Shown here: piece after piece, positions 1-64,000 of the stretch
Layout of the letters: each line of letters starts with the position of its first letter
Position numbering within the stretch: the stretch's first letter is position 1
Assembly (NCBI GenBank): GCA_030149295.1
Contig: JASBRV010000067.1
Location: forward strand, 1-64,000
Reading direction: 5' to 3'
Length of the DNA: 64,000 nt
Source: Bacteriovoracales bacterium
GTDB taxonomy: Bacteria; Bdellovibrionota; Bacteriovoracia; Bacteriovoracales; Bacteriovoracaceae
Made by a program: the position numbers and the translations under genes
The notes under the pieces: model-generated
What the model was told of the DNA's origin: nothing
The model's input: the letters and a program-made list of their open reading frames with translations, nothing else
Databases searched by the model: none

Positions 1-655
1 TACAACTTCTCGTTATGAATTGCCTGAATGCTCTATGGCCGGTCTCGAACCCCTTGGAAAACTATCTCCCTTTTCTACAGAGATCACCAAAAGATATGAG
101 CCGCTCATTGAGGGCTTAAGTGGTCAAGAAGGAGTCAACCCCAGCTTAGTGGCAGGCCTCATCGCTCAAGAGTCGGCTTTCAATCCTAAAGCGGTAAGCT
201 TTGCCAAAGCGATAGGTCTCACTCAAGTAACCAATGGAGCGGCTGAAGAGATTACGGATATCTTTAACCATTTTCCTGTCTACCCCCAACTCGATGACCT
301 CCCTGTGCCAATGATTAAAAGTCTCATTCTTTCGGGTAAATTAAATGAAGAAAATGAATGGCGTCTTCACCCTCGCTACTCAATTTTGGGAGGCATTCAT
401 TACCTTAAGAGACTAGAAGATTATTGGTACCGCGAAGAAACTCAAAGTCTCATCCATAAAAGTTATCCTGAAACGGGCGATGACATAATCGATGACATTA
501 TTTTGGCGAGTTACAATTCAGGACCCTTTCGAGTCAAAAAATCTCTCCAACGAAGAGGGAAAGACTGGCTCTATGATAAAGAACTCACAGAAGCGAGAAA
601 GTATGTGCGTAAAGTGAAAAGCTATTGCTATCACTTTGCTTCCAATCATCAGTAA
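1..655 (+). CDS. Lytic transglycosylase (SLT domain), 5' truncated by window edge
   Basis: The reading frame is open upstream of the TTG at 20 to the window edge (TTSRYELPECSMAG...). Contains the SLT-like ESAFNPKAVSFAKAIGLTQVT and LASYNSGPFRV motifs. Confidence 0.85.
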   Translation, partial: TTSRYELPECSMAGLEPLGKLSPFSTEITKRYEPLIEGLSGQEGVNPSLVAGLIAQESAFNPKAVSFAKAIGLTQVTNGAAEEITDIFNHFPVYPQLDDLPVPMIKSLILSGKLNEENEWRLHPRYSILGGIHYLKRLEDYWYREETQSLIHKSYPETGDDIIDDIILASYNSGPFRVKKSLQRRGKDWLYDKELTEARKYVRKVKSYCYHFASNHQ

Positions 656-673
656 TTAAGAAAAGGTGAGTAT

Positions 674-1411
674 ATGAAAACGAAACCAATAGTCTTTAAC
701 TTTCTCTTTGCCTTCTTCACTTTGGTGGCGATCTCTCTTCCCTTACAAGTGGCATTCCTCTATGAGCATGAGGTTTTTCGCTTTAATGAGTGGTCAAGTA
801 TCCTCCTTAAGCTTACTCCAATGAATTGGATGGTCTTTACTCTGTGTCTGCTCAATGGATGGCTCTGTTTTCGCGTTCATCCTTATATCAAGTACACCAT
901 TCCTGCGAGTATTCTCTTTGTTGGTATCAATAATTTTATCGTGGGAAGTTATGGTGTCGACTATCACTTTGTCGCCACCTGGATAGGAACTCTTCTTTAC
1001 ACACTCTTCAGCTACAGTTTCGTCTATGCCCACGGTTTAGAAGCCGTTGAGCACCCTGAAAAACAATGGTGGAAGATTCCTAAAAGAGTGAGAAAAAGTT
1101 TTCCCGTGTGGCTTGAGTATAAAGGAGAGAAAAAGCTCCTTGCCAAGACCTTTGATATCTCTGAAAGTGGAGCCTATGTTTCCACATTGGCTAATAATAA
1201 GAACCTCATCCCTAAGGATCTGGGCGTCGGTGAGTCCCTTACCATTCTCATTGGAACTAATGATGGCGAGATCGAACTTGATGCTACTTTAGTACGAAAA
1301 GAAGAAGAAGCTCTTGGTAAATATCCCGCAGGACTAGGTCTTCACTTTGAAAACCTAAGCCTTTGGAAATCATTACAGGTCAAAAGGTTATTGAATACTG
1401 TTAACGCTTAA
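674..1411 (+). CDS. Membrane protein with C-terminal PilZ domain
   Basis: N-terminal hydrophobic helices, then KRVRKSFPVWLEY...FDISESGAYV (PilZ RxxxR and D/NxSxxG-type motifs). Confidence 0.8.
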   Translation: MKTKPIVFNFLFAFFTLVAISLPLQVAFLYEHEVFRFNEWSSILLKLTPMNWMVFTLCLLNGWLCFRVHPYIKYTIPASILFVGINNFIVGSYGVDYHFVATWIGTLLYTLFSYSFVYAHGLEAVEHPEKQWWKIPKRVRKSFPVWLEYKGEKKLLAKTFDISESGAYVSTLANNKNLIPKDLGVGESLTILIGTNDGEIELDATLVRKEEEALGKYPAGLGLHFENLSLWKSLQVKRLLNTVNA

Positions 1412-2177
1412 AGCCTATCGTTGCTAAACGGCGAAATAACCACGGTATATGGCGGGCCATCCATAGAGCGACCGCCACACTTCCCCCTGGGTGAAAAAAA
1501 AGACAATCCTTCTCAATGGATTTACAGACTTTTCTTGCATATTCTTCAGGGGAGATCGAAGAAAGAGAAGAAACATCGAGATGCTCTCCATACATTTCAC
1601 TTATCTGATCAAACATTCGCGTCTTTATTCCCGGAGTAATTAGTGTGAGAGTCGTTACTCTCGTTCCCTTGAGCTCCAGGGATAGACTATTGGTAAGGGC
1701 AACTACGCCTGTTTTTGCGGCAGCGTAAGTGGCAGCACATGGCAAATGCATGACACCACTAACACTGGCATTATTCACAATCTTCCCCTTTCCTCGTTTA
1801 ATCATAGGGGGAAGCATTCTTTGTGTTAAATGAGTAAGGCCAATCAGATTAACCTGAAACATTTGGTATATACTTTGAGTGTCTTGCTCTTCTAAAAGTC
1901 CACCAGTGAGTTGACCAGCGTTATTAACAAGGATGTCCCAATCGCTATTTGCGTGCTCATTGGCGAAAGACTCGATCTTCTCGAAGCTTCCCATGTCCAA
2001 AGCAACACTTTGAGCCCGCTCAGATAAGCCCTGCTCTTTTAAATCAAAAGAGTCGGGATTCCTCATGGCGAGGGTGACAAAGGCGCCTCTCTCATCTAAC
2101 TCTTTAGCTAAAGAGAGCCCAATTCCTCGATTGGCTCCAGTAATAAGAACTTTGCTTCCCTTGATATTCATAGACAC
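1401..2177 (-). CDS. Short-chain dehydrogenase/reductase
   Basis: VLITGANRGIGLSLAKEL, NNAGQ, and a YAAAK catalytic motif. Confidence 0.9.
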   Translation of the reverse strand: MSMNIKGSKVLITGANRGIGLSLAKELDERGAFVTLAMRNPDSFDLKEQGLSERAQSVALDMGSFEKIESFANEHANSDWDILVNNAGQLTGGLLEEQDTQSIYQMFQVNLIGLTHLTQRMLPPMIKRGKGKIVNNASVSGVMHLPCAATYAAAKTGVVALTNSLSLELKGTRVTTLTLITPGIKTRMFDQISEMYGEHLDVSSLSSISPEEYARKVCKSIEKDCLFFHPGGSVAVALWMARHIPWLFRRLATIGFKR

Positions 2178-2243
2178 CCCTATACGAAAAATTACTCTCT
2201 TTGTAGGATAAGGGTAGCAAAAGACCTACACAAGGAAGACTTT

Positions 2244-3662
2244 ATGAGTTCAGCGCTTGTCTGGATACGACGCGATATACGCCTTCATGATCACCATGCC
2301 CTCTCATGTGCCCTTGAGAAATTTGATAAGGTTTACCTTTGCTTTGTCTTTGACACAAAAATATTGGACCCCCTCCCCGAAAAGGACAAACGACTCACTT
2401 TTATTCACCAAGGCTTAAGGGAGGTTTCGACTCATCTTATCGAGCATGGAAGTGACATCGAAATACTTCATGGTGATCCTTGTGAGGAAATACCAAAACT
2501 TGTGAAGTCCTTAAAGGTCGACGCCCTTTACTATAATCGCGATTATGAACCTTATGCCATCAAACGAGATACTAGCGTTACAAAAACTCTTGAAGAACGG
2601 GGCATCCAAGTCAAATCCTTTAAGGATAGTGTCCTTTTTGAAAAAGAAGAAATTCTCAACAAACAAGGCTCAGTCTATAAGGTCTTCACTCCCTACAAAA
2701 GGGCTTGGTATGAGAAATTTATGCAAGTCTATTCAGGTGAAGTCCCTCAATACAGCTTTAAATACTCAAGCCTAGCGCCCAATAAAATAAAGAAATCCAT
2801 TTCTCATCACGATTGGCACAAAGCTCTAGGCTTTAAAGAAGACCTTCCTCCCTTAACAGGGGGAACCTCTGAGGCCCGAAAACACCTTCAAAAATTTAAG
2901 GGCCATATCAAAGAATACGAAAAGGCTCGGGACTTTCCCGCTATGGAGAAAACCTCTAATATGAGCCCCTATATTCGCCATGGCATGATCTCAGTGCGTG
3001 ACCTCCTAAGAAGAGGACTTGAAGACAAGTCCTCCGGTCACCAAGTATGGACAAGCGAAGTCATTTGGCGTGAGTTTTACCAGATGATTCTTAGCTGCTT
3101 TCCCCATGTGCAAAAGAAATGTTTCAAGCCAGAGTATGACAATATCAAATGGCTTGGAGGCACTAAAGAATTCAAGGCATGGCAAGAAGGAAAAACTGGC
3201 TTTCCCATTGTGGATGCGGCCATGCGCTGCCTCAATGAAACGGGAATGATGCATAATCGACTGCGCATGGTTGTCGCCAGCTTTCTTTGCAAAACCTTAT
3301 TAGTCGATTGGAAAAAAGGTGAAAAGTATTTTGCTCTCAAACTTCTTGATTATGATCTGGCCGCTAATAATGGGGGTTGGCAATGGAGTGCTTCGACAGG
3401 AACCGATGCCCAACCCTACTTTCGAATTTTTAATCCCACATCCCAAAGTGAAAAGTTTGATCCGGATGGTGAATTTATCAAAAGATGGTGCCCGGAGCTT
3501 AAAGGATTTTCTAAAAAGAAGATCCATGAACCTTCAAAAGCAGATATGCTTGAACAAGCCGATGCCAAGTGCACACTAGGAATTAACTATCCCCATCCAG
3601 TTGTTGACTACAAACTCAACCGCCAAAAAGCTCTCGACATGTATAAGGAAGGTATCAAATAA
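2244..3662 (+). CDS. phrB: Deoxyribodipyrimidine photolyase / cryptochrome family
   Basis: SALVWIRRDIRLHDHHAL start; NNGGWQWSASTGTDAQPYFRIFNP FAD-binding signature. Confidence 0.93.
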   Translation: MSSALVWIRRDIRLHDHHALSCALEKFDKVYLCFVFDTKILDPLPEKDKRLTFIHQGLREVSTHLIEHGSDIEILHGDPCEEIPKLVKSLKVDALYYNRDYEPYAIKRDTSVTKTLEERGIQVKSFKDSVLFEKEEILNKQGSVYKVFTPYKRAWYEKFMQVYSGEVPQYSFKYSSLAPNKIKKSISHHDWHKALGFKEDLPPLTGGTSEARKHLQKFKGHIKEYEKARDFPAMEKTSNMSPYIRHGMISVRDLLRRGLEDKSSGHQVWTSEVIWREFYQMILSCFPHVQKKCFKPEYDNIKWLGGTKEFKAWQEGKTGFPIVDAAMRCLNETGMMHNRLRMVVASFLCKTLLVDWKKGEKYFALKLLDYDLAANNGGWQWSASTGTDAQPYFRIFNPTSQSEKFDPDGEFIKRWCPELKGFSKKKIHEPSKADMLEQADAKCTLGINYPHPVVDYKLNRQKALDMYKEGIK

Positions 3663-3740
3663 ATTCAACCACTTAAAACACTCACTCTTAAGAAATCCCA
3701 CCAGAAACCGATATCATATAATAGCGATCAACTAACGGTC

Positions 3741-5153
3741 ATGGATACTGGTGGTCTTTTGAAAATAAGGGTTTCCCTCTTTATCACTTTTGTACTTTTG
3801 AGCTTTTCCATCTTTGGAGAAAGCTGCCTGACAAAAAGTCTGGCGACCAAAGTCTCAAGAGTTGAAGGAAGCAAAATCTCCAAATATTGGGAAAATGACC
3901 AAGAGGTTATCATTACCATCAATGGAAAGAACTACCCCCTCACTTATTCTTTTGACTCAGAATTCTCGTATGCAGATACTCTCCTTCTCTTGGAAAAAGA
4001 CCCTAAGAATATTGAAAAACTTAATGAGCTCTTCGCCCATGTTAATCGCTCTCAAACCGCAAATACTGGTCTCTTTACCAAAGCAAGAAGTCTCTTTGGT
4101 AAACCAAAAGTCGATCCTAATCATATCGATTATCTCAATATCCCTGTTGAAAAAATCCTAGAAGCCGACAGGTTAATGTCAGGTGCTAGCAAGCCACGCT
4201 CCCCTAAGCAATTTTTTTCTTTTGGAGGGCTTAGAAAAGGCATACCCACAGATAAAGAAACTTATGCGATAACTGAACTCAACCCACGCCTTTACGATTT
4301 CTTTGTCAGCGATATGATAGAGCCCCTACTCGAGTCCAAGCACAAAGGAAACAACTTAAAGTTTCTCAACTTCTCTCATGCTCAGGCCAGTGACTTTACC
4401 GAAAAATACCGCCAACTCATGAAAGAAGTCATGGTTGATGACATGAAAATCCCCGTCAAGGCAACAATAGATTCGGGGTACCTAGAATTTCCCCACTCCA
4501 GTTATGAAACCATTCCCTCTCAATGGAATAAGGTCATAAAAGAAGATATCAATGACCCTCATAAGTGGACCTCAAGCCATATGCATATTGGAATTCCAGC
4601 AGAGATTGGCAAGCCTAAAATGGATGCCATCACCAGGGCGGTAGAAGCGAGAATTATACTTGAACACGCCATGAGCCCTAGCTTTGGAAAGAAGCTCTAT
4701 GCAACCTCTTATTCCTCACTAAGAGGTGATCCCAAAAGTGCTAAAAAGTTTGCAGGGGTCATTCGTATGAACTACAAGCGCCATACAGAACCCTTTCCCA
4801 TGCACGACTTAGAAGTGAGAAACTATCTTAGTTTTAAAGAGGGGCAAAATCATTTGGCCCTCGCCGCCAGACTGGCCCAAGACCATGAAAAGCTGCGCCT
4901 CATTGATAATTTTAGTGCTTTAGATATTAAAGACCCCGAAACATCAAATCTTAACGGTGCCTTAAAATACGTGGGGAAATTGGCCTTAGATAATGGAAAT
5001 GCTGAAATTGGAGCCGAATTTATCCGCCTTGCCGACGAGATCGAAGCCGCAGGGGAGATTACACTCACAAAGAGAAAGGAAGTTCAGAAACTTCTTAAGT
5101 CAAAAGAAGCTATGAAACTTTTAAATCCAGAATTTTTTCTTGAGGCAAATTAA
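3741..5153 (+). CDS. Exported protein of unknown function with HxHxG and EVR motifs (possible amidoligase-like fold)
   Basis: N-terminal signal-like hydrophobic segment (ISLFITFVLLSFSIFGESC). SGYLEFPHSSYE, SSHMHIGIP and HDLEVRNYLSF resemble the order of motifs in GCS/amidoligase-fold enzymes. Confidence 0.6.
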   Translation: MDTGGLLKIRVSLFITFVLLSFSIFGESCLTKSLATKVSRVEGSKISKYWENDQEVIITINGKNYPLTYSFDSEFSYADTLLLLEKDPKNIEKLNELFAHVNRSQTANTGLFTKARSLFGKPKVDPNHIDYLNIPVEKILEADRLMSGASKPRSPKQFFSFGGLRKGIPTDKETYAITELNPRLYDFFVSDMIEPLLESKHKGNNLKFLNFSHAQASDFTEKYRQLMKEVMVDDMKIPVKATIDSGYLEFPHSSYETIPSQWNKVIKEDINDPHKWTSSHMHIGIPAEIGKPKMDAITRAVEARIILEHAMSPSFGKKLYATSYSSLRGDPKSAKKFAGVIRMNYKRHTEPFPMHDLEVRNYLSFKEGQNHLALAARLAQDHEKLRLIDNFSALDIKDPETSNLNGALKYVGKLALDNGNAEIGAEFIRLADEIEAAGEITLTKRKEVQKLLKSKEAMKLLNPEFFLEAN

Positions 5154-6484
5154 AAGATCTTTCCTAGCCCTAAAATGATACCCAAATAAAGACTTACAGA
5201 AAGCATGTCACAAAAAGAGGTCACCAGAGGACCAGAGGCAATAGCAGGATCAACTCCTGCTTTTTTAAATCCAATAGGAATCAACATACCAAAGAGAGCA
5301 GCGGCACTCATCGAAACAACGAGAGTCGTTCCCACTCTCACACCGACCATCATATCGCCGTATAAAAGGACAATCATGAGATAAGTCGTCGCTCCGGCCA
5401 TGATCCCCATAATAAGACCCACTGAAAACTCTCGCATCAAGGGAAGACGAAATTGGCCAAACTCATTGGCCCCTAGAGCAAAACTACGAGTAATGATCAT
5501 CGCCGTCTGAGTTCCGACATTACCTGTTGTATTCATAATCAAGGGAACAAAGCTAGCAAAGATAATCGCGTTGGTAACGGTCCCCTCAAAAAAAGTCAAA
5601 ATATAGCCTGTCACAAAGGAGGCACTAATAGAAAAAATAAGCCAAGGGAAACGGCCAAGAGCAAGCTTTAATCGATTGGGATTCACATCCCCGATAGACT
5701 CTTCAGAAGAAACACCGACATAAGCGAGAATATCTTCACTGGCTTCTTCTTCAATAACATCTTGAATATCATCAAAAGTAATTTGGCCAAGAAGAATTCC
5801 ATCTTTATCAACTACAGGGAGAAAGTTTAAGTCATATTTACTAAAGCTTTGTGCCACTTCCTCTTGATCTTCTTCTGGAGTGACATAATACTTAAGAGGT
5901 TTAGTAATAGTCGCAATCCCCTCTCCCATTGCGGCTAAGATAAGATCATCCAGGTGAACAACTCCGATAAGTTTTCTTTCCTCATCCACAACATAGGAAT
6001 TATTAACTTTTCCTAAGGTCTTCTTTTGGCGTCGGATAGACTCAACGGCTTCTTTACAAGTCATTCCCTCACGCAAGAGACAAACTTCGGTCTGCATAAT
6101 GGAGCCAGCGGACTCTTCAGGGAAACTTAAAATGCGTTTAATTTGCTTTTCTTTTTGTAGCTGCGGCAAAAGGTTATGCATTTGCTCTTCACTCAGCATC
6201 TTTAAAAGATAAGCTGCATCATCAGTTTCAAGCAGGTTAAAAACGGTCAGAATTTTTTCTGGAGTTAATATCTCTATAATTTCATCGAAAAGGCTTTTTT
6301 CAAAAAGAGGAAAGATTCCCGCCAATTCTTCATCATCAAGGCTATCGAGAATAACTTGGTAGTGCTCCTCATCAATCAGATAAAAGAGGTCAACTACCTC
6401 AAGAGGGTCAAGGAAGTTTAAGTAGGCCTGGATATTTTCTTGCTGCCCACTTTCAAAAATTTCTTTTAAATCAATGGCCTTCAC
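5150..6484 (-). CDS. mgtE: Magnesium transporter MgtE
   Basis: N domain, CBS pair and TM region; GNVGTQTAMIITRSFALG and PLVTSFCDMLSVSLYLG are typical of MgtE. Confidence 0.93.
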   Translation of the reverse strand: MKAIDLKEIFESGQQENIQAYLNFLDPLEVVDLFYLIDEEHYQVILDSLDDEELAGIFPLFEKSLFDEIIEILTPEKILTVFNLLETDDAAYLLKMLSEEQMHNLLPQLQKEKQIKRILSFPEESAGSIMQTEVCLLREGMTCKEAVESIRRQKKTLGKVNNSYVVDEERKLIGVVHLDDLILAAMGEGIATITKPLKYYVTPEEDQEEVAQSFSKYDLNFLPVVDKDGILLGQITFDDIQDVIEEEASEDILAYVGVSSEESIGDVNPNRLKLALGRFPWLIFSISASFVTGYILTFFEGTVTNAIIFASFVPLIMNTTGNVGTQTAMIITRSFALGANEFGQFRLPLMREFSVGLIMGIMAGATTYLMIVLLYGDMMVGVRVGTTLVVSMSAAALFGMLIPIGFKKAGVDPAIASGPLVTSFCDMLSVSLYLGIILGLGKIF

Positions 6485-6550
6485 TCTTTTAAGTTTGTCA
6501 CTATTTCTCGGCTTTTACCACACGAAATAATAACCGACCCAAGCAATCAA

Positions 6551-7813
6551 CTAGAGAACCCTATATAAAATAAACTTAATGTAGTTTTGCGAATCACCTA
6601 AATGGGAGATGCCATGATCAGGCCCCTGTAGTCCTAACTCTAAGAGCTGAAGCGTATAAGATGAATCTGCAAATCCTTGTTTAACAGTGAGGTCAAGTTC
6701 CTCAAGGCTTACTCCATGAGTACACGAACCAATCGCCAACAAACTCCCTTTATGGACAATTCGACTAAGGGAGCGATGCAGTTTTTGATAACCTCCAAGC
6801 GCTTTCGATTTATTTTTTAAATTCTTAGAAAATGCTGGGGGATCTGAAATCACCACATCAAATGTTTCTTCGCACGTTTTTAACCAATCAAAAACATTGG
6901 CACGAATAAATTGGCCTCTTTCGGCCATGCCATTAACCTCGAGATTTTTTTCGATAGCGCCCTTAAGATCTCCTTGATCAACAAAAGTCATCTCTTTGAC
7001 TCCACCACTTAAAGCATTCAATCCCCAAGATCCAACATAGCTAAAAAGATCGACTCCTTTCACGAAGTCACTCTCAATATTTTGAATCCACTGCTTTAGC
7101 TTTTTGCGATTCATACGGTGATCGTAATAATAACCAATCTTTTGAAGAACTTTTTCAGAGATAAAGAATCTTAAATCATTTTCGACAACTTCAATGGCAG
7201 GAATTTTCTCACCCTCAAAAATGGGTAAGCCCTCTTGTTTTCTATATTCCTGATTATCAAGGAAGTAGATGGTTTTAGAAGTAAGCTTATGGAGTTCACT
7301 TTTAAAGAGATCACGATATTGATCCATTCCTGCGGTATTGATTTGAATGAGAGCACAGTGCAGATACTCATCAACAATCACTCCTGGTAAACCGTCACTA
7401 TCCCCATAAACAATTCGCCTACCTTTACTAAGATCAGGAAAATCATCTCGTTTTTGGACGGCCTTTGCCAGAGTGTCCTTGATATAATCTTCGGGCTTTA
7501 GATCCTGATGAGTCGCCAATCCAAGCACCCGAAGAGGAGCAGAGCTCTTACTCATGGGATTAGCTAGTGCTAACAAACGATCTTTCTCTCCCTCTGCAGT
7601 AATCAAAACCCACTGACCCGGAGTACAGCCCACAAGCCCCTCAAGCACATCCCTTTCATAGAATTCACTTCTTATATGAAAAGGTTTGCTGCCTTTTTTC
7701 AACTTTACTTTGACTTGTCTCAAGTCTTTTTCTCCCGTATGAATAATAAAACAGACTTGATTGTAAGGGATACCTGAATGGAAAACCAATACCCTGCTCT
7801 TAAACAAGGGCAC
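6551..7813 (-). CDS. Class I SAM-dependent rRNA methyltransferase (RlmI/RlmK-like); true start probably internal
   Basis: PUA-like N-terminus, RIVYGDSDGLPGVIVDEY, GVDLFSYVGSWGLNAL, DVVISDPPAFSKN. Confidence 0.85.
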   Translation of the reverse strand: MPLFKSRVLVFHSGIPYNQVCFIIHTGEKDLRQVKVKLKKGSKPFHIRSEFYERDVLEGLVGCTPGQWVLITAEGEKDRLLALANPMSKSSAPLRVLGLATHQDLKPEDYIKDTLAKAVQKRDDFPDLSKGRRIVYGDSDGLPGVIVDEYLHCALIQINTAGMDQYRDLFKSELHKLTSKTIYFLDNQEYRKQEGLPIFEGEKIPAIEVVENDLRFFISEKVLQKIGYYYDHRMNRKKLKQWIQNIESDFVKGVDLFSYVGSWGLNALSGGVKEMTFVDQGDLKGAIEKNLEVNGMAERGQFIRANVFDWLKTCEETFDVVISDPPAFSKNLKNKSKALGGYQKLHRSLSRIVHKGSLLAIGSCTHGVSLEELDLTVKQGFADSSYTLQLLELGLQGPDHGISHLGDSQNYIKFILYRVL

Positions 7814-8890
7814 TATCTTAAAAATGCGAGTATTTCAGCCATGCATCAAAGTGTTTTGGAAGAAATCCAGTTTTGGAATCAGTCCATTGCTCACCATGGC
7901 GCCATTAATGAAGGTCGATTTTTTGACTTGTTAATGGATGTTCATAGCGAAGTCGCCCAATTTCTCAATGCAGACCAAGAAGATGTCACCATTCTTGATA
8001 ATTCCTCTCTCAACCTCAATATCGTGGCAATGATGTTAAAAGAAGAAAGCAAGAGAGACATCGTTCTTGTGGCAGATGAGTTTCCATCCAATGTCCTTCC
8101 CTTCTATCATCATGGTTTCAATGTCATTCAAGTGGCGACCAAAGACGGGCAATTTAAAACTTCAGATTTAGAGGAGGCCATAACGTCGAATACCGCTGCA
8201 GTTATTTGTTCTATCGTCCAGTTCGCCACTGGTCACTACACTTGTCCATTGGAGCTGTCTCAAATGTGTGAGGAAAAAAGTGTCCATTTGATCCTCAATG
8301 CCACCCAAAGCCTCGCCGTTTTTCCAATGGATCTAAAAAAGGTGAAGGCATCTGTCGTCACAGCGAGTTGTCACAAATGGTTGGGAGCAGGTATTGGTGG
8401 CGCCATTCTTTACCTTTCAAAAGAGTTTAGAGCAGGAAAAGCGAATCCCATTGCCGGTTGGTGCTCAGTAAAAGAGCCCTTTGATATGAAAAATGAAAAA
8501 CCCATTCCTCGCGATGATGTTATGTCCCTTCAGGTGGGATCTCTCCCTTTTCCAGTTCTTGCTGGTGTTGCAGCAGCTTGTCGTCACTGGAAAAAGGTGG
8601 GAATAGAAAAGGTTCACGCTAGAATTATGGAACTCTCCAATCACTTAAGATCAGAACTTTTAAAAAGAGATTTGATTCCGCTAGGCAATGGACTATCTGG
8701 AATTGTGACTTTCTCTGTAGGGAAATCATTAGAAGAAACATCAGAGCTTGTTCAAAAAATGGAGGAGGAGAAAATCTATGTCAACTGTCGACGTGGCCTC
8801 ATTAGAGTTTCCCCTCACTATTTTAACAGTGAGAAAGACATCAACGCCCTTCTCACATTCTTAGATAAAAATCTAGGACTCATACCTTAA
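7778..8890 (+). CDS. Class V aminotransferase-fold PLP enzyme
   Basis: LILNATQSLAVFPMDL and ASCHKWLGAGIGGAILYL (PLP lysine); kynureninase/cysteine desulfurase-like. Confidence 0.8.
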   Translation: MENQYPALKQGHYLKNASISAMHQSVLEEIQFWNQSIAHHGAINEGRFFDLLMDVHSEVAQFLNADQEDVTILDNSSLNLNIVAMMLKEESKRDIVLVADEFPSNVLPFYHHGFNVIQVATKDGQFKTSDLEEAITSNTAAVICSIVQFATGHYTCPLELSQMCEEKSVHLILNATQSLAVFPMDLKKVKASVVTASCHKWLGAGIGGAILYLSKEFRAGKANPIAGWCSVKEPFDMKNEKPIPRDDVMSLQVGSLPFPVLAGVAAACRHWKKVGIEKVHARIMELSNHLRSELLKRDLIPLGNGLSGIVTFSVGKSLEETSELVQKMEEEKIYVNCRRGLIRVSPHYFNSEKDINALLTFLDKNLGLIP

Positions 8891-9559
8891 TCGGTAGCCA
8901 ACTCCACGAACTGTTTCGATAAGACCATCGTAGAGTTTCTGGCGAATTTGAAGCACATGAGTGTCTACTGTACGCGTGCTTGGATAATTTTCATAACCCC
9001 ACACTTTATTAAGAATTTCCTCTCTACTAAAAGCTCTATTCGGTGACTCTGCTAAAAGAACCAAAAATTCATACTCCATTTTGGTAAAGTCAACGAGGTT
9101 TTCTTTAAAAGTTACTTCACGCCTTTCCTGATCAATCACCAGATCACCAAGACTTATCTTCACTTGAGTCTCACCATCGCCACTACCACGCTCTGATTGA
9201 TGACGAAGTTGAACCCGAATCCTTGCTGCCAACTCCCGAGGTTCAAAAGGTTTTGTCAAATAGTCATCAGCTCCACTTTCAAGGCCGACGACCTTATCGA
9301 TGACCTCAGTCCTCGCTGTTAACATAATCACTTGAATTCTAACCCCATCGCCGCGAAGGCTTCTTAAATAATCAATCCCCTGGCCATCTGGTAACATCCA
9401 ATCGAGGATCATAAGATCATAATCGTTATAATCTTGTTTCTTAGCCTCAGCGATATTAGGACATAGGGTGACATCGTATCCCTCATCTCTTAAGAAATTT
9501 CTTAACGTTGAACCTAAAGACTCATCATCTTCCACAATTAAAATCTTTGAATTACTCAT
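8873..9559 (-). CDS. OmpR/PhoB-family response regulator
   Basis: ILIVEDDESLGSTL, MILDWMLPDGQG, LTARTEVIDK, GADDYLTKPF receiver motifs; winged-helix C-terminus ending RTVDTHVLQIRQKL...IETVRGVGYRL. Confidence 0.93.
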   Translation of the reverse strand: MSNSKILIVEDDESLGSTLRNFLRDEGYDVTLCPNIAEAKKQDYNDYDLMILDWMLPDGQGIDYLRSLRGDGVRIQVIMLTARTEVIDKVVGLESGADDYLTKPFEPRELAARIRVQLRHQSERGSGDGETQVKISLGDLVIDQERREVTFKENLVDFTKMEYEFLVLLAESPNRAFSREEILNKVWGYENYPSTRTVDTHVLQIRQKLYDGLIETVRGVGYRLRYES

Positions 9560-11142
9560 AGTGACCTCACCTTTTTCATCGGATTGATGGGGATATTAAG
9601 GGAAAGAACTGTCGGATTAAGTTTAAGCTCTAATCCAACATTCATTTCTCTACAAACTTTTTTAACAATATTCATACCAAGTCCAGTGCCTGTGGACTTA
9701 TTTCCTTTCATAAACTCCTGGCTCATGATGCCCAAACTTTCAAATTCACACTGCCCTTGATCTTCGACTTCAAAAAGAATGGCATCCTTTAACTGGGAGA
9801 GACGCACCTTCACGGGACTTGCCCCATGAGTGAAGGCATTTTCTAAAATATTTTTCATGCAAATACCCATCCAATAGGTATCCAACATTACCGCACAATC
9901 TTCTTTCAATTCTTCAAAGAGAATCTCTCCAGGATGAGCTTCATCAAACGGTTCAATAACCTGCCAAACAAACTCATTAAGCGAGGGAACTTCCTCGAGA
10001 TTTAACTGAAGAAGTTTTTGGTTTTGCTCTGCTTTCAAATAATTTCTTGAAGTTTCTACTAAGCGCCGAAGGCGATGAATCTCACTACTAAAGCGTAAAT
10101 AAACTTCTTCCATTTCTTCATCAAATTGATCGTACTTCTTTCCCATTTTCTCTAATAATAAGGTAAGACTGGTAATAGGAGTACGAAACTCATGAGTGAG
10201 AACCCTAAGGGCCAAGCGCCTTTTTTCATCTTCAAGCCTTTGCGCCCTTATCTTGACTAATAAAAGCCTCACAACAACAAGGATGATAAGAATAAGACCA
10301 AAGAAAAGCACAATGGTCGAGGTATTCGCCAATTGAAAAATATGTTTAACGTTGTAATCCCAACACAAGCTTCCATCTTGATAGAAACAGCTTCTGCCTT
10401 GTTGATAATTATGCAAGATAAACGGACTATCTTTGAGAAAGAACTCTAAGTCTTTTCGTGTATAGATACGATACTCTAAAATATTAAAAACTTTAGGATA
10501 ATTAAGGCGTGCAAAGAGATAGTCATTAGTGAGAATAGTACCCTTTCCTCTAACAATATCGGTGAGCGAGGGATTATCCAAACTTTGAAGGATTTCAAAC
10601 ACTCCCTTTAAAGGTCCAAAGGTGCGACGAACTTTCGATAACTCCCCGACATGGAAAAAAGGAAGATGGGTCATCACCCATGAGCGATTGTCGTAATTAT
10701 TCTTTCCTAATCGAAAAGCAAGGTAAGCAAAGCTGTGCCCTGAGGGATGTAAGAAGGGTGCTTCTACAAAGAAGGCGCGAGGCAATCTCGCTCTTCTTCC
10801 ACAGCGAAACTCTTCCCAAATCCAAACCTTTTCAAAATTATTACGATTAAGAAGACCTGTAAAAGAGAGGTCACAATCTTGGCTAGAACTATAACTTCTC
10901 GACTTAAATTGACTTGAACCCTCAAAGGTCACACTGGGATCGAGTAATTTAAATTGATCCTCTGAAAAATAGAGACTATTGAAATTGATAATAAAAACAG
11001 GATCTACTTTCTTTTGAAAGTCTTGTTTGATTTTATTAATTTCTAAGATGTCTGAAGGAGTCGCGCGATAGCTACCCTGAATAAAGAGTGCGATGTAGCC
11101 CGTAGTAAAGGCCATGACAACCGCGGTGAAAATCAAAACCAT
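9556..11142 (-). CDS. Membrane sensor histidine kinase
   Basis: LTHEFRTPITSLTLLLEKM H-box; NILENAFTHGASPVKV; GTGLGMNIVKKV G-box. Overlaps the response regulator by 4 nt. Confidence 0.92.
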   Translation of the reverse strand: MVLIFTAVVMAFTTGYIALFIQGSYRATPSDILEINKIKQDFQKKVDPVFIINFNSLYFSEDQFKLLDPSVTFEGSSQFKSRSYSSSQDCDLSFTGLLNRNNFEKVWIWEEFRCGRRARLPRAFFVEAPFLHPSGHSFAYLAFRLGKNNYDNRSWVMTHLPFFHVGELSKVRRTFGPLKGVFEILQSLDNPSLTDIVRGKGTILTNDYLFARLNYPKVFNILEYRIYTRKDLEFFLKDSPFILHNYQQGRSCFYQDGSLCWDYNVKHIFQLANTSTIVLFFGLILIILVVVRLLLVKIRAQRLEDEKRRLALRVLTHEFRTPITSLTLLLEKMGKKYDQFDEEMEEVYLRFSSEIHRLRRLVETSRNYLKAEQNQKLLQLNLEEVPSLNEFVWQVIEPFDEAHPGEILFEELKEDCAVMLDTYWMGICMKNILENAFTHGASPVKVRLSQLKDAILFEVEDQGQCEFESLGIMSQEFMKGNKSTGTGLGMNIVKKVCREMNVGLELKLNPTVLSLNIPINPMKKVRSL

Positions 11143-11231
11143 ATAGAGTCGGATAGCTACTTCCTTAGAATAAATTCCCTTTTTCTCATCAATGAATATA
11201 CCAATACAACAACCATTTTTGTCACTTAACT

Positions 11232-12086
11232 GTGAATTCTAGGGAAAAATTGCTACCAAATGGCCATGGAAACCCTTATGATGGGCCCTTAACTAAAGGA
11301 GTTCCCATGAGCCTAATACTCGGCATTGACCTGGAAGGAATCAATAAAGACCTTATTATGAAAGGGGTCGACACAAAGACAGACCGTGTCATTGAGATAG
11401 GTGCTGTCCTTTGGGATTGGGAACTTGGGCAACCTGTAAAAATCCTTAGCGAATTGGTCGATGAAGTCGACCGCCTTCCTATCTCTGAGGAAGTAGAGCT
11501 TATTACGGGCATTAATGACTCTTGCTTAGAAAGATGGGGTGCCAAGGGTCCGGCGATCCACGACATTCTTGGCAGACTTATTGAGCTTATGGAAAAAGCC
11601 GATTATCTCATGGCACACAATGGTGTCGGTTATGATACACCTATGCTTCGTGCCATGTTTCATCGTTACGACATGGAAATGCCAGAGAAAGTATGGATTG
11701 ATACCATGACTGACATTGAATACCCTAAGCAAATGAAGGGTCGTTCTATGGCCTTACTTGAGCACTCTCATGGTTTTATCAATCCCTTTCCTCATCGTGC
11801 TGTCACAGATGTACTTTCCATGTTGAAAATTGCCAGTGGCTATGACGTTAAAAGGATGATCAAGATGGCAGAGAGTCCAAGAGTGACATTAGTCGCCGCT
11901 CTTAAGGCACCTAATTGGAAAGATCCTGCTCAAGTTGCAGAATTTAATGAGGTCAAAAATAAAGTCGCCAAATCACGTTTCAAATGGAATCCAAGCACTA
12001 AGCAATGGACAAAAGAGATTCATAAAATACTCATTGATGAAGGAAAAATAAATTTCGACTTTGAATATTTTATGAAAGAAGACTAG
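11232..12086 (+). CDS. DnaQ-like (DEDDh) 3'-5' exonuclease; start probably the internal MSLILGIDLEG
   Basis: GIDLEG...VIEIGAVLWD (ExoI), LMAHNGVGYDTPML (ExoII), HRAVTDVLSML (ExoIII). Confidence 0.85.
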   Translation: MNSREKLLPNGHGNPYDGPLTKGVPMSLILGIDLEGINKDLIMKGVDTKTDRVIEIGAVLWDWELGQPVKILSELVDEVDRLPISEEVELITGINDSCLERWGAKGPAIHDILGRLIELMEKADYLMAHNGVGYDTPMLRAMFHRYDMEMPEKVWIDTMTDIEYPKQMKGRSMALLEHSHGFINPFPHRAVTDVLSMLKIASGYDVKRMIKMAESPRVTLVAALKAPNWKDPAQVAEFNEVKNKVAKSRFKWNPSTKQWTKEIHKILIDEGKINFDFEYFMKED

Positions 12087-12642
12087 CTCTTAAAAAGTCG
12101 TCGAGATTCTTAGCAAGCTCACTCACGTCAACATCTTGAGGCAAATGAAGAAAGGTGCAGGGAATGTTGCCTGCTTTTTTCAATCCATAATAATAAGTTT
12201 GATTACAGACGTAAGTCCCAGCGCTAAAACTGACCTCACTCTCCATATTTCTTTTCTTTAAAAAAGAGCTGAGTTCTTCCACTGGAAATGTACTCATCAA
12301 AGCAAGCTGCCCTTCTTTTTCAAGAGGCTCACCTTTATCAAAAATCTTTCCTTCATTATCCGGCCTTCCAGGACAATAAAGCCAATTCAAGGCAATCTTT
12401 TCAGGTGTCACGATCTGGCGACTGGCCGCAAGTCCACAAAAAAGAATAGCCGCAACATCATCGAGCTGTTCTAAGAGCTTATTAACTTGGGAAGGTATCT
12501 CGGAAAAAACGACGGGAAGGATAGTGCTGTGATAATTCACTCCCTTCCCAGAGAGGTGCACCATTTGGGCCGCAAGCTTTTCAGAAGGATTTTCCTTATG
12601 GGTATGAAAAGCTCCAAAGCCCGAAATGATGACTTTTTTCAT
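12070..12642 (-). CDS. pcp: Pyroglutamyl-peptidase I (C15 family)
   Basis: ISGFGAFHTHKENPSEKLA; SFSAGTYVCNQTYYYGL catalytic Cys region; CTFLHLP. Confidence 0.88.
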   Translation of the reverse strand: MKKVIISGFGAFHTHKENPSEKLAAQMVHLSGKGVNYHSTILPVVFSEIPSQVNKLLEQLDDVAAILFCGLAASRQIVTPEKIALNWLYCPGRPDNEGKIFDKGEPLEKEGQLALMSTFPVEELSSFLKKRNMESEVSFSAGTYVCNQTYYYGLKKAGNIPCTFLHLPQDVDVSELAKNLDDFLRASLLS

Positions 12643-13928
12643 TAATCTCTTTCGTTAAGAAGTAGGCGCCTTGCATCGACACGACCTGAAGTCGTCATTC
12701 CATCAAGCTCACCATTTCTCACGGCCGTCGCCTCAAGGCGCTCTCTAATTTCTAGAGGAGTAAGGTTTGGGTTCTCTGAAACGAGAAGACCAAGCGCTCC
12801 TGCAGCAAGAGGACAGGCCATCGAAGTACCACTCATTTTTTGATAACGATCTCCTGGAACTGTACTCATGATATTAGAACCTGGAGCAAAGACGTGAACT
12901 GTTTTCTCACCAAAGTTTGAAAAACTTGAACGTTTACCAGAGCCGTCATGAGAACCAACAGAGATCACGTTATCAACTTTGTAGTTTGCAGGATATGTAT
13001 CTCTTGTATCGTTATTCGCTCTTGAGTTACCAGCAGCAGCGACAAAGAGAATACCTTTGGCTTCAGCAGCTTTGATAGAGTCAAGAAGGGCTTGTGAGAA
13101 AGCTCCCCCACCCCAAGAGTTACTCATGATATCAACACCAACTTTAACGGCGTAATCAATTGACTTAATAGCGTGTTCTGTTTCTCCACGACCTGAGTCA
13201 GAAAGAAACTTAATTCCAACCATCTTTACTTTATTCATCACACCGCGAACACCATTTCTGTCGTGAACAGCACCGATATTACCAGCACAGTGGGTACCGT
13301 GACCGTGTCCATCTTGTGGGTCACCATCATCGTTAGCAAAGTCATATCCATGAATATCGTCTACATATCCGTTTCCGTCATCATCAACGCCTTCAACACC
13401 ATTTTTTTCAAGCTCATTGACCCACATATTGGCACGAAGATCTTTGTGAGTATAATCAACACCTGTATCAATAACGGCGATCTTTACTTCTTTTCTTCCT
13501 TTGGAAATCTTCCACGCACCTTCAGCGTTAACATCTTCACCAGCTTTGCCGCGTGAAAACCAGCCGCCAGAGTTTTTGCCCGTATTCTTAAGTCCCCATT
13601 GGTCCTCAAAACGAGTGTCTTGGATAGTTTCCTTGTCTACTTTGACAGGAGAAATCGTATACGTCTGACTTGGCTCGATATATTCAATGGCCGGATCATT
13701 CGCGAGAATTTGAAGAGACTTTTGGTTAAGACCTTCTGCTTTTACAGAGTAAAAAGCACCGATCGAAACATTGAGGTCCTTCACATCGCTAACCGACTTT
13801 TGTGAGAAGAAGCTAACCGACTTAGGGTTTACTCCATCCTTAAGTTTTACGATGTACTTAGTTGGGGTTGCTAAGAGGGAGGTGGCTGATAGTACGGCCA
13901 TTCCCAGTACGAGTTTTTTCATATTCAT
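12642..13928 (-). CDS. Secreted subtilisin-like S8 serine protease with I9 propeptide
   Basis: IAVIDTGVDYTHKDL (Asp), DGHGHGTHCAGNIG (His), MSGTSMACPLAAG (Ser); GVDDDGNGYVDDIHGYDF. Confidence 0.95.
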   Translation of the reverse strand: MNMKKLVLGMAVLSATSLLATPTKYIVKLKDGVNPKSVSFFSQKSVSDVKDLNVSIGAFYSVKAEGLNQKSLQILANDPAIEYIEPSQTYTISPVKVDKETIQDTRFEDQWGLKNTGKNSGGWFSRGKAGEDVNAEGAWKISKGRKEVKIAVIDTGVDYTHKDLRANMWVNELEKNGVEGVDDDGNGYVDDIHGYDFANDDGDPQDGHGHGTHCAGNIGAVHDRNGVRGVMNKVKMVGIKFLSDSGRGETEHAIKSIDYAVKVGVDIMSNSWGGGAFSQALLDSIKAAEAKGILFVAAAGNSRANNDTRDTYPANYKVDNVISVGSHDGSGKRSSFSNFGEKTVHVFAPGSNIMSTVPGDRYQKMSGTSMACPLAAGALGLLVSENPNLTPLEIRERLEATAVRNGELDGMTTSGRVDARRLLLNERD

Positions 13929-14082
13929 CTTCCTTGATGCATGTTAATATTGCCGTGATAGTATTGTGACGAATAAAGTTTCGGTAAGACAACTAAACAT
14001 AATCTTACACTCACAAATGTAAGCTATTATTATAATAACTGAGCGAATCAAAATATATTGATAGATATATAAGAGAAACTGA

Positions 14083-14805
14083 ATGGACCACACCCCCTCT
14101 CCTCATGCCCCAAAAGAAGTTATTGAAAAAGGCAATAAAAAGGAAAACCCTCTTTTAAATCTTGGTTTTAACCTCATCATTCCCACTGTTATTATGATGA
14201 AGTTTTCAGGCGAACAGCACTTGGGGCAAGTCTACGGCTTAGTCACAGCACTTGCCTTTCCCCTTCTTTACGGGCTCTATGACCTCATTGGTGCGGGTAA
14301 AGTGAATGTCTTCTCTCTTCTTGGCCTTCTCAGCATTCTACTCACTGGTGGCATAGGCTTAATGGAACTTGATAAGACTTGGATGATTGTCAAAGAGACG
14401 GCATTCCCCTTTGTCCTTGGACTTTTTGTCATATTTTCTGAAAGAACGGAGAAGCCTTTGGTTCGTCAAATTCTTGACCAAATGATTGATCTGCAAAAAA
14501 TAAGAGATGTTTATCGTGAACACGGCATAGAGGACCATTTCACTCAGAGATTGGGTCGCTCATCTTATATGCTCGGCGGTACCTTTTTTATTTCTGCCCT
14601 CCTAAATTTTCTTTTAGCCTTCTTTGTCCTTAAAGGCGAGCCAGGCAGTGAAGAGTTCGTTAACTCCCTAGGAAAAATGACCGGACTTTCTTTTCCCGTC
14701 ATAGCTTTGCCTATGGGTTTGATGGTTGTCGCCATCCTTTTTAATTTGTTTAATGGAATCAAGAAAGAAACGAACGTTGAAATTGAGACATTTTTTCGCC
14801 AATAA
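14083..14805 (+). CDS. VC0807-like multi-pass membrane protein
   Basis: Hydrophobic protein with NLIIPTVIMMKFS...LVTALAFPLLYGLYDL pattern; family assignment from memory. Confidence 0.6.
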   Translation: MDHTPSPHAPKEVIEKGNKKENPLLNLGFNLIIPTVIMMKFSGEQHLGQVYGLVTALAFPLLYGLYDLIGAGKVNVFSLLGLLSILLTGGIGLMELDKTWMIVKETAFPFVLGLFVIFSERTEKPLVRQILDQMIDLQKIRDVYREHGIEDHFTQRLGRSSYMLGGTFFISALLNFLLAFFVLKGEPGSEEFVNSLGKMTGLSFPVIALPMGLMVVAILFNLFNGIKKETNVEIETFFRQ

Positions 14806-14844
14806 GTTTTCTGATCAATAAAAGACCAAATTGAGGGATCATTC

Positions 14845-15882
14845 ATGAAATATAGAAAACTCGGAAATACAGATATCGACGTCTCTGTCATATGCCTTGG
14901 CACAATGACCTGGGGTGAACAAAACACCGAGTCTGAGGCCCATGAACAACTCGACTATTCCTTAGAAAGAGGTGTGAACTTCATCGATACAGCTGAGATG
15001 TACCCCGTTCCCCCCAAGCCAGAAACCTATGCCGACACGGAAAGAATCATTGGAAAATGGGATAAATTAAAAACTGACCGGGATAAAGTCATTATTGCTT
15101 CTAAGGTTGCTGGCCCCATGAGCGGTGATTATATTCGCGGAGGTAATAATCTCAGCGCTTCCCACATTATAAAAGCATGCGATGAATCCCTTAAACGTCT
15201 CAATATCGACTGTATTGACCTTTTTCAACTCCATTGGCCAGAGAGAACAACCAATTATTTTGGGACTCTTGGGGTTTCAGAGCTGCCCCTTGAAGAGGAG
15301 TTCACTCCTTTTTTAGAAAGACTTAAAGCACTTGATCGACTTGTTAAAGCAGGAAAGATTCGCCACTGGGGTCTCTCTAATGAAACACCTTGGGGTGTGA
15401 TGAAGTACTTACAACTGGCTGATGCTGAAGGGCTGCCTCGTCCAGCCTCCATCCAAAATCCTTACAGCCTTTTAAATAGAAGTTTTGAAATTGGAAACGC
15501 CGAAGTGAGCCTTAGAGAAAATGTTGGCCTTCTCGCCTATTCACCCCTTGGTTTTGGTGTGCTTACCGGAAAGTATCTGGATGGAAAAAAACCGCAAGGA
15601 GCAAGACTCACTCTTTGGGACCGCTTTTCTCGCTACACAAATCCACAAGCAATCATTGCTACCGAGAAGTATGTTAGGCTTGCTCAAAAATTTGATATGA
15701 GTCCTACTCAAATGGCCCTCGCCTTTGTGAACCAAAGAAGTTTTGTGACAAGTAATATTATTGGTGCGACAAAAATGGATCAACTCAAAGAAAATATTGA
15801 TTCCATTGATATTGAGTTGAACCATGAAATACTTGAAGAAGTAGACAATATCCATCAAGTTATTAGCAATCCAAGTCCTTAA
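14845..15882 (+). CDS. Aldo/keto reductase
   Basis: YRKLGNTDIDVSVICLGTMTWGEQNTE; GVNFIDTAEMYPV; IDLFQLHWPER. Confidence 0.93.
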   Translation: MKYRKLGNTDIDVSVICLGTMTWGEQNTESEAHEQLDYSLERGVNFIDTAEMYPVPPKPETYADTERIIGKWDKLKTDRDKVIIASKVAGPMSGDYIRGGNNLSASHIIKACDESLKRLNIDCIDLFQLHWPERTTNYFGTLGVSELPLEEEFTPFLERLKALDRLVKAGKIRHWGLSNETPWGVMKYLQLADAEGLPRPASIQNPYSLLNRSFEIGNAEVSLRENVGLLAYSPLGFGVLTGKYLDGKKPQGARLTLWDRFSRYTNPQAIIATEKYVRLAQKFDMSPTQMALAFVNQRSFVTSNIIGATKMDQLKENIDSIDIELNHEILEEVDNIHQVISNPSP

Positions 15883-15905
15883 ATTTTCGCTTTTTCAATT
15901 TATGC

Positions 15906-15911
15906 TATAAT
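15906..15911 (+). promoter_or_regulatory. -10-like TATAAT upstream of structured leader
   Basis: Exact TATAAT 7 nt before the GGGGCT hairpin; no good -35 seen. Confidence 0.4.
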
Positions 15912-15917
15912 TGTTTA

Positions 15918-15983
15918 GGGGCTAAAGCCCCAGGGTGTCTCTTGCCGAAAAGAGATTGAGAAGGAAAGTCTCACCATGAACCC
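15918..15983 (+). promoter_or_regulatory. Candidate structured 5' leader
   Basis: GGGGCTaaAGCCCC hairpin, then a GGGTG...CACC/ACCC closing helix enclosing TCTCTT/AAGAGA and GAGA/TCTC hairpins. Confidence 0.4.
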
Positions 15984-15995
15984 AAGGAAGAAAAT

Positions 15996-16601
15996 ATGTC
16001 ACTTGTAAAAAAGCTCTTAAAGAAACCCAGTACCGAAATCCCTGCATTTGAAAGAGAATTCTTCGCTGACACTGATCGATCAGACCATCCCTTAAAGATG
16101 GCCATTCATACTTATACTCAATTAACAGAGACATCTCAATCAATAGAAGAGACCTATCTTTTTATGGTGGAAGATATTCTCCACTCTAGTCTCTATGCGA
16201 CCTTTTACGAGCAACTTCTCTACACAATAAAAGAGAATCCTCAATTAGCGCTTCCCCTCATTGAAGCCTTTGAAAAAGATCAGCAAGAAAGAGAGAGACT
16301 TATCTCTGAGATGAGCGAGTATCACCTTTCTTATATTGTAAATGGTGGCCAGTGTAAGGGCTGTCCTGTTTGTGAAAATCACGGTGATGTTGATGAAATC
16401 GTCGAAGTCTTTCACAGTGGCGACTTTGATTTTTTTAAGACTCTCTATATTGGAATGCAGACAATTCAATTTGCGATGGAAGAGCTTATTTATGACTTAG
16501 GTCCAGATCGTCCCGAATGGTACCAAGACTTCGATCCTGACAAGATTTTGAAATTTCGCCAAAACATCATCGCCTCTGTCGAATCCCACTTCTCCAACTA
16601 A
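15996..16601 (+). CDS. Hypothetical protein with CKGCPVC motif
   Basis: Intact 201-aa ORF with RBS AAGGAAG; QCKGCPVCENHGD. No family recognised. Confidence 0.75.
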   Translation: MSLVKKLLKKPSTEIPAFEREFFADTDRSDHPLKMAIHTYTQLTETSQSIEETYLFMVEDILHSSLYATFYEQLLYTIKENPQLALPLIEAFEKDQQERERLISEMSEYHLSYIVNGGQCKGCPVCENHGDVDEIVEVFHSGDFDFFKTLYIGMQTIQFAMEELIYDLGPDRPEWYQDFDPDKILKFRQNIIASVESHFSN

Positions 16602-16616
16602 CAAAACGTATATAAA

Positions 16617-16680
16617 ACAAAAGGTGCGTGATACCTTTTAAGTCACAGCGCTCTATAAAAGGTATCACGCACCTTTTTGT
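16617..16680. repeat. REP-like double palindrome (two inverted AAAAGGTGCGTGATACCTTTTA units)
   Basis: Perfect 22-nt inverted arms around a 15-nt spacer; each arm is itself a hairpin AAAAGGT-N7-ACCTTTT. Confidence 0.75.
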
Positions 16681-16691
16681 TGGATAAAAAA

Positions 16692-16718
16692 AGCCTCCAT
16701 ATTGGAGGCTATTTTTTA
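16692..16718. terminator. Bidirectional intrinsic terminator
   Basis: AAAAAAAGCCTCCATATTGGAGGCTATTTTTT between convergent genes. Confidence 0.85.
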
Positions 16719-16738
16719 TATTAATTTTTAATATGGAA

Positions 16739-16969
16739 TTAGATCTTTTTGCGTGAGCCTTCTACTTTTCTTTTCGACTTCGCATTTCTTTTAGCTGCGG
16801 CCTTAAGCTTTTCCTTCTTCTTCACAGAAGGCTTTCTGTATTCTTTACGTGCTCGGTATTCTTTCGTAACACCAAACGCTTCACACATTCTTTTAAATTT
16901 TCTAATTGCCCTTTCGGCACCTTTCGGATCAATTTCGACAACAACATTTGAGTGACCACTCATGAACAA
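16739..16969 (-). CDS. rpsU: 30S ribosomal protein S21
   Basis: VEIDPKGAERAIRKFKRMCEAFGVTKEYRARKEYRKPSVKKKEK. Confidence 0.88.
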   Translation of the reverse strand: MFMSGHSNVVVEIDPKGAERAIRKFKRMCEAFGVTKEYRARKEYRKPSVKKKEKLKAAAKRNAKSKRKVEGSRKKI

Positions 16970-17101
16970 ACTCCTTAAGTGTTTAAAAACAGGGCAATCC
17001 CTTAACTTTTATGGTGCTGACTAATCTAACACAATTCGGCGTATTTGCAAGCCTTTAGGCTGCCCTATAAAAAATGCCCTTAAGTATCTGATAACATGTT
17101 A

Positions 17102-18112
17102 CTAAAATCGCATTAATCCCGAGCCCCAAGTGAAGCCAGAACCGAAGGCGGCCATGCCTACTAACATTCCTCGCTCTAACTTCCCTGCTTTGATAGCATC
17201 TCTCATACCTAAAGGAATAGTGGCTGCAGTGGTGTTTCCGTAATGCTGAATGGTGTTAAAAACCTTTTCGGGGGGAATGCCCATAATTTCCCCAACTTTA
17301 TCATTAATGCGCATATTGGCCTGATGAAAAAGAAAGAGATCCACATCTTCAACCGACTTTCCATTGGTTTTAAGGGTATAAGTAAGAGACTCGGCCATTC
17401 TCTTCACCGCATGCATGAAAACCTGACGGCCATTCATATAAGGATAGTGAAGTTTTTCATCAATCATAGAGGTCGTTAGACGCTCTTCTTTTCCATTGCC
17501 TGTTCCTGGACCAGGAGTCCATAGCTCTTTGGCAAAGGCCCCATCTGCATGAAGATCGTAAGAAATGACATGGGACTCATTGTCTGCACCGGCTTCTTTT
17601 CGAGAAAGAATCGTAGCCCCTGCTCCATCACCAAAGAGAACTGCCACGTTTCGTCCTTCAGGTGTCCTATCCATTCCTCTTGAATGAATTTCAGCTCCAA
17701 CGAGAAGAATATTTTTGTACATACCATTTTTGATAAAAGCATCGGCCATAGAAAGACCATAGATATAGCCAGAGCATTGTTGACGAATATCAAAGGCGGG
17801 AATTCCGGACATATCCATTTTCGCTTGAAGAAAACAGCCAGTTCCTGGAAATTCATGATCAGGACTAAGGGTAGCGAAAATGATGCAATCTATATCATCT
17901 TTACTAAGCTTAGCACTCTCAAGTGCCTCTTTCGTTGCTTCCACCGCTAAATCAGAAGTAGAAGTGTCACCCTCAACCCAATGACGCTTAACAATCCCAG
18001 TTCTTTGTTGAATCCATTCATCTGAAGTATCGAGAGGTTTTTCCAAATCAAAGTTGGTGAGAGAACGAGGAGGGACATAGGCACCTACGCCACTTATATA
18101 AGACTGATACAT
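17102..18112 (-). CDS. fabH: 3-oxoacyl-ACP synthase III
   Basis: SDEWIQQRTGIVKRHW; FDIRQQCSGYIYGL (Cys); LFHQANMRI (His); GNTTAATIPL (Asn). Confidence 0.9.
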   Translation of the reverse strand: MYQSYISGVGAYVPPRSLTNFDLEKPLDTSDEWIQQRTGIVKRHWVEGDTSTSDLAVEATKEALESAKLSKDDIDCIIFATLSPDHEFPGTGCFLQAKMDMSGIPAFDIRQQCSGYIYGLSMADAFIKNGMYKNILLVGAEIHSRGMDRTPEGRNVAVLFGDGAGATILSRKEAGADNESHVISYDLHADGAFAKELWTPGPGTGNGKEERLTTSMIDEKLHYPYMNGRQVFMHAVKRMAESLTYTLKTNGKSVEDVDLFLFHQANMRINDKVGEIMGIPPEKVFNTIQHYGNTTAATIPLGMRDAIKAGKLERGMLVGMAAFGSGFTWGSGLMRF

Positions 18113-18232
18113 ATTTAAAGTCCTTTTTAAATTCCTTAGTTTTCAAATCGTTGTCATAAGTCTAGCCTTTTTGTAAAACTAGCTCAAACTCTAATATTTG
18201 TTAAACAAAGCGTTATAAAATAAGGACCCTCC

Positions 18233-18628
18233 ATGATCGTGATTACTTCTTTTTACATTGGCTGTCTTAGCCTTCTCTATTTGGGCTTAAGCGTAAACGT
18301 TATTAGGAATCGTTGGAAATTCCGAACCAGCCTTGGAACAGGTAGCGAAGCTCAATTAGAGAAATCCGTTCGTATGCACGGAAATTTTTCTGAGTATGTA
18401 CCTCTTATCATGCTTATGATGGCACTCCTTGAATTCAATAAAGCATCAGATACGATTATTCATGGTTGCGGTGCTACTCTTCTTCTTGGAAGGCTTATTC
18501 ATGCTTACGGTATCTCTATCAAAAAAGTTCCTAATTCCTATAGAACGATAGGCATGATCATGACTTTTACCTGTATGCTTGGTGCCAGTATTCATTTGAT
18601 TACTATGGCACTAGAAAATGGATTTTAA
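18233..18628 (+). CDS. MAPEG-family membrane protein
   Basis: 131 aa, VRMHGNFSEYVPLIMLMMALLE and LLLGRLIHAYGIS typical of MAPEG. Confidence 0.88.
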   Translation: MIVITSFYIGCLSLLYLGLSVNVIRNRWKFRTSLGTGSEAQLEKSVRMHGNFSEYVPLIMLMMALLEFNKASDTIIHGCGATLLLGRLIHAYGISIKKVPNSYRTIGMIMTFTCMLGASIHLITMALENGF

Positions 18629-19629
18629 AAACAACTAAAAACGCATTGAAGTGCTATTCCGGGAGTTCCTTTTAATAAGAGCTCCCATTTTTTCTCTTTT
18701 ACCATTTGCGCCCGACACTCACCCTCATTGCCAAGAACACTTTTCAAAATGCAGTAAGAATATTCTTTTTCTAAGACGGTGGATTTTAGTTGAGAACCTT
18801 GTCCTACAAGGGTAACTTCCTCACCATTTTTATTGTACTTAATTTGCTCAGAAATATTTCGCCAAAAAGAGCCATCACACCAAAAAAGAGCATCTCTTTC
18901 CTTTTCGTAAACGAAACTCCCTTTAAGGCCCTGAGTGCAAGAGGTTTCTATTTTTGGAACCGTGGCCATAACTCCTCCCTCAACATTGAGCCCAGAACGC
19001 GGTTTTACATTTCCCACATGGACCTGGCCCTGGTCATAAAAGACCGCAAGGCCTTGACTAGGAGTTTTATATTGATGCCAAAGGCCCTTAGAGTCTTTTG
19101 CCATTCCATTGCTGTGAAGACCTTCCCTTGCATAGCAATCAAGGATTCGTCCCAATTCATTGGTTTTAATCCTCATAGGAAATTCTCCGACAAAACTTCC
19201 TTCACCTTTAAATTCCTTAAAAGTCATTTTCATGGTCAAATAACCATTTTCACCTTCAAATCCAAACTTGTCTCCAAAGAGTTCCATCTTTTTGATCAGA
19301 ACATTTTTTTGGCCATAAAGATGATCTTTATTTTTTGGATCCTTACTAACTTTGTACTCAACTTGTGTCTTATTGGTGAGAAAGTCTACCATTAGGATTT
19401 CTTCAATCTCATCGTAATAAGCACTTTTTCCCTTGAGAGTGGCCCTACAGGACATTCCCTGACTTAAAATAGTTTTGACTTCATCCAGAACCACCAAACT
19501 TTCAAAAACAAAAGAGGATGATTTTCCCAGCCTTGTTTGAGCCTCAAAGATTTTAAACCCAGAGACGATAATAATGGCAAAAAGTCCTAAGCTCACAAGA
19601 ACTTGAACGATAGAGAAGCCTTTTCTCAT
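18625..19629 (-). CDS. Prepilin-like protein (type IV pilin/pseudopilin N-terminus)
   Basis: MRKG|FSIVQVLVSLGLFAIIIVSG; C-terminal CTQG...GSFVYEKERDALFWCDGSFWRNI module. Confidence 0.75.
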   Translation of the reverse strand: MRKGFSIVQVLVSLGLFAIIIVSGFKIFEAQTRLGKSSSFVFESLVVLDEVKTILSQGMSCRATLKGKSAYYDEIEEILMVDFLTNKTQVEYKVSKDPKNKDHLYGQKNVLIKKMELFGDKFGFEGENGYLTMKMTFKEFKGEGSFVGEFPMRIKTNELGRILDCYAREGLHSNGMAKDSKGLWHQYKTPSQGLAVFYDQGQVHVGNVKPRSGLNVEGGVMATVPKIETSCTQGLKGSFVYEKERDALFWCDGSFWRNISEQIKYNKNGEEVTLVGQGSQLKSTVLEKEYSYCILKSVLGNEGECRAQMVKEKKWELLLKGTPGIALQCVFSCF

Positions 19630-20402
19630 TTGAGATCTCCTCTATCAAGTAAAGGAATGACTCCTCGTTTGGTACAAAGAGTCCAAAGTCCCTGCCTCTC
19701 ATCCATTTGAATTAGGCCGAGACTATCCGCAGAACAAGCAACGAGTTTAGCTGTTGAATAAATACCACCTTTTACATTTAAAAGGGCTGTGGATTCTTGA
19801 GTACCTATGGAAAGACTATCTCCTTTTAGTTTAAGTTCCACCCCAGCTTGCTCCCAGATTTCTTGAGTGTTAACAAAAGGGACCAAAGAACAATCTGTTA
19901 TTACACCATTTGTCTCTTTGGTATACAGCCTAACACTTCTCACAATTTCCTCTTCAAGTTGAGCCCTTAACAAATGGATAAGTAAATAAGTCCGATCAGG
20001 TCTGATTGTCTCATCTAAGCCTTTTGGATTTAGGCTAAAGCCAACCAATTCAAGACCTGTCTGACTCCAAGAAGCACCTTGTCCTCTTTCTATGGAATAT
20101 TTTTGATTAATAGAAGAGGTCCCATCTAAATATTTAAGGACTTCATTGAGTTGCTTGATTTGACCTCGTGGAGTAATTCGAGAGAAACCCGCTAAATTCT
20201 CCTTACATCCTCCAGCAGAAAGGGTGTCGCGGATATTATTGAGAACTGTTGTTACTTCAATATTTTGGTTTACACGAATAACCATTCTCTTTTGTCTCAT
20301 GAGCATTTGATAACAAAAGAAAACCACTACCCCTAAAAGAACGATGGACACCAAAATTTCAGTACTTGAAATTTTACCTTTAATCGACACAGCTAACCTC
20401 AC
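19626..20402 (-). CDS. Prepilin-like protein, degenerate leader
   Basis: SIKG|KISSTEILVSIVLLGVVVFFCYQML; same operon and length class as its neighbours. Confidence 0.65.
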   Translation of the reverse strand: MRLAVSIKGKISSTEILVSIVLLGVVVFFCYQMLMRQKRMVIRVNQNIEVTTVLNNIRDTLSAGGCKENLAGFSRITPRGQIKQLNEVLKYLDGTSSINQKYSIERGQGASWSQTGLELVGFSLNPKGLDETIRPDRTYLLIHLLRAQLEEEIVRSVRLYTKETNGVITDCSLVPFVNTQEIWEQAGVELKLKGDSLSIGTQESTALLNVKGGIYSTAKLVACSADSLGLIQMDERQGLWTLCTKRGVIPLLDRGDLK

Positions 20403-21456
20403 AAATATTTTTCGTAGCAGCTGCTGAAGTAAATGCTATGATCTGGTAGGAGCTATAAGCACGCTCCTCTAATCTTTTTATTTCACAACCATCACTTCTC
20501 ATTTTCTTCTCCTGCCCAGAGAGGTAACAGAGGCGATGAGCCTTTGTATTTTCTTGAGTTTGCCCTTTTTGATTCTGACTCACTTTATAAGTTATCACCT
20601 CTTTCCACTTCGGTTCTCTATAACCAAAAGGCTTCCATTTATAGTTGTGACAATAGACCAATTTACCACGATGATTTTCTAAGCTTCCCTCTTTCTCAAT
20701 CGTACAATCTTTATCCTCTTCTTCTATGAGCTTTACTGGACCAGAAACTAAAACTTGAGCACCACTTGACTCTAGCTCACCTATTTTAAGTTTAAGGTTT
20801 TCAAGAACGAGAATTTCTCCCTTTTTGAACCAAAATCCGTCGGTTGTAACCTCTTTGCGAGACACCGCTAGCCTACAATCTGAGATTTCATTCTTTTCAT
20901 TTAAACGATAAGTTAGGGGAACTTCTTTAATGAGCTTTCTTTTGGATTCATTAAGAGTAAAAACGGCCTTGAAATTTATTAATTTATTGTTTTGCGAAGG
21001 AGCTCCAGTGATCTCATATGAGTCAATTTTGATTTTAGAGTCAAAATATCCTTCACCTTCTTTTTTTGAGAGTGGAAAATGAAGAGCGACAAGATTATCT
21101 CCTTTACCGTTATTTAGTGGTCTTCTAAAAACACTAAAAGCATCACCCAAGGGATTCAATCCTTCTAGTGTAGCCTTGCAAACTCCTGGCTCCTGAAGAA
21201 GACCCTTCATTTCGTCAAACAAATAGGCACCTAAATAGTTTTCATAGGTTGTTTTTGCGAGAGCTCTTTGATCCTCAGACAACTTCAATCCCACAAGTGC
21301 TAGACCAGCAATCGCCGAAGAAGCTAAAAGTACTTGAATAAAACTAACGCCTTTTGAGTTTACACAAACACTTTTTAAATTATTGAAGTTCATATTCAAT
21401 AGTATAGTCGAAATTCTTTTCTCTGCATCCAAAATCCCTTCTTTAACTGAGAGCAA
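20380..21456 (-). CDS. Prepilin-like protein; start likely internal (MNFNNLKSV...)
   Basis: NSKG|VSFIQVLLASSAIAGLALVGLKL; C-terminal Cys-rich module GKLVYCHNYKWKPFG. Confidence 0.7.
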   Translation of the reverse strand: MLSVKEGILDAEKRISTILLNMNFNNLKSVCVNSKGVSFIQVLLASSAIAGLALVGLKLSEDQRALAKTTYENYLGAYLFDEMKGLLQEPGVCKATLEGLNPLGDAFSVFRRPLNNGKGDNLVALHFPLSKKEGEGYFDSKIKIDSYEITGAPSQNNKLINFKAVFTLNESKRKLIKEVPLTYRLNEKNEISDCRLAVSRKEVTTDGFWFKKGEILVLENLKLKIGELESSGAQVLVSGPVKLIEEEDKDCTIEKEGSLENHRGKLVYCHNYKWKPFGYREPKWKEVITYKVSQNQKGQTQENTKAHRLCYLSGQEKKMRSDGCEIKRLEERAYSSYQIIAFTSAAATKNICEVSCVD

Positions 21457-21476
21457 TTCCCCCTTAAACTATAAAA

Positions 21477-21959
21477 ATGAAAATATTTACTTATATCCTT
21501 CTCACTTTTCTCTTTTATTCCTGTGCTAGTCAGAAACCACAAAAGACCCTGCCGACCTATAGCCAAGACACCGAGAGTGAGTTTGAGTCCATCGAGAATG
21601 ATCGTCAAAAAGTTCTCGATCATTATAGACGCTTAAGAGAGAAGGACTGGGAAAAATACAAAAGCCGTGGCAAAAGTAAGCGTTACGTACCACCAAGGCG
21701 CAAACAAGCACCAAAGAGGATCAGCCGACCAGCCCCTAAACCAAAATCCGTCAAGCCTCCCCTTGATCCTAAGGCCGTCGAAGAGTTAAAAATTGAAATG
21801 GGCCAATACATGAGTTACTTTTGCATGAGTAATAGGAAGCGTTTTGACGGGGCAGATTGCAGTGCCTTCACTGAAAATGCTCTCAATGAATGTGAAAATG
21901 ACTATCCCGTCATTAGAGATAGAAAAATAGTCAACTGTCTCAAGAAAAAACTTCGCTAA
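21477..21959 (+). CDS. Small lipoprotein
   Basis: MKIFTYILLTFLFYSCASQ lipobox; basic linker; four C-terminal-region cysteines. Confidence 0.7.
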   Translation: MKIFTYILLTFLFYSCASQKPQKTLPTYSQDTESEFESIENDRQKVLDHYRRLREKDWEKYKSRGKSKRYVPPRRKQAPKRISRPAPKPKSVKPPLDPKAVEELKIEMGQYMSYFCMSNRKRFDGADCSAFTENALNECENDYPVIRDRKIVNCLKKKLR

Positions 21960-21960
21960 T

Positions 21961-22401
21961 ATGGAAAAACTCTATTTTGAAACTCAAGTCAAAGCTTCTC
22001 TAGAAGAAGTCAAACAGGGATTTAATCTTGAACTCTTTCAAGCATTAAAACCGCCAATAATAAATCTCCAAGTCGAACGCTTTGACGGCTGTAATAAGGG
22101 AGATGAAGTTCACCTCAAAGTTGGACTAGGTGTTATGCTCCCATGGATCAGCCATATTACCGACCAACAGGAAAACCAACAAGAGTGGTTCTTTGTAGAC
22201 GAGGGCCATGTCATGCCCCCTCCTCTTAAAGAATGGAAACATCTTCATAAAGTCGTCAAAAATGATCAAGGTTGTCTAATCATTGATGACATTAGCTTCT
22301 CTTGCGGCCCTCGAATATTGGACAAGATTATGCGGCCAATAATGTATTTGCAGTTTGTTACAAGAGCTTCTGTTTATCAGAGGATTTTCGGAAGAGCTTA
22401 A
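21961..22401 (+). CDS. SRPBCC-superfamily-like protein
   Basis: Length and pattern resemble a ligand-binding START-like fold; no exact family recognised. Confidence 0.5.
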   Translation: MEKLYFETQVKASLEEVKQGFNLELFQALKPPIINLQVERFDGCNKGDEVHLKVGLGVMLPWISHITDQQENQQEWFFVDEGHVMPPPLKEWKHLHKVVKNDQGCLIIDDISFSCGPRILDKIMRPIMYLQFVTRASVYQRIFGRA

Positions 22402-22487
22402 AAAAGAAAGTGAACTTTTTCTTTGAACCAAAAGTATCTGTGTTAAAATAAAAATAATTAAAAGATCATTTGTGAGGCAACACACTT

Positions 22488-22528
22488 GATTCCATATTTA
22501 AAAGGAATTTAATTATGGAATCTTTTTT
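22488..22528 (+). terminator. Intrinsic terminator
   Basis: GATTCCATA...TATGGAATC followed by TTTTTT. Confidence 0.65.
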
Positions 22529-23159
22529 AGCCTAGTGTATCTGAATCAAAAATATTTTTGACCAATCTGAAGGTTAAATTAACCCTCTCTTGATTTAACT
22601 TTTTTCTCTTCGGTATTGCATGTTGCCAATGTTCTTGAAAGGGAGCCTCCATAAAGAGAAGAGATCCAGAACCAAGACAAATAGACTTATCTTTTTTACT
22701 TTCTCCCTTTTTCCTTAAATGAAAATCTCTTGGTGCGCCAAAAGAAAGGCTCGCTATATGAACAGGTCTCACTAACTCTTTTTCATCATCACTATGCCAA
22801 CCATTGCTGTCCTGACCATCACGATAATAATTGAGAAGCACTCCATTAAAAGAGACATTAAGAAAGCTCTCTATCTTTTGCTTAAAATCTAGTAAAAGAG
22901 GATGCCAATCGTTTCGGGGCAATTGGATCTGTGAGTAAGAATACTCTGCTCCCTTGTCTCCATACCAAGCATGAAGACGGGGCGTCTGATGAGTCTTTCC
23001 ATAGAGAGTAATCTGATCCTGGCGCCAAAGAATATCTTTTTTTAAAACGTCAAAAACTCCCTCTTTGTCAGAGATAAAATTCTCGTAATAGGCAAGCTTT
23101 CCATTATTGTTAATAAGATCTGTCATAATAAAGAAAGGGTGAGAGGAAAATCCCCTCAC
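22527..23159 (-). CDS. AlkB-like 2OG-Fe(II) dioxygenase
   Basis: NYYRDGQDSNGWHSDDE (HxD), IASLSFGAPRDFHLR, ERVNLTFR. Confidence 0.92.
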   Translation of the reverse strand: MRGFSSHPFFIMTDLINNNGKLAYYENFISDKEGVFDVLKKDILWRQDQITLYGKTHQTPRLHAWYGDKGAEYSYSQIQLPRNDWHPLLLDFKQKIESFLNVSFNGVLLNYYRDGQDSNGWHSDDEKELVRPVHIASLSFGAPRDFHLRKKGESKKDKSICLGSGSLLFMEAPFQEHWQHAIPKRKKLNQERVNLTFRLVKNIFDSDTLG

Positions 23160-23202
23160 CCTCTTCTTTCAACCAGGAGGACGAATTCCATCGTGAAAGA
23201 AA

Positions 23203-23637
23203 TTAAGAAGCGATTTCTATTCTTTTGGCAGAAGTCTGAGTTTCTTTCCTAATCTCAAGATTTAAAACTCCATTTCTAAAATCTGCCTTCACTTCGTCCC
23301 GACTGGCATTCTTTGGTAACTGAATCGATCGTGAAAAGGTACCGTAAGTTTTTTCTGTGTAGAAGGAACCCTCATTTTCTTCACGACTTTCTTTCTTACG
23401 TTCACCTTTAACCAAAAGACGGTCCTCTACAATTTCAACTTGGAGGTCTTCTTTGTTAAAGCCAGGAAGATCAAAGCTTACGCCATAGTAATCTTGATTC
23501 TCATAAACTTCCACCCTGGGAATAAAATCTGCAGACTGATTTTTGGTCGGTCCATCAAAGAAGCCTTGAGTTAACTCCTTAAAAGCACGATCAAAATCGT
23601 TCCATGTATTTGAAATTGGACTAATTGCATATCTCAT
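23203..23637 (-). CDS. Hsp20 small heat-shock protein
   Basis: VSFDLPGFNKEDLQVEIVEDRLLVKGERK; FRNGVLNLEI alpha-crystallin domain. Confidence 0.93.
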   Translation of the reverse strand: MRYAISPISNTWNDFDRAFKELTQGFFDGPTKNQSADFIPRVEVYENQDYYGVSFDLPGFNKEDLQVEIVEDRLLVKGERKKESREENEGSFYTEKTYGTFSRSIQLPKNASRDEVKADFRNGVLNLEIRKETQTSAKRIEIAS

Positions 23638-23655
23638 CTTTCACTCCTTTTTTGT

Positions 23656-23937
23656 CTAAACTCTGTTTAAATTTACCGATTTATGAACTTTAAATTTTTC
23701 CCATTCCTTACGAACTTTGACGGCCATTCCTTCCTTAGCCTTACTCATCGCTTCATTAAGGTCTTCACCTTTTTTCTTCACAAAGAACCAATCTCTTCCC
23801 GCTTTTACCTTAAGAAGAGCAACATACTCATGTGACCCATTTTTTTTGGCATTCACTTCAACAGCTTTTACGTGGGGAAAATGATCTTTAAAATAGCTTC
23901 TTAACCACTTCATAGATGACTTTTTAACTTTGGACAT
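23656..23937 (-). CDS. Small basic protein, possibly HPF/RaiA-like
   Basis: EYVALLKVKAGRDWFFVKKKGEDLNEAMSKAKEGMAVKVRKEWEK; next to hsp20. Confidence 0.5.
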   Translation of the reverse strand: MSKVKKSSMKWLRSYFKDHFPHVKAVEVNAKKNGSHEYVALLKVKAGRDWFFVKKKGEDLNEAMSKAKEGMAVKVRKEWEKFKVHKSVNLNRV

Positions 23938-24163
23938 AACAACTCCTTGTCCTTAATTAGGACTCCTTTTTCTTTCTTTAAAACATCGAATCTTGCCAAA
24001 ATCTAAGGCAAGATAAAGATCGCTACTTTCTCTTTGTAGAAAAATGGCAAAAGGCCATGACAACCCCCTTGATTAGCTTGTCATCTCTTACACTGTAAAG
24101 ATGGGAGAAGATCCGACAAAATCAAGGGTCGTAAATGTAAAAAAAACGTTAAGAAACAGTAAA

Positions 24164-24577
24164 CTAGTAAGGCTTCTTCTTTCTTTGATGAGGAGCACGG
24201 TTTCCATTCTTTGGATGTGGCTTTCTATGATTGCCCCCTCTTGGCGGCTCTTTAGAAAAATCTTTGGTCTGACCAAAGTAGCGCTTAAACATGCCTTTCT
24301 TAGAGACATCCGATTGTTGAGTCACGCGAAATTTATCATCAATCATTAGCTTATCAACACAAGCTAGGCATATCCACTCTGCTTCTGTTGTGGGCATACG
24401 ATGCTTATAGCGCTCAACATCTGGTTGAATAAGTTGGCAATGCTCACAAAAATTTCGGGTTGTCTGGTGCTTTTCTGACTGCTTTCTTTCGCGACCCTTG
24501 GCACTTTCACGATGGTTTTCCATCTTATTCGAGCGAAATCCAGCATTCATTAATTGTTCTTTAAGACTTTTTCCCAT
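24164..24577 (-). CDS. Hypothetical protein with paired-Cys (zinc-ribbon-like) motif
   Basis: FCEHCQLIQPD and WICLACVDKL; basic C-terminus. Confidence 0.6.
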   Translation of the reverse strand: MGKSLKEQLMNAGFRSNKMENHRESAKGRERKQSEKHQTTRNFCEHCQLIQPDVERYKHRMPTTEAEWICLACVDKLMIDDKFRVTQQSDVSKKGMFKRYFGQTKDFSKEPPRGGNHRKPHPKNGNRAPHQRKKKPY

Positions 24578-24662
24578 AACAACCTCAAGTTCCTATTTAA
24601 TGGCACTACTATAGCAAGGAATTTCAGCTTGGGGAATATTCCAAAGCCTTTATAGATGCCTT

Positions 24663-25004
24663 ATGTTATATATAAAAGAGATGAAAGAATATTCACTCAT
24701 AATTGAAGGCGACACCTACTACCTCCTCCCCCTTGGCGAAGAAAAACCAAGTTACGCCATCAAGTTTAATTCTAAAGAAATGGCCCATGAGTATAAATTG
24801 GCTTTGGCCCTAGGCACCTATCCTACCCGCAAAAAATCTCCTAAAAGCTATGAAGCTTGTGCAGAAAACTATAATAATATCCCGACTTACATTACGACTG
24901 GGCAAAGGGATAAAGATGCTGATGAAGTGGATTCTTCATGTTGTGAGAGTGGCTGTCCAGGTTGTCCGTGGACCCTTGAGCAGATAAGACGCGGAAATCT
25001 TTAG
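24663..25004 (+). CDS. Hypothetical protein with CCESGCPGCPW motif
   Basis: 113-aa ORF; Cys-rich C-terminal motif resembles small oxidoreductase-like DUFs. Confidence 0.55.
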   Translation: MLYIKEMKEYSLIIEGDTYYLLPLGEEKPSYAIKFNSKEMAHEYKLALALGTYPTRKKSPKSYEACAENYNNIPTYITTGQRDKDADEVDSSCCESGCPGCPWTLEQIRRGNL

Positions 25005-25121
25005 TCCTAGGGTCATAGTGACCACACTTTCGACACCTTATGAAATTTTTCCAAAAACCCTCCTTTATAAATAGGATATTGATAGATTCCCTCCAAACCA
25101 ATCGACCCTTGGAGAGAACCC

Positions 25122-25991
25122 ATGAAAGTTACACCTTTTGCCTTGATTGTGGCCCTTTTAATGACAATTTCAACAAATGCTTTTGCTCGTATTGTCACCC
25201 TTAAAAGAGACACTCCTATTTATGAAATTGATCGTTATGGCGACATAGAAGAACTCGGTACCTTCCTTGCTGGAACCCAAATTGAAATTTTTCCTGGCCG
25301 TGAAAAGATGAGAGGCTTAGGCTCCGTCGCACTCGTTAGGAGTGTCTTAGACCCCCATCGTATTCACTCTGATTACCGACATCAAGTGGCCATGAGAATT
25401 AATCGGAGTTCTGATTATGTGGATTTTCTTGTCAGTGAAGCTGATCTTGAAGGCCGCTCACTAAGAAGAAACAGAGATGTCAGAAGACGCGCTAACCCTG
25501 TCGTTCGTCGCGACCCCATTAGAAGAGATGTCGTGGTGAGAGATTTTAATGAGTACCAAGTTTGTTATGAAACCCCCCGCAGTCGTGTGGTGACTATGAA
25601 CGAAGCTCAAAGAGATCGTGGGACAAGAAATATCATAGGAGGAACTGGAGCTATTATTGGAGGCCAAATCATCGGCGGCCTTATCGGCAACGATCGTGTG
25701 GGCGATGTAATTTCTGCTATCGGTCTTGGTTTTGCTGCTGTTGGAGCTGTTCAGGTCGCTTCAGCAAAAGAAGTTTTCTACACTGAATATGGGGTTGACT
25801 GTCGATCCTATTACAAAGCTGACAGACGAGTTTACCCCTTTAAAAGAGGGCGACAAAGTTGTGAAACAACTCGCTATTACACCAGCCGTTGGGGACAAAC
25901 GACTGAGTACTTTGAGACAGAATGTCGTCGAGGAGCCCACACTAGTTACTACGTAAGTTTTGAGCGTAATACTGAAATTTACGGTTACTAA
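25122..25991 (+). CDS. Secreted protein with glycine-zipper segment
   Basis: Signal peptide MKVTPFALIVALLMTISTNAFA; IIGGTGAIIGGQIIGGLIGNDRVGDVISAIGLG. Confidence 0.7.
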   Translation: MKVTPFALIVALLMTISTNAFARIVTLKRDTPIYEIDRYGDIEELGTFLAGTQIEIFPGREKMRGLGSVALVRSVLDPHRIHSDYRHQVAMRINRSSDYVDFLVSEADLEGRSLRRNRDVRRRANPVVRRDPIRRDVVVRDFNEYQVCYETPRSRVVTMNEAQRDRGTRNIIGGTGAIIGGQIIGGLIGNDRVGDVISAIGLGFAAVGAVQVASAKEVFYTEYGVDCRSYYKADRRVYPFKRGRQSCETTRYYTSRWGQTTEYFETECRRGAHTSYYVSFERNTEIYGY

Positions 25992-26006
25992 TTTCTAACT
26001 TATTCG

Positions 26007-26034
26007 GGTCACCTCAAAGAGGTGGCCTTTTTTT
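26007..26034 (+). terminator. Intrinsic terminator
   Basis: GGTCACCTCaaaGAGGTGGCC followed by TTTTTTT. Confidence 0.85.
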
Positions 26035-26118
26035 GCCTGAAAAATCTGGCTTTAAAAACTTAAATCCTTAAAATCACACTTCAAATAGTCTTTGTTTTGA
26101 TGCCCAAAAACCCCTGAT

Positions 26119-26147
26119 TTGCTCCCACCATCACATGCATTTAGCAT
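26119..26147 (+). promoter_or_regulatory. Possible sigma70-like promoter (TTGCTC-N17-TAGCAT)
   Basis: 17-nt spacing; predicted start about 26154 lies immediately upstream of the hairpin at 26159. Confidence 0.35.
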
Positions 26148-26270
26148 AGCCTTAATACAGCTCATGAATTAAAGCGGCTGGCTTTTGCATAAGCTATCGA
26201 GCAAAACCCTCCCGCTTGCCCGTTCATGATAAGCTTTGACCATATTACCTTTTAAAGGAGGTTGGACGTC

Positions 26271-26333
26271 ATGATTACTATCTCTGAGTTGTTCAAATTC
26301 CTAAGTATCGGCGAGGTTGGTCCTCCAACTTGA
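26271..26333 (+). CDS. Candidate 20-aa peptide MITISELFKFLSIGEVGPPT
   Basis: ATG 9 nt downstream of GGAGG; too short to appear in the ORF track. Confidence 0.4.
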   Translation: MITISELFKFLSIGEVGPPT

Positions 26334-26392
26334 TCATGACATTCAGTTAAGAATACCTCAATCTTCACTTGAAGATTCTAAATAATAAGAAC

Positions 26393-26451
26393 GGCCTTTG
26401 GTTTGATAGTAGAAAAGAGCTCTCTACTTCTTCACCCAAGGCCTTTTTTTT
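26393..26451 (+). terminator. Intrinsic terminator of the candidate structured transcript
   Basis: GGCCTTTGG...CCCAAGGCC with inner AGTAGA/TCTACT helix, followed by TTTTTTTT. Confidence 0.7.
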
Positions 26452-26998
26452 ACTGGTTAAATTTGGCGTAGCGAGACTTTAACTCTTCAAACTCTTCTGT
26501 TCGAACTAATAACTTCACATAACTTTCGATAGAGTCATCATCAATGTTAATCTTGTAATGGGTGGAAATAATCGCGGGTAGCTGCTCGTCTTTCCAAAGG
26601 TCGCGCTTAAAGTCGTAGATAGGAAAGGCCGTCTCTGGTGTACTAGGTGTGGTCTTTATTGATTCCAGCTCTTGCCATTCATGAGACACAAAGAGCCTAA
26701 AATGAGGGCCACAAAAAGTATGCCCATCATGCTCTTTAATACAGTCATCACAAAACATATCCTGACATATGGCACACATGCCATGGGCGTGGTCTTGAGG
26801 ATGGTTTTTACAATAAGAAGTTGGTCCTTCCTCCGTTTTTTCTTTTAAATGTTGGAATTTCTCGGACAAGCTTTGTTCAGAAACTGTATTCTTTCTTTCT
26901 TGGAGAAGTTTGGAAAAAAGATAGAGAATCACACCTGCGAAAATTAGAGTCACAAGAATTAAAGCGCCTACTAGAATGATAACGAGATTTTCAGACAT
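26450..26998 (-). CDS. Membrane-anchored B-box-type zinc-finger-like protein
   Basis: N-terminal TM helix; CKNHPQDHAHGMCAICQDMFCDDCIKEHDGHTFCGPHF. Confidence 0.7.
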   Translation of the reverse strand: MSENLVIILVGALILVTLIFAGVILYLFSKLLQERKNTVSEQSLSEKFQHLKEKTEEGPTSYCKNHPQDHAHGMCAICQDMFCDDCIKEHDGHTFCGPHFRLFVSHEWQELESIKTTPSTPETAFPIYDFKRDLWKDEQLPAIISTHYKINIDDDSIESYVKLLVRTEEFEELKSRYAKFNQ

Positions 26999-27107
26999 TT
27001 TTGTGTCCTCCGTGTTATAAATTGTCTCCTAAAACGCTGAGACCTTCAATAGAAGCATTGCGAAAATGGCCCTTATAAATTACATTTTAGGGGCATAAAT
27101 CCAGAAG

Positions 27108-28580
27108 ATGGAGAGAACTATGGGATTAGTCGTTTATAACACTCTAAGTAAAACAAAAGAGCCCTTTAAAACTATAGAGGAAAATAAGGTCCGCATGTAT
27201 GTCTGTGGTCCTACCGTGTATGACTATCTTCATATTGGAAATTTTCGTGGGGCGATCTTTTTTAATCTTGTTCGTAATTGGCTAGAGGCCTCGGGCATGG
27301 AAGTGACCTATGTCTATAACTATACTGACGTCGATGACAAAATTATCAAACGAGCGAATGAGGAAAAGGTCGAATCGAGTGTCATCTCTGAGACCTACAT
27401 TAAAGCTTTTGAAGAGGATTACAATAGACTCAAACTAAGACCCCATTCAAAGAACCCAAGAGTCACCGAGCATATGGATGACATTATTAAGATCGTTGAA
27501 GGCTTAGTGAAAAACGGTACCGCCTATGTCATCGATGGTGAAGTTTTTTATTCCATCGACAAATTTGAATCTTATGGAAAACTCTCTGGTAAAAATCTCG
27601 ATGATCTTGAGGCAGGTCAGCGAGTAGAAGTGGACCAAAGAAAGAAGAACCCTATGGACTTTGTACTTTGGAAGCCTGCCAAAGAAGGTGAGCCTTCTTG
27701 GGACAGTCCATGGGGCAAAGGAAGACCAGGTTGGCATATTGAATGTTCTGCCATGATCCGTGCCCTACTTGGAGAATCAATTGATATCCACGGCGGTGGC
27801 ATTGATCTTATTTTTCCTCACCACGAAAATGAAATCGCTCAAGGTGAAGGATGTAGTGGAAAAAAATATTGCAATTACTGGATGCATAACAACTTCATTA
27901 ATCTAAAAGATCAAAAAATGAGTAAGTCTCTCGGTAATGTTATTACTGCGAGAAGTTTTATGGATAAGTATCACCCAGAAATTCTTAAATTCGTCATGCT
28001 TTCTGCCCATTATCGCTCTATGCTTAATGTGAATGAGGAAAAAATTGATCAAGCTGTATCAGGCTTGGCAAGAGTCTATAAAGCCCTAAGAGAAGCGGAT
28101 CAGTTTATCGCACAAAGCTCTCTTAGTGGTGGCAATCCTTACAAGGCAGTGGCCACTCAGATGGAGACCGCAAACGCCCGCATAAAAAAAGCTCTTAATG
28201 ACGATTTTAATACGGGTGAAATGATGGCCAATATTTATGAGGTCGTTCGTATCTTTAATGCCCAAAATATTCAAAAGAAGAAAAAAGATGCCAATGCCCT
28301 GGCGACGGCCAAAGCCTTTAAGGAGTGGATTAACTCTTGGGCCAAAGTCTCTGCCCTCTTTTTAGAAGACCCAAGTGAATTTCTCAAAACACTCGATGAA
28401 ATTCTCATTGAAGAAAAAGGCATTGATAAATCTCAAGTTGAAGAGCTTATTCAAGAGAGAGATCGTGCCAGAGCTGAAAAGGACTGGACTAAATCGGACG
28501 AGGCTCGCGACAAACTTTTGGCCATGGGAATTGAGATCATGGACTCTCCCTCCGGAACGAGCTGGGAGGTAAAAAAGTGA
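27108..28580 (+). CDS. cysS: Cysteinyl-tRNA synthetase (start probably 27120)
   Basis: VCGPTVYDYLHIGNFRGAIFF (HIGH) and KMSKSLGN (KMSKS). Confidence 0.96.
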   Translation: MERTMGLVVYNTLSKTKEPFKTIEENKVRMYVCGPTVYDYLHIGNFRGAIFFNLVRNWLEASGMEVTYVYNYTDVDDKIIKRANEEKVESSVISETYIKAFEEDYNRLKLRPHSKNPRVTEHMDDIIKIVEGLVKNGTAYVIDGEVFYSIDKFESYGKLSGKNLDDLEAGQRVEVDQRKKNPMDFVLWKPAKEGEPSWDSPWGKGRPGWHIECSAMIRALLGESIDIHGGGIDLIFPHHENEIAQGEGCSGKKYCNYWMHNNFINLKDQKMSKSLGNVITARSFMDKYHPEILKFVMLSAHYRSMLNVNEEKIDQAVSGLARVYKALREADQFIAQSSLSGGNPYKAVATQMETANARIKKALNDDFNTGEMMANIYEVVRIFNAQNIQKKKKDANALATAKAFKEWINSWAKVSALFLEDPSEFLKTLDEILIEEKGIDKSQVEELIQERDRARAEKDWTKSDEARDKLLAMGIEIMDSPSGTSWEVKK

Positions 28581-29599
28581 CCTTAAAAATTGATATGCAC
28601 AACCACATTCTCCCTAAGAAGCTCCCCAACTTTAAAGAAAAGTTTGGTTATGGCGGCTTTATCCAGCTCATCCCAAAGGATAATGGTTACGCTGATATGG
28701 TTCGAGACGACGGAAAGTTTTTTCGTGCCGTCGAACCGAATTGTATGGATATTGAAGTACGCCTTGAAGAGATGGACAAATTCAATGTCGATGTTCAAGT
28801 CCTCTCTACAGTTCCTGTTATGTTCAGTGAGTGGGCTAAACCAGTGCACACCAGAGAGGTCAATCACTTTCTCAACACTGACATCGCTGAACAAGTTTCA
28901 CGCTATCCAAAGAGGTTTGTTGGCCTTGGTACTATTCCACTCAATGACCCTGAACTTGGATGTCGCGAGCTCGAGGTTTGTATAAAAGAGCTTGGATTGC
29001 CAGGTGTTCAAATTGGTAGCCACTATGGAAGCCTTAACCTTTCCGATCCCTCCCTTTATTCCTTCTATGAAGAAGCCGAAAAACTAGGTGCCGCTATTCT
29101 TGTTCATCCTTGGGATATGATGGGAAAAGACACCATGCCTGATTATTGGCTGCCATGGTTGGTTGGCATGCCAGCGGAAACCACCAGGGCCATTTGCTCC
29201 ATGATCTTTGGCGGTATATTTGAAAAATATCCTAAGCTCAGAGTTTGCTTTGCTCACGGTGGAGGCTCCTTTGCTTTCACTCTCGGTCGCATTGAACATG
29301 GCTACAATGTCAGACCAGACTTATGCCAGGTGGATAATAAGATTAATCCCCGCGAGTACTTAGGTAAGTTTTACGTCGACTCCATTAACCATGACTCAAA
29401 GGCCCTTCAATATAATATTGACCTACTGGGAGTAGACTCCATTATGCTCGGAACAGATTATCCCTTCCCCTTAGGTGAACTAGAACCTGGTAAACTTATT
29501 GAAAGCATGGATAGTCTGGACCAGAAGCAAAAAGAGCGTCTCCTGCATGGCTCTGCCCTTGAGTGGCTCGGTTTAAGGAAAGAGCAATTTGTGTCATGA
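28577..29599 (+). CDS. Amidohydrolase, ACMSD-like
   Basis: KIDMHNHILP; VHPWDMMG; FAHGGGSFAFTLGRIEHGY; MLGTDYPFPLGE. Confidence 0.87.
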   Translation: MTLKIDMHNHILPKKLPNFKEKFGYGGFIQLIPKDNGYADMVRDDGKFFRAVEPNCMDIEVRLEEMDKFNVDVQVLSTVPVMFSEWAKPVHTREVNHFLNTDIAEQVSRYPKRFVGLGTIPLNDPELGCRELEVCIKELGLPGVQIGSHYGSLNLSDPSLYSFYEEAEKLGAAILVHPWDMMGKDTMPDYWLPWLVGMPAETTRAICSMIFGGIFEKYPKLRVCFAHGGGSFAFTLGRIEHGYNVRPDLCQVDNKINPREYLGKFYVDSINHDSKALQYNIDLLGVDSIMLGTDYPFPLGELEPGKLIESMDSLDQKQKERLLHGSALEWLGLRKEQFVS

Positions 29600-30246
29600 A
29601 AAAACAAGAACGCGCTGATCATATCAATAAGAGACTGGAAGAACTTTATCCCGTTGTTCCAGTTCCCCTCGATCATAAAGACCCTTACACATTATTAGTT
29701 GCCGTGCTTTTATCTGCTCAATGCACAGACGTTCGAGTGAACCAGGTAACCCCTAACCTTTTCAAACTGGCAGACAATCCTTTTGATATGGTGAAGGTCA
29801 AAGTTTCTGATATTGAGAATATCATTCGTCCCTGTGGTCTTGCTCCTAGGAAGTCAAAAGCGATTTCAACTCTTTCTCAAATGCTCATTGATCAATATGA
29901 TGGCGAAGTCCCCAATGACCTAGAAGCCCTAGAAAGGCTCCCAGGTGTCGGTCATAAAACGGCATCAGTTGTTGTTTCTCAGGCCTTTGGTGTTCCCGCC
30001 TTTCCCGTAGACACTCATATCCATCGCTTATGTCAGCGCTGGGGCCTAACGAATGGAAAAAATGTCGTTCAAACCGAAAAAGACTGTAAAAAGGTCTTTC
30101 CTGAAGACAGGTGGAATAAGCTTCACCTGCAAATTATCTTTTATGGAAGAGAGTATTGTACGGCGAGAGGATGTGATGGAACCAAGTGCCCTATTTGCCG
30201 TGAGGTCTATCCAAATAGAAAGAAAGCTGTCGCGACGAAGAAATAA
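29563..30246 (+). CDS. nth: Endonuclease III (start probably about 29596)
   Basis: LLSAQCTDVRVN; LPGVGHKTASVVV; VDTHIHRLCQRWG; C-X6-C-X2-C-like cluster at CTARGCDGTKCPIC. Confidence 0.92.
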   Translation: MARFKERAICVMKKQERADHINKRLEELYPVVPVPLDHKDPYTLLVAVLLSAQCTDVRVNQVTPNLFKLADNPFDMVKVKVSDIENIIRPCGLAPRKSKAISTLSQMLIDQYDGEVPNDLEALERLPGVGHKTASVVVSQAFGVPAFPVDTHIHRLCQRWGLTNGKNVVQTEKDCKKVFPEDRWNKLHLQIIFYGREYCTARGCDGTKCPICREVYPNRKKAVATKK

Positions 30247-30275
30247 AAAACCCCTCACATAGGAGGGGTTACCAT
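30245..30275 (-). terminator. Intrinsic terminator
   Basis: Minus strand reads AACCCCTCCTATGTGAGGGGTTTTTTATTT. Confidence 0.75.
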
Positions 30276-30581
30276 TTATTCTGATTTTCTTTTTGATCTT
30301 CTTTCACGCCTCTTTGATCGGCGCTCCTGACGATTAGCCTTTCTTTCAGAGTGACGCTCCTTTCTCATTTCACGCCTCTGTTGTCTTTTTTCTCTCCTCT
30401 CGCCGCGTCTTTCTTTACGAGCTTCCTGCCTTTCTTCTCTTTTTCCTTTCCTTTCTTCTCGTCTCGCTTCTCTATTTTCTTTTCTCTCAGCACCTCTGCC
30501 GTCTCCATCTGAAGCCTGAAGCCCAACGCCTGACAAAATGAATGCTGTGATCGTAATCGTGCTAATAATTAGGTTTCTCAT
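30276..30581 (-). CDS. Exported Arg/Lys/Glu-rich low-complexity protein
   Basis: Signal-like N-terminus MRNLIISTITITAFILSGVGLQA, then repeated ERR/KER/REER units. Confidence 0.65.
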   Translation of the reverse strand: MRNLIISTITITAFILSGVGLQASDGDGRGAERKENREARREERKGKREERQEARKERRGERREKRQQRREMRKERHSERKANRQERRSKRRERRSKRKSE

Positions 30582-30790
30582 CTTTCCTCCGAGAATAATT
30601 TCACCAATTATATTCCGAAACTCCCTAATCCTAGAGACAAATTTTTGTCATATTTTACCCTTAAAAACGTCAGAATTTTCCATTACTTACATCGATAGCT
30701 CGAGACTATCACCCCATAACTTTCTAATATTTTAAAATTATCACATCTTTTGCGATACTGGTTAGGAATTGACCTCAAAGGAGGAATTAT

Positions 30791-31783
30791 ATGAATCAAA
30801 CTCACCACGACATTGCCATTATCGGCGCAGGAGCTGCCGGAATGATGGCCGCTCTTAGAGGAGTCCTTAATAACGACAAGGTCCTCTTATTCGGTGGTAG
30901 TGCTAAGGACAAAAAGCGCTCTCGCGCCCAATGGGTGACGAAAGTAGAGAACATTCCTGGATATAGTATCTACAAAAAAGGAATCACCGAGCCCAACAAA
31001 GAAACCTTAAAATTTATTCAAGAAGGTCCTTTTGCTCAAAACCTTACCCACCTGCCTTCGATTGGTGTCACCCAGATAGAAAAAACAGAAGATGGTTTTC
31101 TCTTAGTCGATAGCAAGGGTGAAAGCCACCTCGCTCACTATATCATCCTAGCGACCGGGGTTATGGATGTTCAGCCAAAAATTGAAGGAACGATAGACAC
31201 CATTTTCCCTTATGCCAACGTTCAGTCCGTTGATTACTGCATTCGCTGTGATGGTCATCACGTTCTGGGAAAAGAGACGGCCATCATAGGAGACAGTGGA
31301 GAGAGTGCCGGATGGATTGCAGTTCTTCTTCATGAGAGATATGCACCTCCACATCTCAGCATTATTACTGATGCCCATGAGCCTAAATACAGTGACGAAT
31401 TAAAATTACTTCTCGATCACTATAAAATCCAAGTCATCACCAAAGGACTTGATGGGATCAAAGGAGACAAAAGCACTGGAAAGCTAGAAGGTTTTTACTT
31501 TTGTGATGGCACCTTCCAACCAGTTGACTTTGCCTTCGTAAGTCTTGGCATGCTCGTTTACAACGAACTAGCTCATGGACTAGGGGCGGAAACCGATGAA
31601 AGAGGATTTGTAAAAACCAATCCCTCTGGGGAAAGTTCCATCTCAGGCCTTTATGTTGCAGGTGATTTAAGGGCGAATACCAAAAAGCAAATCTATACCG
31701 CTTGGGATACAGCGGTAGATAGTGCTGATGATATTAACAAAAAACTGAGGCTTAAAAGGCGAAAAGACGTTCTTGCCTCATAA
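30791..31783 (+). CDS. Thioredoxin reductase-like FAD oxidoreductase
   Basis: IAIIGAGAAGMMAALRG; CIRCDGHHVLGKETAIIGDSGESAGW; GLYVAGDLR. Confidence 0.87.
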   Translation: MNQTHHDIAIIGAGAAGMMAALRGVLNNDKVLLFGGSAKDKKRSRAQWVTKVENIPGYSIYKKGITEPNKETLKFIQEGPFAQNLTHLPSIGVTQIEKTEDGFLLVDSKGESHLAHYIILATGVMDVQPKIEGTIDTIFPYANVQSVDYCIRCDGHHVLGKETAIIGDSGESAGWIAVLLHERYAPPHLSIITDAHEPKYSDELKLLLDHYKIQVITKGLDGIKGDKSTGKLEGFYFCDGTFQPVDFAFVSLGMLVYNELAHGLGAETDERGFVKTNPSGESSISGLYVAGDLRANTKKQIYTAWDTAVDSADDINKKLRLKRRKDVLAS

Positions 31784-31797
31784 ATAAGGAGATCAAA

Positions 31798-32526
31798 ATG
31801 AGTCACAATTTAAAAAACATTGAAGGAAAAAACGTACCTCAAGTGAAATTCCAAGTTCGAGAAGACGGTCAATGGAAGACTTGGACAAGCGATGACCTGT
31901 TTAAAGGAAAGAAAATAGTTTTCTTTGCTTTACCCGGTGCCTTTACTCCAACTTGTAGTTCTACTCACCTCCCTCGCTATAACGACCTAGCCGGTGAATT
32001 TAAAAAAGCAGGTGTAGACGATGTTATTTGCCTTTCCGTTAATGACACGTTTGTGATGAACGCGTGGAAAGAAGGCCAAGAGGCAGAAAATGTCACTTTC
32101 TTACCTGATGGTAATGGAGAATTCTCTAAAGGTATGGGAATGCTTGTTGATAAAGAAGACCTAGGTTTTGGCCCAAGATCATGGCGCTACAGTATGCTCG
32201 TTAACGATGGTGTCATTGAAAAAATGTTTATCGAGCCTGATGTACCTGGAGACCCTTTTGAAGTTAGTGATGCAGATACCATGCTCGACTACATTAAACC
32301 TGGAGCGCAAAGGCCTAGAGAGGTGACAATCTTTAGTAAGCCAGGTTGTCCACATTGTGCTCGAGCAAAAGAGCTCCTAGAAAAAAGTGATATTAAATAT
32401 ACTGAAATCAAAGGGGTAAGAACTTCGACCTTGAGAAGCTTAGGAGGAAACGGCACTTATCCTCTTATCTTTATCAATGGCGAAAATATTGGCGGAGCAG
32501 ATGAACTTGAGAAAGTGAATTTGTAA
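31798..32526 (+). CDS. Peroxiredoxin-glutaredoxin fusion
   Basis: PGAFTPTCSSTHLP peroxidatic Cys; C-terminal VTIFSKPGCPHCARAKELL glutaredoxin. Confidence 0.95.
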   Translation: MSHNLKNIEGKNVPQVKFQVREDGQWKTWTSDDLFKGKKIVFFALPGAFTPTCSSTHLPRYNDLAGEFKKAGVDDVICLSVNDTFVMNAWKEGQEAENVTFLPDGNGEFSKGMGMLVDKEDLGFGPRSWRYSMLVNDGVIEKMFIEPDVPGDPFEVSDADTMLDYIKPGAQRPREVTIFSKPGCPHCARAKELLEKSDIKYTEIKGVRTSTLRSLGGNGTYPLIFINGENIGGADELEKVNL

Positions 32527-32538
32527 AGTCTGAACAAG

Positions 32539-32561
32539 GAGGGCTATGCCCTCTTTATTTT
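32539..32561 (+). terminator. Intrinsic terminator
   Basis: GAGGGCtatGCCCTC then TTTATTTTTTT. Confidence 0.65.
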
Positions 32562-33823
32562 TTTCTTTCTTCGTAAAGCTCGGCAACGACTTTGTCATTA
32601 TCACGAAGCCTTTTATTCATATTCTGCAAAAAGGCCCAAAATATTTTGACACCAATTTTTGGTTCTTTCTTTAAAAGGGGAAAGAGTTTATCGCGATGAA
32701 TTCTCATGAGCTTTGAAGGCGCCAAAGCCTGGATAGTAGCAGAGCGTTTCGCCTTATCGATAAGGGCCATCTCACCAAAAAATTGACCGGGCTTTAAGCT
32801 ATTCACTTGGCTATTTTCATAGAATACACCTAATTCTCCTTTCAAAATCACAAACATTTCATCGCCGTATTCGTTTTCTGTTATGACATTTTGAGCGATC
32901 TTAAAATCAACAACCTCTATGAACTCTAAAAGGAGGGAAATCTCCTTATAATTCAGACTGGAAAAAAGTGGAATTTTTTTAAGAACTTGAATTTTAGAGT
33001 CCGCTGTAACTTTCTCGGGATGAACGGGGGGAGCTTCTTTATCTCCAAATTGAAGTACAATACAGGTGATATTGTCTTTTCCTCCAGATTTATTAGCAAA
33101 ATCGATATAACTCTTCGCCAAGTTTTTAATAGAATTATGGTGATAAATATCAAGGGCTTGATTTTGAGAAAAATAATCATGAAGACCATCGGAGCAAAGA
33201 AAAATGGCATCCCCTTCCATGGTTTCAAAAAACCGACAATCTCCTACAACTGCACTTTGAATGCCCAAGGCCTTAGTAATGACATTGCCTTGGGGATGAT
33301 TATGAGCTTCCTCTTTAGATACCATACCCGCAGCAATCATTTCATTAACAAGAGAGTGATCTTCAGTTAACTGCTTTAACTGACCTTTTCTGATAAGATA
33401 AGCGCGACTATCTCCCACATGAGCGACAAAGACCCCATGCTCGGTTGCAATGGCCAACACCAAGGTTGTGCCCATACCTTTTTTTTCAGGTTCCTTTTGC
33501 GCCCTTTCAAAAATGACTTTATTAGCCTCGGCAATGGAGTCATCAATGAGTGAATAGATTTTTAATTTTTGTTCCGAAAAGCCCTCTGAAGCTGAGGATT
33601 TTTTAAACTCTACTATTGCACTATGATGAGACTTAAAATGCTTCATGATGGCTTCGCAGGCCATCTGTGAAGCGATCTCTCCTGCAGCATGGCCACCCAT
33701 ACCATCACAAACGATGTAGATACCTAATGACTCATCAAAGAGATAAGAATCTTCATTATGATCTCTCTTTCTTCCTGAATCTGTGAGATGGGATACTTCA
33801 AGCATACGTAGAAATTCTATCAC
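32555..33823 (-). CDS. PP2C-type Ser/Thr phosphatase fused to a C-terminal cyclic-nucleotide-binding domain
   Basis: RDHNEDSYLFD, VCDGMGGHAAGE, GKDNITCIVLQ; then IPLFSSLNYKEIS...FGEMALIDKAKRSATIQA. Confidence 0.92.
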   Translation of the reverse strand: MIEFLRMLEVSHLTDSGRKRDHNEDSYLFDESLGIYIVCDGMGGHAAGEIASQMACEAIMKHFKSHHSAIVEFKKSSASEGFSEQKLKIYSLIDDSIAEANKVIFERAQKEPEKKGMGTTLVLAIATEHGVFVAHVGDSRAYLIRKGQLKQLTEDHSLVNEMIAAGMVSKEEAHNHPQGNVITKALGIQSAVVGDCRFFETMEGDAIFLCSDGLHDYFSQNQALDIYHHNSIKNLAKSYIDFANKSGGKDNITCIVLQFGDKEAPPVHPEKVTADSKIQVLKKIPLFSSLNYKEISLLLEFIEVVDFKIAQNVITENEYGDEMFVILKGELGVFYENSQVNSLKPGQFFGEMALIDKAKRSATIQALAPSKLMRIHRDKLFPLLKKEPKIGVKIFWAFLQNMNKRLRDNDKVVAELYEERKK

Positions 33824-33895
33824 AAAGAATCATGTCATAGATAAAGTCTTCATCGTTTTTTCCTCATAAAGAATATTTAAGTCTATAATAGGAAT

Positions 33896-35284
33896 ATGGA
33901 AAATCATAAAATCGCAATTACGGGTGCAAGTGGCTTCATTGGGAAAAACCTATGTGACAATCTTTTAAAAGATGAGCGCACAGAACTAGTGTGCCTTTCC
34001 CGAAGAGAAAAAACATCCTTTAATAGAGAAAGGGTTTCCTGGAAGAAATGTGATTTATTTTCCATGCTGGATATTGAAAAGGCCGTAAAAGGTTGTGACA
34101 CAGCTGTTTACTTGGTCCATTCTATGCTCCCTAGCGCTCATCTAAGTCAAGCCTCCTTTGATAATCTTGATCTTATCCTTGCAGATAACTTTGCTCGTGC
34201 CTGTAAAAAAATGGGAGTTAAACACCTCGTCTACCTTTCAGGAATTATCCCAGAAAGTGAAAATTTATCCGACCACTTACGAAGCCGCTTGGAAGTAGAA
34301 AGAACTCTCGGCTCCTATGACATACCTTTAACAACTCTAAGGGCCGGTCTCATTTTAGGACCCGGAGGCAGCTCCTCTACGATGGTCATCAACCTAGTAA
34401 AAAACTTACCTATTATGATCCTACCTCAGTGGACGGAAACACTCTCCAATCCTATTGCACTCAATGACGCCGTCCTCGCTCTTCAACGATGCATTTTAGA
34501 CCCAACCATAAAAGGTGGAACCTATGACTTAGGTGGCCCTGAGGTTATAAGTTATCGCGACCTGATCACGAGGGTGGCTAAAATTATGCATAAGAAATCT
34601 CTCTTTTTTTCGGTGCCCTTCATTAGCCAAAGATTATCTAAAAAGTGGGTAAGTTTAATTACGGGCGCTCCGAGTAGTCTTGTGACTCCCTTAATCCATT
34701 CCCTTAAGCATCATATGGTCGTCAATCCGAAACACCAGTTTCCCTTTCAGCATGACCTTACCACTATCGATGATATTTTAATGCAATGCCTTAGCCATCA
34801 TACCCAATACACGCCACATGCTTATGGTTACACAGGAGAAGATGATCTTAAAGAAGTGCGTTCAGTACAAAGACTAGAAACAGTGATGCGCTCTCCTGCC
34901 CATAAAGTAGCAGCGCTCTACATTGATTGGCTGCCTAAGTTTCTAAGTCCCATAATAAAAGTCACCAAAACGGTAAGAGAAAACACCACTCAGATTTACT
35001 TTCGCCTGCGTCTTTTTGATACACCTCTTCTCATCATGCACTTTAGTGAGGAGAGATCGAGTGAAGATCGTCAGCTCTTTTACATTAAAGGCGGAATACT
35101 AGCTTATTCGGAAGGAAGAGGCCGCTTAGAATTTCGAGAGGTTCTTGATGGACGCTACACACTTGCGGCTATTCATGAGTTTCACCCAAGGCTTCCCTGG
35201 TATATTTATAAATATACTCAAGCCCTCTTTCACCTCTTTGTGATGAATCGATTTAACAAATATCTTTTAAAAATGAAGTACTAA
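33896..35284 (+). CDS. Atypical SDR/NAD(P)-binding protein with extra C-terminal domain
   Basis: IAITGASGFIGKNLCDNLL; LVYLSGI; about 170-aa C-terminal extension. Confidence 0.82.
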   Translation: MENHKIAITGASGFIGKNLCDNLLKDERTELVCLSRREKTSFNRERVSWKKCDLFSMLDIEKAVKGCDTAVYLVHSMLPSAHLSQASFDNLDLILADNFARACKKMGVKHLVYLSGIIPESENLSDHLRSRLEVERTLGSYDIPLTTLRAGLILGPGGSSSTMVINLVKNLPIMILPQWTETLSNPIALNDAVLALQRCILDPTIKGGTYDLGGPEVISYRDLITRVAKIMHKKSLFFSVPFISQRLSKKWVSLITGAPSSLVTPLIHSLKHHMVVNPKHQFPFQHDLTTIDDILMQCLSHHTQYTPHAYGYTGEDDLKEVRSVQRLETVMRSPAHKVAALYIDWLPKFLSPIIKVTKTVRENTTQIYFRLRLFDTPLLIMHFSEERSSEDRQLFYIKGGILAYSEGRGRLEFREVLDGRYTLAAIHEFHPRLPWYIYKYTQALFHLFVMNRFNKYLLKMKY

Positions 35285-36396
35285 ACGTATTTCACAAAAG
35301 ACTTGGCAGAGAGAACAAAAACCCCTTCTCTTTCTTTTTGAAAGATAAAATCAACAATTTGCTTTTGCGCCTTTTCAATAGCAACAGCTGACTTTGGCTC
35401 ATCTAATTTATAGAGAAAGTCTTCCTGCATCCTCTCGGTTAAATCTCCCACCAAATCATAAATTAGCTCTTTTGAGGAAAGCCTTAAAGCAGCCGCAAGG
35501 AGGTCTTGATTCACTTCAAGCCAGAACTTTTGCTTCATTTCATTAGTTAAATATCTTAGGCGGTCTAGGCTTTCCACGTGTTCAAATAACTGACGGGCCA
35601 AAACCTTATTTTCTTCACCAATTTTTTTTATCATGCGCATCTGTTCCGTATCACTCAAGCCATTGAAGCCCTCTATTTCTAAGCCTCTAGTTCTTTTTTG
35701 AGTTCTCTCAACGATACTTTTTACGGATTTAATAGATACAGATTCGATGGCCTCTTTGAACTCGATACTTAGGCGATAATTAATGTTTTGAGCCGTCCCC
35801 TCATTTTCTTCGAAAAGCTCTTCATAAGGAACGACCGATAGCACTTCTCCTTCACAATTATCTTCAAGTTCCTGGTCAGAAATATGAGTGATGTTAATTT
35901 TATCCCCCTCAGAAAAAGACTTAAATTCCTGACCTGGCCCAACAAAAGATAAGCCAGCAATAGAGAGGTCTAGGAGATTAGCACTGTATTTCTTCTGTTC
36001 CTCTCCTTGTCCCACTGTAAAACTGACAAATTTAAAATCTTGGTACAGGAAACGGTAACGCTCAACCCGACGCCTTTCTTTAAGCATAAGTTCACTTGGA
36101 GTCTTAAATATTAATTCTCCTGTATCGTAAGAAAACTTCTCTCTTTTAAAAATGAAGTCTAGCTTCTGACAATGAAGATATATCGCTTCACTGGGAATCA
36201 ACATGCCTTCCTCTACTCTTTCTTTGATAGCAACCTCACAATTGCCATCTCGATTGGTAAGCAGTTTCCCTGTAAATTGATGAAACTGTTGAGTGCTATG
36301 TTGCCAAATAGTTAAGAGATATCCATGTTTGATGGCCTTGTTGAGATGATTACTGATTCCTGGTGCGGAAAATAAACTCCACATCTTCATTGTCAT
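35281..36396 (-). CDS. YcgR-like/PilZ protein with C-terminal FliG_C-like domain
   Basis: PilZ: ERRRVERYRF...LLDLSIAGLSFVG. FliG_C-like: ARQLFEHVESLDRLRYLTNEM...WLEVNQDLLAAALRLSSKELIYDLVGDLTERMQEDFLYKLDEPKSAVAIEKAQKQIVDFI. Confidence 0.7.
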   Translation of the reverse strand: MTMKMWSLFSAPGISNHLNKAIKHGYLLTIWQHSTQQFHQFTGKLLTNRDGNCEVAIKERVEEGMLIPSEAIYLHCQKLDFIFKREKFSYDTGELIFKTPSELMLKERRRVERYRFLYQDFKFVSFTVGQGEEQKKYSANLLDLSIAGLSFVGPGQEFKSFSEGDKINITHISDQELEDNCEGEVLSVVPYEELFEENEGTAQNINYRLSIEFKEAIESVSIKSVKSIVERTQKRTRGLEIEGFNGLSDTEQMRMIKKIGEENKVLARQLFEHVESLDRLRYLTNEMKQKFWLEVNQDLLAAALRLSSKELIYDLVGDLTERMQEDFLYKLDEPKSAVAIEKAQKQIVDFIFQKEREGVFVLSAKSFVKYV

Positions 36397-37667
36397 ACAC
36401 TCTCCTGATCTTCTCTTATTTTAGTCATTAGAAAGATCAGAGCAAGCCCTGGTACAGCAAGTGCACTTCCAATAAAAAAGAAAGAAACATAACCGACATA
36501 CTCAACTAAATAGCCAGCCCCACTACCAAAGAGCGTTTTCCCCAAAGCGGCTAGTGAAGCAAAGAGCGCATATTGAGTCGCTGTGTACTTCTTATTGGTC
36601 ATTGTGGCCATAAAACTCACAAGCGCTGTCGTCCCCAAACCACTACTAAAGTCTTCAAAACCAATCACGATAGTTAAGCCTAGGGCTGTTCCCTTTAAAG
36701 AAGCAGTAGTAAGTATAGAAAACAAAGCCGTTGAAATGCATTGAAGAATACCAAAGAGAAAAAGACACCTCATAATTCCAAAATGAAAGATCGCAATTGA
36801 TCCAACACCAAGTCCCGCCATAGAGGAGATAAAGCCTATTCCTTTCGTCACTTCCGCGATCACTTTATTTGAATAGCCCATATCCACATAGAAAGTTCCC
36901 AGCATGGTTCCAACGAGAGCATCGCCAAATTTGAAAAAGAAAATGAATCCTAAAACTATAAAAGCTGCAGACCAGCCTCTTCTTCCCACAAACTCTAAAA
37001 AGGGATCAATTGCTGCTTCTTTTATTGTCTTAGGTCCATCCTCAGTAACTTCTGGTTCATCGGCAAGAAAAGTAAAAGACGTGCAACAAACCATAATGGC
37101 GGCTAAGACCAAGAAAACTTGGTTAAAAGAAAAGCCGAAAGTATCGGGATCAGCTAACCATAAACCGAAACCGCCACAAATAAGCATCCCTACTCTGTAG
37201 CCATAGACATATAAAGATGAACCGATGCCAATTTCTTCATCTGGAAGAATTTCTCTTCGATAGGCATCGATGGCGACATCTTGGGTGGCCCCAAATATCG
37301 CAACTGCCAAAGTAGCAAGAGCAACACTCAACATGGATACTTTAGGCTGACAAAAACTCAAGGCCAACATACTGGAAGCTAAACCAATTTGAGTAAGAAG
37401 CAACCAAGAGCGCCTGCGACCAAGCTTAAAAGGAGTGAAGCTATCGAGGAAAGGTCCCATTAAAAAATTGAGTGAATAAGGAATCGCCACCATACCCATA
37501 AGACCAATAGTCCCAAGGTCGACTTCTTCTCTTCTCGCCCAAACTTTAACGACATAGAAAACGATATTTATAGGAAGCCCTGCCGAGAAACCTAACAAGA
37601 GATTTATCCACATCCGTTTTCTTGACATGGCCAGTCTAAAATTGTCGATTTTCTGCTTGAGAGTCAT
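36393..37667 (-). CDS. MFS transporter, AmpG/PAT-like
   Basis: GFSAGLPINIVFYVVKVW; FGATQDVAIDAYRREIL; multi-pass hydrophobic. Confidence 0.85.
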   Translation of the reverse strand: MTLKQKIDNFRLAMSRKRMWINLLLGFSAGLPINIVFYVVKVWARREEVDLGTIGLMGMVAIPYSLNFLMGPFLDSFTPFKLGRRRSWLLLTQIGLASSMLALSFCQPKVSMLSVALATLAVAIFGATQDVAIDAYRREILPDEEIGIGSSLYVYGYRVGMLICGGFGLWLADPDTFGFSFNQVFLVLAAIMVCCTSFTFLADEPEVTEDGPKTIKEAAIDPFLEFVGRRGWSAAFIVLGFIFFFKFGDALVGTMLGTFYVDMGYSNKVIAEVTKGIGFISSMAGLGVGSIAIFHFGIMRCLFLFGILQCISTALFSILTTASLKGTALGLTIVIGFEDFSSGLGTTALVSFMATMTNKKYTATQYALFASLAALGKTLFGSGAGYLVEYVGYVSFFFIGSALAVPGLALIFLMTKIREDQESV

Positions 37668-38041
37668 TCTTCTATCCTATTGAAATTCTATTCTCTCCTA
37701 CTGTGAAAATTATCCAAGGATTTTGCTCGCAAAAGTTCTTACTTCTTCTATCATTTCCCACCTCAAATTTGCCCTTATTGTGAACAAAATATGTTTTATT
37801 TGGATAGATTTGACCAAAACTTATAGAAGCAACGAGTTAAAACAGCTAGTTACAGTAGGTTACCTAAATCTAGGGCTTATTCTTGGTGTCAAACTGAACC
37901 CTGAAATAACTCCATGCGTTAGCGTATAACCTTGTTAGCTTGTCAAATTTAAGTTAGATATTTGTTTTGAAAAACCAGAAAGAAAGAAATAATGCAATAC
38001 GTCTTAAAGAAATTTTACTAGAGACATAATAACAATCTACT

Positions 38042-40612
38042 TTGGGGACATTTATGAATTTGAAACTTGCTCTCACCCTCATGGCCATCTCACCAGCAGT
38101 GCTTTTGGCCCAAACCACAACGACTGACCTCTCTGACATCAACACCGAGGCAACCTCAACTGAATCAACAGCTGATGAGCGCTTTGAAAGAGTTGAAGTT
38201 ACTGGATCATACATCAAGCGTACTGATCTAGAGGGTGCACAGTCAGTACAAACACTAGACAGAGACTACCTTGATAAGACGGGATACAACTCTGTTGGTG
38301 ATGTTATGCGTGATCTTACCGCTTCATCTTTTGGTGGTGCACGTGAATCATCTGGTTCAGCTACTGCTGGGACAGCGACTGTTTCACTTAGAGGTCTTGG
38401 AGCAAACAGAACTCTCGTTCTTCTCAATGGACGAAGAATGGCAAAAGACGGTATTGGCGCCGCAACTGACCTTAACCTCATCCCCATGGCGGCAGTTGAA
38501 AGAATCGATATCCTTAAGACCGGTGGTTCAGCAACTTATGGTTCAGATGCTGTTGGTGGTGTCGTTAACGTCATCACGAGAAAGAACTACGTCGGTGCTG
38601 AAATCAACATGAGACAAGAAGTAACAGAACTAGAAGGTGGTAACAGAACTACGATCTCTGGTGTCTATGGAACGGCTGGATCAAAAGGCTCTATTATGGG
38701 TTCAATCCAGTATCGTAATAACGAAGTTATTTTTGACCGTGATCGTGAGTTCTCATCACAAGGTGAAAGTGTAAACGCTCCTCTTCCTTCTATCTTCCAA
38801 GGTGGAGGCTTCAACAGTATCCCTTCATGTACGACAGTAAATGAAGATGGTGCATGTACATACAACTTTGCTGACTTCTCAACAGGTCTTCCAAAGATTG
38901 AGCAATTCAACGCCCTTACTAATGCAAACTATAATATTGATTCAATGACTGAGCTTCATGCACAACTTTCTGCAACAAGAAAAGAAACGACTTGGAACTA
39001 TGCTCCAGGTGTTGTTGCCTTTAGAAGCTCTGATAACTTTACAGCTCCTAGAGATATCCAAGTTAGAGATGCAGACGGAAACTTAAGAACGATCAACGCT
39101 GGTACAGCACTTCCTTATGTTGGTTGGAGATCTGAAGCTCTTGGTACTCGTGATACTGAAGTAACGACAAACTCTTTCTCTGTTAATGCTGGTGTGAAAA
39201 GATATATCGGTGATTCTTGGGAAGCTGATTTCACAGTTGGGACTGAAAGAATCGTAAGAGATGAGCTTTCAACTCAAGGTTACGCCCTTAAAGACGTTCT
39301 TCGTGCAAGAATTGAAGATGGAAGCTGTGACATCTTTGGTGGAGACACTGCTGGATGTAACGCTCCTGGTGTAGCTTACAATCCAACTCAAGAGACAACT
39401 TCTCGAATTGATACTTATGAGCTTCGTACAAACGGTGAGCTCTTTGACCTTCCTGCTGGTCCTGTTGGAGCAGCCCTTGGTGGTCAGGTTCTTTACGAGA
39501 CATACGCAGTTAACCCTGATGCGCAATCGATCGCTGGCAACGTTGCTGGTGGTGGTACAGCTTCACCTGGCTCAGGTACTCGTCACGTTACAGCTATCTT
39601 TGGTGAGCTTGCGATTCCGATTACTGAAACTCTTGAATCACAAGTTTCTGGTCGTTACGACAGATACTCTGACTTTGGTGATACTTTCAACCCACAAGTA
39701 AACTTCCGTTATAAGCCTATGCAAGAGCTACTTTTCAGAGCTTCTGCTGGTACAGGATTTAAGGCTCCTGATATGCAAGACCTCTACGCCGCTCAAGGTG
39801 TAGGTTTCCCTACCTTTATTGACCAGAACGCTTGTCAGCAAGGTGGATCATGTCGTGCAGAACAATACGAAGTTTTCAGCGGTGGTAACCCTGCCCTTCA
39901 AGAAGAAACTTCAGAATCGTGGAATATCGGTGTTGTTGCTGAGCCAAGTAAGTACTTTTCAGTAGCTCTTGATTACTTCTCAATCAAGCTTGAAAACACT
40001 GTTGGTACTGACCTTGAAGCCATTACTCAAGCGGAGCTTAACGGTGTAGATATCTCTCAATACGGTGTGACAACTGATAGGGATCCTCAATCACAACGTC
40101 TTCTTTCTATGAACGCTCCAACTCTTAACCTTGCCACAACTGAAGTTCAGGGGATTGACCTTAACATGAGATTTAACTCTCAAGCTCAATCTTGGGGTGA
40201 TGTGATCATTTCAAACAACACATCTTTCATGACAAGATACGATATTACCAAGTTTCCTGGTCTTGCTCCAGAAAGTGTTCTTGATCTTGACCCAGGTGCA
40301 CCCGAGTGGAGAAACAACCTTAACGTTGATTACGGTGTAAACGAGAAGCTTCGTGTTGCCACAAACTTCAGAACAATTGGCGCGAACTTCAAGTCTGATC
40401 CTCTTCAAGGAAAGATTCCTACTTTTACGCAGATCGACATGCAAGCGAGTTTAGCTGTTCCATCATTCAATGCGAAAGTTTCAGTTGGTGTTATCAACCT
40501 TCTTAACGACTTTCCTGAGTTTGATGACTCATCACTTTCATCACAGCTCAACACTTCTCTTTACGATCCAATCGGGAGAAGGTTCTTCGCAGCATACACT
40601 CAATCATTCTAA
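38042..40612 (+). CDS. TonB-dependent outer membrane receptor
   Basis: ERVEVTGSYIKRTD plug; VSLRGLGANRTLVLLNGRR; GSDAVGGVVNVIT; C-terminal beta-barrel ending in aromatic F. Confidence 0.93.
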   Translation: MGTFMNLKLALTLMAISPAVLLAQTTTTDLSDINTEATSTESTADERFERVEVTGSYIKRTDLEGAQSVQTLDRDYLDKTGYNSVGDVMRDLTASSFGGARESSGSATAGTATVSLRGLGANRTLVLLNGRRMAKDGIGAATDLNLIPMAAVERIDILKTGGSATYGSDAVGGVVNVITRKNYVGAEINMRQEVTELEGGNRTTISGVYGTAGSKGSIMGSIQYRNNEVIFDRDREFSSQGESVNAPLPSIFQGGGFNSIPSCTTVNEDGACTYNFADFSTGLPKIEQFNALTNANYNIDSMTELHAQLSATRKETTWNYAPGVVAFRSSDNFTAPRDIQVRDADGNLRTINAGTALPYVGWRSEALGTRDTEVTTNSFSVNAGVKRYIGDSWEADFTVGTERIVRDELSTQGYALKDVLRARIEDGSCDIFGGDTAGCNAPGVAYNPTQETTSRIDTYELRTNGELFDLPAGPVGAALGGQVLYETYAVNPDAQSIAGNVAGGGTASPGSGTRHVTAIFGELAIPITETLESQVSGRYDRYSDFGDTFNPQVNFRYKPMQELLFRASAGTGFKAPDMQDLYAAQGVGFPTFIDQNACQQGGSCRAEQYEVFSGGNPALQEETSESWNIGVVAEPSKYFSVALDYFSIKLENTVGTDLEAITQAELNGVDISQYGVTTDRDPQSQRLLSMNAPTLNLATTEVQGIDLNMRFNSQAQSWGDVIISNNTSFMTRYDITKFPGLAPESVLDLDPGAPEWRNNLNVDYGVNEKLRVATNFRTIGANFKSDPLQGKIPTFTQIDMQASLAVPSFNAKVSVGVINLLNDFPEFDDSSLSSQLNTSLYDPIGRRFFAAYTQSF

Positions 40613-40637
40613 TCAAAGCTATATAGAGACGAATGGA

Positions 40638-40666
40638 AAAGGGAGCCACTGGCTCCCTTTTTTTTT
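40638..40666 (+). terminator. Intrinsic terminator
   Basis: AAGGGAGCCactGGCTCCC followed by TTTTTTTTT. Confidence 0.9.
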
Positions 40667-40809
40667 ATTAAATACAAAAACTTACAGCTCAGATGTTTCA
40701 CATTATTACTCATTCTTTAACTAAGAACCTATTGGCATAAGGTTATTTGAGCGCTAAACTCTGTCACTCTTGTAAGAGGAATATGTAATAAAATTAGGGA
40801 GCACAAAAG

Positions 40810-41577
40810 ATGAAATTAGCTATTCCCTTCCTTATTCTTATCTCTATCTCCAGTTACTCAGCATCTGGTGATAAGGCTAAGGCCGTAGTAAAGGAAGACA
40901 AAGTAAATCTAAAGATGGCTCAAGCTTCACAAAAGAAAATTGATGCCGTAGCCGACAAAACTCAAGAACTTCTTCAAACTTACCGTCAAACACTCAAGCA
41001 AATTGATAATGCAAAAAAATACAATGCTCAATTGCGTGAGATGATCAAGACTCAAGAAGAGGAAAAAGTTTCAATTAGAGCTCAAATTGTTCAGCTCAAA
41101 GACACGGCAAAGGGAATCATTCCTTTGATGGTGGACATGGTTAAGAACCTAAAAGCTTTTGTTGATCTTGATATTCCAATGCACAAAGCGGAAAGAGCTA
41201 AGAGAATTGAAAACCTCGACAAGCTTCTTGTTCGTGCCGATGTATCAACGTCAGAAAAGTTTCGCCGCATCTTAGAAGCCTATCAAGTTGAAAATGACTA
41301 TGGTCGCACCATGGACTCTTATAAAGATATCCTCAAGAAGGAAGATGGAACAGAAATGACTGTTGATTACCTTCAAATTGGTCGCGTCGCTTTTCTTTAT
41401 CAAACTCTTGATGGAAATGAGACTGGTCTTTGGGACAAAGAAGCTAAGAAATGGGTTGAGATTGGCAGTGAGTATAAGAAAAGTACTCGTGAAGCAATCA
41501 AAATGGCCAACAAGCAAACAGCTCCTCAGCTAGTAAAAATCCCTGTTTTCGCTCCAACGACAGGAGGGACATTATAA
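40810..41577 (+). CDS. DUF3450-like periplasmic coiled-coil protein
   Basis: Signal peptide; long coiled coil; VDYLQIGRVAFLYQTLDGNETGLWD; first gene of the TonB operon. Confidence 0.85.
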   Translation: MKLAIPFLILISISSYSASGDKAKAVVKEDKVNLKMAQASQKKIDAVADKTQELLQTYRQTLKQIDNAKKYNAQLREMIKTQEEEKVSIRAQIVQLKDTAKGIIPLMVDMVKNLKAFVDLDIPMHKAERAKRIENLDKLLVRADVSTSEKFRRILEAYQVENDYGRTMDSYKDILKKEDGTEMTVDYLQIGRVAFLYQTLDGNETGLWDKEAKKWVEIGSEYKKSTREAIKMANKQTAPQLVKIPVFAPTTGGTL

Positions 41578-42920
41578 TGAAAAAAACAACAATCGCCCTT
41601 ATCTCTACTCTATTAGTAGGAACATCTTTCGCTCAAGCGCCCAAAAATCTTGATGCTCTTCTTCTTCAAGTTAAGAATGAAAGAGTAGAGATGAAAAAAG
41701 AGCTTAACGAAAGAGAGAAACGCTTTGTTGGTGAAAAGAACAAGCAAGCTTCTCTTCTTGCCCAAGCAAAAAAAGAGCTCGCTCGCCAAGAGGCTATCAC
41801 TAAAAAACTACAAGCGACTTTTACCGCCAATGACAAAGTTTTAGGAAAACTTGAAGAAGAGCTCACAATTGCTAAGGGTAACCTTGGTGAGATGTTTGGG
41901 GTTGTTAAGCAAGTTGCTGGTGACTTCAAAGGCCAATTTGAGAACTCTAATATTAGTGCTCAATACCCTGGTCGTGACAAATTCATGGCAACTCTTGCTG
42001 AAACAAAGAAACTTCCCGGTATTGATGAACTCAATAAGCTTTGGTACGAAATGCAAAGGCAAATGACTGAGACTGGAAAGGTCGTTAAGTTTAAGGCCCA
42101 AGTAGTAAAACCTGACGGAACAAAGAGTGAAGAAACTGTCACTCGTGTTGGTGCCTTTAACCTCGTTGCTAATGGAAAGTACCTCAACTACCAAGCCTCA
42201 ACGGGTCAGTTAGTTGAACTTCCAAGACAGCCACAAAGTAAGTACCTTGGTATGATCGAAGATCTTGAAGGGACAACAACTGGCTTTGAAAACTTTGGTG
42301 TTGACCCATCAAAAGGACAAATCCTTAGTATGCTTGTTCAGGCGCCAAGCCTCTCAGAAAGACTCCAGCAAGGTGGGCTCGTTGGTTATGTCACTCTTGC
42401 TCTTCTATTCCTTGGTCTTTGCATGGTTGCTGAGAGAATGGTTGTTCTCAATAGAGAAGGTAAAAAAATCAAAGAACAATTGGCTAACCCTGTTGCTGGT
42501 GACGATAATCCCGTCGCTCAACTTGTGAAAGCCTTCGAAGAAAACAAAGGTAAAGATCTAGAAACTCTAGAGCTTAAGCTTGAGGAGACAATCCTCAAGA
42601 CGGCACCTGTTCTTGAAAAAGGTATTCCTACCATTAAAATTCTTTCTGCTGTAGCACCTCTTCTAGGGCTACTCGGAACGGTTACGGGTATGATCGCGAC
42701 CTTTCAATCAATCACTCTTTTTGGTACTGGGGATCCTAAGCTTATGGCCGGTGGTATCTCTTCTGCCCTTATCACAACGGTTCTCGGACTTGTTTGTGCT
42801 ATTCCTCTTCTTCTTCTTCACAATGTGGTTTCGGCAAAATCAAAAGGCCTTATCCAAATTCTTGAAGAACAAGCAGCAGGGCTTCTTTCTAAAAGAGTAG
42901 ACAGCGGGAGCGCTAACTAA
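41577..42920 (+). CDS. MotA/TolQ/ExbB proton channel protein with periplasmic coiled-coil extension (TtpC-like)
   Basis: N-terminal coiled coil; KILSAVAPLLGLLGTVTGMIATFQSITLFGTGDPKLMAGGISSALITT. Confidence 0.9.
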   Translation: MKKTTIALISTLLVGTSFAQAPKNLDALLLQVKNERVEMKKELNEREKRFVGEKNKQASLLAQAKKELARQEAITKKLQATFTANDKVLGKLEEELTIAKGNLGEMFGVVKQVAGDFKGQFENSNISAQYPGRDKFMATLAETKKLPGIDELNKLWYEMQRQMTETGKVVKFKAQVVKPDGTKSEETVTRVGAFNLVANGKYLNYQASTGQLVELPRQPQSKYLGMIEDLEGTTTGFENFGVDPSKGQILSMLVQAPSLSERLQQGGLVGYVTLALLFLGLCMVAERMVVLNREGKKIKEQLANPVAGDDNPVAQLVKAFEENKGKDLETLELKLEETILKTAPVLEKGIPTIKILSAVAPLLGLLGTVTGMIATFQSITLFGTGDPKLMAGGISSALITTVLGLVCAIPLLLLHNVVSAKSKGLIQILEEQAAGLLSKRVDSGSAN

Positions 42921-43441
42921 TGATTTCGGGTCTATTCGAAACAGTCAGTGACTTTCTTGCAACTGGTGGAGACGTCCTAAAGGTAATTTTCTTTACGACG
43001 TTTCTCCTGTGGCTTCTCATTTTAGAGAGACTACTCTTCTATAAATTTAGATTGCCGACAATTGCTAAAGAGAAGATCGCAGAATGGTCGAATCGTAAAG
43101 ATAAGAGTACTTGGTTTGCTCACCGAGTGAGAGAGGCTGAGATTTCCCAGCTCAACCAAGAGCTTAATTCTAATATCTTTACTATCAAGACACTTGTAAG
43201 CCTTTGTCCCCTTTTAGGTTTATTAGGAACAGTTACTGGTATGATCGCTGTTTTTGATGTGATGGCCTTAACAGGAACGGGTAACGCTCGCTTGATGGCA
43301 TCCGGTATTTCTATGGCAACAATTCCTACAATGGCCGGAATGGTTGCTGCTCTCTCTGGGCTTTATTTCGGAAATCTTTTTGATGGTAAAGCGAAAAAAG
43401 AGATTGCAAAAATTGAAGACCAAATGGAATTAGAGTTTTAA
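42920..43441 (+). CDS. ExbB-family proton channel protein
   Basis: SLCPLLGLLGTVTGMIAVFDVMALTGTGNARLMASGIS. Confidence 0.92.
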   Translation: MISGLFETVSDFLATGGDVLKVIFFTTFLLWLLILERLLFYKFRLPTIAKEKIAEWSNRKDKSTWFAHRVREAEISQLNQELNSNIFTIKTLVSLCPLLGLLGTVTGMIAVFDVMALTGTGNARLMASGISMATIPTMAGMVAALSGLYFGNLFDGKAKKEIAKIEDQMELEF

Positions 43442-43456
43442 TTTTTAGAGGTAGAT

Positions 43457-43867
43457 ATGAGAAGAAAAAGAATGTCTCAAGCAGGCGAAGATACCGGGGT
43501 CGATCTTACCCCTATGCTTGATGTCGTTTTCATCATGCTAATTTTCTTTATTGTGACCACCAGTTTCGTTAAAGAATCTGGAGTTGAATTTAACCGCCCC
43601 AGTGCGGCTACTGCTGAGAAAAAAGACAAAGCGAGTATCTTTGTTGGAATCAACGCTAACAATGAAGTGATGATCGAAAAAAGAACCATCGACGTTCGTT
43701 CGGTTCGTGCCAATATTGAAAGACTGCATGCTGAATCCCCTGAAGGCGCAATCGTCGTTCAAGCCGATAAAGATGCTAGTACAGGAACACTTGTCAAAGT
43801 TGTTGATCAAATCAGAGCTGCGGGTGTTAAAGATGTTTCAGTTGCTGCTACAGGCGGAGGAAACTGA
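43457..43867 (+). CDS. ExbD/TolR-family protein
   Basis: GVDLTPMLDVVFIMLIFFIVTTSFVKESG. Confidence 0.93.
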   Translation: MRRKRMSQAGEDTGVDLTPMLDVVFIMLIFFIVTTSFVKESGVEFNRPSAATAEKKDKASIFVGINANNEVMIEKRTIDVRSVRANIERLHAESPEGAIVVQADKDASTGTLVKVVDQIRAAGVKDVSVAATGGGN

Positions 43868-43869
43868 GG

Positions 43870-44517
43870 ATGGTCCTAAAAAAGCCCAGCCACATTTATG
43901 CCGCTGCTCTTCTTTTAGGTGGTCCTGTAACCTTCTCGCTCTTTCTTCTTATGGCCCACCTCGTGAGCCAACCAGCTAAGCTTGGTGAAAGTAGTGAGAG
44001 CACCGTTATTGATTTCTCTCGTCGTACCTCAACCAGTCAGGCTCAGACGAGAACAAGATCTCTTCCTAAGAAACCACCAGCACCCGAAAAAGCTCCTGAC
44101 ATTCCTAAAATGTCTATGAACGTAAAGATGGATGCTCCAGCGCCTAAGATGGCAATGAATGTGCCAGCACTATCGACTTCACTCTCCCTTGGAGATGGCC
44201 CTTATTTGGGTGGCTCGACAGGTGGTGGACAAGCCTCTGGTGACCGCTCAGTGATGCCCCTTGTGCGTATTGAACCTCAATACCCAAGAAAGGCGGCTAT
44301 GCGTGGAATTGAAGGTTATGTAAGAGTTAAATTTGACGTTAATACTGCTGGAGGGGTTGAAAACCTTCAAATCCTTGAAGCCAGACCGCCAAGAATTTTT
44401 GATCAAGCGACAAAACGCGCTGTTTTAAAGTGGAAATATCAACCCAAGCTTGTTGATGGAAAGCCAGTTCCGAGAAAAGGCTTACTCGTAGAGCTTCCTT
44501 TTAAATTGCGTCGATAA
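43870..44517 (+). CDS. TonB-family protein
   Basis: N-terminal TM; RIEPQYPRKAAMRGIEGYVRVKFDV...ATKRAVLKWKYQP. Confidence 0.93.
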   Translation: MVLKKPSHIYAAALLLGGPVTFSLFLLMAHLVSQPAKLGESSESTVIDFSRRTSTSQAQTRTRSLPKKPPAPEKAPDIPKMSMNVKMDAPAPKMAMNVPALSTSLSLGDGPYLGGSTGGGQASGDRSVMPLVRIEPQYPRKAAMRGIEGYVRVKFDVNTAGGVENLQILEARPPRIFDQATKRAVLKWKYQPKLVDGKPVPRKGLLVELPFKLRR

Positions 44518-44527
44518 GGAAATCGTT

Positions 44528-45757
44528 ATGTTTAAAGTAGTCTGTTCTCTTTTCCTCGCTGTCATAATCCTAACGGGTGCAGCTCATGGGAAGTACACAG
44601 CTAAAGAAGTTGAAGAAATTAGAAACCGTCGTCCAGGACTCATTTCAAAAGGTGTCCAAAGACGATTGATGAGAGCTCAAGAAATGATTATTCGTGAAGA
44701 CCGTAAAGGTGCGATAAAGGTTCTTGAGAGTATGACCCAAAAAGGCTACCGTCCTTTTGAAATGGGTCAAGTATGGCAATCTCTTGCTTATGCCTATGCC
44801 CAAAGTGATCAGTTCGCTAAGGCAAGAAAAGCCTTTAAAGCTTCTATCGATACCAAAGCCCTTCCCTACAAGCCAACTCTGCAGTCAATCTTCTCACTCG
44901 CTCAACTTCAGTTAATGGCCGAGGATTATAAAGGTGCCGATAAAACCCTCAGCGAATGGTTTCAACTTTCAAATGAAGAAAAACCTGATGCCTATGTATT
45001 TAAAGCCACCATTGCCTACCAAAAAGGTGATAAGCAAACGGCACTAACCTCAATCCTCAAAGGCCTTAAACTTTCTAAGAAACCTAAAGAAAACTGGCTT
45101 ACCTTTGCCGTCAGCCTCCTTTATGAAAATAATCGCTATAAAGAAGCTTCAGAATTACTTTTTAAGCTAGTTGAAATGAATACTGGCAAAAAAATGTATT
45201 GGACCCAACTAGCAGGGACACTCCTTAATTCAGATCGCGATCTTGAAGCCCTTGCGGTCATGGACCTTGCACTCATGATGAACCTTCTAGATAAAGAGGG
45301 CGAGATTAGAAATATTGTAAGTCTTTACCTCTCAAATGGCCTTCCCTATGAGGCAAGTAAACTACTAGAGAAAGGGTTAAAGAAAAAATTTGTTACCGAA
45401 AATAAAAAGAACTTAGAGATTCTAGGAAATGCTCTCATTCAAGCGAAGGAATATGACAAAGCCCTTCCTCCTCTCAAGAAAGCTGCTACTCTTAGCGAAG
45501 ACGGTAAAATGTTTGCTTTACTGGCCCGTCTCTATCTTGAAAAAGAAGAATTCAATACCGCAGTTAAGAACTTTGACCTTGCTCTTCAGAAGGGAATCAA
45601 AAAAGAAAAGAAAGGCCAAGTTTATGTTGAAAAGGCAATTGCACTTTCAAGCCTGAACAAAATTAAAGAGGCGAAAGAAAGTATCAATAAGGCCCTAAGC
45701 TTTAAAGAATCCAAAGAACTTGCCATGAAGTGGCAAGACTACCTCAACAGGCTATAA
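44528..45757 (+). CDS. TPR-repeat protein of TonB operon
   Basis: Signal peptide; multiple TPR-like helices; follows tonB directly. Confidence 0.87.
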   Translation: MFKVVCSLFLAVIILTGAAHGKYTAKEVEEIRNRRPGLISKGVQRRLMRAQEMIIREDRKGAIKVLESMTQKGYRPFEMGQVWQSLAYAYAQSDQFAKARKAFKASIDTKALPYKPTLQSIFSLAQLQLMAEDYKGADKTLSEWFQLSNEEKPDAYVFKATIAYQKGDKQTALTSILKGLKLSKKPKENWLTFAVSLLYENNRYKEASELLFKLVEMNTGKKMYWTQLAGTLLNSDRDLEALAVMDLALMMNLLDKEGEIRNIVSLYLSNGLPYEASKLLEKGLKKKFVTENKKNLEILGNALIQAKEYDKALPPLKKAATLSEDGKMFALLARLYLEKEEFNTAVKNFDLALQKGIKKEKKGQVYVEKAIALSSLNKIKEAKESINKALSFKESKELAMKWQDYLNRL

Positions 45758-45869
45758 TTTCTTGGGCGATAGTTATCACTATCGCCATAATTTCAACCAC
45801 TTACACCAATCGGCTTTTATTGCCCACTGCGAAATAGAGGCCTCTCCTTGTTAAAATAATAATGGATTT

Positions 45870-46550
45870 ATGCCGTTGTTTAGGGAATACAAGGAGGTAT
45901 TCATGGAGCTTCAGCTCACCCCAAGAAAAGAAACTCGTCTCAATAGTAAACAAAGACAAAACTATTGGGCGCAAGGGCTCGTTCCCGCGGCCGTATACGG
46001 ACGTTCTCTCGATGCTGGTGTTTGCTTTGTAAATGCAAAGAAATCAAGCCACTGGCACGTTGGATCTATGTTTGATGTTAAGTGGAGTGGAAAAGCCTAC
46101 AAAGCATCAATTGATGAAATTCAATACGAGCCTGTAAGCCATAAAGTAGTTCACGTCTCTTTTCACCTAGTTGGTAAAGACGAAACAACTCACATTTCAG
46201 TACCTGTGAGAACTGTTGGTCAAGCACCAGGTGAAAAAGAAGGTGGAATGATACAAGTTCAACTTGATTCCATCTCTATTGAAGGTAAACCTGATATGAT
46301 TCCTGAATACTTTGAAATTGATGTTGCTGAACTTCATATTGGAGATAAAGTAACGATCGGTGACCTTACTCCCCCAGCTGGGTGTAAGTGGTACCAGGAA
46401 AGTGAGGAGCAAGCTGTTGTGACTTGTGCTCACATTAAAGTTCAACCGGTTGAAGAGCCAGAGGCTCCAGCAGCTGAAGTATCTCCAGAAGATGTTCCAG
46501 CCGCTCAAGACGAATCAGGTGAATCTACAGAAGACAAAGAAGCCGCTTAA
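45870..46550 (+). CDS. rplY: 50S ribosomal protein L25/Ctc (start probably 45903)
   Basis: MELQLTPRKETRLNSKQRQNYWAQGLVPAAVYGRS; VHVSFHLVGKDE; acidic C-terminal tail. Confidence 0.85.
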   Translation: MPLFREYKEVFMELQLTPRKETRLNSKQRQNYWAQGLVPAAVYGRSLDAGVCFVNAKKSSHWHVGSMFDVKWSGKAYKASIDEIQYEPVSHKVVHVSFHLVGKDETTHISVPVRTVGQAPGEKEGGMIQVQLDSISIEGKPDMIPEYFEIDVAELHIGDKVTIGDLTPPAGCKWYQESEEQAVVTCAHIKVQPVEEPEAPAAEVSPEDVPAAQDESGESTEDKEAA

Positions 46551-46572
46551 TCCACTATTGGATAAGAAATCG

Positions 46573-46601
46573 AGGCCCTCTTTTAAGAGGGCCTTTTTTT
46601 T
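46573..46601 (+). terminator. Intrinsic terminator
   Basis: AGGCCCTCTTTTAAGAGGGCC followed by TTTTTTTT. Confidence 0.88.
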
Positions 46602-46610
46602 GGAGAAAGA

Positions 46611-47042
46611 ATGACCTGGTTAATTCTCGCTATTCCCACTCTTTTTGGGGCTTTTTATCATATAGGCCAAAAGAAATTGCGAACAGACCTCTCCCCCTTC
46701 CTTCTTTTTACACTCATTTATGGCATATCTATGATCATCATGCTTCTCTTCACTTTCTTTTGGGGAGATAAGCTTTCATCAATCAAAGAATTTAATCTTT
46801 ATGACTGGAAAAATGTCATTTTAATTTCTTTGGGAATTATTGGCATTGAACTGGGATTTCTCTTAGCCTATCGCCAAGGCCTCCCTCTTAATACTTCAGC
46901 ACTGGTAGTAAACACCGCTATGGGAGTTATTCTTCTCCTCTTTGGTTTATGGAGTGAAGGAGAAAGAGTGAGCCACCAACAATTTGCAGGTGTGCTCTTT
47001 TCTTTTGTGGGACTATTTCTTATAACTTTTAAAGGCTCGTAA
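46611..47042 (+). CDS. EamA/DMT-like small membrane protein
   Basis: Four hydrophobic helices; YRQGLPLNTSALVVNTAMGVILLLFG. Confidence 0.7.
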   Translation: MTWLILAIPTLFGAFYHIGQKKLRTDLSPFLLFTLIYGISMIIMLLFTFFWGDKLSSIKEFNLYDWKNVILISLGIIGIELGFLLAYRQGLPLNTSALVVNTAMGVILLLFGLWSEGERVSHQQFAGVLFSFVGLFLITFKGS

Positions 47043-47970
47043 TAGCACCTTTGGCAACACCCTCGTAGGCCCTAACAGTAATCTTTGGTCCTTCACCAAT
47101 ATGCTCACGGAGCAATCTAGCAAAAAGCATCGAAAGATTCTCTACTGTGGACTCTTCTTCCATAATAAAGACCTCATTACCAGGTAAACTCCCTTTAAAT
47201 TCACCCTGACCTGAAGTGTAGCCAATGTGAATAGCAGGAATATCCTCTAGAACACCAGTAGGAATTTTTCCTTCATTAGCGGCGAGTACCTCTTCTTTAT
47301 TCTGGATATTTTCCCATTTACAAAAGTGAATAGAGCCCTTGAAAAGTTCTTCTGCCAAGTACCATTCGAGTTGATTGTCTTCTACTCCATTAATAAACAC
47401 ATCCACGGTATTCTTGTGGCCATGAAAGAGCCTTTGGCAGTTTCCATAGTGTTCTTTAAGACCATGAGTATAGTGAAAGGTTGCCTTTTCAGGAGGAAGA
47501 TCTTCGTCCTCTAAGGAAATGCGAACTGCTGTCACCGTTTCCGGCATTTCTTTTAGAATAATGGTTTCAAGATAAGTGGCAATGGTCTCTTTTGAGACGT
47601 GATGAAAAGGTAGCTCACAAATGCCCTCTTCTGGGCACTCGTAATGGATAGGCATGTCGTTAAGGCCATAACTGTATTGAAAACTAAGGCGAGAACCATC
47701 TAACTTCTCTGGCAATCCAGAGGGTACGACTAAACGATGATCGCAATCCCTATCAATGATCTCTTTGACCTTCTTCTTAGCGTAGCTAAAATCGTAAACC
47801 ACACCCTCTTTATCTGTTTTTCCAATAAATTCGACATGAACCTTAAGTGCATCTCCTACAACACCTCTGTGATCATCTAGATAAGCATAATCTAATACAG
47901 TGACGTTCTTATAAAAAAGCGAGATTTTCATCAGAGCCTCCAGGAGTGGTTCTAGACCATGTCTATACAA
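47029..47970 (-). CDS. Tandem 6-pyruvoyltetrahydropterin synthase (QueD)-like protein (start probably 47928)
   Basis: N-half VVYDFSYAKKKVKEIIDRDCDHRLVVP; C-half HGLKEHYGNCQRLFHGHKNTVDVFING. Confidence 0.78.
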   Translation of the reverse strand: MYRHGLEPLLEALMKISLFYKNVTVLDYAYLDDHRGVVGDALKVHVEFIGKTDKEGVVYDFSYAKKKVKEIIDRDCDHRLVVPSGLPEKLDGSRLSFQYSYGLNDMPIHYECPEEGICELPFHHVSKETIATYLETIILKEMPETVTAVRISLEDEDLPPEKATFHYTHGLKEHYGNCQRLFHGHKNTVDVFINGVEDNQLEWYLAEELFKGSIHFCKWENIQNKEEVLAANEGKIPTGVLEDIPAIHIGYTSGQGEFKGSLPGNEVFIMEEESTVENLSMLFARLLREHIGEGPKITVRAYEGVAKGAITSL

Positions 47971-48084
47971 TTAACCTTGCTTTTGGCAGCTTAACCCAAT
48001 ATAACTGGTTGAGTCCATAAAATACGCCACTTTTGAGCTTATTTTATATAGACAGGCTATAATGCCAAACGGGAGCAAACCGCC

Positions 48085-49035
48085 ATGTTAAAACGTAATG
48101 AGTACAATCAAGCAAAAGTTGTTAAAGGTGACCACAAAGACATCGTTAATTGTGCTGTCAAAGACGAATCAGGTCTCAACGACTTTCAAAAGCTCCCAAA
48201 TAATCACGGTGTCATGATTCCTCGTGTAGGCATTGAACGTTTTCGAGTGCCTCTGAACTATCGTCATGCAGATGGCGAAATCATGAACCATGATACTGAA
48301 GCTTCCATGTATGTTAGCCTCAGTGCCGATAAAACCGGTGTCAACATGAGCCGCTTTTGCCAAGTTCTACAAGACGAAGCCTCTCGATCTCCTGTTGATA
48401 ATGACTTTTTCAAAAGGGTCCTTCGTCGCTTTAGAAGTGATCTCAGAGACTATGAAACAGAAAAGCTGATTCCTCTGGCTGAGTTAAAGCTGACTTTTTC
48501 CTATGCTACCAAACAGCCCTCTCTCAAGAGTGGAAACTGGGGTTGGCAATATTATCAATGCGAAATGAAGGGAATTGAGAATTCTCTTGGTGAAGTGACA
48601 ATGGCCCTCACCATTAATTATGAATACAGCTCAACTTGCCCGTGTAGCTTATCCATGGCTAAGCAATATGAAGACGATTTTCGCAGCGGAAAGACCACTG
48701 AAGGCAATGGCATAGCGACTGCCCACTCTCAACGATCTAACGCCAAAACGACCGTTTTCTACAAAATGGAAAATGCCATAACCATTGAGGATTTAGTGGT
48801 CCTTCTTAGAGAGGCCCTTCCTACTGAGACCCAAAGCCTCGTAAAGAGATTGGATGAGCAGGCATTTGCCATTCTCAACGGAGAAAACCCCATTTTTGTT
48901 GAGCATGTTGCCCGCAGATTGAGTCATGCCCTGGATTCTGACGAAAGAATCCTCGATTGGAATGTCCATATTGAACATTGGGAATCTTTACATAGTCATA
49001 ATGCCGTCGCCTTTATCCAAAAGGAAAGACAGTAG
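48085..49035 (+). CDS. folE2: GTP cyclohydrolase FolE2
   Basis: VGIERFRVPLNYRH; STCPCSLSMAKQYEDDF; AIATAHSQRSNAK-like region typical of FolE2. Confidence 0.92.
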   Translation: MLKRNEYNQAKVVKGDHKDIVNCAVKDESGLNDFQKLPNNHGVMIPRVGIERFRVPLNYRHADGEIMNHDTEASMYVSLSADKTGVNMSRFCQVLQDEASRSPVDNDFFKRVLRRFRSDLRDYETEKLIPLAELKLTFSYATKQPSLKSGNWGWQYYQCEMKGIENSLGEVTMALTINYEYSSTCPCSLSMAKQYEDDFRSGKTTEGNGIATAHSQRSNAKTTVFYKMENAITIEDLVVLLREALPTETQSLVKRLDEQAFAILNGENPIFVEHVARRLSHALDSDERILDWNVHIEHWESLHSHNAVAFIQKERQ

Positions 49036-49176
49036 TTTGTAAATTCAACAACTTAACGCATCAAATCAAACATTTCAGATGTAAGTTTTTTTTATGGCTA
49101 CTATAACTAATGGTTAGTTGTATCTCGCGCCTATTTACCATAATATCCCCCGACAATCCTACCTTCGGAGAGAGAA

Positions 49177-52100
49177 ATGGTGAATGTGAAAAACGTTTTA
49201 ATTATGACTATGACCGCTGCTTTGGCCCTTACAGGCTGTTCTAAAAAAGCAGAAATCGAAAATCAGCCTCTCGAACTTATCAGTGGTGACCTCTTTTCTA
49301 ACAGACCTATTAATGTAGAGAGTGTGGTTGTTTTACTAAAGTTAGATAACCCTTCACTGATTGAAAGTGGAACCTACCAAAATGGTGTCCTAGAAATAAA
49401 CGAAGAGGCTAAAGCAGCTCTTTTGGCCGAACAAGCTGAGACAGTCGCAAAGGCTAAGGCTCTCTCCGATGATGTTAGACTTCTCTTTTCCTATAAGTTT
49501 GCCCTTAATGGTGTTGCCCTATCTGTTCCCCTTGGACTTTATGACCAAGTAGAGACATTAGGAACTGTGGCCCGTGCAGAAAAAGAAGTTCTCTTTGAAA
49601 GACCAGTGCTTTCCGCTTCACAAAAGAAGGCCCAATTAAAGGCCCTTCAAGAAGCGACAGAAATTGCTCAAAAGAAAAGCCCTAATCCATTTGCTGTCAC
49701 AAGCGTTACCCATATCGGTGCTGATCAAGTTCATGCTCAAGGCTTCAAAGGAAAAGGCGTAAAAGTGGGAATCATCGACACTGGTGTCGACTTTACTCAT
49801 AAAATGCTCGGTGGAAACGGCGACGTTGAAGCTTTTAAGACGATGGACAAAGAAAAAGAAACTCCCCTTTTTCCTAATCAAAAAGTTGTCGGTGGTTATG
49901 ACTTCACAGGTCCTGATTACTCCCCAGGTTCAATTTTAAAGTCTTGGAGAATTCCACGTCCCGATGTTAATCCCATGGATGAAGGTGGACACGGAACTCA
50001 CGTTGCTGGTTCTGTTGCTGGTATAGGTGACGGTGTTAATACATACGATGGTGTCGCTCCAGAAGCTGATATTTATGCCCTTAAGGTTTTTGGAAATAAT
50101 GGTGGTACTAGTGACACAGTTGTTATCGCTGCAATGGAATGGGCGATGGACCCAAACCAAGATATGGACCCAAGTGACCGTCTTGATGTTCTCAACCTTT
50201 CTCTCGGTGGTGGTTTTGGTAAACCAAATATCCTCTACTCTCTTGCAGTCAAAAATTTAGCTAAAGTTGGCATCATCTCAGTGATGTCTGCTGGTAACTC
50301 TGGAGCAACCCCCTTTATTACGGGCGCACCAGGAACATCTGAAGATGGTCTCTCTGTAGGAGCATCTGTTGATGGAATGGAAAAGAATTGGACCTTTGAT
50401 GCAACAAAGGTTTCTTCTCCAAGCTTAGGAAATATTTTAGAAAGAAGATTTACAGCTTCTTTTGCCCCTCTCCCAAGTGAAGTGGATGTAAAAGGAAAGC
50501 TCGTTTATGTTGGTGATGCCACTAGCGACTTTGATCAAGCGACAATTGACCAACTTAATGGCCACGTCGCCCTTATTGATCGTGGTGGCAATCCCTTTGT
50601 TGAAAAAGTGAATCGTGCTGAAGCAGCTGGTGCTATTGCGGTAGTCATTGCCAATAACCAGCCTGGTTCACCTATTTTTATGGGTGGAGAAGGTAAAGCT
50701 GGAATTACGGCCGTTATGGTTTCACAAGACACCGGGGTTTTAATTAAAGACGCCATGGCCAAGGGTGAAGATGTCGTTGTTGAGTTTACACCTGAAGAAC
50801 AAGTCAAAACCCCTGAAGTCATTGATACCATCACTGGTTTCTCTTCACAGGGACCGCGAAGTGAAGATGGTCTCATTAAGCCTGAAATCGTAGCTCCTGG
50901 TTTTCAAATCATCTCTGCCTCTGCTGGTGAAGGTGATAAAGGCGTTGCTCTTAATGGAACTTCTATGTCTGCTCCTCATATGGCAGGAGTCATGGCGCTC
51001 TTAAAACAAGCTAAGCCCTCACTCAACACAGCTCAAGCAAAAGCTCTTGTGATGAATACGGCCACTCCCATGAAAGACGAAGCTGGAAATACTTACTCTG
51101 TTACTCGTCAAGGTGCTGGACTTGTAAATCCTTTTAAAGCTGTTAGTGCAAAAATCATCGCCACTCCTGCAGCTCTAAGTTTAGGAACTTTTCAATTAGA
51201 AGAGAAGAAAGCTGTTAGAAAAGAACTTCAGATCTTTAATACGACAAACAAAGAAAAGACTCTTGAAGTCACTTTTAAAAGTACAAACGGGACTAAAAAT
51301 ATTGCGGCCGTCAGTAAAACCGTAACCGTACCTGCCCTGACAACTCAAAGTATGAAAATGACGATTTCTATGTTGGCCACAAAAGAAGCTCCTGTAGAAT
51401 TTCATGAGGGGCACATCTCTATTAAAGAAGGTAACGAGATTCTCGCTGTCATTCCAGTGCTAGGTGTATCGAAAAGACTGTCACGTGTCGCTACAGATGA
51501 GCTAAAAGTCTATGCTACAGCTCAAGAAGATGCAATCGATGCCCTCGCGGAACTTAAACTTTCCAACAAAAGCCAAAATACTGGTGTTGTCGAAGTTTTC
51601 AACTTACTTGGTACAGATAAGAGAAAGCCCACAGGTGGTACTAACGCTGATATTCTCTCACGCTCTTGTGACCTTCAAGCAGTTGGCTATAGAATCGTAA
51701 AAAGAAATGACCGTTCCATGCTTCAAATTGGGATGAAGATTTACGCTCCGGTAAGTAACTGGCAAGCTTGTGAGCTTTCCGTGAGGATTGATGGTGATGG
51801 TGATGGAGAAGCTGATCAGGAAATCGGAGGACTTCCTCATACTTACCTCTCTGGATTAGCAGCACTCGTTCCAGCAGGATTTTACTCGGTTCTTTTAGAT
51901 CATAAAAAAGCCGTTCAAATCCGTACCGCCTATGAGCAAAATATTGTTGCCAATGAAGGACGTCCCACCACTGAACTAAGTTATGTTCCGGCACTCTTGG
52001 ATGTTCAGCTGATGAAAGGCTATGCAAATTCTAATTTGGCCATTCTTGAGCTTGATCTTGCCAATATCGCAAGAACTGACGAAGGAAGAATTCGTATCAA

Positions 52101-52365
52101 ACCCACTATGTTTAATGAGGGCGGTATTGAATACGAAGATAACCTTCAAGAAAGATGGTTTACCATTTCACCGCAAGAAAGAGAGCAATCCTTTAGAGAT
52201 ATTCCTGAAGCCTTCACTCTTGCCCCAGGTGAATCTAAAACTGTTGAATTAACAAAAGGCTTTGGAAGCGAAAATTTAATGATCGCCTCTCCAACAAACC
52301 TTCAGATCGGAAATCGCCAAACAACAGTTGGCGCAGGACTAGAGATCGTTAAACCAACATTCTAA
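49177..52365 (+). CDS. S8 subtilisin-like lipoprotein protease with PA domain
   Basis: Lipobox LALTGC; VGIIDTGVDFTH, GGHGTHVAGSVAG, LNGTSMSAPHMAG; GHVALIDRGGNPFVEKVNRAEAAGAIAVVIAN. Confidence 0.95.
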   Translation: MVNVKNVLIMTMTAALALTGCSKKAEIENQPLELISGDLFSNRPINVESVVVLLKLDNPSLIESGTYQNGVLEINEEAKAALLAEQAETVAKAKALSDDVRLLFSYKFALNGVALSVPLGLYDQVETLGTVARAEKEVLFERPVLSASQKKAQLKALQEATEIAQKKSPNPFAVTSVTHIGADQVHAQGFKGKGVKVGIIDTGVDFTHKMLGGNGDVEAFKTMDKEKETPLFPNQKVVGGYDFTGPDYSPGSILKSWRIPRPDVNPMDEGGHGTHVAGSVAGIGDGVNTYDGVAPEADIYALKVFGNNGGTSDTVVIAAMEWAMDPNQDMDPSDRLDVLNLSLGGGFGKPNILYSLAVKNLAKVGIISVMSAGNSGATPFITGAPGTSEDGLSVGASVDGMEKNWTFDATKVSSPSLGNILERRFTASFAPLPSEVDVKGKLVYVGDATSDFDQATIDQLNGHVALIDRGGNPFVEKVNRAEAAGAIAVVIANNQPGSPIFMGGEGKAGITAVMVSQDTGVLIKDAMAKGEDVVVEFTPEEQVKTPEVIDTITGFSSQGPRSEDGLIKPEIVAPGFQIISASAGEGDKGVALNGTSMSAPHMAGVMALLKQAKPSLNTAQAKALVMNTATPMKDEAGNTYSVTRQGAGLVNPFKAVSAKIIATPAALSLGTFQLEEKKAVRKELQIFNTTNKEKTLEVTFKSTNGTKNIAAVSKTVTVPALTTQSMKMTISMLATKEAPVEFHEGHISIKEGNEILAVIPVLGVSKRLSRVATDELKVYATAQEDAIDALAELKLSNKSQNTGVVEVFNLLGTDKRKPTGGTNADILSRSCDLQAVGYRIVKRNDRSMLQIGMKIYAPVSNWQACELSVRIDGDGDGEADQEIGGLPHTYLSGLAALVPAGFYSVLLDHKKAVQIRTAYEQNIVANEGRPTTELSYVPALLDVQLMKGYANSNLAILELDLANIARTDEGRIRIKPTMFNEGGIEYEDNLQERWFTISPQEREQSFRDIPEAFTLAPGESKTVELTKGFGSENLMIASPTNLQIGNRQTTVGAGLEIVKPTF

Positions 52366-52377
52366 AAAGAATAGACT

Positions 52378-52410
52378 TAGTCCACCTCAATCGAGGTGGA
52401 CTATTTTTTT
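52378..52410 (+). terminator. Intrinsic terminator overlapping the rmuC 3' end
   Basis: TAGTCCACCTCaatcGAGGTGGACTATTTTTTT; the minus-strand rmuC VHLD-stop lies inside the hairpin. Confidence 0.85.
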
Positions 52411-53370
52411 GAAACGCTCTGATAACTTTCTCTGGCTAATATGGATTTTCTCTACATCCTTAGCGACCGTGCCTAAATGTTTAGAAAGGTCTTCCCATCG
52501 CTCATCAAAACGACCAAAGTCTTGCTCTAATTTATTGATCTCATTTCGTATTTCTTCCATATGCTGACTTCTTTCAACATTTCTTAACACCGACTGCACC
52601 GTCGTTAGAATGGCTAAAAAAGTGGTGGGAGAGGATAACCAAACTCGCTTCTTAGCGGCATAATCTACAATATCCTGATGGTAGGCATGAACCTGAGAAA
52701 AGATGGCCTCAGCGGGTAAAAAGAGAACTGCTTGCTCAGATGTTTCATTGGGAATGATATATTTCGAAGAAATATCATCAATATGTTTTTTTAAATTTTT
52801 CCCAAATTCTTTCTGAGCAGTGTTACGCTCACTCTCGGCCAATTCCTCATCTACCATTTTTTGATAATTCTCTAGAGGAAACTTGGCATCAACCGCTAAG
52901 AGACCTAGTGGAGAGGGCAAATGCAAAACAGCATCTGCCATTTTACCATTAGAAAGCGTGTGTTGAAGATCATAGACCTTCCCCTTTGCCTCACCAAAAA
53001 CACTTACTAAGATTTGCTCAAGCTGAATTTCACCAAAGATGCCTCTGGTCTTTTTATCCGTGAGAACATTTTGAAGGTGAACGACATTCTCTGATAAGGA
53101 GGCCATTTGCTTTTGAGCTGAATCGACAAGAACCAGACGCTCCATAACCTCACTTAAAGTTTTTCGCGATCTTTCGAGCCCATCACCAATTTTTCGATCG
53201 AGAGAATCACGTAAGGATTGAAACTCTTGAGACTGATAAAATTTTTGGCGATCTTGAAACTCACTTAAGTTTTTTAAGAGGACATTTTCCATCCCTTGCC
53301 TTTTATTAATAATAAGAATTAATACGAGAACACAATTCAAAAGGCCGAGACCAATAAGGGCCATTTCCAT
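52387..53370 (-). CDS. rmuC: DNA recombination protein RmuC
   Basis: RGIFGEIQLEQIL; DAVLHLPSPLGLLAVDAKFPLENYQKMVD; AVLFLPAEAIFSQ. Confidence 0.9.
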   Translation of the reverse strand: MEMALIGLGLLNCVLVLILIINKRQGMENVLLKNLSEFQDRQKFYQSQEFQSLRDSLDRKIGDGLERSRKTLSEVMERLVLVDSAQKQMASLSENVVHLQNVLTDKKTRGIFGEIQLEQILVSVFGEAKGKVYDLQHTLSNGKMADAVLHLPSPLGLLAVDAKFPLENYQKMVDEELAESERNTAQKEFGKNLKKHIDDISSKYIIPNETSEQAVLFLPAEAIFSQVHAYHQDIVDYAAKKRVWLSSPTTFLAILTTVQSVLRNVERSQHMEEIRNEINKLEQDFGRFDERWEDLSKHLGTVAKDVEKIHISQRKLSERFKKIVHLD

Positions 53371-53378
53371 AAGAATTC

Positions 53379-54116
53379 CTAATGTAAAATTTGGGCTAAA
53401 AATTCAATTGATCGTGGATGTTTAGGTTGAGAAAAGAAAGTATGAGGATCAGCTTCTTCAACAATCTCTCCCTCATCCATGAAGATCACCCTATCGGCTA
53501 CCTGCTTAGCAAAACCCATCTCATGAGTCACACAGAGCATGGTCATTCCCTCTTTGGCTAAATCAACCATAACATCTAAAACTTCTTTTACCATTTCAGG
53601 GTCCAAAGCGGAGGTTGGCTCATCAAAGAGCATCACCTTTGGTTTCATACATAGACTTCTTGCAATGGCGACTCTCTGTTGCTGACCTCCACTTAATTGA
53701 CCTGGGTATTTGTGGGCTTGATCAGCAATCGCAACTCTCTCTAATAACTCCATGGCTAACTTTTCTGCCTGATCTTTAGGAGTATTTTTAACCCAAATAG
53801 GGGCTAAGGTGAGGTTTTCAAGAATTGTTAAATGGGGAAAGAGATTAAAGTGTTGGAAGACCATTCCCACTTCTTTTCTTATATTTTGGAGATTTTTTAA
53901 ATTGTCGTTTAGGATGATGTTATCGATACTAATACGTCCACTTTGGTGTTTTTCTAAACGATTAAGGCATCTAATAAGAGTGGACTTGCCGCTACCGGAT
54001 GGGCCGCAAATGACGATTTTCTCTCCTTCAGAAACATTAAGAGTAATGTTTTTGAGGACATGAAATTCATCGAACCATTTATTAACTTCATCCATATGAA
54101 TCATAGTTTTATTCAT
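53379..54116 (-). CDS. aapP: Polar amino-acid ABC transporter ATP-binding protein
   Basis: [45 protein letters not shown]. Confidence 0.95.
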
Positions 54117-55192
54117 GAACGAGCTCCGTATGAAAACTCTCTTTCAAGTCGGCTTGAATAGCGAGACATTGAAAAACAAAAGATAAAATAAATTATTGAA
54201 ACAAAAAGGTAGGCTTCAACTGAAAAACCTAACCATTCGGGGTCTTTGAGGGATGTTTTTGTGGTCATTAGGAGGTCACTCAAAGCAATAATAACCACAA
54301 GAGAGGTATCTTTAAACATTCCAATGGCCGTATTGACAGTGGGAGGAATTACAATTTTGAGGGCTTGAGGAAGGATGACTTTAGTCATTTTTTGAAAATA
54401 ATTTAGCCCTAAAGAGTCGGCGGCTTCATATTGCCCAGAATCTACTGCAGATAAGCCTCCCCTGACCACCTCGGCCATATAAGCAGACATAAACATGATA
54501 ATAGCAGCTTGGGCACGAAGGAGCTTGGGAAGATTCCAACCATCAGGAAGAAAAAGGGGAAACATAACAGAGGCCATGAAAAGTAAACTAATCATTGGAA
54601 CACCTCTAATAAGCTCTATGTATATGACACAGACACTTTTAATAAGTGGCAATTTTCCTGTTCTTCCCAATGCCAAAAGAATTCCTATTGGATAAGCAAA
54701 TAAGATTCCAATAAATGAAAGGATGAGAGTCAAAGGTAATCCCCCCCATTTCCCAACGTCGACACTTTCAAGCCCAAGACCTCCTCCCATTAGCCAACTA
54801 CTCATGAGAAAAATGGAAATCCAATACTTAATAAGGCCTTTATTCCACCTTTTAGGATCACGACTAAAAAAACAAAGTCCCACTAAAAGAATCATAAAGG
54901 CGATAGGTCGCCATAAATGTTCTCGAGGATAAAAACCAAAAATGATGAACTCGAATTTTTCTCTTATAAAAACTAGGCATGCCCCTTCTGCTTGTCGACA
55001 TGTTTGTGCAGTCCCTTCCCAAACACCTTTAACGATGAGCCAGTCAAAGAAGCTACCTAGGGCCTTAATTAAGAGGCAGGTGATGATGATGGATATGGCC
55101 GAGTTCTTAGGATTAGAGAATAGATTAGCCTTTAGCCATTTCGCCACTCCATCCATAAAAGGGATTTTTCTCTTTTCGGGGTTCTTGATCAC
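54113..55192 (-). CDS. aapM: Amino-acid ABC transporter permease (AapM-like)
   Basis: [42 protein letters not shown]. Confidence 0.9.
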
Positions 55193-56427
55193 ACCTGTGC
55201 CCCTCTTTGAATGAGTTTTGTCTTCTTATTATAAAGATTCATAAAAAGAGAAGTACTGAGGCTAAAGAATAAATAAACGACCATGATCATTAAAACGGCT
55301 TCAATTGCCTGACCTGTTTGATTCATGGTTGTATTCGCAACACTGACAAAATCAGGATATCCAATACCAACAGCAAGAGAGCTATTTTTAATGAGATTAA
55401 GTATCTGAGAGGTCATTGGTGGAATAATGACCCGCAGACTCTGAGGAAGGATCACTAACCTCAATGTCATGGTCCTAGAAAGCCCCAATGCCCTAGAAGC
55501 CTCCCATTGGCCTCGAGAGACAGACTCAATACCGGCACGAACAATCTCTGCATTAAATGCAGATGTGTAAACGACAAGACCAATGATTAAAGCCGAAAAT
55601 TCGGGAGAAATAGTCATTCCACCATTAAAGTTAAAACCTCCAAGGACTGGAAAGTCTATTTTCCGTGGAGCTCCTCCCAACAACCACACTAGCAAAGGAA
55701 GACCAAAAAGATAGAGAAGATGAAATGGCCAGGAGGGCTTACTTTTCCCTTTCTCCTCTTTCCTTTTTTTAAGAAAATGATTTGTTAAAAAAGAAGCTAG
55801 CAAGCCTAAAACTAAACTCATCTTTACCCAAAACCAAATAGGATTTTCTTGAAAAACAGGAAAGACAATTCCTCGCTGAGAGAGAAACACATTAGGAAAA
55901 GGCTCTAAGGCTTCTTTGACACTAGGAAAGACTTCTATGAAGACCGCGTACCAAAAGAAAAGCTGCAACAAGAGAGGAATATTTCGAATCACCTCAACAT
56001 AAGCTTGGCTTAGTTTTGCAATTAGCCAATGCTCAGAAAGACGGCAAATACCTACACATACTCCAAGTAAGATGGCTAAAATATTGCCGATGACGGCAAC
56101 CTTGAGTGTATTAAGTACACCGACCCATAAGGCAAGAGCATAAGAGTCATCGGCCCAATACTCAATACTACTCTCTGAAATTTCAAAGCCTGCTTCTTGT
56201 GATAAGAAACCAAAACCAGAGGCAGTACCTTGCTGCTTCAGGTTAGCCTGAGTATTGTAAACGAGAAAAGAGACGAGCGCGGCCACTATCAAGAGAATAA
56301 GTGTTTGGAATATCCATGCCCTTTTTTTGGGATCATTCCACAAGGAAGCTGAGTCTTTTAACATGTGAAATATTGTAGAGAGAAGGCCTACACCTGACAA
56401 CATTACCCGACCTAAGTACTCGGTCAC
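55189..56427 (-). CDS. aapQ: Amino-acid ABC transporter permease (AapQ-like)
   Basis: VEVIRNIPLLLQLFFWYAVF; FNAEIVRAGIESVSRGQWEASRALGLS. Confidence 0.9.
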   Translation of the reverse strand: MTEYLGRVMLSGVGLLSTIFHMLKDSASLWNDPKKRAWIFQTLILLIVAALVSFLVYNTQANLKQQGTASGFGFLSQEAGFEISESSIEYWADDSYALALWVGVLNTLKVAVIGNILAILLGVCVGICRLSEHWLIAKLSQAYVEVIRNIPLLLQLFFWYAVFIEVFPSVKEALEPFPNVFLSQRGIVFPVFQENPIWFWVKMSLVLGLLASFLTNHFLKKRKEEKGKSKPSWPFHLLYLFGLPLLVWLLGGAPRKIDFPVLGGFNFNGGMTISPEFSALIIGLVVYTSAFNAEIVRAGIESVSRGQWEASRALGLSRTMTLRLVILPQSLRVIIPPMTSQILNLIKNSSLAVGIGYPDFVSVANTTMNQTGQAIEAVLMIMVVYLFFSLSTSLFMNLYNKKTKLIQRGAQV

Positions 56428-56468
56428 ATTTTTATGACGAAAAGCTTCCGTTTTTCTAAAATCTTCCT

Positions 56469-57803
56469 ATGAAAATAATTATTTGCACTCTTTTACTATT
56501 TTTGTCCCCTGGGATAGTTTGGGCCGATGATTTGCCCTTTCAAGCCTGCCAAAAAAAACTCTTATCAGGAAAAACAATTGAAGACTTTATATCCATAGAG
56601 AAAGAAAGCCTAGGTGAAGACAAAGAAAGCCAATACCTTAATCAACTCCTTAAATTAAAAGAGCAAAAAAACTGTGAAACCCTTCTCATGCATGCCAAAC
56701 TTGCAGACAATGGCCTACTCATCAATAGAACCCCTCTCGCTTCACAAATTTTAAAAACTTTCGACAATTTTCACACTGAGTGGCTTACCCCAGTCGATCT
56801 AGATCGCAACCCCCAATGCCAAGATAAATACCACGACGACTTTTATGACCCTCAATCACCGGCATACCATCTCACAAGGGCCTTATTCCAAGAAACTAGG
56901 AAAGTTTCCCTCGCAACAACAGCTTATGGGGATTTAAGAGTGGTCACGAAGGGTGAAAACCCGGAAAACTCAAAGAGTACGGGTATTTCAAAAGATCGTA
57001 TAAAAGAAATCCTAGGATTAGATAATAACTTCGAATTTAAAGGCGAGGGTGAAGTCATTGGTTACCTATACCAAAGACGCTTAAAGATGACCCCTCCTCC
57101 CCTAAGTCATATTGCAGAAAAAGACTCTTGGAAAAAGGAAATTCAAAGTAAAGCTTTTAAAGTTTTAGATCATCTCGGTGCTGGTCTATTAGGTAACTCA
57201 CGGTTTCTAGTACATTATGCTCCTCCAGAGGCCTATTCAAACGAAATTATTCGCTTTGATGGCAACAGAAAGCTTCCTCGACGTTTGGCAAAGGCCATTG
57301 TAGAAAATCTCTTGTGCATTCCCCTCAATGACCATAACCTCCCTTTTCAAGAGCCACCCCAATCTGAGGATCTATGGAAACATCCTCTTACCATGGAAAA
57401 GAAATGCGTAAATTGTCATGGGATTCTCGATCCCATCTCAGCAGGCCTTCGCCACTTAACTTTTATTAAAAGTAAAAAAAGTTGCTCAGACTTTCAACTT
57501 CTTATCCCTCACTTTTTCCAAACTCAAGGTAACGCTAATATTTGGAGTAAAAATGAAGAAAACCCATTTCATACCTCATTACCTGTTGGTTATTTTGGAG
57601 AAAAACGCTTTATTGGTATGAGTCAGCTTGGAAAACTTATTAGTGAACAACCAGAGTTCTTTCAGTGCCAAGTAAAAAAATATTTTTCCTTTTTAACTGG
57701 CAAAGAAATTGAAAATACAAGACTAAAGAGTTTAGCTAAAAAATACCAAGAACATCAAAATGGCATAAAGCTCCTAGGTGACATAATAAGAGCAATGAAA
57801 TGA
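56469..57803 (+). CDS. Secreted single-heme c-type cytochrome-like protein (possible planctomycete-type DUF1588/DUF1585 relative)
   Basis: Signal peptide; KKCVNCHGILDPISAGLRHL CxxCH motif. Confidence 0.6.
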   Translation: MKIIICTLLLFLSPGIVWADDLPFQACQKKLLSGKTIEDFISIEKESLGEDKESQYLNQLLKLKEQKNCETLLMHAKLADNGLLINRTPLASQILKTFDNFHTEWLTPVDLDRNPQCQDKYHDDFYDPQSPAYHLTRALFQETRKVSLATTAYGDLRVVTKGENPENSKSTGISKDRIKEILGLDNNFEFKGEGEVIGYLYQRRLKMTPPPLSHIAEKDSWKKEIQSKAFKVLDHLGAGLLGNSRFLVHYAPPEAYSNEIIRFDGNRKLPRRLAKAIVENLLCIPLNDHNLPFQEPPQSEDLWKHPLTMEKKCVNCHGILDPISAGLRHLTFIKSKKSCSDFQLLIPHFFQTQGNANIWSKNEENPFHTSLPVGYFGEKRFIGMSQLGKLISEQPEFFQCQVKKYFSFLTGKEIENTRLKSLAKKYQEHQNGIKLLGDIIRAMK

Positions 57804-58780
57804 AAACTAACATACTTCTTCTTTTTCTCTCTCTTTTGGTGACAACATCATGCCTACAAAAAGGTAAGCCGTTTAAAATTTATTGGATCCATCTAGAGGG
57901 AGCACCAGTCAAAGTTCTTTTTGATAACTGGATTCAGCCTTTAAAAAAGTCTGAAAAGTCTTTTCGCTTTCATAATCAAGAATGGACTTTCCCTCAGACC
58001 TTCACTGAAAGATCTATTCCTCTTTTGAAGAACTGGATAAGTATAAGGGGTTTAGAAACAAATAGCCCCCATCTCAAGGAATCACGGGAAGATTGGCTTG
58101 GCTTCTTACAAAAGTTGGAATCAAAGGTCATCATTTCCACTCAGAATGAAAGACTAGAAAAAATCTATAAGAACTTTCTCCCTAAGGCAAAAAGCATAAA
58201 TTCATATAAAGAGGGTGAAAAGGATAATCGTCCCCTATCCTTTCTTTCAAAAGACTGGAAAAAGGCAATGAAAAAAGAAACTCCTATTCACTTAACAGTT
58301 TTAAATAATACCGGAAATTTACCTCTCTACTTTGCCGATATTCAAGAACTCAGGGCAAAGCAAACAGAGGAATATAATCTTTTTTATCAAAATCTACTTC
58401 ATGAACTTTCTCTTTTTGTTAAGGAACTTAAAAGAACAAGGAGTTTTGATCATTCCATTATTCTTATTACCTCAGATAGACAGAAAATTATCAATGGTCA
58501 GGAGTTGGTCACTACATGGGAGGGATTAAATTTCTCTGTTATCTCCAACCTCATTGTGGGTCCTTACCAAGTAGGGCACATCCAAAAAAGTCATCCAAAG
58601 TATGAGGATAGTTTTCCCGGAACATGGGGGGTGGGTGTCGATGGTTGGACAACTGATCATTTTCAAAAACTTATAGAAGACCTTCTCAACGCAAAAGATT
58701 ACAATAGTTCCCAAAATCCATGGTTTCATGTGAGAAAAAATAATCTGACTTCTAAGCTTAAATGGGGTCAAATACTTTAA
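57800..58780 (+). CDS. Lipoprotein, possible DUF1501/DUF1552-like (sulfatase-fold) protein
   Basis: Lipobox VTTSC; IYWIHLEGAPVKVLFDNWIQPL and SFDHSIILITSDRQK resemble DUF1501-type proteins; overlaps the preceding CDS by 4 nt. Confidence 0.5.
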   Translation: MKTNILLLFLSLLVTTSCLQKGKPFKIYWIHLEGAPVKVLFDNWIQPLKKSEKSFRFHNQEWTFPQTFTERSIPLLKNWISIRGLETNSPHLKESREDWLGFLQKLESKVIISTQNERLEKIYKNFLPKAKSINSYKEGEKDNRPLSFLSKDWKKAMKKETPIHLTVLNNTGNLPLYFADIQELRAKQTEEYNLFYQNLLHELSLFVKELKRTRSFDHSIILITSDRQKIINGQELVTTWEGLNFSVISNLIVGPYQVGHIQKSHPKYEDSFPGTWGVGVDGWTTDHFQKLIEDLLNAKDYNSSQNPWFHVRKNNLTSKLKWGQIL

Positions 58781-58792
58781 AGGCCCTCTTTT

Positions 58793-61165
58793 ATGGCACC
58801 AGATTTTGATAAGAACCTTCACCAATATCCTGTTGCCGATAGATGGTCCCGTTTTATTTCCTATTCACCAAAGAGAGCTCTTTTACTTTTTGCCTTTATT
58901 TTTCTGATTATCTTACCTGGTGCCCTGACCATAAAAAGCATGTGGTCCCCAAGAGTATGGTTTGACCCAGACCATGAAGAAATTCAGAAACTTGATCGAT
59001 TTGAACAACAATTTGGAAGTGATACTTTTATCAGCATAGGTCTTCATGATCCTAAAGGCGTTTTTAACTATTCAACATTAAAAGTGATTCAAGAAATGAC
59101 TGAACAATTGTGGCAAGTTCCCGATGTCACCAGGGTCGAAAGTCTTGCCAATCACAACATGATTAGGGCCGAGGGCGATGATATTGTCATAAACCCTTTT
59201 CTTGAAAAGCTGACTCCTGAAAGAGACCAAAAGTTCTTTGAAAAACTAAAGTCAGAAGCTTTAAGTGATGAAGTTCTACCTGACTTCTTTATTAGTAAAG
59301 ATGGCACCTACTCTATTCTCTATGCTTACCTTAAGCCGAGCTTGGGGGGGCGTGAGCCCAGTTATTCAAAGACTGTGGATGAGTCACGAAAAATTCTCAA
59401 TCAATATATTGATAAAGATATTGATCTTTTTCTCCTAGGTCCTGCCGCCGGAAATGATGCCTTTCGAGAAGTAAGTGCAAGCGATAATATGCGACTCATC
59501 CCCTTTATGTTCTCCTTTATTATTTTCCTACTTTTCATCCAATTTAGAAGTTTCTCGGTCATCATACTCGCCCTAGGCTTAGTTGCGACAACAGTGGGGG
59601 TTACCTTTGGAATGCTTGGCCATCTTGGTATCGTTTTCAATTCACTTCTCTCAGCGATACCAGGGGTTCTCCTTGCTATTTGTATAGCCGATGCAGTTCA
59701 TATATTTACAAGCTATTTTCATTTTAGACGACTGGGAAAGGGATCCCTCAACGCTACTCACCTTTCTCTCGTCAAAAACTTTCAACCAACCCTGCTCACT
59801 TCTTTATCCACGGCCATAAGTTTTCTTAGTATTACTCATACAGATATCGCTCCAGTTAGAGACTTAGGTTTACTATGTGGCCTAGGAACTTTGATGGCCT
59901 GGCTTTTTACTTATCTTGGGCTTGGATCTGCTCTAGCCTTGATCTCTCCTCTTTTGGACAAACATCAGGTTAAAACTTTTGAATTCAATAAACTTCTCAA
60001 GAGTGGTAGAACACGCTCTAGTTCAAGACTTATGGTTGAATGGATCGACAAATTACGTTGGCCGATTATCGTCTCCTTTATCCTTTTAAGTGGAGCGAGT
60101 GTTTATATCGCTATCCAAAATGAAGTCAATTCTGATCCCATGAAGTACTTTCATGACTCTGTCCCCATCAGGCAGGCTTATGATTTTGCAGGCACAAAAT
60201 TAGACGGTCTTAGAGGGATAGAATTTGTTGTCGACTCTGGTAAAGCCGAGGGCATAAAAGATCCAGAATTTCTCCGTAAACTTGATCGGTACCTAAATTG
60301 GATGGAGAAAGAACCTGAGATCTCAAGGGTTCGCTCCGTGAGGGAGATCATCAAAAAGATGCATCAAACCCTGCAACAGGGAAAAAAAGAGGAATATAGA
60401 ATCCCCGATTCGAGCCAGGCCGTTGGCCAATTACTTTTTCTCTATACAATGGGTCTTCCCCAAGGAATGGATTTAAATAATCAATTTACTCTCGACAACA
60501 GAAGGCTAAGACTCAAGATCTCATGGAGCATAGCGACTTCAAAAGAGAGTGTAGAGAAAACCAAATACTTACTTGATAAGGCTAAAGAGTTTGACCTCAA
60601 TGTTCAATCAGGCGGAAATGGACCCATTTACCTTTCTATCAATCAAAAAGTCGTCTCAACTTTTTTTAGTTCTATGGCCATGGCCTTGGTACTCGTGAGT
60701 ATTCTTCTCCTTCTTGTCTATAAGGATCCTTTCATTAGCTTTCTCTCGATGTTTCCCAACGTAATCCCTCTGCTCTTTGGTGGTGCCTTAATGCAATTAC
60801 TCGATAAACCAATTGATATCGGAACTTCCATCGTCTCAACGGTATGTCTTGGAATTGCCGTTGACGACACCATTCACTTTGTTTCGAGTTTCAAGCAATA
60901 CCGAGGCCAAGGTCTCAGCCCAAAAAGGGCCATCACAGAGACTTTCCTTGTCACAGGGAAGGCATTGGTTGTCACAACAATATTACTGGTCATGGGTTTT
61001 GGTGCTTTCGTTTTTGCCGACTTTGTTCCCAATAGAAACTTCGGTATTCTTTGTTCAATGATTTTGGCTCTGGCGCTATTAACAGATCTTCTGTTTCTGC
61101 CAGCTCTACTCCTAACGGTAGAGCGGAAGAAGGAGAAAACTAGCGAATCGGTGGCGCATACATAA
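58793..61165 (+). CDS. MMPL/RND-superfamily exporter
   Basis: Two six-helix halves with GVLLAICIADAVHIFTSYFH and VSTVCLGIAVDDTIHFVSSFKQYR motifs. Confidence 0.92.
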   Translation: MAPDFDKNLHQYPVADRWSRFISYSPKRALLLFAFIFLIILPGALTIKSMWSPRVWFDPDHEEIQKLDRFEQQFGSDTFISIGLHDPKGVFNYSTLKVIQEMTEQLWQVPDVTRVESLANHNMIRAEGDDIVINPFLEKLTPERDQKFFEKLKSEALSDEVLPDFFISKDGTYSILYAYLKPSLGGREPSYSKTVDESRKILNQYIDKDIDLFLLGPAAGNDAFREVSASDNMRLIPFMFSFIIFLLFIQFRSFSVIILALGLVATTVGVTFGMLGHLGIVFNSLLSAIPGVLLAICIADAVHIFTSYFHFRRLGKGSLNATHLSLVKNFQPTLLTSLSTAISFLSITHTDIAPVRDLGLLCGLGTLMAWLFTYLGLGSALALISPLLDKHQVKTFEFNKLLKSGRTRSSSRLMVEWIDKLRWPIIVSFILLSGASVYIAIQNEVNSDPMKYFHDSVPIRQAYDFAGTKLDGLRGIEFVVDSGKAEGIKDPEFLRKLDRYLNWMEKEPEISRVRSVREIIKKMHQTLQQGKKEEYRIPDSSQAVGQLLFLYTMGLPQGMDLNNQFTLDNRRLRLKISWSIATSKESVEKTKYLLDKAKEFDLNVQSGGNGPIYLSINQKVVSTFFSSMAMALVLVSILLLLVYKDPFISFLSMFPNVIPLLFGGALMQLLDKPIDIGTSIVSTVCLGIAVDDTIHFVSSFKQYRGQGLSPKRAITETFLVTGKALVVTTILLVMGFGAFVFADFVPNRNFGILCSMILALALLTDLLFLPALLLTVERKKEKTSESVAHT

Positions 61166-62147
61166 GGCCACCCTTTGTCCAAAGATCATTAAGACCACGC
61201 TCTAACTTGAGAGGGCTTCCTTGACCAATATTACGCTCAAAGACTTCACCATAATTTCCTACTTGCTTAATGATATCGTAAGCCCATTCTTCCTTAAGCC
61301 CTAGAGAAGCCCCATTACCTTTTGTCTTCCCCAAAAGGCGCTTTATGTTGGGAACCTTGGTACTCTTTAGAATTTTATCTACATTCTTGGAGGTGATACC
61401 AAACTCCTCAGCACTAATCATGGCAAAGACAGACCATTTCACAATATCAAACCACTGATCATCTCCATGAACTACGGCAGGCCCTAGAGGTTCTTTAGAA
61501 ATTGTTTCTTTTAGGATAACATAATCATCTGGATTTTTTGTCTTGGATCTTTCGGCCATAAGTCCTGAGCGGTCATTAGTGAAAGCATCACACCTTCCTT
61601 TAAAAAAGGCCTGTGTCACCTCATCATTAGATTCAAAAACGGCGGGTTTCATCTTAATTCGATTGGCACGAAAATAGTCTGCAAGATTAAGTTCCGATGT
61701 TGTGCCTTGTTGAGTACAAATCGTTGCCCCATTGAGATCACGAATTTTTGAAACTTTATCTTTCTTTCTCACCATGAAACCTTGGCCATCATAGAAAGTA
61801 GTAGGACCAAAATTTAGGCCCAAAGATGTATCTCGGGTGAGAGTCCATGTGGTCACACGGGAAAGAATATCGATTTCACCCGACTGAAGGGCAGTAAAAC
61901 GCTGCTGGCCGGAAAGGGGAATAAACTTTACTTTTTTAGCATCACCGAAGACAGCAGCAGCAACGGCGCGGCAAACATCTACTTCTATTCCAGACCATTC
62001 CCCCTTTGAATTGGCTGAAGAAAAGCCGGCTACTCCCATTGTCGTTCCACAGTTGAGAGACCCCCTCTTTTTCACTTTTTCAAGGATGGTCTCTGCATTT
62101 AATGATTGAAAAGAAAAACAAAGAAAAAACAATGCAAGGTATTTCAT
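61140..62147 (-). CDS. aapJ: Amino-acid ABC transporter substrate-binding protein (AapJ-like)
   Basis: LEKVKKRGSLNCGTTMGVAGFS; GIEVDVCRAVAAAVFGDAKKVKFIPL; GEIDILSRVTTWTLTRD. Confidence 0.92.
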   Translation of the reverse strand: MKYLALFFLCFSFQSLNAETILEKVKKRGSLNCGTTMGVAGFSSANSKGEWSGIEVDVCRAVAAAVFGDAKKVKFIPLSGQQRFTALQSGEIDILSRVTTWTLTRDTSLGLNFGPTTFYDGQGFMVRKKDKVSKIRDLNGATICTQQGTTSELNLADYFRANRIKMKPAVFESNDEVTQAFFKGRCDAFTNDRSGLMAERSKTKNPDDYVILKETISKEPLGPAVVHGDDQWFDIVKWSVFAMISAEEFGITSKNVDKILKSTKVPNIKRLLGKTKGNGASLGLKEEWAYDIIKQVGNYGEVFERNIGQGSPLKLERGLNDLWTKGGLMYAPPIR

Positions 62148-62671
62148 TGGGCTTTGCCTCCACTCACCAATGCTTCAGCAATTGTTTTAAGCTGTCCTAA
62201 AATGGCAACAGCTGAGTCTGGATTGAGTTCTTTTTGGAAATTAGTCACAACAGGCCTTGGGATAACAACTGCTCCAAGATGTTCTAATTGAGCCCTCATG
62301 GCCTGAGTTACCTTAAGTCCTCCACCGCCAGAGTGAGTGGCCACAACCGCTGGCTTACCATTAAAAGCACCACGCCAATCTTCCTTTCCTGAACGACTTA
62401 TCCATGCAATAGCATTGTTAACGATAGGTGGAATACTGCCATTATATTCGGGGGCACAGAATGTTAAGGAACTTGCTTTACAAAAAAGCTCTGTCAGTAC
62501 ATGCGCATCTTTTGGAATACCGTCACCTTCTCTTGTTGGAGTATATACGGGAAGGTCATAATCTTCTAAACAAATGACCTTAACCTCCAGGGATAACTCC
62601 TTAAAGGTTTTCTCTAATTCTTGAGAGAGTTTATGATTATTTCCACGGGTAGCAGATACAACAAGATGCAC
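62144..62671 (-). CDS. NADPH-dependent FMN reductase family
   Basis: SATRGNNHKLSQEL; TFCAPEYNGSIPPIVNNAIAWISR. Confidence 0.9.
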   Translation of the reverse strand: MHLVVSATRGNNHKLSQELEKTFKELSLEVKVICLEDYDLPVYTPTREGDGIPKDAHVLTELFCKASSLTFCAPEYNGSIPPIVNNAIAWISRSGKEDWRGAFNGKPAVVATHSGGGGLKVTQAMRAQLEHLGAVVIPRPVVTNFQKELNPDSAVAILGQLKTIAEALVSGGKAQ

Positions 62672-62756
62672 AATGTCCTCCTTTCATTAATAGTAGAAAG
62701 GATAGGTCAAAGCATACGAGCTGAAAAGGTGGAGGCTTTATACAAAAATTAAAACT

Positions 62757-63098
62757 CTAGTCTAAGAACTCTTGCGTTCCCATTTGCTCACTTGTGGTCA
62801 TTCTATCCCCTTCACGACGGCCAGTTTCATCATTGAGGTGGTTAATGATAGTGAATTCGTAGTCACTGACCATGGCCTGAACAAGTTCACTTTGAGGGAT
62901 GTTCAGAATCGTTTTCAAGTCCCCTAAGGCCTTGAGAGGGATTGAACAAATTCCTCTTTCAACGTTGGAGACGAATTGACCATTTTTGTAGCCAAGTAAA
63001 TTTGACAACTCTACTTGGCTAAGTTTTTTGGGGTGAAGAAGACGATACTTTTTCACCAGATCTGCAATGTGAGTAAAACATCTATTCTTTGATTTCAT
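62757..63098 (-). CDS. XRE-family helix-turn-helix regulator
   Basis: KLSQVELSNLLGYKNGQFVSNVERGICSIPLKAL. Confidence 0.85.
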   Translation of the reverse strand: MKSKNRCFTHIADLVKKYRLLHPKKLSQVELSNLLGYKNGQFVSNVERGICSIPLKALGDLKTILNIPQSELVQAMVSDYEFTIINHLNDETGRREGDRMTTSEQMGTQEFLD

Positions 63099-63231
63099 AA
63101 AAATAGGATATCTTTAGGCCACATACCAAATCAAGGTATCAAGAATAGACTCAATAAATGTCTAACTAATTGCTGTTCAGTTGTAAAGATTTCCAAATAC
63201 TTATAAACAGCAAACAATGAAGCAAAAGTTT

Positions 63232-64000
63232 TTACTGAGTGTTCAAGAGTCTTCTTTTAAGTTCAGCTTTAAACTTAATGTCGTGATATTTATTCACTTG
63301 TCCGTGAATTTTTTTAGGATCAAAATTCTGCATGCTATCATATATATTTCTTAAGGATCCTTCTTCGGAAAGATCCAAATCGTTTTTCAAAACACCTGGC
63401 CCTGAAATAAAATCATGTGCCTCACTCTCGGGTGGCAACCAAACGGGTGTGCCTGTACTAAGACACTCTAAGGCTTTAGTTGGAAAACCCATTCTTTGTT
63501 GAGAAATCATACCACGAGAGGCAGCTAATAAAGGTGCTAACTCGCCAGAACAGCGAACACCATAGAAGGCATCATCCTGTTCCTTAAGCACTTTTAAGTG
63601 TTCATCTTGACCAAAGAACTTGTACTTGATTCCCTCTTTTTTAGCTTTTGCCATAAAGCTTTTGGCCTGCTCGGTATTAAAACTCTCAGCATCAATACAA
63701 AGGAAATCGTTGGGAAAAGCTTTTCTCGTGGCTTCAGGAAAAAGAGGAAAATCAGTAGCCTTAAAAAAAGGACTCATAACGGAAACATTATCGTGCTTTT
63801 TCGACCAGAATTCTTTTTCTTTATCATTAAGAACCCAAAGTTCATCCGCTTGTTTGAGTTTTTTCTGGGCCCAACTTTCTACATAGCCCCTAAAGATTTT
63901 TTCTCTTAAAAACTTTGGTTTTCTTTGATTGAAAACATTTTCAATTAAATAAGTTATCTGCTTCGTCTTATCACACTTCGCTATTCCTTGAGAAAAACCA
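63232..64000 (-). CDS. Glycosyltransferase-like protein, 5' truncated at window end
   Basis: The reading frame stays open from the listed ATG (63777) to 64000 (...KQADELWVLNDKEKEFWSKKHDNVSVMSPFF...); RMGFPTKALECLSTGTPVWLP resembles GT group 1. Confidence 0.7.
   Translation of the reverse strand, partial: GFSQGIAKCDKTKQITYLIENVFNQRKPKFLREKIFRGYVESWAQKKLKQADELWVLNDKEKEFWSKKHDNVSVMSPFFKATDFPLFPEATRKAFPNDFLCIDAESFNTEQAKSFMAKAKKEGIKYKFFGQDEHLKVLKEQDDAFYGVRCSGELAPLLAASRGMISQQRMGFPTKALECLSTGTPVWLPPESEAHDFISGPGVLKNDLDLSEEGSLRNIYDSMQNFDPKKIHGQVNKYHDIKFKAELKRRLLNTQ

Follow-up and report, generated by a model that had tools for sequence, protein, structure and literature searches.

Stand-alone small open reading frame (sORF) genes of bacteria encode proteins of 15-50 amino acids, are easily overlooked by gene callers, and are recognised through the conservation of their codons. 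Known arrest leaders, which also involve short peptides, precede the gene under their control. Among C-terminal dipeptides, Pro-Pro is one that trans-translation (tmRNA tagging) favors, and bacterial proteins end in it less often than expected (PMC3985003). Abundant, phase-specific small RNAs have been described in Bdellovibrio, including the attack-phase merRNA, which contains a c-di-GMP riboswitch and has no conserved ORF (PMC3627812). No paper on Bdellovibrio small proteins or sORFs was found in the literature searched.

The locus analysed here lies in a 64,000-nucleotide stretch of a Bacteriovoracales genome (the window; contig JASBRV010000067.1). Its central feature is a 20-codon ORF that represents a new microprotein family, although the kind of gene, a microprotein gene, is already known. 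As judged from genome comparison, the family occurs in marine bacteria related to the predator Bdellovibrio. The best explanation, at a probability of roughly 0.55, is a stand-alone mRNA for a conserved microprotein that would act as a free peptide. Unless the genus is named, counts out of seven refer to the window and six other orthologue-bearing genomes, which together span two genera of one family.

A conserved microprotein family

The preliminary description of the window had reported a ribosome-binding site followed by a 20-residue ORF, and both are found exactly, as is every other element of that description at its given position (Table 1). A DNA search within the genus places the ORF region in a second genome, and a peptide search extends this to six of the genus's seven genomes and to a single genome from a second genus in the family (Bacteriovoracaceae, Bacteriovoracia). 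When 374 genomes of the phylum are screened with a profile of the seven peptides, these seven genomes score with E values of 1e-13 to 4e-12 and no other match is obtained at E<=1e-4. G003, the remaining genome of the genus (84% complete), yields no orthologue, which may reflect an assembly gap because the neighboring B-box gene is missing from it as well. Inspection of the weak peptide matches from other genera (E 0.003-0.3) shows none that combines a ribosome site with a GEVGPP end, and they look like chance. Pattern matches outside the class are pieces of other reading frames rather than comparable mini-ORFs. In a synteny search of 20 further genomes by means of the B-box gene, cysS or dihydroorotase adjoins it in only two, with no visible relative of the ORF in either.

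Table 1. Features of the microprotein locus in the window
Feature	Position	Strand	Basis
Outer helix around the 5' hairpin, AGCTCATGAA / TTCATG-ATA-AGCT	26159..26235	+	stable in the window
5' UTR hairpin, AAGCGGCTGGCTTT..AACCCTCCCGCTT	26172..26217	+	position and near-identical letters also in G002 and G004
Shine-Dalgarno sequence, AAAGGAGG	26254..26261	+	exact in the sequence
Microprotein ORF, 20 codons and stop, MITISELFKFLSIGEVGPPT	26271..26333	+	orthologues in seven genomes; synonymous-only variation within SIGEVGPP
3' motif, GACATTCA, 4 nt past the stop codon	26338..26345	+	recurs in orthologues
Small 3' UTR hairpin, ATCTTCACTTGAAGAT	26361..26376	+	sequence and fold of the window
Predicted intrinsic terminator hairpin with T8	about 26393..26451	+	z -3.53

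The peptides are MITISELFKFLSIGEVGPPT in the window and MITLTEMFKFLSIGEVGPPSS, MISLRELFKFLSIGEVGPP, MITNKELFKLLSIGEVGPP, MINIGEMFRLLSIGEVGPP, MISNRELFKLLSIGEVGPPGNSP, and MISLREFFRLHSIGEVGPP in the relatives. They are 19-23 residues long and follow the consensus MI(S/T/N)xxE(L/M/F)F(K/R)(F/L)xSIGEVGPP, with the stop 0-4 codons past Pro-Pro. Twelve positions are invariant and crowd toward the C-terminal end, where S12-P19 form an unbroken run of eight. Pro-Pro is followed directly by the stop in four of the seven peptides; the position of the stop itself is not fixed because the other three carry T, SS, or GNSP tails. Profile searches of Pfam and NCBIfam give no match, and a search of the PDB gives no credible one (a single chance match at E 1.2); these are weak negatives because queries of 20 amino acids are handled poorly. 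The string SIGEVGPP was not found in the literature searched.

Several traits mark the ORF as coding: (i) all seven orthologues start with ATG, (ii) third codon positions vary at 18 of 19 codons (hypergeometric P 4e-6) despite the 12 invariant residues, (iii) all eight SIGEVGPP codons show synonymous change, (iv) protein identity is 77%, compared with 43% (sd 4%) in shuffled columns, with the observed value reached by 0 of 5000 shuffles, and (v) both alternative frames contain stops. The third-position variation, the invariant residues, and the shuffle result therefore indicate selection on the protein and not merely on a non-coding small RNA. On this codon pattern, the ORF is almost certainly a real protein gene, and codon-level conservation across the seven genomes lends strong support to the earlier suggestion of a mini-protein mRNA.

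Predicted transcription unit and genomic neighborhood

A GGAGG begins 9-14 nt ahead of the ATG in six of the seven orthologues, and G005 carries GAGGGG. The same genome has no convincing downstream hairpin; terminator-like hairpins follow the ORF in the other six. The T8 terminator proposed for the window is present and more stable than shuffled sequence, and the whole unit (26148-26451) folds with a z of -4.19 relative to shuffles. The proposed promoter, TTGCTC-N17-TAGCAT, stands as to its letters; its function is not supported because the promoter scan omits it from its list and returns promoter-like sites no more frequently than chance, as estimated from shuffles. Expression of the mini-gene is a prediction from sequence.

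Gene order around the ORF is common to all seven genomes, G005 being assessable on the downstream side only, given its short contig. The ORF is convergent to a B-box zinc gene that lies beside cysS, and a dihydroorotase gene separates the two in three genomes. On its other side, the ORF is preceded by a small CPW-type gene (in the window, 24663-25004); most genomes have a gene for a secreted protein (25122-25991) and/or a divergently oriented lipoprotein gene in between. Each genome holds one copy of the mini-ORF, always in this chromosomal position.

The idea of an independent unit is borne out by these arrangements. In all seven genomes, the upstream neighbor is divergent or apparently ends earlier, across a gap of 201-297 nt, and the downstream neighbor is convergent at a distance of 87-632 nt. 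The preceding gene of the window ends at 25991 and has, as had been noted, a terminator of its own near 26006-26034. A nearby same-strand gene that a leader peptide could control was not found at any of the seven loci.

The CPW-type gene (+ strand) codes for a conserved small protein whose C-terminal part carries the cysteine motif CCxxxCxGCPW; Pfam gives no match for this protein. The product of the convergent gene in the window (26450-26998, - strand) is anchored in the membrane and carries a B-box-like zinc finger, for which the Pfam match (E 7e-5) narrowly misses the cut-off. Of 125 genomes in the family, 97 have the gene; fingers of the B-box type are more familiar from eukaryotes. In the G005 contig (L018), the region +87 to +3131 from the mini-ORF holds a 98-amino acid dihydroorotase-like C-terminal part and a full-length dihydroorotase-like gene, with a 410-amino acid ORF on the opposite strand between the two, an arrangement attributable to partial duplication, insertion, or assembly error.

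Untranslated regions and their possible roles

The nested hairpin of the preliminary description does fold: the outer and inner helices (26159-26235) reach -27.0 kcal/mol with a z of -3.35 against dinucleotide shuffles, and the inner helix alone has a z of -2.78. The inner hairpin (AAGCGG..CCGCTT) is found in the window, G002, and G004, with one copy in each and much the same spacing to the ATG, and is absent from the other four genomes. It qualifies as a conserved element because its arms, nearly identical among the three genomes, are far better kept than the flanks, which are hardly alignable. The evidence for this hairpin is sequence conservation and not covariation; no compensatory change is seen among the three genomes, whose sole variable position reads C.C in the window and A-U in the other two. 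In the relatives, the outer helix is not seen, and the 5' region (leader plus ORF) folds unremarkably relative to shuffles (z from -1.3 to +0.5).

These observations bear on two regulatory readings of the 5' UTR. A riboswitch-like ligand sensor, as had been suggested, could draw on the stable nested helix of the window, and CCCTCC in its 3' arm could pair, by eye, with the ribosome site. It is rejected because conservation is lacking: the outer helix does not recur, only three genomes have the inner hairpin and show no covariation in it, no enzyme gene lies downstream to be regulated, and an Rfam scan of the window and the seven orthologous loci returns nothing near a gathering score. A riboswitch is thus highly improbable. 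Alternatively, a CsrA dimer might bridge a GGA in some hairpin loop of the leader and the one in the ribosome site, which would make the locus a regulated mini-mRNA. All seven genomes carry csrA, and in five a GGAGG lies 57-93 nt before the ATG (0 of 2000 shuffles), extended to GGAGGTT in four. However, the window and G006 lack the upstream GGAGG, so that the window has only one such site, the upstream site is predicted to be unpaired in only part of the genomes, and GGAGG is also merely a ribosome-site-like word. In the relatives, CsrA might act through a pair of GGAGG sites; for the locus as a whole, the bridge is a tentative proposal that we consider unlikely, and as regulation of the mini-mRNA it is compatible with the best explanation.

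Behind the ORF, GACATTCA is found in four of the seven genomes (G000, G006, G004 with two copies, and G002), beginning 0-35 nt behind the stop, and GACATT lies within 60 nt of the stop in six; neither count is reached by any of 2000 shuffles. The 3' part of the unit in G002 and G004 also contains a candidate structured RNA (L020:4335-4422, - strand, and L021:11926-12015, + strand), in which one helix closes off three hairpins. Both genomes keep all 26 pairs, with two compensatory changes, and a strong terminator comes next. The candidate RNA has no Rfam match and is absent from the window. It is a candidate only, because the pair counts of a two-sequence comparison do not exceed those of shuffled sequence (127/500). 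A covariance model of this RNA, run on 289 genomes, recovers both sources and, besides, a single GC-rich match of poor quality, in which some ten pairs are non-standard and which is ascribed to chance.

Function of the peptide

Comparison of the sequences establishes protein-level selection, a fixed place in seven species, a ribosome site belonging to the ORF and, in most, a terminator of its own. The preferred reading builds on these with a stand-alone mRNA whose predicted limits are roughly 26150-26450 and which would encode the 19-23-residue microprotein. The N-terminal part of the peptide may form a helix, probably amphipathic (I2, L7, F8, L11), and the invariant SIGEVGPP tail would dock on a cellular partner. 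The 5' UTR, with its second GGAGG in five relatives and its AAGCGG hairpin in three species, probably tunes translation; CsrA is a candidate regulator. With respect to type I toxins, inspection shows no hydrophobic span, and the gene keeps to one copy and one place. The free peptide is favored by little more than even odds as the working product: a run of eight invariant residues up to a Pro-Pro at or beside the stop would also suit a nascent-chain signal, with the peptide idle once released, no neighbor is clearly tied to the peptide by function, and the conserved GACATTCA is not accounted for.

The main rival is a termination-stalling regulatory peptide, read inside the ribosome tunnel and not after release, where a ribosome pause at Gly-Pro-Pro/stop, or tmRNA rescue there, would set the fate of the same RNA. 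The heaping of conserved residues at S12-P19 with an exact Pro-Pro-stop in four genomes, the preference of trans-translation for the otherwise rare C-terminal Pro-Pro (PMC3985003), and the RNA element directly behind the stop all argue for it. However, a downstream same-strand gene to regulate is absent, whereas known arrest leaders stand ahead of one, and three of the seven peptides add 1-4 residues after Pro-Pro; we consider stalling a minority possibility. A specific form, in which the SIGEVGPP stall controls GACATTCA and the fate of its own RNA (e.g., release of a 3' small RNA) and thereby makes an arrest peptide without a downstream gene, is rather doubtful. The same motif could instead serve as the pairing seed of a dual-function RNA that both encodes the peptide and base-pairs. 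The unit is short, structured, and terminated, the recurrence of the motif exceeds that in shuffles, and abundant phase-specific small RNAs are known from Bdellovibrio (PMC3627812). The remaining UTR sequence, however, is hardly alignable between species, and base-pairing by this RNA appears improbable.

Relation to known systems

The family adds a microprotein to a class of predatory or predator-related bacteria, the Bacteriovoracia, whose small proteins have scarcely been mapped. With 19-23 residues, 12 of them invariant, it exemplifies a very short protein that is provable as real by comparison alone, and the locus raises a clear question that can be put to the test, namely whether the peptide works free or as a nascent-chain signal.

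Among described systems, bacterial stand-alone sORF genes are similar in having a single short ORF with a strong Shine-Dalgarno sequence of its own, short UTRs, and a terminator; the present peptide matches no Pfam or NCBIfam model and, unlike many sORF microproteins, shows no hydrophobic membrane span. Among regulatory arrest or leader peptides with a C-terminal proline, TnaC and SecM (PMC3985003) share with it the short length, invariant C-terminal residues, and Pro beside the stop. In contrast to these, no same-strand gene follows the present ORF, and the position of its stop past Pro-Pro varies. The Bdellovibrio attack-phase small RNAs, merRNA included (PMC3627812), are likewise intergenic, terminated, and structured units of the same phylum; unlike merRNA, the present locus has no Rfam motif and carries a conserved ORF.

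Follow-up and report, generated by a model that had tools for sequence, protein, structure and literature searches.

A PilZN-PilZ-FliG_C fusion protein of the Bacteriovoracaceae and its possible role as a c-di-GMP-gated brake on the flagellar rotor

What might a protein do that carries a c-di-GMP sensor and part of the flagellar rotor in a single chain? The question is raised by an open reading frame in a 64,000-nucleotide stretch of DNA from a Bacteriovoracales bacterium (the whole of which we call the window). The original prediction had read it as a YcgR-like brake fused to a FliG C-terminal domain. The gene and its parts are summarized in Table 1; it lies on the minus strand, a point absent from that prediction. 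YcgR of E. coli, once loaded with c-di-GMP, contacts MotA and, by way of YcgR-N, also FliG, slowing the motor and biasing it counter-clockwise (PMC10140304). It acts at the MotA-FliG interface, where the order and site of contact are still debated (PMC12713396).

Table 1. The fusion gene, its domains and motifs, and the gene upstream of it (positions in the window).
Feature	Position	Strand	Basis
pilZN-pilZ-fliG_C fusion gene, 371 aa	35281..36396	-	intact ORF, 29 full-length orthologs
PilZN (YcgR-N-like) domain, residues 1-106	36079..36396	-	Foldseek match
PilZ domain, residues 107-220	35737..36078	-	Pfam PilZ E = 0.0025 (below cut-off); fold match to 5y6g and others
c-di-GMP motif RxxxR, R109 and R113	36058..36072	-	invariant, 29/29
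c-di-GMP motif DxSxxG, D143/S145/G148	35953..35970	-	D in 28/29 (N in 1), S and G in 29/29
Linker helix, residues 225-238	35683..35724	-	AlphaFold2 model
FliG_C-like domain (D4/ARM_C and D5), residues 246-362	35311..35661	-	Pfam match 258-362, profile, Foldseek
Y329-K330, aligned with D288-D289 of E. coli FliG	35407..35412	-	alignment to E. coli FliG
Conserved C-terminal tail ending ...YV (E. coli FliG ...DTYV) and stop codon	35281..35313	-	alignments of orthologs and E. coli FliG
Upstream MFS (AmpG/acetyl-CoA-transporter-like) gene, 4-base overlap with the fusion	36393..37667	-	

Full-length orthologs were found in 29 of the 129 Bacteriovoracaceae and Halobacteriovoraceae genomes sampled, with 29-66% identity to the window protein; the named records are from Bacteriovorax, Halobacteriovorax, and MAGs of the Halobacteriovoraceae and Bacteriovoracaceae. 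All 29 are single open reading frames, which rules out read-through or misassembly as the origin of the fusion. The orthologs, like the PDB profile search described below, also exclude a match by chance. The PilZN-PilZ-FliG_C architecture is real and conserved, and of this we are virtually certain. From comparison with the orthologs, translation of the window protein may start at M3 (MKMWS..., codon 36388-36390). No full-length fusion was found in the other sampled families of Bdellovibrionota. A scan of 85,000 species genomes, with a reach restricted to close relatives, returned only Bacteriovoracaceae-type relatives, and none that we found is plasmid-borne. One genome has a 240 aa PilZN-PilZ-only paralog, 33% identical, directly adjoining the fusion gene (G030, C8:148739-149434, minus strand), apparently a duplicate without the FliG_C part. 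In genomes of f12, another family of Bdellovibrionota (G207, G193, G142, G162 and others), PilZN-PilZ regions related to that of the fusion lie within open frames of ~450-550 aa, and the sensor half may there be joined to other partners.

The C-terminal half was compared with sequence and structural models of FliG. Pfam FliG_C (PF01706) matches residues 258-362 with E = 2.8e-10 (40.9 bits against a cut-off of 23.3), covering positions 2-108 of the 108 in the model. A profile built from alignment A5, mini-protein relatives (see below) included, was searched against all solved PDB structures and retrieved FliG chains only (best E = 6.9e-22; the next, unrelated match has E = 0.08). Modeled alone, the domain has pLDDT = 85 and pTM = 0.78, and its best 14 PDB matches by Foldseek are all FliG, 1qc7 with TMt = 0.65. 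The FliG fragment bound to MotAB (8ucs_H) superposes with TMt = 0.77 and rmsd = 2.1 over 84 columns. The Foldseek E-values are modest (best 2.8e-3), which is no surprise with a helical domain of small size; more weight rests on the sequence profile. The C-terminal part of the full-length AlphaFold2 model likewise matches FliG. The last ~130 aa are thus FliG_C as originally proposed, since Pfam and the PDB profile both return FliG and not a generic helical domain.

Like the FliG C-terminal domain, the fused domain has the full extent of ARM_C (D4) and of the torque domain (D5, with C1-6), the same fold and the YV tail. Unlike FliG, the protein has no FliG_N or FliG_M (D1-D3), and TIGR00207, the model of complete FliG, is matched only at positions 198-329 of 338 (17.7 bits against a cut-off of 226.7). 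Lacking those domains and the torque charges discussed below, it cannot be called a FliG. Mean pairwise identity among the fusion orthologs is 54% in FliG_C (63% in residues 278-330), compared with 30% in PilZN and 37% in PilZ. This greatest conservation indicates a functional binding module and not a decaying relic.

The N-terminal half is recognized more by fold than by sequence. The two PilZ motifs lie in the middle of the protein as predicted, ERRRVERYRF at residues 107-116 and DLSIAGLSF at 143-151. Residues 1-240 had been expected to be PilZN and PilZ. Pfam PilZ (PF07238) covers residues 108-193 of the single sequence at 18.5 bits, below its cut-off of 22.5, and so is weak on this single sequence; the fold match is strong. 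The first two domains of the AlphaFold2 model match YcgR, MrkH, VCA0042 and B. subtilis MotI (Foldseek, E down to 2e-11). For PilZN and PilZ together, YcgR 5y6f gives E = 6e-10 and 5vx6 gives E = 3e-9, and YcgR-N (5y6h) alone fits with TMt = 0.73 and rmsd = 2.9. The full-length model has pLDDT = 83 and pTM = 0.42; at so low a pTM the model does not fix how the three domains lie to one another. The fusion therefore resembles the YcgR, MotI (DgrA) and FlgZ brakes in the order and fold of PilZN and PilZ and in the RxxxR and (D/N)xSxxG motifs. It differs from them in adding FliG D4-D5 at the C-terminus, and in matching no YcgR or PilZN sequence model in the Pfam scan. By analogy it should work like the YcgR brake. 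Judged from its sequence, the protein very probably binds c-di-GMP. Besides the fusion, the host genome has ten PilZ matches, and it encodes two GGDEF proteins.

If the fused D5 served as a working torque domain, or imitated the charges of one, those charges should have been kept. We took E. coli FliG from the K-12 genome as reference for the torque positions; the original prediction had quoted its text with MFVF, where the genome reads MFLFENLVDVDD at 233-244. The prediction had correctly placed D288 and D289 on Y-K, and the loss of torque residues proves to be a trait of the family. R281 is lost in 25 of the 29 orthologs (N, T or S in 24; R in 4) and D289 is replaced by K in 24. The D288 position is mostly E, Y or D, and that of R297 is P, S or A. 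K264 is conservatively R in every ortholog. The MFxF motif before D5 is not conserved, the fusions having mostly (I/V)E-x-(L/I). The equivalent of the torque helix has a conserved charge pattern of its own, REEFLxKL. The resident FliG of the host retains the torque charges, R281 and D289 among them, and its MotA retains R90 and E98. With lysine in the helix and R281 and D289 gone, the fused domain is unlikely to be part of normal MotA-FliG torque. These positions also bear on a quite unlikely alternative, in which D5 would fill the MotA cleft as a stator-side decoy or plug and c-di-GMP would disengage the stators like a clutch. The superposition of D5 on MotAB-bound FliG, the arginine at K264 and the charge pattern of the helix are consistent with that, as is the known binding of YcgR and MotI to MotA (PMC10140304, PMC11800159). 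Yet lysine at D289 and loss of R281 should weaken or repel pairing with the conserved R90 and E98 of the host MotA, and a simple MotA decoy is hard to square with this charge reversal.

The origin of the fused domain can be sought among other FliG_C domains of these bacteria. Bacteriovoracaceae-type genomes typically have three or four: FliG, up to two mini-proteins that consist of FliG_C only, and the fusion in about one quarter. The mini-proteins fall into two families of about 140-150 aa that we name type A and type B; examples of such loci are L031:7923-8357 (minus strand) and L032:7657-8082 (plus strand) in alignments A3 and A4. They occur in most flagellated genomes of the family, where the fusion is patchy, and other families of Bdellovibrionota have additional FliG_C matches too, together with short proteins resembling type A. 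Type A adjoins an rfaD-like epimerase gene in several genomes, and type B a coiled-coil gene, with thiolase and Crp-like genes close by. Two further free-standing copies are of the fusion type and have no PilZ part (the X copies, L109 in G057 and L097 in G003). They are not halves of a split gene, as no PilZ gene adjoins either.

A tree of the domain unites the fusions (94/83) and places the two X copies with them (100/99), the whole nested among type A and apart from type B and FliG. Its alignment is short at 136 columns, and the X pair brings together two long branches. For both reasons the tree does not order fusion of a mini-FliG_C to PilZ against loss of PilZ in X. The fused domain has the same length as the mini-proteins and groups with type A and X; it differs from them in carrying the PilZ part. 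Its identity to the resident FliG is about 20%, and this together with the tree rules out a recent duplicate of that protein. The suggestion that the brake was fused to a copy of its own target must accordingly be narrowed: the domain belongs with the separate mini-FliG_C family and did not arise by recent copying of the resident gene. Extra short FliM-like proteins (open frames of about 214-232 aa) accompany full FliM in G109, G058, G057, G001, G085, G059, G043 and others, making FliM a second C-ring component with truncated paralogs in some genomes.

Is the flagellum then the site of action? FliM was found in 117 of the 129 family genomes. Four genomes of genus g27 (88-99% complete) have no FliM, no FliG_C domain of any kind, hence neither type A nor type B, and no fusion. 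G064 (91% complete) likewise has no FliM and no fusion, with a single weak FliG_C match. Two carriers of the fusion, one of which has FliG, give no FliM match; their assemblies are incomplete, at 80 and 88%. The absence of the fusion from FliM-less genomes weakly favors the flagellum over gliding, being the co-loss in one genus and one genome and so amounting in essence to one or two losses. Of the flagellated members of the family, about three quarters do without the fusion.

The gene neighborhood gives no such link. No flagellar or chemotaxis operon surrounds the fusion gene, and its neighbors differ between genera. The MFS gene adjoins it in only 4 carriers, all of the genus of the window, and probably lies outside its system. 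We rejected the MFS, TonB receptor, DUF3450 and ExbB-like neighbors as parts of the system, as their linkage is confined to that genus. Genes for a TonB-dependent receptor, a DUF3450 protein and a long MotA/TolQ/ExbB-type protein stand in a row at 38042-42920 of the window (plus strand); this is an ExbB-like transport cluster and not a flagellar stator. At 32555-33823 (minus strand) Pfam identifies a protein phosphatase of the PP2C type with a fused cyclic-nucleotide-binding domain.

The position of the gene outside flagellar operons would suit an unlikely alternative, that the FliG_C fold, reused as a helical module, binds proteins in gliding, type IV pili or a further c-di-GMP process and makes no contact with the flagellar motor. 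The metabolic or LPS genes beside related FliG_C-only proteins and the loss of MFxF and torque charges are in keeping with it. In Bdellovibrio, moreover, DgcA controls gliding and a PilZ gene lies within a gliding operon (PMC3271064). Against it, the FliM-less relatives have neither the fusion nor its mini-FliG_C kin, and the fold of the N-terminal half is closest to YcgR, MotI and MrkH. We consider the flagellar motor to be the probable target.

The reading that we prefer, and to which we give about an even chance, is that the fusion is a brake or clutch gated by c-di-GMP, using its own FliG-like module to dock on the flagellar rotor and transmitting no torque. Docking by way of that domain is, taken separately, a proposal we hold at slightly below even. 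A rise in c-di-GMP, for example on prey contact or surface attachment, would be bound by the PilZN-PilZ half and change its conformation. Prey contact is a plausible trigger, given that Bdellovibrio requires c-di-GMP cyclases both for entering its prey and for motile exit (PMC3271064). The FliG-like half would then dock at the C-ring, most plausibly with its D4 armadillo helices on D3 of the resident FliG. This pairing is modeled on that between neighboring FliG subunits, whose D3 and D4 armadillo motifs intercalate by domain swap (PMC11087270). The PilZ brake would thereby be placed at the stator-rotor interface, with the fused D5 unlikely to enter normal MotA-FliG torque, and the motor would be slowed, stopped or biased.

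Domain swapping admits two further readings. It is possible, though we would not expect it, that the fusion is a c-di-GMP-gated alternative rotor subunit whose D4-D5 is inserted into the C-ring to create torque-dead sectors. It would then be a specialized representative of a larger group of FliG_C-only rotor modifiers, so far undescribed, across the Bdellovibrionota. A role in assembly or stoichiometry, in which the protein would bind FliG or FliM while the C-ring is built or remodeled and c-di-GMP would tune ring size, flagellar number or polarity, seems very improbable. It could draw on the presence of D4, the subunit intercalation domain, without the FliF-binding D1, on the extra FliM-like paralogs of some genomes, and on the building of the ring by subunit domain swaps (PMC11087270), but nothing ties the fusion to assembly genes or their expression.

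The open-access literature that we searched yielded no account of a PilZ-FliG_C protein, and the set of FliG_C-only mini-proteins across the Bdellovibrionota is previously unremarked. YcgR-GAZ of the Leptospirales is likewise a lineage-specific enlargement of YcgR, but there the extra domain is GAF-like and inserted, and in the fusion it is rotor-derived and C-terminal (PMC11800159). Whether YcgR-type proteins contact the stator, the rotor or both is under debate (PMC12713396); a sensor joined to a rotor-like domain hints that the rotor side matters, and the fusion offers a natural construct for crystallization or imaging. That it is a built-in motor brake is a testable proposal. The mini-FliG_C proteins raise the wider question of motor composition across the Bdellovibrionota. 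If the proposal is true, the C-ring can hold accessory FliG-like parts in predatory bacteria, and a flagellum that stops on contact with prey would be plausible biology for carriers that are mostly aquatic and predatory.
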